NCBI GenBank assembly: GCA_004298505.1 | Contig: SCRO01000091.1 | Location: 1-33,240, forward strand | Origin: Rhodanobacter sp. | GTDB taxonomy: Bacteria > Pseudomonadota > Gammaproteobacteria > Xanthomonadales > Rhodanobacteraceae | DNA length: 33,240 bases | Reading direction: 5' to 3' | Part shown: in pieces, positions 1 through 33,240 of the stretch | Position numbering within the stretch: position 1 is the stretch's first letter | How the letters are laid out: each line of letters starts with the position of its first letter | The notes under the pieces: model-generated | What the model saw: the letters and a program-made list of their open reading frames with translations, nothing else | Told to the model about the DNA's origin: nothing | Database searches by the model: none | Translations under genes and position numbers: made by a program

Positions 1-371
1 TCGATCCGGCGGAACAGCGCAGCGATGCGCGCGGCCAGCTGGTGCAGGCTGGTGTCCTTGCTCAGGTAGTCGTCGGCACCCAGGCGCAGGCCGGAGATCA
101 CGTCGAAATCCGAATCGCGCGCGGTGAGGAAGATCAGCGGCAGCGTGGCCGACTTGGCGCGCAGTTCGCGACACAGATCGAAGCCGCCTTCCGGCTCATC
201 GCCCAGGCCGATGTCGATGATCACCAGCTCCGGCAGCCTCATCGCGAACGCACTGGAGGCCTGCTGGCGCGAGGCATAACCGCGGGCGTCATAGCCGAAG
301 CGGTTGAGCGCCTCGACGTAGTTGGCGCGGATCAACGGTTCGTCTTCGACGATGGCAATACTGCGGCCCAT
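1..371 (-). CDS. OmpR/PhoB-type response regulator, N-terminal part (runs off the window)
   Basis: The first 123 residues of a response regulator begin at the ATG at 371 and read off the left edge, so only the receiver domain is present. It starts MGRSIAIVEDEPLIRANY. The acidic pair E9/D10, phospho-acceptor D53 (in VIIDIGLGDE), T83 (FLTAR) and K105 (YLSKD) are all in place, so the domain should be phosphorylated by a histidine kinase. The stretches IDIGLGDE, GGFDLCRELR and LTARDSDFD resemble, from memory, the regulator of the proteobacterial dedicated sortase system (PdsR). If so, a kinase and a sortase gene should lie to the left; this cannot be seen here. A generic OmpR-class regulator is the alternative. 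The output domain is missing from the window. Confidence 0.88.
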   Translation of the reverse strand, partial: MGRSIAIVEDEPLIRANYVEALNRFGYDARGYASRQQASSAFAMRLPELVIIDIGLGDEPEGGFDLCRELRAKSATLPLIFLTARDSDFDVISGLRLGADDYLSKDTSLHQLAARIAALFRRI

Positions 372-547
372 GGCGCACTCCTGAGGAATGGTTGCAGCGT
401 GCTATGCGCGCCGCGCCGGCGCAAGTCGCCGAGCGTCACTGTCAGCGTTTCGCCACATGCCAGCGGCAAATCGCCCGCGTTGCGCCGTCGCTTGCGCCGC
501 GAACGGCGCTTTGATGGCACCCAAGTTTCCCCACCACGAGAGCAACC

Positions 548-664
548 ATGAAACCCGACTCCAGCCAGCATGATCCGAACGCCGAACTGCGCAGCTTCGA
601 GCCGCTGCGCGTCAGCCTGGCGCTGGGCGCGCTGCTGCTGGGCCTGCTGCTCGGCATCCACTGA
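548..664 (+). CDS. small single-pass membrane protein (38 aa)
   Basis: A 38-residue reading frame runs from the ATG at 548 to the TGA at 662-664. The first 20 residues are polar and acidic (MKPDSSQHDPNAELRSFEPL). They are followed by a leucine/alanine-rich hydrophobic segment, about residues 21-37, that ends almost at the C-terminus, so a tail-anchored inner-membrane peptide is likely. A modest purine stretch (GAGAG) lies about 8 nt before the start. The gene is divergent from the response regulator at 371. No family is recognised. Support is the clear amphipathic layout and plausible start, not homology. Confidence 0.5.
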   Translation: MKPDSSQHDPNAELRSFEPLRVSLALGALLLGLLLGIH

Positions 665-689
665 GGAGATCGTCACGTCCAGATACCTC

Positions 690-862
690 CATGTTTCATC
701 GAGTTTCAAGCCGTTTGCCGTGGAAGGCGCTCGCACGCCCGTCGCGAAAGGAATCGCGTCGGGCGCGGGCCAGGAGGAGCCCGATCCTGAGTGGCAACCG
801 CTGTAACCCCGTCCCGTCCGACATGGTGGTTCATTTCCCCTCGCTTGCGAGGGGATTTTTTT
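690..862 (+). ncRNA. candidate RsmA/CsrA-titrating small RNA
   Basis: This non-coding stretch folds into consecutive hairpins that present GGA in their loops. A short hairpin at 717-728 has loop GTGGAA. A strong 11-bp hairpin with one T-T mismatch at 737-747/754-764 has hexaloop AAGGAA, which fits the ANGGAN pattern bound by CsrA/RsmA. A 5-bp hairpin at 766-770/779-783 has loop CAGGAGGA. A further hairpin without GGA lies at 790-802, and the series ends in a terminator at 837-862. This layout is known from CsrB/RsmY/RsmZ-type RNAs that sequester the translational regulator. The 5' end and promoter were not identified. The region could instead be the 3' UTR of the small gene at 548-664. Confidence 0.4.
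837..862 (+). terminator. rho-independent terminator
   Basis: CCCCTCGC at 837-844 pairs perfectly with GCGAGGGG at 847-854 and is followed by A and a run of seven T. The T-run is on the plus strand only, so it ends a rightward transcript: the candidate small RNA and/or the 548-664 gene. Confidence 0.85.
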
Positions 863-1037
863 GCCTGTCGCCCGTGCCGCCGGGACCGCCCGCGTTTCGT
901 CATGAATCGGCTGCGTCTTGACGCCGGCGCGTCTGCGCTCGGGCCGCAGCGCGTGAGGCAATGCAGTCGTGCCATCGACAATCAAAGGAAGGACTCACCA
1001 TGCAAGCATCACAACCACGTTCTCCGGGCAAACAGCA

Positions 1038-1295
1038 ATGAACGGCCAACGATTCGGGCACTGGCTGACGTTCGCCACCCTGATGTTCGCCGCCGGGCTG
1101 GGACTCGATGGCGTCTGGATCCGCGCGTGGGCGGCGTTGGCGCAGCTGCGGCTCAGGTGGGCACGGGCCCGAACCGATCACCCCGCCCACGGCGGCAACC
1201 GCGGCGGCCAAGTCGTCTGCCGCCACGCTATCGACAGCATGGATGGATCGTGGATGGTTGCTTGCCACGCAATCGGTGCGCTCGCACCAGGCTGA
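1038..1295 (+). CDS. hypothetical protein, one N-terminal membrane segment (doubtful)
   Basis: The frame from the ATG at 1038 encodes 85 residues. A hydrophobic stretch at about residues 9-37 (WLTFATLMFAAGLGLDGVW and onward) is followed by an arginine-rich, low-complexity tail. The tail looks like chance high-GC coding, so the true product may be shorter or absent. Just upstream, a 13-codon frame starts at 1000 behind a good ribosome site (AAGGAAGGA) and ends at 1039 in an ATGA overlap with this start. That is the usual arrangement for coupled translation, or the trace of a frameshift in a longer gene. No family is recognised. Confidence 0.25.
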   Translation: MNGQRFGHWLTFATLMFAAGLGLDGVWIRAWAALAQLRLRWARARTDHPAHGGNRGGQVVCRHAIDSMDGSWMVACHAIGALAPG

Positions 1296-1401
1296 CCGTC
1301 GCGCTACCCGGTTCAGGCGCGCCGCACGAGTCTGAACATGATCGCCAGCGGGTCACCGGCAAACGCGGGAACCATTTTCGATTGGCCCGGTCAGACTTGG
1401 T

Positions 1402-1559
1402 GATTGGCGAACGTTCCCCCTAGCCGTGGAACGTGCCGATGCGGAGGTTTCCTCTCCCTCTGGATCGTTCGCATCGGCACGCGCCAATCCATAGTGTTTC
1501 CTCTCACGTCTCCGACGACGTTTACCCCGGCGCTGCGGTGAGCCGCGCCGGGGTTTTTT
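1402..1559 (+). ncRNA. candidate structured RNA with a three-way junction and terminator
   Basis: Complementary segments nest as in a folded RNA. GATTGGCG (1402-1409) pairs with CGCCAATC (1482-1489) as a closing stem. Inside it, ACGTTCC (1411-1417) pairs with GGAACGT (1428-1434), and GCCGATGCG (1435-1443) pairs with CGCATCGGC (1470-1478). The third arm can extend to 12 perfect base pairs (1432-1443/1470-1481) if it borrows from the second. Then come a small hairpin ACGTC/GACGT (1506-1521) and a terminator (1525-1559). The next gene, rpe, points the other way, so this is not a leader for a downstream gene in the window. It matches no RNA class I can name; 6S, tmRNA and SRP RNA signatures are absent. 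Confidence 0.5.
1525..1559 (+). terminator. rho-independent terminator
   Basis: CCCCGGCGC (1525-1533) pairs perfectly with GCGCCGGGG (1545-1553), followed by six T. The T-run is on the plus strand, so it ends a rightward transcript (the structured RNA before it) and does not serve rpe, which is on the minus strand. Confidence 0.85.
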
Positions 1560-1621
1560 GTGCGTGGCGTTTCGATACGACGACGATCAGCGAATCGCCT
1601 CGCGTTTGGCGGCGGACATCC

Positions 1622-2290
1622 TCAACCGATCGCCTTGCGCATGGCGGTGATCTCGGCCCGGTAATCGCTGGCGTGGAAGATCGCCGAGCCGGCCACGAAG
1701 GTGTCGGCGCCGGCGGCCGCGATCGCGCCGATGTTCTGCGCGGTGACGCCGCCATCCACTTCCAGACGGATCGCGCGGCCGCTGGCCTCGATCCGCGCGC
1801 GCGCCTGGCGCAGCTTGTCCAGCGTCCCGGGAATGAACTGCTGCCCGCCGAAACCCGGATTCACCGACATGACCAGGATCAGGTCCAGCTTGTCCATGAC
1901 ATAGTCCAGATGATCCAGCGGCGTGGCGGGATTGAACACCAGTCCCGCCTGGCAACCGGATTCCCTGATCAGGCCTAGCGTGCGGTCGATGTGCTCGCTG
2001 GCCTCGGGATGGAAAGTGATCAGGCTGGCGCCGGCCTTGGCGAAGTCCGGCACGATGCGGTCGACCGGCTTGATCATCAGGTGCACGTCGATCGGCGCGC
2101 TGATACCGTAGCCGCGCAGCGATTTCAGCACCATCGGGCCGATCGTGAGGTTCGGCACGTAATGGTTGTCCATCACGTCGAAATGCACCCAGTCGGCACC
2201 GGCAGCCAGCGCCGCGGCGGTGTCATCGCCAAGGCGCGCGAAATCCGCGGCGAGGATGGACGGGGCGATGATGGGGATTTGCTTGGGCAT
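1622..2290 (-). CDS. rpe: ribulose-phosphate 3-epimerase
   Basis: The 222-residue product is full length for this TIM-barrel enzyme, which interconverts ribulose 5-phosphate and xylulose 5-phosphate in the pentose phosphate pathway in the cytoplasm. The N-terminal [15 protein letters not shown] is the family signature. Metal and catalytic residues are visible: H36 and D38 in VHFDVMD, H70 in VHLMIKP, and D179 in LEVDGGV, which acts as the second catalytic acid/base. [13 protein letters not shown] (about 142-154) is the phosphate-binding loop region. It lies downstream of djlA on the same strand, separated from it by a REP palindrome. Confidence 0.98.
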
Positions 2291-2329
2291 GGTGGTTACC
2301 GGCCAGGTCGAAGATGGCTGGCGTCTATT

Positions 2330-2417
2330 GTAGGAGCCCGCTGGCGGGCGATGCAGTTGATTTTGGTCTTTTGTACGCGCATCACAGCAACAGCATCGCC
2401 CGCGAGCGGGCTCCTAC
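2330..2417. repeat. REP-type palindromic element pair
   Basis: GTAGGAGCCCGCTGGCGGGC followed by GATGC (2330-2354) is repeated in inverted orientation as GCATCGCCC-GCGAGCGGGCTCCTAC (2393-2417), with 38 bases between. Each arm is itself a short hairpin (GCCCGC/GCGGGC). This is the form of REP/BIME elements common in Xanthomonadales and Pseudomonas intergenic spaces. It sits just after the djlA stop and before rpe, where it may act as a transcript-end stabiliser or attenuator. Confidence 0.85.
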
Positions 2418-2422
2418 GGTTT

Positions 2423-3232
2423 TTATTTGAAGCCGCGCGCTTCCTTGATGCGGTCGTAGGCGGCGTTGATCTCGCTGGCGCGCGATTCGGCGCGCTTGCG
2501 CATGTCGTCGGGCAGGTCGCCGAGGCGATCGGGGTGATGTTCGGAAATCAGCTTGCGATAGGCGCGCTTGATCACGCGCTCGTCGGCGTTGCGATCGATG
2601 CCCAGCACGGCGTAAGGGTCCGGCCCCTGCGGCGCGCGTTGCGGCGGCACATAACCACCACCGGTGTTCCAGGCGCGGCCATGGCTGCGCTGGCCGGCGC
2701 CGGTGTTCCAGCCATAACCCTTCATCGCCATCAGCGCCATCAGCTCCATGTCGCTGACCCGCAGCGCGAAGGCCAGCTGGTGCAGGATCGACATCTTCTC
2801 CGGGCCGGGGTTGCCTTCGGCCAGCACCGTCTCGATCACGACATCGATCACCGGAAAGGCATGGTCGCGGCGCATGCCGACCCAGTTGCGCAGCTCGGCG
2901 ATCGTGCGCGTGACATCGAATTCCGGTTGCTTGCCGACGTTGAAGCTGGCCACGGCCTGCTTGCGTTGTTCGGCGCCAAGATTCATCCGCGTCATCAGGC
3001 GTTCGACCACCGCGATTTCCGCCTCCGACACGCGCCCGTCGGACTTCGCCACCGCGCCGAGCAGGGTGAACAGCGGCCCGACATAGCCGCCGGCTTCGGG
3101 CGTGGCCTGCTTGCGCTGGCTGTGGCGCAGGTTGTCGAAGATGAAGCCGATCACGCCACCGACCACGGCGCCCGGCCCGCGCCCGATCAGCAGGCCGAAC
3201 AGCGCGAACCAGATCGTGTAGGTGAAGCTCAT
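2423..3232 (-). CDS. djlA: DjlA-type membrane co-chaperone (TerB-like + J domain)
   Basis: The 269-residue product has the full DjlA plan. An N-terminal glycine-rich membrane segment (about residues 5-33, ending in GGVIGFIFDNL) is followed by a TerB-like helical domain (about 52-170, LFTLLGAVAKSDGRVSEAE), a glycine/proline linker (about 175-200) and a C-terminal J domain (about 205-269). The J domain carries the HPD tripeptide at 233-235, which is needed to stimulate the ATPase of DnaK. The protein is anchored in the inner membrane with the J domain in the cytoplasm. Its ATG overlaps the stop of the upstream cytochrome gene (ATGA), so the two are probably translationally coupled. Confidence 0.95.
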   Translation of the reverse strand: MSFTYTIWFALFGLLIGRGPGAVVGGVIGFIFDNLRHSQRKQATPEAGGYVGPLFTLLGAVAKSDGRVSEAEIAVVERLMTRMNLGAEQRKQAVASFNVGKQPEFDVTRTIAELRNWVGMRRDHAFPVIDVVIETVLAEGNPGPEKMSILHQLAFALRVSDMELMALMAMKGYGWNTGAGQRSHGRAWNTGGGYVPPQRAPQGPDPYAVLGIDRNADERVIKRAYRKLISEHHPDRLGDLPDDMRKRAESRASEINAAYDRIKEARGFK

Positions 3233-3540
3233 CGACGCACCTGCGCTTGCGGCACCTGCACGCTGTACCAGCGTGCCAGCGCATCGAGCTCGGCGTCATT
3301 GAGGGGGCCGATCGCGGTGCGCATCACCGCCACGTTGCGGCGACCGTCACGGTATTGCTGCAACGCGTTGCGCAGGTAATCCAGTTGCTGCCCGGCCAGG
3401 TTCGGTACGCCAGGCATGCTGGCGTGGCCGGTCTCGCCATGGCAGGCCGCGCACAGCCCCAACCGCCCCGGTTTGGCCGGGGCCTGGGCAAAACTGGGCA
3501 GGGCGGCGAGGGAGAGCGCCGCGATCAGGAGTATTCGCAT
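3229..3540 (-). CDS. small periplasmic class I cytochrome c
   Basis: The 103-residue product begins with a typical signal peptide (MRILLIAALSLAALPSFAQA, likely cut after residue 20). One haem c site follows, CAACH, with cysteines at 30 and 33 and proximal H34. A methionine further on (M73 in VAVMRTAI) is a candidate distal ligand. The mature part of about 83 residues is the size of a single cytochrome c domain of the c4/c5 type, so a role in periplasmic electron transfer is likely; the partner is unknown. The ATG at 3540 was chosen because it starts the signal peptide, although the frame is open further upstream. Its stop overlaps the djlA start. Confidence 0.9.
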   Translation of the reverse strand: MRILLIAALSLAALPSFAQAPAKPGRLGLCAACHGETGHASMPGVPNLAGQQLDYLRNALQQYRDGRRNVAVMRTAIGPLNDAELDALARWYSVQVPQAQVRR

Positions 3541-3647
3541 CGGCAACACATGGGGCCAAAGGTCATCAATTCTAGCAGCGCACCGGGAATCCCTGGCACG
3601 GCAGCGGTTAGAATGGGCGCTTCGCCCACCACGTGGAACCCGCTGCC

Positions 3648-4544
3648 GTGCCCACCACCCTGCCGCAATCGAACCTTCCCGGACTCGAACTGGTCCACCG
3701 CGGCAAGGTGCGCGATGTCTATGCGTTGCCCGAGGACCGGTTGCTGATGGTGGCCACCGATCGCCTGTCGGCATTCGACGTGGTAATGCCGAACCCGATC
3801 CCCGGCAAGGGCGAGATGCTGACCCAGATCTCCAACTTCTGGTTCGGCAAGACGGCGCACCTGGTCCCCAACCATCTGCTTGACGTGCCGCTGGCCAAGG
3901 TGCTGCCGCCGGGCACCGACCTCAAGCTGTACGAAAAGCGCACGGTGGTGACGCGGCGACTGAAGCCGGTACCGGTGGAAGCGATCGTCCGCGGCTACCT
4001 GGTCGGTTCGGGCTGGAAGGATTACCAGGCCACCGGTTCGCTGTGCGGCATCGCCCTGCCCGCCGGGCTGCAACAGGCGCAGAAGTTGCCCGCGCCGATT
4101 TTCACCCCCTCGACCAAGGCCGCCGTCGGCGAGCATGACCAGAATGTCGGCTTCGACACCGTCATCGACGCGGTCGGCAGCGAGCTGGCCAACCAGGTAC
4201 GCGATGCCACCCTGGCGATCTACCAGTGGGCAGCCGCCTATGCGACCGAACGCGGCATCATCATCGCCGACACCAAGCTCGAATTCGGCACCGATGCGGA
4301 CGGCAAGCTGTACGTGATGGATGAGATGCTGACGCCGGATTCCTCGCGTTTCTGGCCGGCCGACGAGTACCGCACCGGCATCAGCCCGCCCAGCTACGAC
4401 AAGCAGTTCGTGCGCGACTGGCTGGAGACGCAGGACTGGAACAAGACCGCGCCCGGCCCGGTGATTCCGGGCCAGGTGATCGCCCGCACCGCCGCCAAGT
4501 ATGCCGAGGCGCTGCAGCGATTGGCCGGCATCCGGCTCGACTGA
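3648..4544 (+). CDS. purC: phosphoribosylaminoimidazole-succinocarboxamide synthase (SAICAR synthase)
   Basis: This enzyme joins CAIR and aspartate with ATP in purine biosynthesis. The 298-residue product has the N-terminal HRGKVRDVY motif, the DRLSAFD nucleotide-site motif, the [19 protein letters not shown] signature (about 109-127), TKLEFG and [10 protein letters not shown]. It is full length for the proteobacterial single-domain form. The GTG at 3648 is chosen because xanthomonad PurC proteins begin MPTTL; an in-frame GTG at 3633 would add five residues. No in-frame ATG is available. It is divergent from the cytochrome c gene. Confidence 0.97.
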
Positions 4545-4565
4545 ACCTCCGAAGGACAAGTGTCG

Positions 4566-5036
4566 ATGCGCAGCATGCAGGACTGGATCGACGGCTACAA
4601 CGCCGACCACCGCAATCCGACCAACCAGGTATTGCACTGGTTCTGCGTGCCGCCAATCCTGTGGTCGGTGATCGCGCTGCTGTGGACCATCCCGGTGCCG
4701 TTGTCGGTGCTGCGCCCCGGCGCGTGGGCGGTGCTGGTGATGGTGCTGGGGTTTTACTGGTACTGGCCGCGTTCGCACCGACTGGCGGTCGGCCTGCTGA
4801 GCGTGTTCGCTGCGCTCGGCCTGTTCACCAACTTCCTGTACGATCGACTCGGTGCCGCGCCACTGGGTTATTTCGCGGTCGGTGTGTTCGTGGTGGCATG
4901 GATTGGCCAGTTCATCGGGCACAAGGTCGAGGGGCGCAAGCCCAGCTTTCTCACCGATCTTTCCTATCTGCTGATCGGCCCGGCGTGGTTGCTGTCCAAG
5001 CTGCTGCGCAAACTGGGGTTCAAGCAAGTCATATGA
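4566..5036 (+). CDS. Mpo1-like (DUF962) membrane protein
   Basis: The 156-residue product matches the Mpo1/YGL010w family, whose yeast member is an iron-dependent dioxygenase of 2-hydroxy fatty acids. The N-terminal part has YNADHRNPTNQVLHWFCVPP and the C-terminal part has GHKVEGRKPSFLTDLSYLL, which together hold the conserved histidines expected to bind iron. Four hydrophobic segments lie between and after them. The ATG at 4566 has GAAGGA at a normal distance; the GTG two codons earlier is too close to it. The gene follows purC by 21 bases and overlaps the next start as ATGA, suggesting a purC-led transcript. The bacterial substrate is not known. Confidence 0.88.
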   Translation: MRSMQDWIDGYNADHRNPTNQVLHWFCVPPILWSVIALLWTIPVPLSVLRPGAWAVLVMVLGFYWYWPRSHRLAVGLLSVFAALGLFTNFLYDRLGAAPLGYFAVGVFVVAWIGQFIGHKVEGRKPSFLTDLSYLLIGPAWLLSKLLRKLGFKQVI

Positions 5037-5440
5037 CCATCGTGCTTACCGTGATCAGCACCCTGCTGTGGTGGGTGTTGTACAGCAGCATGGCTGCGCT
5101 GGTGTTGGCCCTGATCGGCTGGTCGGTATTGCGCTGGATCGAACGCTGCCCGGTGGTGTTCAACCGCGTTTATCTGGCCAGCCTGCTGTGGGCGATGAGC
5201 GGCTTGCTGCTGATCGTCGGCACGGCCGCTTATGAAGGCCACCTGCATCCGCCCTACACCGCACTGCTGAGCTCGGGGTTGCTGCGCAGCATGCTGGTGC
5301 TGGACATGCTGATCGGCGTGTTGCTGCTGTGGCGACTGGTGCCACGCATCGACGCCCGCCGCATCCGTCCCGGCAGTGCCTGCCTGGCGGTGGCGGTGAT
5401 CATGGCAATCGGCTTCGGCGTGGCCACCACGCTGGTGTGA
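5033..5440 (+). CDS. four-helix inner-membrane protein of unknown function
   Basis: The 135-residue product has four clear hydrophobic segments at about residues 2-30, 44-64, 80-102 and 111-132, with short basic loops (RWIERC, RRIRPGS). No enzyme motif is visible and no family is recognised. The ATG overlaps the stop of the Mpo1-like gene (ATGA), so the two are likely translated together and may act on the same membrane process. The frame is open further upstream, but that part overlaps the Mpo1-like gene in a frame without membrane-protein character. Confidence 0.75.
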   Translation: MTIVLTVISTLLWWVLYSSMAALVLALIGWSVLRWIERCPVVFNRVYLASLLWAMSGLLLIVGTAAYEGHLHPPYTALLSSGLLRSMLVLDMLIGVLLLWRLVPRIDARRIRPGSACLAVAVIMAIGFGVATTLV

Positions 5441-5450
5441 TTGTTCCAGA

Positions 5451-5482
5451 AAAATGGCGAGGGCAGCTTGCGCCACCCTCGC
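5451..5482 (-). terminator. terminator of the SOS operon
   Basis: GCGAGGG and CCCTCGC (5457-5463/5476-5482) form a stem. On the minus strand it is followed by CCATTTTTCT. The T-run is on that strand, about 150 bases past the dnaE2 stop, so it most likely ends the lexA-imuA-imuB-dnaE2 transcript. Confidence 0.7.
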
Positions 5483-5633
5483 GATCTTGAGTTGCCGTCG
5501 TGACTTAAGTTTGCAAGCAGTGAAAGGAAACCGCTCGGTGGCAGCCCCATGCCAGCCGCTCTCCCCGGCGGTGGGCACAGCCTACCCGATTCCGGGCGCG
5601 GCGGCAGCGCTGCCACCGGTGCCAACGGAAGTC

Positions 5634-8600
5634 TCAATGAAAATCGCGCGAGCGGCTGTCCAGCGAGCCCAGCCAAGCGCTCATGTCGGTGAGGCGCCGG
5701 GCGATCAGGTGGCTCACGCCGTCGACGCATTCCCACTGCCCGTCCACACCGAGTAGGCTGGCTTCCAGATACGCGCGTCGCTGGCGTTCGGCGACATCCT
5801 TCCAGACCACCACGTTGATGAAGCCGTGCTCGTCTTCGATGGTGATGAAGGTGGTCCCGCTGGCGGTTTGCGGACGCTGGCGCTGGGTGACCAGGCCGGC
5901 GGCGCGCACCTGGCTCTGGTGCGGCTGGCCGCGCAGGCTGCGTGAGTCGGTGTAGCGCGCCGCGCGCAGCCGCGAGCGGATCAGCTTGAGCGGATGCGGA
6001 CCCAGGCTGAGCCCGGTGCGGGCGTAGTCGGCTTGCAGGTTCTCCGCCACCGACGGCGCCGGCAGCACGATGGCTTCCTCCGCCGGACTGACTCGCCCGA
6101 ACAACGGCAATTGCGGCTCGACTCCGGCCACCGCCCACTTCACCCGATGGCGATGGCCGGCCAGCCCGCGCAAGGCACCCGCCGCGGCCAGCAACTCCTG
6201 CTGGCGCCGATCGATGCCGGTGCGCGCGCACAGATCCACCACGTCGATGAAAGCGCGTGCGGCGCGCGCCGCCGAAAGCCGTTTGGCTACGTCCTGGCGC
6301 ATGCCGCGCACCTGCCGCAAGCCCAGCCGGAGCGCCGGTTGCCCGCAACCACGCGCGTCATCCTCCAGCGTGCAATCCCAGTCGCTGTGCCGCACGTCGA
6401 CCGGACGCACCGCAATGCCGTGGCGCTGCACATCCTGCACGATCTGGCTGGGCCCGTAGAAACCCATCGGCTGGGCATTCAGCAGGGCGCAGGCAAACGC
6501 CGCCGGCTCGTGGCATTTCAGCCAGCAGCTGGCGTAGACGATGCCTGCGAAACTCGCCGCGTGGCTTTCCGGAAAACCGTAGCTGCCGAAACCCTTGATC
6601 TGCTCGAACAGCCGCGCCGCGAACTCGGCGGTGTAACCGCGCTCGAGCATGCCGCGCATGATCCGCTCGCGGTGATGCTCCATGCCGCCGTGACGTTTCC
6701 ACGCGGCCATCGCACGGCGCAACTGATCGGCTTCGCCCGCGCTGTAACCGGCCGCCACGATCGCCAGCTTCATCACCTGCTCCTGGAACAACGGCACGCC
6801 CAGCGTGCGTTCGAACACCGCTTTCAGGTCCTCGGACGGATAATCCACCGGCTCCTCGCCGCGGCGCCGGCGCAGATACGGATGCACCATGTCGCCCTGG
6901 ATCGGGCCGGGCCGCACGATCGCCACCTGGATCACCAGGTCGTAGAAATTCGCTGGCCGGTGTCGCGGCAGCATCGCCATCTGCGCACGGCTTTCGATCT
7001 GGAACACGCCGAGGGTGTCGGCGCGCTGGATCATCTTGTAGGTTTCCGGATCTTCCGCGGGGAGGGTCGCCATGGAGTAATCCTGGCCGCGATGGGCGCG
7101 CAGCAGATCCAGACACCTGCGCACGCAGCTCAACATGCCCAGCGCCAGGCAATCGACCTTGAGCAACTGCATCGTGTCCAGGTCGTCCTTGTCCCACTGG
7201 ATGATGGTGCGCTCGGGCATCGCCGCGTTCTCCACCGGCACCAGCTCACTCAGCGGCGCGTCGCTGATCACGAAACCGCCCACGTGCTGGGACAGATGGC
7301 GCGGCAGGTCGAGCAGTTCGGCGGTCAGCTTGATCACCCGGCGCAGCACCGCACTGTGCGGATCGAAGCCATGCTCGCGCAGGCGCTCATCCAGTGACGT
7401 TTCGCCATCCCACCAGGCAAAGATGGCGTTGAGTTGCTCCACCTGATCCGGCGGCAGGCCCAGCGCCTTGGCCACGTCGCGCACCGCGCTCTTGCCGCGA
7501 TAGCAGATCACCGTGGCGGCCAGCGCTGCCCGCTCACGCCCGTACTTGCGGTAGATGTACTGGATCACCTCCTCGCGTCGCTCGTGCTCGAAATCCACGT
7601 CGATATCGGGCGGCTCGTTGCGCTCCTTGCTGATGAAGCGTTCCACCAGCAGGTTCATCCGCGCCGGATCCACCTCGGTGATGCCGAGCGCGAAACACAC
7701 GGCCGAGTTGGCCGCCGAGCCGCGACCCTGGCAGAGGATCTGTCGGCTACGCGCGAAGCGCACGATGTCGTGCACGGTGAGGAAGTACGCCTCGTATTGC
7801 AGTTCCCCGATCAGCACCAGCTCGTGTTCGATCTGTGCGCGCACTTTTTCCGGCACGCCATCGGGCCAGCGCCAGCACAGGCCTTGTTCGGTAAGCTCAC
7901 GCAACCAGCCGGTGGCATTGCATCCTGCCGGCACCAGTTCGGCGGGATAGCGGTAACGCAGCTCGTCCAGGCTGAACCGACAACGCGCGGCGATCGCCAC
8001 GCTTTCGCGCAACAGTGCTGCGGGATAGATCGTCGCCAACACCTCGCGCCGGCGCAGATGACGCTCGCCGTTGCGAAAGATCAGCGCGCCCGCGTCGGCC
8101 AGTGGCATGCGATGGCAGATCGCGGTCAGCGTGTTCTGCAGGGCCAGCCGCCGACGCACATGCATGTGCACGTCGCCGGCGGCGACCAGATGCAAATCCA
8201 ATTGTTGCGCCAGCATCTCCAGCTCACGCTGCCGCTGCGCATCGTCCGGTCCATGGTGCAGTTCCATCGCCAGCCATGCCCGCTCGCCGAAGGTGGTACG
8301 CAGCCAGCGGCCGTGCGCGAGATCGGGCACCCGCCCGGGCAGCCACAATGCCAGCGTGCCTGGCGCGCCTTGCGCAAGATCGGCACGGCTCAAGCGATAG
8401 GTGCCCTTGGCCGAAGCGCGGCGGCCACGGGTGATCAGCTCGCATAGCGCGGTATAGCCAGCCTTCGCCTCACACAACAGCACCAGCTTGGGCCCGTCGT
8501 CGAGCTGGAACTCGGCGCCCACGATCAGCTTCACACCGGTGGCGCGCGAAGCCTCCAGCGCGCGCACGATGCCGGCCAGCGAACATTCGTCGGTGATCGC

Positions 8601-8711
8601 CAACGCGCTGTAGCCACAAGACTTCGCCCGCTCGAACAACTCGCGCGCACTGGACGCACCGCGTCCGAACGAGAACGCCGACAGGCAGTGCAGCTCGGCA
8701 TACGCGTTCAT
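5634..8711 (-). CDS. dnaE2: error-prone DNA polymerase DnaE2 (ImuC)
   Basis: The 1025-residue product is a C-family polymerase alpha subunit of the damage-inducible type. It has an N-terminal PHP domain (from [11 protein letters not shown], residues 5-15, through ITDECSLAG). The polymerase core follows with the catalytic motif PDIDVDF at 368-374, where D371 and D373 are the metal ligands. Further on are helix-hairpin-helix and OB-fold regions (near the end, [16 protein letters not shown]). With ImuA and ImuB it forms a translesion mutasome that copies past lesions at the cost of mutations. The ATG at 8711 overlaps the imuB stop as ATGA, and the protein begins MNAYAELHC as expected. The longer upstream frame is rejected. 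Confidence 0.98.
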
Positions 8712-10108
8712 GCGAACCACCCATGCAGCATCCAGCCGTCCCGCTCGCCCGGCGCGCAGAACGCCCACGCGCGCTGACCCTGCGCAGTTTCCACCAGGTA
8801 GTAATCGCGACACACTTCGCCGCCATCCCACCAGCCGGTTTCCAGCCGTTCCGGACCGGCCAGGATGCGTGGCGCCAGGCCGCGCAGCGGAATCGGCCGC
8901 TGCAGCAGCCAGGTCGGCCGCGGATGCGGCTCGCACGCGCCATCGTCGCGGCTGGTGATGGCCTGGGCCCGCTCGGGACGTGGATCGCTGGTGCTGCCCA
9001 GCTGATACACCGCGCGATCGCCCAGTCGCGCACGCAGGCGTTCGCGCAGCTGCTCGATCGGCAGCGCGTTGGCGGGTCGCTCGTCGAACAGGTCGCGTCC
9101 GGCCGGCACGAAGGCAGGCAGGTCGCGCGCGATCAGGCGCAAAGCCAGTACCGGTTCGGGCAGTTGCACCTGTTCCAGCCGTCCACGCGCCACCTCGAAC
9201 AGCATGCCGGCATCGCGTTCCGGCGCCAGCAAACCGACCGGCACATCAGTGTTTCCCTGGCGATGTTCCAGTCGCAGCGTGAAACGCTGCACGCCGCCAT
9301 CGCGACCGGTCAGCCACGCGGCCAGATCCGCCGTCATGCGGCGCACCGGGAAGATCAGCGCGGGGAGATTTTCCACCTCCTGCAGCAACTCGATGCGCAG
9401 GTCGAAACGGTCCGGCGGACGAAAGCTGTCCAGTCCGGCCGGTGCCTCGCCGGTCAGGCGATCCAGCGCCAGCAGCAGCGGCGCGCCGAAGCGCCGGCGC
9501 AAGCCGTCGCGCGGCAGCTGCAGCAACTGGCCGAGCGTGCGGATGCCCATGCCGGGAAGCGCCTCGCTGGCGTCCGCGGGCAACCGGCTCTGCTGCAGCG
9601 GCACGCGCTGCAAGGCATGCCGCAACGTTTCGGGCGCCAGCACCGCCTGGCCATCGGCCACACCAGCCAGCACATAGGCGGCATGCGCGGTGGGCGCGGC
9701 GCTGATCCGATGGCGAAAACCCAGCGCGCCAAACTCCTCGCGCAGCAGGCTTTCCAGTCGCGGCCAGGGGCCGAACAAGCCCATGCTGCGACTGACTTCC
9801 AGCACGATGGCATGCGGCAGCAGGCAAACCTCGGAGCTGTAGCGATAAGCCACCGCGGCAAGGAACTGCTGCCAGCGCAGCACCGATTCGGGCTCGTACG
9901 GCAAGGCATCGAAGCGCGCCAGCAAGGCTTGCGCGGCGCTCAGCCGCTGGCCGATGTGCAGGCCGGCCTCACGCGCGGTGGCGTTCGCCGCCACGATGCT
10001 GCGCGCGTTGGCCGCGCCGGCCACCAGCACCAGCGGGCCGGCCGTGGGCCGGCGGCGGAGGACTCCGTCCAGCGCCAGTTGCGGCAGCAATACACAGGCC
10101 CAGAGCAT
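8708..10108 (-). CDS. imuB: ImuB, Y-family polymerase-like mutasome protein
   Basis: The 466-residue product has the fold of a Y-family translesion polymerase but lacks the catalytic acids. The N-terminus reads [15 protein letters not shown] where an active enzyme has D-x-D-x-F-F, and [12 protein letters not shown] replaces the S-x-D-E motif. This is the known state of ImuB, which acts as a hub that binds the beta clamp, ImuA and DnaE2 rather than as a polymerase. A helix-hairpin-helix part ([19 protein letters not shown], about 183-201) and a C-terminal tail are present. It starts 12 bases after imuA and overlaps dnaE2. Confidence 0.95.
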
Positions 10109-10120
10109 GTCCGCCGGCCA

Positions 10121-10747
10121 TCAATGCAACGCGGCATACGGCAGCGATACCGGCTGCGCCGGCACCACGCCACCCCGGCATTTGCGTACCCACACCCGCG
10201 CGCGCGGCACAGCTTCCAGCTCCAGCCGCAGCGCCGCCGGCGAGGCATTGCCCAGATGGCGCCGGTCGCGGAACGCGAACGCCAGCGCGCGACCGCTGTC
10301 AGCGGCCACCTGCAGTCGGCGCAGCGCACGGTCGTCGGCCTGCCGCGGCCACGCCAGCACCGCCGCGCAACTACCCGAACGCAGGCATTGCTCCATCGCC
10401 CACAGCACATCGCGTTCCGCCGCGGTGACGATCTCGACCCGGCGCATGTCCACGCCATGCTGGCGCCAGCCAGCCACGCACGGCGCGTACGGCGGCGTCA
10501 CCAGCACCAGCGGCCGCGCACCATGGCTGAGCCGGGCCAGCGCGGGCAGCACCAATTGCAGCTCGCCCACGCCGTCCAGCGGCAACAGGATTTCCGACAA
10601 CGCGGCGGCCGGCCAGCCGCCACTGGGCAGCACCGCATCCAGCGCCGCCCAACCGGTCGGCTGCTCGCCAGTGGGCACCGACGCGGCGCGGCCACGCCAG
10701 ACCTGGCGCGCGTCCAGCCGCGACGACAAGGGCACCACCGCACTCAT
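10121..10747 (-). CDS. imuA: ImuA, RecA/SulA-like mutasome accessory protein
   Basis: The 208-residue product matches the short ImuA type of gammaproteobacteria. It is RecA-like, with a region equivalent to a Walker site (GGWPAAALSEILLP, about 43-56) that has lost the GKT motif, and a later hydrophobic beta-strand pattern (ARPLVLVTPPYAP). It helps ImuB and DnaE2 in translesion synthesis after DNA damage. Its ATG overlaps the lexA stop as ATGA, so expression is coupled to that of the repressor. Its place between lexA and imuB is the standard order in this operon. Confidence 0.92.
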   Translation of the reverse strand: MSAVVPLSSRLDARQVWRGRAASVPTGEQPTGWAALDAVLPSGGWPAAALSEILLPLDGVGELQLVLPALARLSHGARPLVLVTPPYAPCVAGWRQHGVDMRRVEIVTAAERDVLWAMEQCLRSGSCAAVLAWPRQADDRALRRLQVAADSGRALAFAFRDRRHLGNASPAALRLELEAVPRARVWVRKCRGGVVPAQPVSLPYAALH

Positions 10748-11367
10748 CAGCTGCCCCTCAACAGGCCCGCAAACAGGCCTTCGATGGCGAAATCCTCGCT
10801 GGGATCGGGGTCGATCGGCTGGTAGCCGGGACTGTTCGGCAGCAGCCGGATCACCTGGCCCTGCCAGTACAGCCGCTTGATCGTGAAGCGGTCGCCCTCG
10901 ACCCGCGCCGCCACCACCTGGCCATGCCGCGCCACCGGCGTGGCATGTACGCCAACCAGATCCTGGTCGAGGATGCCCTCGTCGCGCATCGAGTCGCCGA
11001 CCACTCGCACCAGGTAATCCGGGCGCAGGCGGAACAGCCAGCGCGATACCCGCAACGTGCGCTCGATCCGCGCTTCGGAGAACAGCGGCTCGCCGGCGGC
11101 GATCCGGCCCACCAGCGGCAACTCCATGGTGTCCACATCCAGCGCATCGGCTGAGTCCAGCAGGCGGATCCCGCGCGAACGGTTCGGCTCGATCGCCAGC
11201 CGCCCCTTGGCCTCCAGCGAACGCACGTGCTTGAGCACCGCGCTGACGTTGGGCAGTCCCATCGCCTGGCCGATCTCCTCCAGCGTGGGCGCGCGCCCCG
11301 CCTGCGCTACCCGCGCACGGATGAACTCGAGAATGTTGGACTGGCGGCTGGTCAGGTGCAGGCTCAT
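10747..11367 (-). CDS. lexA: LexA repressor (operon-specific, LexA2-like)
   Basis: The 206-residue SOS repressor has a winged-helix DNA-binding domain (about 1-68, with LTSRQSNILEFIR and PTLEEIGQAMGL) and a C-terminal peptidase domain. The self-cleavage bond A91-G92 (IAAGEP), nucleophile S126 (GDSMRDEG) and general base K164 (TIKRLYW) are all present, so RecA-stimulated autocleavage should work. Several xanthomonads carry two LexA proteins, and the one heading imuA-imuB-dnaE2 is the second type; that assignment is by context. The 40-bp palindrome directly before the start codon is its likely autoregulatory site. Confidence 0.96.
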   Translation of the reverse strand: MSLHLTSRQSNILEFIRARVAQAGRAPTLEEIGQAMGLPNVSAVLKHVRSLEAKGRLAIEPNRSRGIRLLDSADALDVDTMELPLVGRIAAGEPLFSEARIERTLRVSRWLFRLRPDYLVRVVGDSMRDEGILDQDLVGVHATPVARHGQVVAARVEGDRFTIKRLYWQGQVIRLLPNSPGYQPIDPDPSEDFAIEGLFAGLLRGS

Positions 11368-11368
11368 G

Positions 11369-11408
11369 GTTGCTATATTTTCACCTTTTCAGGTAAAAAT
11401 ATAGCAAC
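11369..11408. promoter_or_regulatory. 40-bp palindrome upstream of lexA, probable LexA operator
   Basis: GTTGCTATATTTTCACCT (11369-11386) and AGGTAAAAATATAGCAAC (11391-11408) are inverted repeats matching at 17 of 18 positions around TTTC. It lies one base from the lexA start codon, so it also covers the leader and the ribosome site. It does not contain the E. coli CTGT-N8-ACAG box. It most likely binds LexA and controls the whole operon. The transcribed palindrome could also hide the start codon region in a hairpin. Confidence 0.75.
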
Positions 11409-11531
11409 ATAGTGAGATGGCCGGACCGTACCCTCGCCAATCCGCGTCACCACGCGCTTTCTACCCGGTCGGCAGTGCCGCGATGGCCTTGATCGGATGT
11501 CGGGATTTCCCACCGATGCTTGGTGTTCGCG

Positions 11532-12131
11532 TTACCTGCAGCGCCTGAGCTGCGCCCCGTATTCGCGCGCCCGATGATCCACGGCGGCCGCGACCTGCAG
11601 CAGGTGGCGGTCGTGGCGCCAGTGGCCGCGGCGATAACCGCCGATGCCCTCGTGGTAGGCAATGTAGAGATGTCTGGGATCCCATTTTGAAATACCCAGC
11701 TCGCGATGGATGCGGTCCGTGTACCAGCCGAGAAAATCGAGCGAATCATCCATATCCTTGCGACTCTTGAACCAGCCGCCGGTCGCTTTCCGATATTCCT
11801 TCCACACCGGATCCTGTGCCTGCGCGTAGCCATACGCACTGGACCGGCGCGGCAGCGGGATGAACAGGAACCGCGGCCGTTTGGGACGCGCCTTGTGCTT
11901 GAACCCGGACTCGTGTTGCACGAACGCCATCAGCACGTTCACCGGCGTGCCCCAGCGTTTCTGCGCTGCACGGGCATCGTGGTACCAGCTCGGGTACTGG
12001 TCGAAAACCTGGCAGATGTTCTGGGTTCTGCGCGGCGGCGCGGTGGCACAGCCCCCCAGCACCAGTAGGCCAGCACCCACAGCCAGCACGCATAAAAAGC
12101 GCCACGCCGAGACATTCGATGCATTGTTCAT
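11532..12131 (-). CDS. lipoprotein lytic transglycosylase (SLT domain)
   Basis: The 199-residue product starts with a lipoprotein signal peptide ending in the lipobox LGGC (C28). A lysozyme-like SLT domain follows. The catalytic glutamate is E74 in VQHESGFKHKA, followed by SAYGYAQAQDPVW (which corresponds to the conserved GLMQ-type segment) and, near the end, YIAYHEGIGGY. Such enzymes cleave the glycan strands of peptidoglycan between MurNAc and GlcNAc. It should sit at the inner face of the outer membrane. The ATG at 12131 is preferred to the GTG two codons earlier. It stands alone, convergent with nothing, after the lexA promoter region. Confidence 0.85.
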   Translation of the reverse strand: MNNASNVSAWRFLCVLAVGAGLLVLGGCATAPPRRTQNICQVFDQYPSWYHDARAAQKRWGTPVNVLMAFVQHESGFKHKARPKRPRFLFIPLPRRSSAYGYAQAQDPVWKEYRKATGGWFKSRKDMDDSLDFLGWYTDRIHRELGISKWDPRHLYIAYHEGIGGYRRGHWRHDRHLLQVAAAVDHRAREYGAQLRRCR

Positions 12132-12184
12132 GCCCACAGGGTAATGGTCAGCGACTTCATGGCAACCCGTACCACGGTGGACGA

Positions 12185-13015
12185 TCAGTCGATGCGCATG
12201 CGCCGATAGCGCGCCTTAGCGATTTGCGCCAGTCCGAAGGCGATCAGCCCCGTGGCTACGACGCCCAGCAACCACGGGCCATAGGCTTGATCGCGCAGCG
12301 ACTGCAACGCCCCGGAGATACCCGCTGACTGGTTCGGCGCATGCCGCCAAGCGGCGTGAAGCAGGAACGCGCCGATGAGCCCGAACAGCGCGCCACGGGC
12401 TGCATAGCCAAGCACCAGCAGCCCCAGGATCGGAACGCGCAACGGCGTGTCGGAAAGGTCCATTCGCGTGTTCTTCTGGGGGCGAAAAGCCAGGATCCAC
12501 TGCACCAGCGCGAACATGACAATCCCGGCGCCGACACTGCCCACCAGCCAGCGGCCGCCCGGCAGTTGCAGTGCCATCGCCGTCAGGTGTTTCTGTGCTT
12601 GCCCATTGTTACCACCGTGACCGAAACCCAGCAACTGCCAGCCGGCGATGCCCACCAGCACGCAGTGCAGTGCGGCGCTCCACAGATGGTGGATACGCAG
12701 GGCGATCCGTTGAATGCTCCACCGATCCTCCGTGCATTGCGGATCCAATACGCTCAGTACCAGCTGCCACAACACATAGGCGAGCAGGCCCAACGCCAGC
12801 AGTGCCAGCATCACGCGCCCCAGCGGGACGTGGGCAAGTTTTGACATGGCGTCGTTGGATCCACTGGGATGCTGCGCGGGGTCAAACGCGGCGGCCAGCG
12901 CCAGGCCGCCGATCAACAGGTAGATCATGCCTTCAGCCACGACGCCGACGCGGGCAATCCACCGCAACCAGGGAGCGGCGCGGTGACCTTCGTGTTCGCC
13001 TGTTGTGCTGGACAT
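12185..13015 (-). CDS. DUF1206 membrane protein
   Basis: The 276-residue product has six hydrophobic segments arranged as three repeats of a two-helix unit. The repeats start near residues 15 (WLRWIARVGVVAEGMIYLLIGG), 108 (HHLWSAALHCVLVGIAG) and 196 (VPILGLLVLGYAARGALFGLIG). The repeated R/Y-G-x-x-Y/F-x-L-I-G pattern is that of DUF1206, an integral membrane family of unknown function. The ATG at 13015 is used; two codons before it would require a TTG start. It has no operon partner: the upstream DNA holds gene fragments. Confidence 0.85.
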   Translation of the reverse strand: MSSTTGEHEGHRAAPWLRWIARVGVVAEGMIYLLIGGLALAAAFDPAQHPSGSNDAMSKLAHVPLGRVMLALLALGLLAYVLWQLVLSVLDPQCTEDRWSIQRIALRIHHLWSAALHCVLVGIAGWQLLGFGHGGNNGQAQKHLTAMALQLPGGRWLVGSVGAGIVMFALVQWILAFRPQKNTRMDLSDTPLRVPILGLLVLGYAARGALFGLIGAFLLHAAWRHAPNQSAGISGALQSLRDQAYGPWLLGVVATGLIAFGLAQIAKARYRRMRID

Positions 13016-13083
13016 GACCAATCGAGGCCTGGTTGATGCGGGGAAGGATCCGGCTCCACGGGTAGCGATGGCGTGAGCGAACG

Positions 13084-13232
13084 GCTCGGCTGGTATTCAC
13101 GGATGGCCACGCCCGCTTGCAGCAGTTGCCGGTAGTACGTCTTGCTGGCGCGCGACACCAGTTGCGGTCGATGTGCGGCCCGGGTACCAGCGGCGTGACC
13201 TTGAGGCCACGCCGTGCCGCGACCGCCAGTCC
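13084..13232 (-). pseudogene. fragment of a cardiolipin synthase (PLD family)
   Basis: On the minus strand the frame from about 13232 reads GLAVAARRGLKVTPLVPGPHI and on to DRN. It then continues in another frame from 13161 as LVSRASKTYYRQLLQAGVAI, ending in EYQPS near 13084. Together these match the segment of cardiolipin synthases between the two phospholipase D motifs (AARRGVxVxxLVPG ... YYxxLLxAGVxIxEYQP). Both HKD catalytic motifs are absent and a frameshift separates the halves, so this is a remnant. Confidence 0.6.
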
Positions 13233-13306
13233 CTGGGGCTTGTGTAAATAAAGCCCGGGGTATGCAGGGAATTTGCATAAATAGGCGAAATCAAGCATTT
13301 CCGGAC

Positions 13307-13638
13307 ATGAAACAGATTGTGTGGCTCGGGAACAGCTAAGGATGATGTGCGAAACTTTCCCGTGGCGGCACGGCGCGAGGCGTGTTATCAGCTTGGCAAG
13401 TTACAGCAAGGCTTGGCGCCGGGCGACTGGAAGCCCATGCCAACTATCGGGCCCGGCGTGTGCGAAATCCGGATCCGGGATGAATCGGGTGCGTTCCGCG
13501 TGATCTACGCCCGTGATCTACGCCATGCAGGTTGCCGACGTTGTGCATGTGCTGCACGGCTTTCAGAAGAAAACACAGAAGACTCGGCTGCATGACATCC
13601 GTCTGGCGCAGGCCCGGCTGAACCTTGTGACGAGGTGA
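13307..13638 (+). pseudogene. higB: HigB-like toxin gene (RelE/Gp49 family) broken by two frameshifts
   Basis: The start ATGAAACAGATTGTGTGGCTC at 13307 gives MKQIVWLG. A one-base insertion near 13331 moves the rest to the frame TAKDDVRNFPVAARREACYQ and on to the segment IGPGVCEIRIRDESGAFRVIYA, the typical HigB/Gp49 core. A tandem duplication of 13 bases (CGTGATCTACGCC at 13499-13511 and again at 13512-13524) then shifts the frame again. Removing one copy restores AFRVIYAMQVADVVHVLHGF, then QKKTQKTRLHDIRLAQARLN and LVTR to the TGA at 13636. The intact ancestor would be an mRNA-cleaving toxin of about 105 residues. It is inactive as read here. Confidence 0.85.
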
Positions 13639-13727
13639 GCGGCAAGATCAGCAGTTTCAGCGTTGCCCTGCTGATCCGCTTGGCTGCGCGTGCAGGACTG
13701 CATCCGCAGCTACATCTAGCGGCTTGA
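13635..13727 (+). pseudogene. higA: C-terminal remnant of the HigA-like antitoxin
   Basis: Overlapping the end of the toxin remnant, a frame from GTG at 13635 reads GKISSFSVALLIRLAARAGL and ends HPQLHLAA. This matches the C-terminal end of XRE-type antitoxins partnered with HigB/Gp49 toxins (KxSxFSxDxLxxLAARAGLHPxLxLAA). The helix-turn-helix N-terminal two thirds are gone, so an internal deletion joined the toxin end to the antitoxin end. Confidence 0.65.
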
Positions 13728-13738
13728 TTCAGGGCTTT

Positions 13739-14032
13739 TCAAACCTCAGCGGTAGAGTGAACTTTCCGCGGCCAACGAGCGAGCAAGCGGCTTGGGCGCC
13801 GCGCACAAGCGCTCCCGTGGCGTTCCCGTAAAACGTGCCACTGGAACCCGAGCACTACTGCGTGGCCGCGCTGTGGCGGCTGGCACCAGGATTCCTCGGC
13901 GTCCACGGATGCCTCCTTGGAGAGGCAGCGCGGCGCAATCTCGGACTGATTCGGCACCAGCCAGTTGTAGAGCACGCTGCACAGCGCGAGGACACCGATG
14001 GCGGCGAGTACGTACAGGTAGATCATGGCCAT
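13739..14032 (-). CDS. hypothetical protein with N-terminal membrane anchor
   Basis: The 97-residue frame begins at the ATG at 14032 behind a good ribosome site (GGAG, 5 bases of spacing). Residues 3-27 (MIYLYVLAAIGVLALCSVLY and onward) form one membrane segment. The remainder is polar, with three cysteines (SEIAPRC, ESWCQPPQ) and a basic C-terminus. No family is recognised. The start region is convincing; the basic tail could be altered by decay, since the neighbouring DNA is full of broken genes. Confidence 0.45.
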   Translation of the reverse strand: MAMIYLYVLAAIGVLALCSVLYNWLVPNQSEIAPRCLSKEASVDAEESWCQPPQRGHAVVLGFQWHVLRERHGSACARRPSRLLARWPRKVHSTAEV

Positions 14033-14177
14033 CGTTACTCCGGGCCGGATCAGCATGAACCGGCCGTCATCTCTTGGCGACTTTCCGCTGGCGACTTCCT
14101 GCAGACCGTCAAGAGGTCGCGCGATCGCCCCGGGACGCGTAATCTGTGACACGCAACGATCCCACGTGAATCACTCC

Positions 14178-14816
14178 ATGCTTGTTTACGACGCCAAAAG
14201 CCCCGCACCGCGCTGTCTGCGCATGTTTTTGCTGGAGAAACATCTGCTGCTGCCGGCTGCGACCGTGGAGGTGTTTGCCGGCGAAAACCGGCAGCCGGCC
14301 TTTCTCGCGATCAACCCGGCCGGACAGACGCCGGCGTTGCGCTGCGACGATGGCACGACGCTGGGCGAGGCCGTCGCCATTGCCGAGTACCTGGAGGAAC
14401 TGCATCCGTCGCCGGCACTGGTCGGCAGCAACCCCGCCGAACGTGCGCAGACCCGGCAATGGTGGCGCAGGGTTGAACTCAACATCACCGAATTCATCCA
14501 CAATGCGTACCACTACGCCGAAGGCCTGCCGCGATTCGAGTCGCGAATTCCGGTGGTGCCCGGTGCGGCGGACGATCTGAAACGCGTGGCGCAGGATCGG
14601 CTGGCCTGGCTGGATACGATGTTCGGTACCGGTCCCTGGCTTTGCGGAGAGCGCTTCACCGCCGCCGACATCTGGCTGTACGTGTGGTTGGATTTCGCGC
14701 AATCGGTCAAGCAGCCGTTCGACCACACGCTGGCGCATATCGGCCCGTGGTTCGAGCGGGTGGCCGCGCGTCCCAGCGCTGCCGCCAGTCGGCGACTGAT
14801 CAACGCGGATGGTTGA
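14178..14816 (+). CDS. glutathione S-transferase family protein
   Basis: The 212-residue product has the two-domain GST layout. An N-terminal thioredoxin-like domain (1-78) has the entry motif SPAPRCLRMFLLEK, a cis-proline segment INPAGQTPALRCDDG (about 49-63) and the glutathione gamma-glutamyl contact region LGEAVAIAEYLEE. An all-helical C-terminal domain includes GERFTAADIWLYVWLDFA, the usual N-capping box region. It is probably a cytosolic detoxification or thiol-transfer enzyme; the subclass and substrate cannot be told. The ATG at 14178 is chosen because it starts the thioredoxin fold; the frame is open 51 codons further up. It stands alone. Confidence 0.9.
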   Translation: MLVYDAKSPAPRCLRMFLLEKHLLLPAATVEVFAGENRQPAFLAINPAGQTPALRCDDGTTLGEAVAIAEYLEELHPSPALVGSNPAERAQTRQWWRRVELNITEFIHNAYHYAEGLPRFESRIPVVPGAADDLKRVAQDRLAWLDTMFGTGPWLCGERFTAADIWLYVWLDFAQSVKQPFDHTLAHIGPWFERVAARPSAAASRRLINADG

Positions 14817-14838
14817 CATCAAACGGGTTGAATGAGCG

Positions 14839-15154
14839 ATGTGCTACTCGGCGCAGATCCAGACGGACTATCAAGTTCCAGCGCGAATGGGGCGCCGTCA
14901 TCAGCCTCTAGCGCTTCACCGAACTGTTCTGGCGCAAGCGCAAGGACGGCCAGTGGGTGAAGATTCCCAAGGCGATGCGCAATCACCGACGCGCCGCCGC
15001 CCGAAGTCCGGGCAGCCGGTCACGACCGCTGCATCGTGCCGATCAAACCCGGCAACGTCGACGGCTGAACCCCGACCCGGCAAACCTGCGCGCGCCGTAC
15101 GCGATCCTGGACGATCGCGAGCGGCCGTATTACGAGCACCGCATGGCGGCATGA
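14839..15154 (+). pseudogene. SRAP (YedK/HMCES-type) peptidase gene with internal deletion
   Basis: The start reads MCYSAQIQTDY, with the catalytic Cys2 that in SRAP proteins bonds covalently to abasic sites in single-stranded DNA. It continues, after a frameshift, as KFQREWGAVISL, a stop, RFTELFWRKRKDGQWVKIPK and AMRN. Then a large central part is missing and the sequence jumps to the C-terminal AITDAPPPEVRAAGHDRCIV, PIKPGNVDG, a frameshift at a lost tryptophan, and LNPDPANLRAPYAILDDRER plus PYYEHRMAA. Only about 105 codons remain of a protein that is normally over 200, with at least two frameshifts and a stop. The product cannot be functional. Confidence 0.8.
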
Positions 15155-15228
15155 AGCATGCCTCGCTGGCTTGAGCGGTCGCAGGCAAAGAGTCTCTGGA
15201 TATACTGTCCTTCCAAGGCCCGCAGCCG

Positions 15229-15453
15229 CTATTTCCACGGAGTGGCTTCGGCGAGGTAAGCGCACAAGTCGGCATCGTCAAGCTGCGTGATCAGCTCTGT
15301 CGCTGCGCCGAGATTGGCCACCTCCGCGTCCAGCGCCCTGTGCAGCACCTGGTCGCCTCCGATCCGCCCGAAAATCAACTCCACGCTGCCATAGGAACCT
15401 TCCATCAACGCGACCTGCCAGTGACCACCTTGCGCGTCGTCAAAGGTACGCAT
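15229..15453 (-). CDS. conserved small hypothetical protein (74 aa)
   Basis: The 74-residue product starts MRTFDDAQGGHWQVALMEGS and continues with YGSVELIFGRIGGD, a beta-rich N-terminal half, and ends in an acidic helical half (ELITQLDDADLCAYLAEATP). The ATG at 15453 has GAGG ten bases upstream. I recall similar short proteins in xanthomonad genomes without known function, but cannot name a family. It lies alone between two broken regions. Confidence 0.65.
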   Translation of the reverse strand: MRTFDDAQGGHWQVALMEGSYGSVELIFGRIGGDQVLHRALDAEVANLGAATELITQLDDADLCAYLAEATPWK

Positions 15454-15751
15454 GAGCAAGCATCCTCAAATGCGCCAATTTACACCCGCACGCGTGGGCA
15501 CTGAGCACGTAACTACTGCGCGTGTATCAATCAGGGCAACTCTGAACGCCGAGGGTTCGCCGTGACGCTGAACGAAATGCTGCTGCGGCGAGCGGCGACA
15601 AGCCAGCGTGAAACCGGGTGAGGCGCACGAATCGAACACTGACGGGGCTGCCGATTAACGCTTGAGCTCAGCCACCAGCAAACCGTGTAGCGACTTGACG
15701 GTAGGCTACAATGAAGTGCCAGGCGGCAGAGTCAGGTTGCCAACCTGGGCA

Positions 15752-15973
15752 TCAACGCGACAGCGTCCACGCCGACTCGATGTCGCGCTTCACCGCATCT
15801 TCCAGTCCAGCGGTGTCTGTGTCCTGCATGCCATGCACACAGCCATGTCGCATACCAGCGAAATCGCCATCATGGCGGAATGTCACCGACCAGTGGACGC
15901 GACCCGCATTCGGCAACTGGTACTCCCCCTCGTAGGCAAAGCCGTTGCTGGTCTCGCCGGAAATGTCAGTCAT
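15752..15973 (-). CDS. hypothetical protein (73 aa)
   Basis: The 73-residue product from the ATG at 15973 (AAGGA 8 bases upstream) reads MTDISGETSNGFAYEGEYQL, then RVHWSVTFRHDGDFAGMRHG, and ends with an acidic/basic helix (GLEDAVKRDIESAW). The even mix of residues and the good ribosome site suggest a real gene. No family is recognised. It may be the small cytosolic partner of something no longer present here. Confidence 0.55.
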   Translation of the reverse strand: MTDISGETSNGFAYEGEYQLPNAGRVHWSVTFRHDGDFAGMRHGCVHGMQDTDTAGLEDAVKRDIESAWTLSR

Positions 15974-16336
15974 GGCAGAAGTCCTTGCGGATGATTGTCT
16001 GGCAGCATAGGCCCTTGCCGCCGACAAAAGCTGATGACGCCGAAAGCAACCGGTGCAGATACTACTCGCCCCCTACCAGCATGCTGCGTCCGATCCTGAC
16101 GGCGCCATCGGCGCGACCTATGCCAGCGCGCGGTCAACGTCGGCGCCACCGGCCAGCGCGCTGGACGAGGTCAGGCAGCGGAAGCTGGAGCGACTCGCCT
16201 GCGGACGGCGCGCGATCTACGTCTGTCTGCTACGACGACGGTATGGCCGACTCGCGCCTGGTCATCCCGGCAGTCAAGGCTGGCAGCGCACGCAACATCA
16301 ACACGATTACCAAACTGGTCCAGCTCTGCGCCGCTC
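15974..16336. other. intergenic stretch with unidentified coding remnants
   Basis: No intact gene is seen. A short open piece at 16243-16341 reads MADSRLVIPAVKAGSARNIN and on to KLVQLCAAR. Before it another frame reads LDEVRQRKLERLACGRRAIY. These look like the tail of a decayed gene, but no family can be named. Confidence 0.3.
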
Positions 16337-16457
16337 GCTGAGTCAGCCAGATTTCATCCAGCTACAACTATCCCTCATCGAGCCGCCAGCCTGGCGCCGG
16401 ATCCAGCTCCCCAGCGAAGCCACCTTCTGGGACCTGCACTGCGCCATCAGGCGCTGA
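16337..16457 (+). pseudogene. N-terminal fragment of a plasmid pRiA4b ORF-3-like protein
   Basis: The frame reads FIQLQLSLIEPPAWRRIQLP followed by SEATFWDLHCAIRR and a stop. This is the characteristic opening of the pRiA4b ORF-3 family (YQLKxxLxxxxPPIWRRIxVPxxxTFxDLHxxIQ). Only about 35 of some 180 residues remain, so it is a fragment. The function of the family is unknown; its genes often travel on plasmids and islands. Confidence 0.6.
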
Positions 16458-16472
16458 TATCGGTCGCTCCGA

Positions 16473-17693
16473 TCAGCATCCACGGGTGGAGTGCAGATCC
16501 AGCGAGCCCGGGGTCGTGTTCACCAACGGTACGAAATTGTCGTCCGGCGTGACTTCGCGTTTGCGGTGAATGAAGCGATAAAACGCATAAGTGGCAAGCA
16601 TTCCGTCGAGGACCGCGAACCAGACAAACAGCAGTTGCGGGCTCACCATGTTCATGAGGGCCCCAGCCGCCAGCGGTCCGACCGCCGAGCCGACACCGTT
16701 GACCAGCAGCACCGTGCTGGATGCCGACAAAAGCTCGTCGCTGTGCACGTAATCGACCAGGTGCGCCACGGCAATCGGATACAACGTAAAGCTCATGCCG
16801 CCGAACAGGAAGATCGCCACCATCGCCGCGGCCCCGCCGGCCGCCGGCAGCAACAGATTCGCCAGCGCCACCAGCGCTGCGATGACGCTGATCAGCGACA
16901 GCGCAAGACGGCGATCGATGCGGTCGGAAAAGCGGCCCAATGGCCATTGCAACACCACGCCACCTGCAATGGCGACGCTCATGTAGGTGCCGATTCCCTC
17001 GACGCCGAGGCCACGGGCCGCTGCATATAGCGGCAGCAGTCCCCAGAACGCGCCCAGCACCAGTCCGGAGGTGAACGCACTGACCAGTGCGGTAGGCGCC
17101 AGGCGAAACAGGCGTCTGATCTGCACCTGAGGCACCGAGCGAAGGTGTGGTTGCGGCTGACGCGTCGCGACCACCGGCAGGCTGGCGGCGCAAAACAGGA
17201 TCGCGACGACACAGAACAGCACGAAACCCTCGCCGCGAATACGCAAGAACTGCTGCGCGACGGCACTGGCTCCGAGGTTCACCATCATGTAGACCGCAAA
17301 TACCGAGCTGCGGTGTGCCGGGTTGGCCGCAGCGTTCAGCCAGCTTTCGATAACGGCGTACAACCCGACCAGCAGCAGTCCTTGAAGAACACGCAGAACG
17401 ATCCACACGCGGTAGGCCGGATCAAGCGCCTGTACCAGGACCACGACGGCCAGCAGCGCCGTACAGAACGCAAACGTACGGATGTGGCCGATGCGATGGG
17501 TCAACCGCGGGATCGCGTAGGTGCCGACCAGAAACCCGGCGTAATAGGCCGAGGTCAGCACCCCGATCATGGCCACGGAAAAGCCGAGTGCCTGTCCCTG
17601 CAACGCGATATGCGTGTGCAGCAAACCGACCCCCATCAACAGGAATGCGGTGCTCAGCAGCAGCGGCGTCGAGGTGCGAATACTGGAGAGCAT
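16473..17693 (-). CDS. MFS transporter, YcaD-like
   Basis: The 406-residue product has about twelve hydrophobic segments in two halves, with the cytoplasmic loop after segment 6 around residues 175-190. The helix 2-3 loop (AIPRLTHRIGHIRTF) and its counterpart in the second half (GRFSDRIDRRLALS) carry the MFS signature of glycine and basic residues. VLRVLQGLLLVGLYAVIESW, in helix 4, resembles the YcaD/UPF0226 group of putative exporters with unknown substrates. It stands alone. The preceding 320 bases up to the next gene show no feature. Confidence 0.9.
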   Translation of the reverse strand: MLSSIRTSTPLLLSTAFLLMGVGLLHTHIALQGQALGFSVAMIGVLTSAYYAGFLVGTYAIPRLTHRIGHIRTFAFCTALLAVVVLVQALDPAYRVWIVLRVLQGLLLVGLYAVIESWLNAAANPAHRSSVFAVYMMVNLGASAVAQQFLRIRGEGFVLFCVVAILFCAASLPVVATRQPQPHLRSVPQVQIRRLFRLAPTALVSAFTSGLVLGAFWGLLPLYAAARGLGVEGIGTYMSVAIAGGVVLQWPLGRFSDRIDRRLALSLISVIAALVALANLLLPAAGGAAAMVAIFLFGGMSFTLYPIAVAHLVDYVHSDELLSASSTVLLVNGVGSAVGPLAAGALMNMVSPQLLFVWFAVLDGMLATYAFYRFIHRKREVTPDDNFVPLVNTTPGSLDLHSTRGC

Positions 17694-18013
17694 AGGTCGG
17701 CAGGCAACGAAAGCACATGCTGCGCAGTCGCTAGCAAGGCTTGCGCCGGCAACGTGAGCACGTGAGACAAGGTGACCGTACGATAGGTGTCCCTGCTACT
17801 TTACAAGCCCGAATGCAAGGGCGGACAGGGTAACGCACAGTCGGGACATTCGCCAAAACTGGCCCGAGATTAATGTCATCTGGGCCAACCCGGACTGAAC
17901 ACCTGAAACACCGGGGTCAAGGCCGACCTTCTGCACGTTTTGCTCAATTACAGTGCACTTGCACCCCTGTCTTCAGTCCGCTGCTGGTGCGCCACGAACC
18001 GCGTCAGCGCCCA
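17694..18013. other. 320-base intergenic region, nothing recognised
   Basis: This gap lies between the start of the MFS gene and the end of the YedE-like gene. No gene, strong hairpin with T-run or repeat was seen. It should hold the MFS promoter, but no convincing -35/-10 pair could be picked. Confidence 0.5.
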
Positions 18014-18460
18014 TTACGACAGCGGTAAAGGGGTCCTGACTCTGTTATCCAGCTCGACAGCAAAGGCTGCAGGGAGCCACCAGCCCGCCAGCATGGCCAC
18101 CAGCAGCAGCCACAGCGAAGCGTCGCCGCCACTGAGCGAGGCCAGCACCGGGCCAGGGCAGTAACCGGCAATGCCCCAGCCGATACCGAACAATGCGGCG
18201 CCGCCGACCAATCGCATATCGAGGGCACGGACCGTCGGCAGCTCGAAGCTGGCGTCAAACAGCGGTTTCGACCGCCGCAGCACCCACCGATAACCGATCG
18301 CGGTGGTAAGCACCGCGCCGCCCATGACGAACACCAACTGCGCATTCCATTGACCGAAGACATCCAGGAAACCGAGCACCACGGCGGGATCAGTCATGCC
18401 ACCCAAACTGAGACCCGCGCCGAACACCAGACCCGCCAGTAACGCCGCCAGGATTTTCAC
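18014..18460 (-). CDS. YeeE/YedE family protein, DUF6691 half
   Basis: The 148-residue membrane protein has about four hydrophobic segments. The family marks are LSLGGMTDPAVVLGFLDVFG (about 18-37) and FGIGWGIAGYCPGPVLASL, with the conserved cysteine in the GYCPGP turn. Members of the pair are thought to import or handle reduced sulfur (thiosulfate, persulfide); E. coli YeeE takes up thiosulfate through cysteines in membrane loops. It starts at GTG 18460 and overlaps the upstream partner by GTGA. The last 20 residues (VELDNRVRTPLPLS) are unlike the family and may be a replaced tail. Confidence 0.88.
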   Translation of the reverse strand: MKILAALLAGLVFGAGLSLGGMTDPAVVLGFLDVFGQWNAQLVFVMGGAVLTTAIGYRWVLRRSKPLFDASFELPTVRALDMRLVGGAALFGIGWGIAGYCPGPVLASLSGGDASLWLLLVAMLAGWWLPAAFAVELDNRVRTPLPLS

Positions 18461-18885
18461 CACGACACACCCCCAGCCACATGGCGCAACACATAGGTCG
18501 TGGCAAAAGCCGAGACCATGAACGTGCCAGTGGCCAGTAGCGAGCGCGGTGAGAGCCGAGCAAGGCCACACACGCCGTGCCCGCTGGTGCAGCCGTTGCT
18601 CAGCCGCGTGCCCACACCCACCAGCAAGCCTGCGACAAGCATCCATGGCCAGGGAGCCACCGGCACCCGAATACCACTGTCGCCGCGTATCAGCAGCAAC
18701 AACATAGGCGCCACCACCAGACCTGCGACGAAAGCAATCCGCCATGCGCGGTCGCGGTGTTGTCCAATCAGCAAATTGCCGGTGATGCCGCTGATACCAG
18801 CTATGCGCCCCAGCGCCGCCATCAGCCAGACCGTCGAGAGACCAATCATCACGCCGCCAAGCGCGGACAACAGGTAGAGATTCAT
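18457..18885 (-). CDS. YeeE/YedE family membrane protein, first half
   Basis: The 142-residue product has about four membrane segments. It starts MNLYLLSALGGVMIGLSTVW and carries the family motif SNGCTSGHGVCGLARLSPRS, whose cysteines are the expected sulfur relay. Together with the following DUF6691 protein it equals one full-length two-domain YedE. AAGGA stands 10 bases before the ATG at 18885. OsmC and a DUF442/Blh protein are divergent neighbours, so the group looks like a sulfide/persulfide response set. No regulator of the BigR/ArsR type is present in the window. Confidence 0.9.
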   Translation of the reverse strand: MNLYLLSALGGVMIGLSTVWLMAALGRIAGISGITGNLLIGQHRDRAWRIAFVAGLVVAPMLLLLIRGDSGIRVPVAPWPWMLVAGLLVGVGTRLSNGCTSGHGVCGLARLSPRSLLATGTFMVSAFATTYVLRHVAGGVSW

Positions 18886-18953
18886 CCGCAAGACATCCTT
18901 CGTTTAACGGTTCGAAAATACTCCGCGCCCTCCCGACAAGGCAAAACACTTTT

Positions 18954-18975
18954 CGTTATCTCGTTATTCCGTTAT
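18954..18975. repeat. three 8-bp spaced CGTTAT repeats upstream of the YedE pair
   Basis: CGTTAT occurs at 18954-18959, 18962-18967 and 18970-18975, exactly 8 bases apart (ATAACG on the coding strand of the YedE genes). It lies about 70 bases before the first YedE start. This could be a regulator binding array or simple slippage; no matching regulator is in the window. Confidence 0.6.
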
Positions 18976-19003
18976 TTTGACCTTGCCACCAAACAACGGG
19001 GAA

Positions 19004-19057
19004 GGTGTCAGTGACGATTCGAACGATCGCTGGCCGTACGGAATTGTCCCGGACACC
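19004..19057. repeat. palindromic repeat, copy 1 of 3
   Basis: GGTGTCAGTGACGATT (19004-19019) and AATTGTCCCGGACACC (19042-19057) form an imperfect inverted repeat around 22 bases. The arms match those of the perfect copy at 27616-27690 (GGTGTCAGGGACAATT/AATTGTCCCTGACACC) with two and one differences. It lies in the divergent space between the YedE pair and osmC. Confidence 0.6.
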
Positions 19058-19178
19058 ATTCTTCATATAACGCAAACGCATCAGTGACTTCCAAACAAGC
19101 CTTTGGGATTATCAAAAGCGGGCCTTATCATGGCGACGCACGTACCCTCCCTCACGACTTGTCCCGGAGAACATCGCC

Positions 19179-19631
19179 ATGGCGACGCAGCAGTTCCACG
19201 CCCACGCCCGCTTGCAAGACGGCGTGAAAGTAGCCGTTCAGGCGCGCCAGTTTTCGATCACCATCGACGAGCCCGAGGGGCTGGGCGGCACGGATAAAGG
19301 CATGAATCCCGTGGAGCTTTTGCTGGGGTCGCTGGCGGCCTGCCAGTCGATCGTGGCGCGCGTCTACGCCGAGCAGTTCAAGGTGCAACTGGATGACTTC
19401 CAGGTGGAAGTGGTCGGCGACATCGATCTGGACGGCTTTTTCGGCAAGTCCGGTGTGCGGCCGGGTTATTCGGACATCCGCTACAACTTCCATATCCAGA
19501 GCCCTTCACCGCAGGAACGGATCAACCGGTTCATCGACCATCTGCAGAAGGTGTGCCCGGTGGGCGACACCCTCGCCAACACGGTCAAGCTGGCGCTCAA
19601 TAACGTGGTGATGAACCGGCAGGCCGCATAA
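19179..19631 (+). CDS. OsmC family protein
   Basis: The 150-residue product has the OsmC fold marks. Peroxidatic C55 sits in GSLAACQSIVARVYA and resolving C126 in KVCPVGDTL, with KGMNPVELLLGSLAAC preceding. OsmC/Ohr proteins reduce organic hydroperoxides, and several act on persulfides or sulfide-derived species. Its place between a YeeE/YedE pair and a DUF442 protein favours a sulfur role, but that is inference. GGAG lies nine bases before the ATG at 19179. Confidence 0.93.
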   Translation: MATQQFHAHARLQDGVKVAVQARQFSITIDEPEGLGGTDKGMNPVELLLGSLAACQSIVARVYAEQFKVQLDDFQVEVVGDIDLDGFFGKSGVRPGYSDIRYNFHIQSPSPQERINRFIDHLQKVCPVGDTLANTVKLALNNVVMNRQAA

Positions 19632-19816
19632 CGGCGCGCGCCGCCCCTTGCGCGACCCGGGTCCGCGCCGGAAATTCACGCGTTTCTGACCTTCACGCAC
19701 AGTTTTTACTCTACGGCGCAGCATGGCGAGTGGTAGTCGCACGTGGCGACACAGCTTTGCCGGCACAGCCTGGAAAGGCTCCAGGGCTAACTTGAATCTG
19801 TGTGGAGCTGACAATC

Positions 19817-20203
19817 ATGATTGACCCATCTACCTTGTTGGACAACGCCTGCCAGCCCGAGCCGGGCCTGCTCACTGGCGGACAGCCCAGTCGCGCGTGC
19901 CTGGAAGCGGCGCGTAATGCAGGCTATCGCACCGTAGTCAACTTGCGTCCGACCGGTGAGTTCACCGGGTTCGACGAAGGCAGCGTAGTGCGCAAACTCG
20001 GGCTTGACTACGTAAACATCCCGGTCGCCGGTGCGGACGGCTTGAACGCAGCCGCGGTGGAGTCAATCGATGCGGTGCTCACCGACCAGCGGCGGCGCCC
20101 GGTGCTGATCCATTGCAGCACCGGCAACCGGGCAGGCGCGTTGATCGCGATGGATGCCTGCCGCAAATCGGACCACGCCCTCGCCATCGACCGAGTGGCC
20201 TAA
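19817..20203 (+). CDS. DUF442 (Blh-like) phosphatase-fold protein
   Basis: The 128-residue product has the beta-lactamase-hydrolase-like N-terminal domain. It opens with PGLLTGGQPSRACLEAARNA and GYRTVVNLRP, and the active-site loop is VLIHCSTGNRAGALIA, with C100 and R105 in phosphatase-like positions. In other bacteria this domain is linked to sulfide detoxification with a persulfide dioxygenase and YeeE/YedE proteins, as seen nearby. GGAG stands nine bases before the ATG at 19817. The last residues (ACRKSDHALAIDRVA) are short compared with the family, and the stop overlaps the convergent metB stop by four bases, so the C-terminus may be truncated. Confidence 0.85.
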   Translation: MIDPSTLLDNACQPEPGLLTGGQPSRACLEAARNAGYRTVVNLRPTGEFTGFDEGSVVRKLGLDYVNIPVAGADGLNAAAVESIDAVLTDQRRRPVLIHCSTGNRAGALIAMDACRKSDHALAIDRVA

Positions 20204-21372
20204 GCCAGCGCCTGTTCCAGATCCGCGATCAAATCGTCTGCATCCTCCAGCCCGACCGACAACCGCAGCATGGCGTCCGAGATACCGCGACGGGTACGCT
20301 CTTCCGGCGTCAATCCATGGTGGGTGGTGGTGCACGGCTGGGTTACCAGGCTTTCCGCGCCCCCAAGGCTCGGTGCCAGGGCGAACAGCTTCAACCGGTC
20401 GGCGACGCGCGTGGCATCTTCGCCGTTGCCGGCTACCTCGATCGTCAGCATGCCCCCGAATCCGTGCATTTGGTCCTTGGCCAGCGCATGCCCAGCGAAC
20501 TCGGGCAGGCCGGGAAAGTAGACCCGGCGGACCTTGGGGTGGCGCTCCATGGCTTCGGCGATGCGCTGGGCCGACTCGTTTTGCCGACGCACGCGCACGA
20601 CTAGGGTACGTAGGCTGCGGGCGAGCAATGACGCGGTGGTCGGGGCGATCATCGAGCCGAGATTCTTGCGCCAGTTCCATACCGGCATCAGCAAGTCCTT
20701 CGACCCCATCAAGACGCCCGCGGTGAGGTCGCTGTGTCCGCCGAGATATTTGGTGGCGCTGTGCACGACAAAATCCGCACCCAGTTCCAGCGGGCGCTGA
20801 TTGACCGGCGAGGCGAACGTGTTGTCGACCGCGACTCGCGCACCGCGGGCATGCGCCTTCGCGGCAATCGCCCGGATGTCGAACAATTCGAGGGTGGGAT
20901 TGGTGGGCGTCTCGAAAAATACCAGCTTCGCGCCGGCGGCCAGCAAGGTGTCCAATTGATCCAGTTCGCGGCCAAGTATCAAATCGGTTTTGATCCCCAG
21001 CAACGGCAACTGGCTGCCCAGCAGCTCCAGGGTTCCGCCGTAAGCATCACCGATACAGACAACGCCCTCACGCCCATGCGTCAAAAACAAGGCCGCCTCG
21101 GCGGCCATCCCGGAGCAAAAAGTCCAGGCCATCTCCGCACCCTCAAGACCGGCGAGCGTTTCTTCGATGGCAAAGATCGACGGGTTCAGGCCGTAGCGCG
21201 TATACAGACTTCCCGCTTTGCGGCCATCGACGACATCGAGCAGAGCCGCCGTCGATGGAAACGCAAAGGTGGTAGTATCGTACACTGGAAGGTGCGGACT
21301 GCCATGCGCGTCCTTGAAACTGTGGCCGTGAATGGTGCGCGTGGACAAGCCGGGCTTGCTGCTCTGGGTCAT
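20200..21372 (-). CDS. metB: cystathionine gamma-synthase family PLP enzyme
   Basis: The 390-residue product is a full-length trans-sulfuration enzyme. PLP is held by K208 in HSATKYLGGHSD, D183 in VAVDNTFASP and the SGMAAEAALF phosphate loop (88-97); SLYTRYGLNPS (55-65) is the neighbouring-subunit loop. The family covers cystathionine gamma-synthase, O-succinylhomoserine sulfhydrylase and gamma-lyases. The position next to the homoserine-producing thrA favours a biosynthetic MetB or MetZ role, but sequence alone does not settle it. A strong ribosome site (CAGGAG) precedes the ATG at 21372. It converges with the DUF442 gene. Confidence 0.9.
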   Translation of the reverse strand: MTQSSKPGLSTRTIHGHSFKDAHGSPHLPVYDTTTFAFPSTAALLDVVDGRKAGSLYTRYGLNPSIFAIEETLAGLEGAEMAWTFCSGMAAEAALFLTHGREGVVCIGDAYGGTLELLGSQLPLLGIKTDLILGRELDQLDTLLAAGAKLVFFETPTNPTLELFDIRAIAAKAHARGARVAVDNTFASPVNQRPLELGADFVVHSATKYLGGHSDLTAGVLMGSKDLLMPVWNWRKNLGSMIAPTTASLLARSLRTLVVRVRRQNESAQRIAEAMERHPKVRRVYFPGLPEFAGHALAKDQMHGFGGMLTIEVAGNGEDATRVADRLKLFALAPSLGGAESLVTQPCTTTHHGLTPEERTRRGISDAMLRLSVGLEDADDLIADLEQALA

Positions 21373-21397
21373 TGGGGTCTCCTGGTCATTCTTGCTG

Positions 21398-21410
21398 CCG
21401 TCTGAGACGG
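21398..21410. promoter_or_regulatory. 13-bp palindrome in the metB leader
   Basis: CCGTCT-G-AGACGG is a perfect palindrome 26-38 bases before the metB start. It could be an operator for a methionine-pathway regulator. It does not match the MetJ box (AGACGTCT repeats) or a MetR site closely enough to name one. Confidence 0.35.
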
Positions 21411-21432
21411 TACGATGTTCAACTCGGGGTGT

Positions 21433-21669
21433 TCAGAACGAGATTACCTTGTCGTTACCGATGACCCATTCTGCCAGCACCGGCATAGTGACTTGACGGC
21501 GCGGATTGGTTGCAACCGGGCGGCCTGCGCGCTTGACGGTACCGCGCTTGGGCATGGCACCCGTCAGTTCCGGAAGCTCCATGTACTCGCTTGCCTTTGT
21601 CTTGCGCGAGTCCACGCGCTTGAGCTGAGACTTCAAGTTACGGACTGATACGGGCTTGTTCGCCTTCAT
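21433..21669 (-). CDS. brnA: BrnA-like antitoxin with altered C-terminus
   Basis: The 78-residue frame holds the N-terminal and central part of a BrnA antitoxin: NLKSQLKRVDSRKTKASEYM, ELPELTGAMPKRGTVKRAGR and PVATNPRRQVT. In BrnA the segment GRPxxxNPKxxVTLRLDADV leads into the ribbon-helix-helix DNA-binding part. Here the sequence leaves the family after VT and ends as MPVLAEWVIGNDKVISF. The DNA-binding domain is therefore lost, and this is probably a decayed gene. It lies directly after the BrnT-like toxin gene, the normal order. Confidence 0.6.
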   Translation of the reverse strand: MKANKPVSVRNLKSQLKRVDSRKTKASEYMELPELTGAMPKRGTVKRAGRPVATNPRRQVTMPVLAEWVIGNDKVISF

Positions 21670-21674
21670 TGGCC

Positions 21675-21902
21675 TTATCTCATGCCGAAGATGTGTCGGA
21701 CTGCTGCTCTTGGCGTACAGCCAATCACCACGAGGCGACCGGCCAGGTGGCCGAAGCAGGTCAGGCGCGTCTCGCCGTAGTCCCGGCGGGTGTCCTCGAC
21801 CTCGAAAATGAAGCCAGAGAAGACTGCTGGGGCATCCTCGAAGTCGAGGCCGCGCTCAGCCAGCGTCTTCTGGTGTCTGCCCAAGTCGTAGCTGATACGC
21901 AC
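21675..21902 (-). pseudogene. brnT: BrnT-like toxin, frameshifted near its end
   Basis: The 75-residue frame matches BrnT, a RelE-fold ribonuclease toxin: MRISYDLGRHQKTLAERGLD, then EVEDTRRDYGETRLTCFGHL and VVIGCTPRAAVRHIFGMR. The normal continuation MRKANEREQAR is present in the next frame after the stop (GCCAATGAAGGCGAACAAGC reads ANEGEQ), so a single-base change at the codons after ATGAGA introduced a TAA. About a dozen C-terminal residues are lost. Activity is doubtful but not excluded. Confidence 0.65.
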
Positions 21903-21941
21903 CTACTCATGCTGACTACAACAATAGGTCGATGCAAGAGC

Positions 21942-22021
21942 CAGGAATGGTGGCAGAAACCTTTTGAGCACATCGAAGCCGTGAGGAAAGGTGCCAAGAA
22001 TAAGCAATTGCCCTGGACACG
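21942..22021. repeat. palindromic repeat, degenerate copy 2 of 3
   Basis: The stretch lines up along its length with 27604-27690. AATGGTGGCAG, GAGCACATCGAAGCCGTGAG, AAAGGTGCCAAGAAT and ATTGCCCTGGACAC match AATGGTGTCAG, GGGCACCTCGAAGTCGTGAA, AAAGGTGTCAAGAAT and ATTGTCCCTGACAC. About three quarters of positions agree. It is in the same orientation as that copy, so the two flank the thrA-to-phospholipase segment as direct repeats. Confidence 0.6.
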
Positions 22022-22069
22022 AATGGCAATCGCGCGTTACGTGCGTGGAAATGCTACGTTGCTAGACTT

Positions 22070-22109
22070 GACCCCGTGCTCGACCCCGTGCTCCGCTGAC
22101 CCCGTGCTC
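22070..22109. repeat. three copies of GACCCCGTGCTC upstream of thrA
   Basis: GACCCCGTGCTC occurs at 22070-22081, immediately again at 22082-22093, and after four bases at 22098-22109. It ends 42 bases before the thrA start. It may be a slippage product or a regulator array in the thr leader. The 9-base direct core GACCCCGTG is C-rich and could pair with GGGG at 22130-22133. Confidence 0.7.
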
Positions 22110-22119
22110 CGGTCCGTTA

Positions 22120-22146
22120 CCTCCGGTGCGGGGCTCCACAAGGAGG
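22120..22146 (+). promoter_or_regulatory. thrA ribosome site with a complementary upstream element
   Basis: The strong thrA Shine-Dalgarno GGAGG (22142-22146, five bases before the ATG at 22152) is complementary to CCTCC at 22120-22124. Pairing would hide the site in a hairpin with a 17-base loop. This hints at translational control but is a short match that could be chance. Confidence 0.35.
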
Positions 22147-22151
22147 CCCTG

Positions 22152-24641
22152 ATGAAATCCCTCGCAACGCCACTTCCTGCTGCTGCCGACGTTGCAGCCG
22201 CACCCACTTGCCGCGTGCACAAGTTCGGCGGTTCCAGCGTGGCCGATGCCACCTGCTTCCGGTGCGTGGCCTCCATCATCCGTACCGCCGAAGGAGGCCT
22301 GAAGGTGGCGGTGGTATCGGCCATGCACGGCACCACGGATGTCCTGGTCGACATGGCCGTGACGGCAGCCACACGCGGTGACTGGCAGACAGCCTGGGAT
22401 GCGTTGCGCCAGCGTCACCTGGCCACGGCAACCGAGCTGACCGGAGTCGCCGAGAGCCCCACCCACGCACGTCTGCGTACTTCATTCGATGACCTGGCCG
22501 CACGGCTGCAGGCACTGACGGTACTCGGCCTGGCCAGCACCGAGGCAGTAGAACCGGTGCACGGCATGGGTGAGTTGTGGAGCGCCGGCCTGCTGCGCGA
22601 CCTGCTGGCGCAAAGCGGCGAGGCCGACCTGCTGGACGCACGCGACGTGCTGGTAGTGCAGCGCGGCGAGCTCGGCATGATGGTCGACTGGGACACCAGC
22701 GCCGAACGCCTCGCCACGTGGCGCACCGGCCACCATGCACCGATGATCGTGGTCACCGGCTTCATCGCCAGCGACCGCCACGGACGCGCCACCACGCTGG
22801 GGCGCAACGGTAGCGATTACTCGGCAGCGATCATGGCGCGCCTGTTCGCGGCTGCCGAACTGACCTTGTGGGGTGACACCGATGGCGTGCTCTCGGCCGA
22901 CCCGCGGCTGGTACCCGATGCCGTCTCGCTGCCTACGTTGAGCTACAACGAGGCCTGCGAGATGGCCTACTTCGGTGCGCGCGTGATTCACCCGCAGACG
23001 CTGGCGCCGGTGATCGCCGCCGGCACGCCGCTGCGTATCCGCAATGTGCTGGCGCCGCAGGCGCCGGGTACGCGTATCACCGCGCAGTCCGACGGTACGC
23101 CAGTCAAGGGCATCACCGCGGTGACCGGGCTGGCCCTGGTCACCATCGAGGGCGCCGGCATGATCGGTGTACCCGGCACCGCGGAGCGCGCGTTCGGCGC
23201 GCTACACACCGCCGGTGTGTCGGTGGTGATGATCTCGCAAGGCTCGTCCGAGCATTCGATCTGCTGCGTGGTGCGTGCCGGCGAGGCCCAACACGCACGC
23301 GATGCGCTGCAACACGCGTTCGCGCTGGAACTGGCCGATGCCAGCATCCACGCCATCGCCAGCGATGCCGGCGTCGGCGTGCTGGCCGTGGTTGGCGACG
23401 GCATGGTCGGCTCGCCGGGCACGGCCGCGCGCCTGTTTGGCGCACTGGCGCGCGCCGGTGTGAACGTGCGCGCCATCGCCCAGGGTGCGTCCGAGCGCAA
23501 CATCTCAGTGGCCTTGGCCGAGCATGACGTGGCACGCGCCATCCGCGCCGCGCACGCGGCGTTCTGGTTGTCGCCGCAGACACTCAGTGTGGGTCTCATC
23601 GGTCCAGGACGCGTCGGCCGCGTGCTTCTGGAGCAGATCGCCGAAGCGCGCGAACGCCTGTGCCGCGACGTGCAATTGGACCTGCGCGTACGCGCGTTGG
23701 CGGACAGCCGGCACATGTGGCTGGGCCACGCCGGCGCCATACCCCTCAAGCTGGACGAGTCAGCGGCCGCCTGCGACCTGGACGCACTGACTGCGCACGT
23801 GCACGCCGAACACCTGCCGCACGCGGTCATCATCGATTGTTCAGCCAGCGATGCCGTGGCGGCACGCTATCCGGCGTGGTTGGCCGCCGGCATTCATGTG
23901 GTCACGCCCAACAAGCACGCGGGCGCCGGTGACCTGGCGCGCTGGCGGGCGATCCGCGCCGCCTGCGCGCACAGCGGCAGCCGTTTCCGCTACGAGGCCA
24001 CCGTCGGCGCCGGACTGCCGGTGATCCAGACCCTGCGCGAACTGCTCGACACCGGCGATACGCTGGTAGCCATCGATGGCGTCCTCTCCGGCACGCTGGC
24101 GTGGCTGTTCAACAGTTACGACGGCAGCGTGCCGTTTTCCACCTTGGTGCGTCGTGCGCACGAACTGGGCTACACCGAACCCGACCCGCGCGAGGATCTG
24201 TCGGGCATGGACGTGGCACGCAAGCTGGTGATCATGGCGCGCGAAGCGGGCATGCACTTGAGCCTCGCCGACGTCGAGGTGGCAAGCCTGGTGCCGGCCG
24301 AGCTGGTCGAGGTGCCACGCGAACAGGTACTGGATGGACTGCACGTGATCGACGACGCCATGGCCGAACGTCTGCACCAAGCGCGCGAACAGGGGCAGGT
24401 GCTGCGTCACGTTGCGCACATGGACGCCGAGGGTAGGGCACGCGTTGGCGTGGCCGCGTTGCCGGCCGACCATGCATTCGCGCACCTGCGCCTGACCGAC
24501 AACTGCGTGCAGTTCACCACCCGCCGCTATCACGACAATCCGTTGGTGGTGCAGGGACCGGGTGCCGGTCCCGAAGTCACCGCCGCCGGCGTGTTCGCCG
24601 ATCTGCTGCGCATCGGCAGCTACTTGGGAGCGCGTCTGTGA
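22152..24641 (+). CDS. thrA: bifunctional aspartokinase / homoserine dehydrogenase
   Basis: The 829-residue fusion catalyses the first and third steps from aspartate to homoserine, the shared precursor of threonine and methionine. The kinase domain carries HKFGGSSVADA (K24) and TTLGRNGSDYSAA. Two ACT-like regulatory units follow (about 320-470, LVTIEGAGMIGVPGTAERAF and LAVVGDGMVGSPGTAARLFG), which usually bind threonine for feedback. The dehydrogenase NADP site is GLIGPGRVG near residue 480, with VVTPNKHA and the GTLAWLFN and EPDPREDLSGMDVARK signatures further on. The ATG at 22152 has AGGAGG before it. All key motifs are intact, in contrast to thrB, which overlaps it by GTGA. Confidence 0.97.
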   Translation: MKSLATPLPAAADVAAAPTCRVHKFGGSSVADATCFRCVASIIRTAEGGLKVAVVSAMHGTTDVLVDMAVTAATRGDWQTAWDALRQRHLATATELTGVAESPTHARLRTSFDDLAARLQALTVLGLASTEAVEPVHGMGELWSAGLLRDLLAQSGEADLLDARDVLVVQRGELGMMVDWDTSAERLATWRTGHHAPMIVVTGFIASDRHGRATTLGRNGSDYSAAIMARLFAAAELTLWGDTDGVLSADPRLVPDAVSLPTLSYNEACEMAYFGARVIHPQTLAPVIAAGTPLRIRNVLAPQAPGTRITAQSDGTPVKGITAVTGLALVTIEGAGMIGVPGTAERAFGALHTAGVSVVMISQGSSEHSICCVVRAGEAQHARDALQHAFALELADASIHAIASDAGVGVLAVVGDGMVGSPGTAARLFGALARAGVNVRAIAQGASERNISVALAEHDVARAIRAAHAAFWLSPQTLSVGLIGPGRVGRVLLEQIAEARERLCRDVQLDLRVRALADSRHMWLGHAGAIPLKLDESAAACDLDALTAHVHAEHLPHAVIIDCSASDAVAARYPAWLAAGIHVVTPNKHAGAGDLARWRAIRAACAHSGSRFRYEATVGAGLPVIQTLRELLDTGDTLVAIDGVLSGTLAWLFNSYDGSVPFSTLVRRAHELGYTEPDPREDLSGMDVARKLVIMAREAGMHLSLADVEVASLVPAELVEVPREQVLDGLHVIDDAMAERLHQAREQGQVLRHVAHMDAEGRARVGVAALPADHAFAHLRLTDNCVQFTTRRYHDNPLVVQGPGAGPEVTAAGVFADLLRIGSYLGARL

Positions 24642-24865
24642 GCCGCACTACGGCAACTGCTTTCGCGCCGGGCAAGATCGGTAATGCCGGCGTCGGCTTC
24701 GACCTCCTCGGCCACGTCATCGACAGGCCGCGCGCGGTGACCACGGTTCGCTATATCGGCCAGCCGACGGTGCGCATCGACGCCGTCCGCAACAGCGTGG
24801 TCTAGTTGTCCATGCAGGCCGCGCACAATACGGCTGGCGCAGTCTTGATTGCCCTGCACGAAGCA
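24638..24865 (+). pseudogene. thrB: homoserine kinase gene with a stop codon, truncated
   Basis: Starting at GTG 24638 inside the end of thrA, the frame reads RTTATAFAPGKIGNAGVGFD and LLGHVID, the N-terminal signature of homoserine kinase (GHMP family). It runs on to DAVRNSVV and a TAG at 24803-24805. The same frame continues past the stop as LSMQAAHNTAGAVLIALHEA, which also matches ThrB, so a sense codon (probably GAG) became TAG. From about 24866 the sequence is foreign. The ATP-binding GSGMGGS motif and the rest of the roughly 300-residue enzyme are missing. Confidence 0.88.
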
Positions 24866-25485
24866 AAAAAGAGCAGAAAAGGGGACGGAGGTTGAGGTTT
24901 CCCCACGTTTTCATACTGCCACAGCCATCTGATCGAGCAGTGCCAGAGATGGCTTTCGTATCTGCTTCATGAGTTCTTCGAGCCTGGCATTTGACCATCG
25001 TCGCACCAGCGCCTCACGACCCAGTCGCATGATCGAGTACAGCCGTCGCTGGATCGATACGGCATTAGCCATTGATCGATGCCTGCGGTTTCGCAGGCCA
25101 TGCCGACCAGCCAACTGGCGAAGGCTGCCATCGTGTGGAGCAACAGCAGCACCTCGATGCGCTTGCCCTTGCGGGTCAAGCTGTCCTCAAAGGCATGACC
25201 GTAGCGGCGGAATTTGAGATCCCGGAAGGACAGTTCGATCTGCATGCGTCGTGCATACAGTGCGACCATCTGTCGGGCGTTCAAGTGGCTCAGTGCCGGC
25301 GAGGCAACGAGCAACCATGGCTCCCGCTCGCGTGCCGCGTTTTGCTTGCTCTTCTTGGTGCGCGAGGGCACCCCCTGACGATTGCGTTGTTTGCGCCCCT
25401 CCGGGGGTTTGGCATGCACCACCATTCTGCTCGCCCCCACAGAAGGCATCCAAGCATCCGTGAATCCAATGGCCGCTACCGTCAT
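24866..25485 (-). mobile_element. remnant of an IS4-family insertion sequence
   Basis: One end is marked by AAAAGGGGACGGAGG just after the cut thrB, a form often seen at the ends of such elements. The transposase reads leftward from about 25485 to the stop at 24911. REPWLLVASPALSHLNARQM, ALYARRMQIELSFRDLK and HAFEDSLTRKGKRIEVLLLL give the C-terminal part of the DDE domain, including the YARRMQIELSFRDLK helix with the last catalytic glutamate. The frame changes at PYRSS to RRLYSIMRLGREALVRRW and ends LLDQMAVAV. The N-terminal half is missing, so it cannot transpose. The other terminal repeat was not found. Confidence 0.8.
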
Positions 25486-25562
25486 ATCATAGCCTACCCA
25501 AACTCAACGAGTTTCACCTTCAAATTTGAGCCAACTAGCACGTAGCTCAATCGCTAACGCGA

Positions 25563-26564
25563 TTACCGGATGATAGACATGAGTTCATTCTTCTGCGCCG
25601 GGCTCAACGATTTGAGGCAGTCGTTGGCAAGAGTGAGCAGCAGATCGGTGCTGAGTTTATTGGCCACATCGAAGTCCATGTGCTTGGCCTGTGCCGCGCT
25701 CGGCGGCACATTCAGCCGGAAATAGCGACTTGGCCCCAACTTGGCCTGGCATTCCTGAACTGCCAGAATCTCTTGGGCATTCATTACTAACTCGATGACT
25801 GGCTTGGCCCACTGGAAACCGCGACCGGGGACTGCAGACGGATCTCGACCATGCAACGGGTTCGCTGTGCCTATGCTCAACATTTGGATCTCTGCATCGG
25901 GAAACATCTTCCCAGCGCATTGCAGCGCCTGGAGGTCAGGCGCATTGGCGGCCAATCCCCCGTCAACAAACAGATGGTGCTTGAATGCGTGCGCCGGGAA
26001 GTGCGCCGGTGCCGCTGAAGTCGCCAGCATGGCGTCCATCAGTGTTAGGCCGAGCATGTCCTTCTCTGGAGTGGATTGGCTGCCAAGCAGGTGAAGCTTG
26101 GATGTTGTCCAATTAACCGTGGTTAGCAAGAGTCCAGGTCGATGTTGGCCGATCAGAAGCTTGTCTGCATCATGGATGAGCACCTTAATCGCGGCTCGTA
26201 GGTGATCCGGCTTATATGGAGCGTTGCCTATGAGCTTGCGGAAGCGGCGCAAGCGCATTGCTGGAAAGATCTTTCCGCCCTGATCTTCCAGTATGGCAAG
26301 CAGATCGGATCCCTTGACCCCACAGGACAAGGCTGTAGCCAGGATGCCTCCGATGGAGGTTCCCGCGATGAGGTCAAAGTGCTGACCAAATGGTATTGGC
26401 TTCTTAGGATCTGCGCTGAGTGTCCCCTCCAGTGAGGCGATCACCGCCGCAGTGAACATGCCCCGATAGCCACCGCCTGACAAGCTTAAAACTTTGACCC
26501 GCTTCTTTACCCCCGGAGGCAAACCGGGCGGCAAGTTGAACTGATCCGGAAATGGATCATTCAC
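25563..26564 (-). CDS. patatin-like phospholipase
   Basis: The 333-residue product is a patatin-fold lipid acyl hydrolase. It has the oxyanion loop GGGYRG (30-35), the nucleophile elbow GTSIGG with S70, and the DGG motif with D201 (FVDGGLAANAPD), giving a complete Ser-Asp dyad. The segment after the nucleophile (LLAILEDQGGKIFP) resembles the CapV type of defence phospholipases, which degrade the host inner membrane on activation. No signal peptide or membrane segment is present, so it is cytosolic. The GTG start at 26564 overlaps the upstream stop as GTGA; no earlier in-frame start exists. It is the last gene of a three-gene operon with no CD-NTase, so it is not an ordinary CBASS effector. 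Confidence 0.92.
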   Translation of the reverse strand: MNDPFPDQFNLPPGLPPGVKKRVKVLSLSGGGYRGMFTAAVIASLEGTLSADPKKPIPFGQHFDLIAGTSIGGILATALSCGVKGSDLLAILEDQGGKIFPAMRLRRFRKLIGNAPYKPDHLRAAIKVLIHDADKLLIGQHRPGLLLTTVNWTTSKLHLLGSQSTPEKDMLGLTLMDAMLATSAAPAHFPAHAFKHHLFVDGGLAANAPDLQALQCAGKMFPDAEIQMLSIGTANPLHGRDPSAVPGRGFQWAKPVIELVMNAQEILAVQECQAKLGPSRYFRLNVPPSAAQAKHMDFDVANKLSTDLLLTLANDCLKSLSPAQKNELMSIIR

Positions 26565-27019
26565 AGAGCTTGGACCCTCACGGTCGTCGTGTTCTGCAGC
26601 TGATTGAGATAGACATCACCGTATTCTGTGTAGACGAGATCCATGACATCCGCGGTCGTGATCAACAGGCGAATGTCCTGAGCCACAGGGATGAGCCCCT
26701 CAGGTGTCGTGAAATCCAAGGGCTGGTGCAAGCGGTAGACATGGAATTTTTCCAAGATGGTCTCGTTCACGTCCACCAAGGTCGCCCCGCCGGCTTCCAT
26801 GCGAGACACGGTCGCATTCAATGCTTGTTGCCAAGCCTGCCTATGAGCTTCCGAGGTCGCCCCGTTATTGATGACCGACCGAACAATGGCAATGGCTAAG
26901 CGGCTTAGGACGCAATCCGCTTCTTGGACTGACACCGCCCATTGGACCGCCTTATCCTCCTTACCTAAAAGACCGATCAGCAACTTCGGGCCTAGAAGAA
27001 AGCGTTCTGCTCCTGCCAT
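26561..27019 (-). CDS. PIN-like protein lacking the usual acidic residues
   Basis: The 152-residue product has no certain family, but its pattern follows VapC-type PIN proteins. RFLLGPKLLIGLLGKEDKAV (6-25) aligns with LLDTNVLIALL, with G10-P11 where the first catalytic Asp-Thr belongs. CVLSRLAIAIVRS aligns with the strand and helix that carry the catalytic Glu, here replaced. AQDIRLLITTADVMDLVYTE (113-132) aligns with the segment usually read as D-x-x-IAA-x-A, with D115 retained. It probably keeps the fold but not the nuclease activity. It starts one base after the Phd-like gene stops (TGA-A-ATG) and overlaps the phospholipase, so all three are made together. It could serve as sensor or inhibitor of the phospholipase. 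Confidence 0.6.
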   Translation of the reverse strand: MAGAERFLLGPKLLIGLLGKEDKAVQWAVSVQEADCVLSRLAIAIVRSVINNGATSEAHRQAWQQALNATVSRMEAGGATLVDVNETILEKFHVYRLHQPLDFTTPEGLIPVAQDIRLLITTADVMDLVYTEYGDVYLNQLQNTTTVRVQAL

Positions 27020-27020
27020 T

Positions 27021-27401
27021 TCAAGAACTCAAATCCGTCAATGAATAGGGATCCTGCCTGGAGCCTGCAACCATCACCGATGCATCAAGGGGTTGGGACG
27101 GGGTCTGGATCGAGGCAAGCGTGTCAGCCAAAGAGTTTCGCCTGTTGCTCGATCGAACTATCGCAATCACTTGATCTTCTGTCAGCACCACATACCGCTC
27201 ACTACCTCTCGATATCTGCTGTAAGCGGCCACTCATGGCACCCCTCAACAGGCTGCCGTAGTCCGATTTGAATTTCGAGATCGGCATAGGGGCATCTTTG
27301 ACCATCAGCCCAAGCTTTTCGGCAAGAGAGTGCATCGCAGATAGGAATGTGTCGGATCGAGTCCTGGTCTGTTCGGCGAGGGACTTGATAACGATAGTCA
27401 T
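27021..27401 (-). CDS. Phd/YefM-like protein, first gene of the operon
   Basis: The 126-residue product has a Phd-like core at about 39-83 (MPISKFKSDYGSLLRGAMSG then SRGSERYVVLTEDQVIAIV). It resembles the antitoxin pattern of a short strand, a helix and a strand ending in xAVLVxxxxY. It is longer than a classic Phd, with about 38 extra residues before (helical, charged) and 43 after. Antitoxins of this type bind their own promoter and neutralise a PIN or Doc toxin. The ATG at 27401 is chosen because AGGAGG stands six bases before it; an ATG five codons earlier overlaps that site. A palindrome lies just upstream. Confidence 0.65.
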   Translation of the reverse strand: MTIVIKSLAEQTRTRSDTFLSAMHSLAEKLGLMVKDAPMPISKFKSDYGSLLRGAMSGRLQQISRGSERYVVLTEDQVIAIVRSSNRRNSLADTLASIQTPSQPLDASVMVAGSRQDPYSLTDLSS

Positions 27402-27415
27402 AGCGAACCTCCTCA

Positions 27416-27434
27416 TCTGACCAACCTGGTCAGA
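27416..27434. promoter_or_regulatory. operator palindrome before the Phd-like gene
   Basis: TCTGACC (27416-27422) and GGTCAGA (27428-27434) are perfect inverted repeats around AACCT. A related half site (AACCTGACC) occurs at 27455-27463, inside the promoter spacer. Both lie between the promoter and the gene, the usual place for autoregulation by an antitoxin. Confidence 0.65.
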
Positions 27435-27443
27435 CCCTTTGCT

Positions 27444-27472
27444 ATTATTGCCCCAACCTGACCATGTTGCAA
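27444..27472 (-). promoter_or_regulatory. sigma70-type promoter of the three-gene operon
   Basis: On the minus strand TTGCAA (27472-27467) and AATAAT (27449-27444) are separated by exactly 17 bases, matching the -35 TTGACA at 4 of 6 and the -10 TATAAT at 5 of 6 positions. It stands about 45 bases before the start of the Phd-like gene. Confidence 0.7.
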
Positions 27473-27615
27473 GTACTACTATTCACTTTTGTTCGGCCTA
27501 TTTGCCGTCAGGAAGTGCCCCCAGTCTACTGTTTTATCAACGGTTTTCGTCGTGCGGGCGCTTCGGGCAACGAAGCGAGAAAACGACCTGAAAAGCAAAG
27601 AATGGTGTCAAGAAT

Positions 27616-27695
27616 GGTGTCAGGGACAATTTGGGCACCTCGAAGTCGTGAAAAAAGGTGTCAAGAATGGCAGGAATTGTCCCTGACACCTTTTT
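27616..27695. repeat. palindromic repeat, perfect copy 3 of 3
   Basis: GGTGTCAGGGACAATT (27616-27631) and AATTGTCCCTGACACC (27675-27690) are a perfect 16-bp inverted repeat around 43 bases, followed by TTTTT. Extra partial copies of GTGTCAAGAATGG occur at 27604 and 27659. It can form a long hairpin and could act as a rightward terminator. It lies between the accessory operon and the response regulator gene, at the likely edge of the insert. Confidence 0.85.
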
Positions 27696-27709
27696 AAATG
27701 ACGGGAGAT

Positions 27710-28336
27710 TCACACGATCCAGCTCTGCTCCATGGCATAGCGCACGAGACCGGCGGTCGACTCGATTCCGAGCTTGCGCCGTGTGCTAAGCCGATGCGTT
27801 TCGACCGTGCGGCAGCTGATGCCGCAGATCTGGGCGATGCGCTTGTTGCTGGCGCCGCCGGCGACCAGGATCAGGATCTCGCGTTCACGCTTGGTCAGGC
27901 CCGGCGCTGGCTGCGCCAGGCTGGCCAGGCCCTGGACCAAGGCCGCGCTGTAATAGTTGCCGCCGCTGGCGACGGCCTCGATCGCGGTCAGAATGTCGCC
28001 GGCCGGCGAGTCCTTGAGCACGTAGCCGCGCGATCCAGCACGCACGGACTGCCGCACGTACTCGGGCTTGTCGAACATGCTCAGAATGATGCATTCCGGC
28101 GCCGGCTCAAGGCGGCGAAGCCGGGACACCAGCTCGAGGCCATCGATATCGGGCATGCTGATGTCGACCAGGGCAATGTCCGGGCGTAGGGTCGCGGCCA
28201 GGTTGAGCGCCTCGCGGCCACTGCCACATTCGCCGACCACATGCAGACCGGGCACAGCCTCGAGGTGGACGCGCAGGCCATCGCGCACCAGAGGGTGGTC
28301 GTCGACCAGGATCAGGGTTCGCGGCTCGCCGCTCAT
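27710..28336 (-). CDS. LuxR/NarL-type response regulator
   Basis: The 208-residue regulator has a receiver domain with D12/D13, phospho-acceptor D58 (IALVDISMPDIDG) and K108 (YVLKDS), and a C-terminal LuxR helix-turn-helix (about 144-200, LTKREREILILVAGGASNKR and ISCRTVETH). It should bind DNA once phosphorylated by the upstream kinase, whose stop it overlaps as ATGA. Cache-kinase/LuxR pairs next to DUF3311-symporter genes are known as MctS/MctR-type controls of monocarboxylate uptake. The pair here sits about 3 kb from such transport genes, which makes them the best candidate target. Confidence 0.95.
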   Translation of the reverse strand: MSGEPRTLILVDDHPLVRDGLRVHLEAVPGLHVVGECGSGREALNLAATLRPDIALVDISMPDIDGLELVSRLRRLEPAPECIILSMFDKPEYVRQSVRAGSRGYVLKDSPAGDILTAIEAVASGGNYYSAALVQGLASLAQPAPGLTKREREILILVAGGASNKRIAQICGISCRTVETHRLSTRRKLGIESTAGLVRYAMEQSWIV

Positions 28337-29694
28337 GTCGGGCTCCTCGTGTCGGCATCCAGGGGCAGGACGACGGAGAGGGTCGTGCCGCTGGGACCAG
28401 TGTCGATGGTGACCACTCCGCGGAGGTAGTCGACGCGCCCGTGGATGTTGTTCAGGCCCATGCCATCGCGGACCGCGACGCTCCCGGGGGCAAAGCCATG
28501 GCCGTCGTCAGTGACACTCAGACGCGCGCGCGCGGCGACGACCTTGAGCCCGAGGGTGGCGTAAGTGGCCCCTGAGTGGCGTTCGATGTTGGTCAGCGAC
28601 TCCTGTGCGATACGGAACAGGGTCAGGGCGAGCGGCCCGGGAAGCACGGGTATAGCCTCGGGGAGGGACGCCGTGACGCGGATGCCCGTGCGCTCGGAGA
28701 ACTCGCGTGCGAGTTGTCCGAGGGCTTCGGCCAAGCCGAGGCGATCGAGCAACATCGGATGTAGATCGTGGGAGATTCGGCGCACCTCGCCGATGGCGTC
28801 GGAGACGACGGACAGGCCGCGGCCTATGGCCGATATCGGGTCGCCGTCGCCGGCATTGACGTGGTATTGGGCCAGCTCGAACTGGTACTTGGCCGAGGCC
28901 AGCAGCTGGTTGATGCCATCATGAAGGTCGCGGGCGATGCGCAAACGCTCCTCCTCCTGTAGGTTCACGATGCGCTGGGCCAAGACCTTCAGGTGGCGGT
29001 CAGCGAGGCGATGGACACTGACGTTCAGCGCCATTCCGATCAAGCCGACAAGGGTAACCGCGATCAGGCTGATTGCAGCAATCTGGCCCATGGTGACACG
29101 GATGTTGGCGGCAACGTGGCGCCGCAAGCCGTTCTCGATGCGCGAGACGTCGTCGAGATAGACCCCTGTGCCGAGCACCCAGCCCCAGCGTGGCAGCAGG
29201 ACCACGTAGCCGAGCTTAGGTGTGATCTGGCCGGTCGACGGCTTGCTCCACAGGTAGCGCTGGAAGCCAGATCCATGGCGCGCGTCCGCGACTAAGCGCT
29301 GGATCACCGGCAGGCCTTTCGGGTCGCGTAGATCCCAGAGGTTGTGGCCAACGATATCGGGTTGGCGCGGGTGGACCAGATTGCGTCCCTGCAAGTCATA
29401 GACGAAGTAGTAGCCGTCGTCGCCGTAGTTCATCCGGGCCAAGATATCCTTGGCCGCGTCCTGCGTCGCAGCATCGCCGCGCCCTGAGGCGTAGAGCGGG
29501 CCGATGGCGCTGATGGCAAGTCCGACGTAGTGCTTGAGCTCGACCCGCTTGGCCTGCATCAAGTTGGCGTCGATGATCGTGGCCTGATCCGTCGCCAGAC
29601 GCTGCCCCTGCAGGGCGATGACCCCGGCAATTGCCCCGGCGACCACCACCAAGGGAAGGACGGCTAGCAGGGCGATCTTCGACTTCAGTTGCAT
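28333..29694 (-). CDS. Cache-domain sensor histidine kinase
   Basis: The 453-residue kinase has two membrane segments (about 7-29 and 204-226) enclosing a periplasmic single-Cache domain (about 35-195). That domain carries ARMNYGDDGYYFVYDLQGRN, HPRQPDIVGHNLWDLRDPKG and PRWGWVLGTGVYLDDV, the pattern of sCache_2 sensors of small organic acids. A HisKA_3 dimerisation helix follows with H258 (RIARDLHDGINQLL). The HATPase domain has FRIAQESLTNIERHSGA (N box) and VTDDGHGF and GMGLNNIHGR (G boxes). It should phosphorylate the LuxR-type regulator that overlaps its end. It is divergent from the broken porin gene. Confidence 0.95.
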   Translation of the reverse strand: MQLKSKIALLAVLPLVVVAGAIAGVIALQGQRLATDQATIIDANLMQAKRVELKHYVGLAISAIGPLYASGRGDAATQDAAKDILARMNYGDDGYYFVYDLQGRNLVHPRQPDIVGHNLWDLRDPKGLPVIQRLVADARHGSGFQRYLWSKPSTGQITPKLGYVVLLPRWGWVLGTGVYLDDVSRIENGLRRHVAANIRVTMGQIAAISLIAVTLVGLIGMALNVSVHRLADRHLKVLAQRIVNLQEEERLRIARDLHDGINQLLASAKYQFELAQYHVNAGDGDPISAIGRGLSVVSDAIGEVRRISHDLHPMLLDRLGLAEALGQLAREFSERTGIRVTASLPEAIPVLPGPLALTLFRIAQESLTNIERHSGATYATLGLKVVAARARLSVTDDGHGFAPGSVAVRDGMGLNNIHGRVDYLRGVVTIDTGPSGTTLSVVLPLDADTRSPT

Positions 29695-29905
29695 GGTGTG
29701 GATGCGGTCATTGGTGGTCCAGTCCGGGCGTTTTGCGCAGTACTACGTAGTCGAGGTCGGCAATCGTACGAATTTCGTATCTGTCACCGGCCGGAGACAA
29801 TACTAGCTCGCACGATGATTTCAGATATCACCATAGTCCCTGATGATTCCAACGCTACGGCAATCAGCTGGCTATCGTTAGTTAATCCACCAAGGGGAAG
29901 CCACC

Positions 29906-31055
29906 ATGAGACGAAATCCACTGTTCATCGCCATGGCCGTCTCCATGGGTCTGGCCGTGGCCAGCCCGATTCTCGCGGCCACCACGCACAAAAAGAGCGA
30001 AGTAAAAGCCCTGCACACACTGATCGACAAGCAGCAACAGCAGCTTGATCAGCAGCAGCAGCAGGAATTACAGGCGCTGCGCGATAGCCTGAAGCGGCTG
30101 GAAGGCGAGCAGGTACAACAGCACGCTGAGATCTCGACGGTTGCCGAGCCGCCGCCGGTCGAAGCCAAACCAGCCTTCGGCATGGCGCCAGGCGTGTCGG
30201 TGACGCTTAACGGTTTCGTCAGCGCCACCGCGTTCTCCCAGAGCAAATCCTTTACCTTCGGCAATGGCCAGAATGCCGAGTTCCCGGTCGCCGATTCGAA
30301 AGGCAGGCTCAGTGGCTTCGATGTGCGCAACACGCGTTTCTGGCTCGACTTCAAGGGCTCCAAGTTCACCGACAACTGGAGCGGTGGCGGCCGGATCGAG
30401 ATGGATTTTTTTGGCGGCTTCAATGGCACGGGTGCCTACAGCCAGCAGCAACCGATTCCGCGCCTGCGCCAGGCCTACGTGGATTGGGACAATGTCGAGT
30501 CCGGCAGCACGGTGAGGATCGGCCAACAGTGGGATCTGATGTTTCCGCTGGACAACGTCACGACCTCGCTCACCCATGTCGCATTTCCGCTCGGCTATGG
30601 TGTCGGCATGATCGGTTGGCGCTTCCCCGGTGCGGTGTGGATGCAGGATTTCAACCACGGTTCATCCGGTCCGAAATGGCGGCTTGACCTGGGTGCCTTC
30701 GAGGGTTCGTGGAGTGGCCCGGGCGACAACGTCAACTTCCTGACCGCGGGCAATCCCAATTTTCGCCCAATGAAACAGGTGGCTATTTGCAGGCGGGCTA
30801 CAAGTTTACGCCCAACTGGAGTGCCAATGCGTTCTACGCCTACAGCAAATCCGACCGGAACGATGTGGTTCGCTGGCTGGGACATGGCTCGGCCGGTCGG
30901 CTGAAGAACCGCCAGGGTGCCGTGAATCTGCTGTAGAACGCTGGTGCCTACGACTTCGGCCTCGAGTGGATGTACGACAAGATTGATACCACCGATGGCG
31001 TGACCACAAATTGACCAACGGCAACCAGGTCAGCCTCAGCGCGCTCTATCACTTC
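29906..31055 (+). pseudogene. DcaP-like outer-membrane porin, broken
   Basis: The frame from the ATG at 29906 (AAGGGGAAG before it) has a signal peptide (cut after ASPILAA), a glutamine-rich coiled coil (about 37-75, QQQQLDQQQQQELQ) and the first part of a beta-barrel (NGFVSATAFSQSKSFTFG, FDVRNTRFWLDFKG, RQAYVDWDN, VRIGQQWDLMFP). Near 30760 a one-base shift moves the barrel to the next frame (NETGGYLQAGYKFTPNWSAN). A TAG at 30934-30936 interrupts it, followed by NAGAYDFGLEWMYDKIDTTD. A further shift near 31008 gives NQVSLSALYHF, the typical porin end. Three lesions make a sequencing slip an unlikely sole cause. It would have supplied outer-membrane passage for the symporter substrate. Confidence 0.85.
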
Positions 31056-31538
31056 CAGCAGCCTGGCCGGCAAGCAACGCCCCCAGGCACGAACTCGCCG
31101 AGTAGCTGGGCGGGCCGATTGATTCCAAGGCGTTCAACATGGATGAGGCCAGGAAGCGCCGAGCCGAGTACGTCGAGGCGTCCATGCCGACTTGATGCGT
31201 TCGTAGCCCGGCTGAAGTCGGGCTGATGGAATTTTCGGCGGTTCCGGCCTCCAGCCTCTCACAAAACAATCTTGAGTTTAGGCTTAGATCCCAATTTACG
31301 AGGTTTCGAGGTTTTATGCGTTTCGCGAGGCGATTTCAGTTCTTGCGAGAGGCAGCTTTTGGAAATAAGAATTTCGGTCAATAACTTATTTGGACGATTA
31401 TTTATTACCAAGATAGATAATAGTCGCATAGTTTCAACGCTTTACTATTGATAACCCGAACTCGTCACGAGTCTTGGCAGAATCGCAATTATTAGACCGG
31501 GGTAACGCCCGTGCATAACTGAGAGGGGGGACTTAAAC
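31056..31538. other. intergenic region with a short coding remnant, then AT-rich leader
   Basis: At 31099-31197 the plus strand reads WAGRL-type noise in one frame and GPIDSKAFNMDEARKRRAEY followed by VEASMPT in another, which looks like a protein remnant of no named family. From about 31265 to 31500 the DNA is much richer in A and T than its surroundings and probably holds the promoter of the DUF3311-symporter operon. No -35/-10 pair was convincing. Confidence 0.45.
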
Positions 31539-31760
31539 GTGGATTCCATTCATACACTGCGCAAGCTTGGGTGGCTGCAGATCATTCTGCTGGCGATTCC
31601 CTGCATTGCCGTCCTGATCGTGCCTTGGTTCAACAGGCTGGAGCCAACCCTGTTTGGCATTCCGTTCTTCTACTGGTGGCAGCTGCTCTGGGTGCCGCTG
31701 TCGGGTGTATTCATCGGCATCGTCTACAAAATGATTGTGCCCAAAGGAAGTGGAGACTGA
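31539..31760 (+). CDS. DUF3311 small membrane protein
   Basis: The 73-residue product has two membrane segments (about 11-29 and 38-64) with the family marks AIPCIAVLIVPWFNRLEPTL and GIPFFYWWQLLWVPLSGVFI. DUF3311 proteins are the small partner encoded directly before MctP-type sodium:solute symporters, much like the YjcH partner of ActP. The start is GTG at 31539 behind GAGAGGGGGG. It is followed after four bases by the symporter, so the two form an operon. The partner role is by family context. Confidence 0.92.
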   Translation: MDSIHTLRKLGWLQIILLAIPCIAVLIVPWFNRLEPTLFGIPFFYWWQLLWVPLSGVFIGIVYKMIVPKGSGD

Positions 31761-31764
31761 TGCC

Positions 31765-33240
31765 GTGAACGTCGTAGCGAGTACTGTCTTCATCGGCCTG
31801 TTCGTGTTCATAACGATTATCGGCTTTGCTTCCGCCCACTGGCGCAAGGGCGACATGACCCACCTGCATGAGTGGGGCCTTGGTGGTCGCCGATTTGGTG
31901 CCTGGATTTCCTGGTTTCTGATTGGTGGCGATCTCTATACCGCCTATACCTTCATCGCTGTACCGGCGCTGGTATTCGGCGCCGGTGCAGTGGGATTTTT
32001 CGCATTGCCCTATACCGTGGTGGTCTACCCGATGGTGTTCGCCATCCTGCCGCGGTTGTGGGTAGTGGCACGCAAGCACAACTACGTCACTGCCTCAGAC
32101 TTCGTCGCGGGGCGCTTCAATAGTCCGGCACTGGCGCTGGCCATTGCCGTGACCGGTATCGTCGCGACCATGCCGTATATTGCCCTGCAACTGGTCGGCA
32201 TCCAGGTGGTCATCGGCGGTCTCGGTTTCCCGACCCATGGTTTCGTAGGCGAGCTGCCGCTGATCATCGCCTTCACGATACTTGCGGTGTTCACGTACAC
32301 TAGTGGGTTGCGTGCTCCGGCATCCATTGCGGTGGTGAAGGACTTGCTGGTGTACATCACCATCATTGCGATGATCGTCATAATTCCGATCAAGATGGGC
32401 GGTTTCGGGAACATATTTGCGGCGATTCCGAAGGATCATCTGCTGCTTCCGCCGGTCAAGGATGGCAACACTGGCATGATCTCCTTCTATACTTCGCTGG
32501 CCTTCGGCTCGGCACTGGCTCTGATGTTCTACCCCCACGCTACCACCGCGGTACTGGCCGCGAAGGGGCCAAATACACTGCGCCGAAACTGGGTGTTCCT
32601 GCCGGCCTATTCGTTCCTGCTGGGTCTGATAGCGATGCTCGGCTACGTGGCCTATGCCTCCGGCATCGACAAGCTGCCTGAGCTGGCACCGTACTTCGCC
32701 GAATACAAGGCCCAGTTCGCGATGCCCGGCCTGCTGCTGCACTTCTTCCCGAGCTGGTTCGTCGGGGTGGGTTTTGCGGCGGTGGCGATCGGCGCACTGG
32801 TACCGGCGGCGATCATGTCGATTGCCGCGGCCAACCTGTTCACCCGGAACATCTACAAGGCCTACATCAAGCCCGATTGCACGATCCAGCAGGAAACCAG
32901 CATGGCCAAGACGTTCTCGCTGGTAGTCAAGTTCGGCGCCTTGATGTTCATCCTGTTCCTACCACTGGCCTACGCTATCCAGCTTCAATTGCTGGGCGGT
33001 ATCCTGATTCTGCAAACCCTGCCCGCCATCGTCTCCGGCATCTATACCCGCTGGTTCGACTCCAAGGCTTTGCTTCTTGGCTGGGCTATCGGTCTGGGGT
33101 GGGGTATCTGGGCGGCGTCACTCACCGGCTTCCAGAAATCTGCCTACGCACTGCACATCGGCGGCATGGTGATCCCGGCCTACATCGGCTTGTACGCGCT
33201 GATCATCAACCTTGTGGTTGCCATCCTCGCCAACTTGGTC
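31765..33240 (+). CDS. sodium:solute symporter (MctP-like), runs off the window
   Basis: The first 492 residues of an SSS-family transporter are present without a stop. After a first membrane segment it has HEWGLGGRRFGAWISWFLIG and GDLYTAYTFIAVPAL, the usual SSS helix 2 region, then about ten further hydrophobic segments (for example YVTASDFVAGRFNSPALALA and ALMFYPHATTAVLAAKGPNT). The layout and DUF3311 partner fit MctP-type carriers of pyruvate, lactate or other monocarboxylates, driven by sodium. The substrate is inference. The start is GTG at 31765 with GGAG nine bases before it; the ATG at 31759 gives only two codons. Confidence 0.92.
   Translation, partial: MNVVASTVFIGLFVFITIIGFASAHWRKGDMTHLHEWGLGGRRFGAWISWFLIGGDLYTAYTFIAVPALVFGAGAVGFFALPYTVVVYPMVFAILPRLWVVARKHNYVTASDFVAGRFNSPALALAIAVTGIVATMPYIALQLVGIQVVIGGLGFPTHGFVGELPLIIAFTILAVFTYTSGLRAPASIAVVKDLLVYITIIAMIVIIPIKMGGFGNIFAAIPKDHLLLPPVKDGNTGMISFYTSLAFGSALALMFYPHATTAVLAAKGPNTLRRNWVFLPAYSFLLGLIAMLGYVAYASGIDKLPELAPYFAEYKAQFAMPGLLLHFFPSWFVGVGFAAVAIGALVPAAIMSIAAANLFTRNIYKAYIKPDCTIQQETSMAKTFSLVVKFGALMFILFLPLAYAIQLQLLGGILILQTLPAIVSGIYTRWFDSKALLLGWAIGLGWGIWAASLTGFQKSAYALHIGGMVIPAYIGLYALIINLVVAILANLV

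Follow-up and report, generated by a model that had tools for sequence, protein, structure and literature searches.

A three-gene unit with a CapV-family patatin, a PIN-fold protein that has lost catalytic acids and a putative Phd-type partner, found on bacterial genomes and plasmids

The window, by which we mean the whole 33,240-nucleotide stretch of Rhodanobacter sp. DNA analysed here (contig SCRO01000091.1 of assembly GCA_004298505.1), carries three consecutive minus-strand genes putatively encoding a Phd-like protein, a PIN-fold protein that we call pseudo-VapC and a patatin phospholipase (Table 1). ORF coordinates confirmed the compact layout described in the initial annotation: gene 2 follows gene 1 after a single base and shares the letters GTGA with gene 3. 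The trio is also lower in GC than its adjacent flanks (0.53-0.58 in 1-kb windows versus 0.61-0.71 at 22.0-25.5 kb and 0.64-0.67 at 27.5-29.5 kb), as had been claimed, but this is not peculiar to it, since GC is low again (0.53-0.59) between 30.5 and 33.0 kb. The suggestion of a defence-like neighbourhood fared less well: the insertion sequence remnant is real, but the identified neighbours of the trio, this remnant and a two-component system, are not defence genes.

Table 1. Features of the three-gene unit and its surroundings, in window coordinates.
Feature	Position	Strand	Basis or remark
Gene 1, Phd-like protein, 126 aa	27021..27401	-	ORF; start behind GAGGAGG site; alternative start 27416
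Gene 2, PIN-fold pseudo-VapC, 152 aa	26561..27019	-	
Gene 3, CapV-family patatin phospholipase, 333 aa, GTG start	25563..26564	-	Pfam, PADLOC, NF041079
Catalytic Ser70 codon (GTSIG)	26355..26357	-	invariant in aligned trio patatins
Catalytic Asp201 codon (DGG)	25962..25964	-	invariant in aligned trio patatins
Residues 158-170, place of the CapV QxFKTPHH...D stretch, absent here	26055..26093	-	column comparison
First PIN strand FLLGPK (YLLDTN in most VapC-like homologues), catalytic Asp replaced	26984..27001	-	alignment columns
Promoter-like site TTGCAA-17-AATAAT	27444..27472	-	weak consensus match, 9/12
Operator-like palindrome TCTGACCA-acc-TGGTCAGA (= TCTGACCAACCTGGTCAGA)	27416-27434	.	inverted-repeat search
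Second half-site copy (CTGACCATGTTG)	27458-27469	.	inverted repeat I3 with 27422-27433
IS remnant	24967-25485	-	DDE_Tnp_1 match, E 1.1e-6

Several other features surround the unit. The two-component genes beside it (27710-29694) encode a LuxR-type response regulator and a Cache-domain histidine kinase; this flank also looks strain-specific, because its DNA found matches in only 7 of 34 other genomes of the genus, all of them short and weak. Between the trio and these genes (27598-27702), REP-like inverted repeats recur, with the sequence GGTGTCA/TGACACC and lengths of up to 19 nt. At 24638-24805, directly after an aspartokinase/homoserine dehydrogenase frame, what looks by eye like the start of a homoserine kinase is truncated to 55 aa, and a thrB family match over the cut-off occurs elsewhere in the same genome (G000:C114:6531-7319).

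Gene 3 belongs to the CapV family, in agreement with its earlier description as CapV-like. It matches Pfam Patatin (E 3.6e-22), the PADLOC phospholipase Effector model (E 3.6e-64) and NF041079 ('CBASS cGAMP-activated phospholipase'; 214.6 bits, cut-off 200), and CapV 8zr9 is among its solved relatives (E 1.4e-30). Its catalytic dyad is complete, as claimed earlier, and the lipase motifs are common to trio patatins and CBASS CapVs. Another patatin in the same genome, on a contig of 3.4 kb (G000:C111:2489-3331), is of a different type (GGGARG, GTSTGG) and adjoins a frame that by eye resembles a metal ATPase. Elsewhere in the window's order, eight loci (L143-L149 and L151) hold a separate group of patatins with DGGGIRGLV and FKSF or FKNF, whose fetched flanks contain neither a DncV match nor small genes.

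The middle protein has no Pfam match of note, and its assignment to the PIN fold comes from its relatives together with a moderate structure model; a Foldseek search with that model returned nothing with an E value of 0.001 or lower. The structure predictions proposed earlier thus succeeded in part, giving a PIN fold for the 152-aa product but only a poor model for the 126-aa one. The claim that the PIN-like protein lacks catalytic acids was upheld: in the window's protein the alignment places Gly at the position of the Asp and Ile at that of the Glu. The first catalytic Asp is present in none of the eight distinct trio copies versus 58 of the 59 homologues that could be aligned there and have no patatin beside them, and the Glu in one of eight versus 61 of 64. 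These figures cover 64 distinct non-trio sequences, five of which stop short of the Asp column, and 'no patatin beside' means no patatin-profile match in the fetched locus, some loci being truncated by contig ends. Together with the model, these substitutions strongly suggest that the middle protein of the trio is a PIN fold with lost catalytic residues. In the copy from genome G1167 the first Asp is gone, and this pseudo-VapC may have weak nuclease activity because it keeps the Glu and a later Asp.

The first gene is harder to place. Its product in the window has no meaningful family match (best Pfam E 0.088; none in NCBIfam), and a fold search on its poor structure model gave no informative match. 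Proteins at the same position in relatives are more telling: four of five scanned (L003, L004, L009 and L022) match PhdYeFM below the cut-off (E 1.1e-3 to 5.8e-2), the fifth (L006) does not, and one of three scanned with TIGR01552 phd_fam exceeds its cut-off (L009; 22 versus 20.8 bits); the G1167 protein was left out of these family scans. The Phd-like assignment made in the initial annotation appears to fit the relatives but is not seen directly in the window's own protein. From these relatives, the first protein of the trio is probably a Phd-type, DNA-binding, antitoxin-like protein.

Regulatory sites upstream may fit such a role. The promoter with 17-base spacing reported earlier was found, but taken alone it is weak, since it matches the consensus at only 9 of 12 positions and three such sites were found versus 1.1 in shuffles. 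The operator palindrome was found as well, and its half-site TGGTCA/TGACCA precedes both the window trio and that of G603. By eye, paired palindromes lie near promoters in seven lineages: GTGGCCAC occurs twice around TTGACA upstream of the Qipengyuania and Sphingobium trios alike, CGTACGG twice upstream of the Rhizobium trio, GTGGCTAC/GTAGCCAC upstream of the R. leguminosarum trio and ATGTACAT upstream of the G1167 trio, the last two being the least convincing. When the best inverted repeat per region was set against 300 mononucleotide shuffles, an equally good repeat appeared in 14 shuffles for the window, 16 for G603, 4 for Qipengyuania, 0 for Sphingobium, 38 for Rhizobium, 33 for R. leguminosarum and 231 for G1167, where the best repeat is not ATGTACAT. 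The palindromes are individually modest, and the telling point may be that the same site is common to divergent trio pairs. YefM, of the same antitoxin family, binds paired TGTACA palindromes over its own promoter, according to the available text of PMC7730913.

The neighbourhood search proposed in the initial annotation showed that the trio is conserved. Using profiles of all three genes, we found it in the same order and closely spaced at 17 distinct places (20 loci, three of which are second fetches of a place already counted). A plasmid search with the window patatin matched 245 records and led to the trios of Qipengyuania, Sphingobium, Rhizobium L51/94 and R. leguminosarum. Searching 84,980 species genomes with a middle-protein alignment gave 10 confirmed loci, eight in sphingomonads and two in Aurantiacibacter, and sampled searches added two genomes of the window's class, G603 (patatin 47% identical) and G1167, whose first gene was missed by the profile and recognised by eye. 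Across seven lineages (the window, G603, G1167, Qipengyuania, Sphingobium, Rhizobium L51/94 and R. leguminosarum) the trio genes are open frames separated by gaps of at most 15 bases or by short overlaps, a figure that uses chosen upstream starts in Qipengyuania and Rhizobium, where the annotated starts give larger gaps. Pairwise identities over the seven lineages are correlated between first and middle proteins (r 0.74; 10 of 5040 label permutations as high), first protein and patatin (r 0.66; 23 of 5040) and middle protein and patatin (r 0.55; 69 of 5040). As judged from these comparisons, the three genes are inherited together as one unit across lineages, and chance adjacency was rejected on the conservation of the trio and its parallel divergence.

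The unit is rare in genome samples. Sixty sampled relatives gave a match in one, the window's own genome, and 369 genomes of its class gave two, the second of which (G246) is weak, spans 43 residues and lies at a locus without a patatin. In the sampled phylum, the middle profile matched 53 of 398 genomes, and the only trios among 30 fetched loci were those of the window and G603. For the order of G603, 30 of 399 genomes matched, and the trios among 20 fetched loci were those of G603 and G1167; for the class of G803, 19 of 385 matched, and with all loci fetched the sole trio was in the seed genome, G803. The trio-patatin profile matched 42 of 318 genomes in the window's order, and among the best 30 of the 42 loci the window's own was the only trio. 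Sampled searches were run within the phylum of the window and within G803's class, and trios can have been missed because at most 6 to 10 candidates per genome were scored.

Searches of mobile elements with the small proteins gave no trio, whether the window's two small proteins were run against plasmids, the Sphingobium middle protein against phages, or, in viral contigs, both the window's own middle protein and the middle-protein alignment of sphingomonad type; a patatin alignment recovered 11 viral loci, none with a middle-gene match. PADLOC contained no model for the window's two small proteins or for eight small proteins of relatives. The same three-gene layout occurs on plasmid pTM2 of Tistrella mobilis (L111, 2595-4577), with a patatin that reads GGGFLAY and lacks the usual Arg and with small proteins that are very diverged and without a Pfam match. 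It could be a very divergent relative of the trio and is excluded from the trio counts.

Trios lie on plasmid records in four of the seven lineages (Qipengyuania, Sphingobium, Rhizobium L51/94 and R. leguminosarum), that of Qipengyuania beside a RepA gene, and the G1167 trio adjoins an integrase. Eight sphingomonad genomes from several genera (L051-L058) and four plasmid records share a middle protein that is 100% identical, which points to recent spread. In Rhizobium L51/94, the trio (L006) is near Piwi and HEPN/Toprim genes, and there is a Ti plasmid with a canonical CBASS and CapV (L103).

The initial annotation had noted that no CD-NTase gene lies beside the patatin, and we found neither of the two CD-NTase families searched (PF18144 and PF21654) anywhere in the window genome. 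Both are likewise absent from four further trio genomes (G603, G803, G808 and G809), making five of the 11 searched, and from all four trio plasmid records; a CD-NTase-like gene occurs somewhere in the other six. The 11 genomes leave out G1167 and the genome of L057, and in two CBASS control plasmids PF21654 matched and PF18144 did not.

Going beyond what the initial annotation claimed, we found that the patatin lineage of the trio has lost positions kept by CapVs beside a CD-NTase. Seven trio patatins were compared by column with 11 such CapVs taken from the plasmid matches, selecting columns that differ (kept in at least 10 of the 11 CBASS proteins and at most two of the seven trio patatins). 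In window numbering, Lys161 is present in all 11 CBASS CapVs versus none of the trio patatins, His164 in 10 versus none, and Trp250 in 11 versus two; Asp170, present in all 11, is deleted in all seven; and Gln158, Glu216, Arg255 and Asp295 are each present in 10 versus one. Five columns show the reverse pattern, being conserved in trio patatins and not in CBASS CapVs. When the K-T-x-H motif was rechecked in a second sample, it was present in all eight CapVs beside a DncV-like match in the window's order, and KTPH...D is present in all five solved chains displayed, CapV 8zr9 included. Two CapVs without small genes and without an annotated CD-NTase in the fetched flank (L007 and L105) also keep FKTPH. 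In a patatin tree that includes the Tistrella L111 row, the trio patatins form one clade (99/99; 98% of bootstrap trees), with G1167 and Rhizobium on long branches.

We infer that the lost positions correspond to the cGAMP ligand site; in E. coli CapV, this site is described as not yet identified in the available text of PMC9095652. On the alignment evidence, the trio patatin lineage appears to have departed from cGAMP-type CBASS and is probably unresponsive to cGAMP.

We are evenly divided over whether the trio is a mobile module in which a CapV-derived patatin serves as lethal effector and a toxin-antitoxin-type pair stands in the CD-NTase's place as controller. Sequence comparison gives the conservation of the unit, the loss of the first PIN acid, the loss of CapV positions and the intact lipase dyad; autorepression, complex formation, the sign of control (restraint), the trigger and the biological role are our inference. 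In the scheme that we favour, the Phd-like protein would repress the operon at the paired palindromes and hold pseudo-VapC via its tail, while pseudo-VapC, no longer a nuclease, would act as an adaptor clamping the phospholipase in an inactive complex. If the labile Phd-like protein were lost through phage host shut-off, proteolysis or plasmid loss, the complex would disassemble, and the freed phospholipase would damage the membrane, killing or arresting the cell. Such a cell-suicide module would form a new class, with a CBASS effector lineage uncoupled from cyclic nucleotides and gated by protein contact, in which a catalytically dead VapC would link the lipase to a labile Phd-type repressor-antitoxin, as adaptor and inhibitor at once; this fuller statement we put forward tentatively, with somewhat under even confidence. 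Of the interpretation offered earlier, in which an inactivated toxin pair senses for or restrains a phospholipase, the comparative half stands (the conserved trio, the PIN domain with lost catalytic residues, relatives of the first protein that look Phd-type, and a window genome free of the two CD-NTase families searched), and an effect of the small proteins on the phospholipase, toxicity and phage defence are its predictions.

The main rival, which we consider unlikely, reverses the sign of control: pseudo-VapC would sense phage or damaged-host RNA or protein and switch the phospholipase on, with the Phd-like protein regulating expression or restraining the sensor. PIN folds bind RNA, and a fold that is kept while its acids are lost fits a binder; the controller pair also occupies the place of the CBASS sensor. 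Phd-type partners and paired operators, however, are typical of restraint modules. In DS-5, a two-protein defence system with a PIN protein, deletion of the partner unleashed no toxicity, according to the available text of PMC13092281, which again favours activation. Restraint could also operate as we propose and serve post-segregational killing by a plasmid or other element rather than phage defence. To this role we assign the same low probability as to activation: the plasmid copies in four of seven lineages, one of them next to RepA, and the middle protein shared unchanged by sphingomonad genomes and plasmids speak for it, but three copies (window, G603 and G1167) lie on genome contigs without demonstrated plasmid status, the relatives in the CapV family act as effectors in defence, and the Rhizobium L51/94 copy has Piwi and HEPN/Toprim genes nearby.

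A further reading, that the patatin is still activated by cGAMP from a cyclase encoded elsewhere and that the small genes are a bystander toxin-antitoxin pair, agrees with the labelling of the patatin as a CBASS phospholipase by PGAP and by models of both NCBIfam and PADLOC, and with the CD-NTase-like genes in six of 11 trio genomes. We regard it as improbable, given that neither family searched occurs in the window genome and four others, that K161 and H164 are gone from all seven trio patatins while L007 and L105 retain their motif, and that in the lineages compared the three genes have been passed on together. Least credible of all, and scarcely worth entertaining, is a decayed toxin-antitoxin pair that adjoins a patatin by chance; the window's small proteins have indeed diverged past Pfam recognition, but the same gene order in seven lineages, with open frames, tight spacing and parallel divergence, argues against this.

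The trio files under neither CBASS nor VapBC, because a cyclase of the two families searched and the CapV positions are missing and the catalytic acids are lost. Its patatin resembles CapV in that the dyad is intact and the NF041079 score exceeds the cut-off, but ordinary CBASS was rejected in that the genome has no CD-NTase of the two families and the patatin lacks the CapV-conserved positions, K161, H164 and D170 among them. In VapBC and FitAB, too, a PIN-fold gene comes after a small antitoxin-like one, and a palindromic site lies at the promoter. The trio differs from them in that the first PIN Asp is lost in eight of eight copies, the antitoxin-like protein looks Phd-type, and a phospholipase is the third gene after each of the eight copies, in searches seeded with trios; the lost catalytic acids led us to reject an ordinary VapBC.

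The nearest working analogy is HipBST, a three-gene module in which the role of antitoxin falls to HipS, a protein with homology to part of a toxin (available text of PMC10627512). There too, a DNA-binding protein, a small toxin-derived protein and an enzyme toxin share an operon, but the protein families are unrelated, the HipBST effector is a kinase rather than a lipase, and neutralisation is a prediction for the trio. DS-2, as described in the available text of PMC13092281, is a three-gene defence unit that likewise has a phospholipase effector, but there the effector is accompanied by a diadenylate cyclase and an enzyme resembling cGAS, not by PIN-fold and Phd-like proteins, and no cGAS-like gene of the two families searched occurs in the window genome; the window patatin scores 49.4 bits against the DS2_1_antiphage model (cut-off 400). 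Among the literature matches listed, which covered few subscription papers or preprints, there was no description of a Phd/PIN/patatin unit, and PADLOC contained no system of this architecture. Among three-component toxin-antitoxin-like modules, we regard the trio as a new form.

In distantly related bacteria, a phospholipase of the type that antiviral suicide systems employ is thus accompanied by an antitoxin-like protein and a toxin-like protein with a lost active site, and its usual signal-making partner is absent from its side; this points to an undescribed control of a cell-killing enzyme. The module is compact and testable, and plasmids of tractable bacteria carry homologues that can be named. 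It also suggests that annotations as 'CBASS cGAMP-activated phospholipase' take in one clade for which a response to cGAMP is improbable. If the proposed restraint is correct, an immune effector that once answered to a second messenger has come under a toxin-antitoxin controller, and a dead toxin has been retained as regulator of another killer, giving a toxin-antitoxin type with a membrane phospholipase as toxin and a dead toxin as antitoxin. Such a pseudo-toxin adaptor would add a mechanism for how toxin-antitoxin families change partners.
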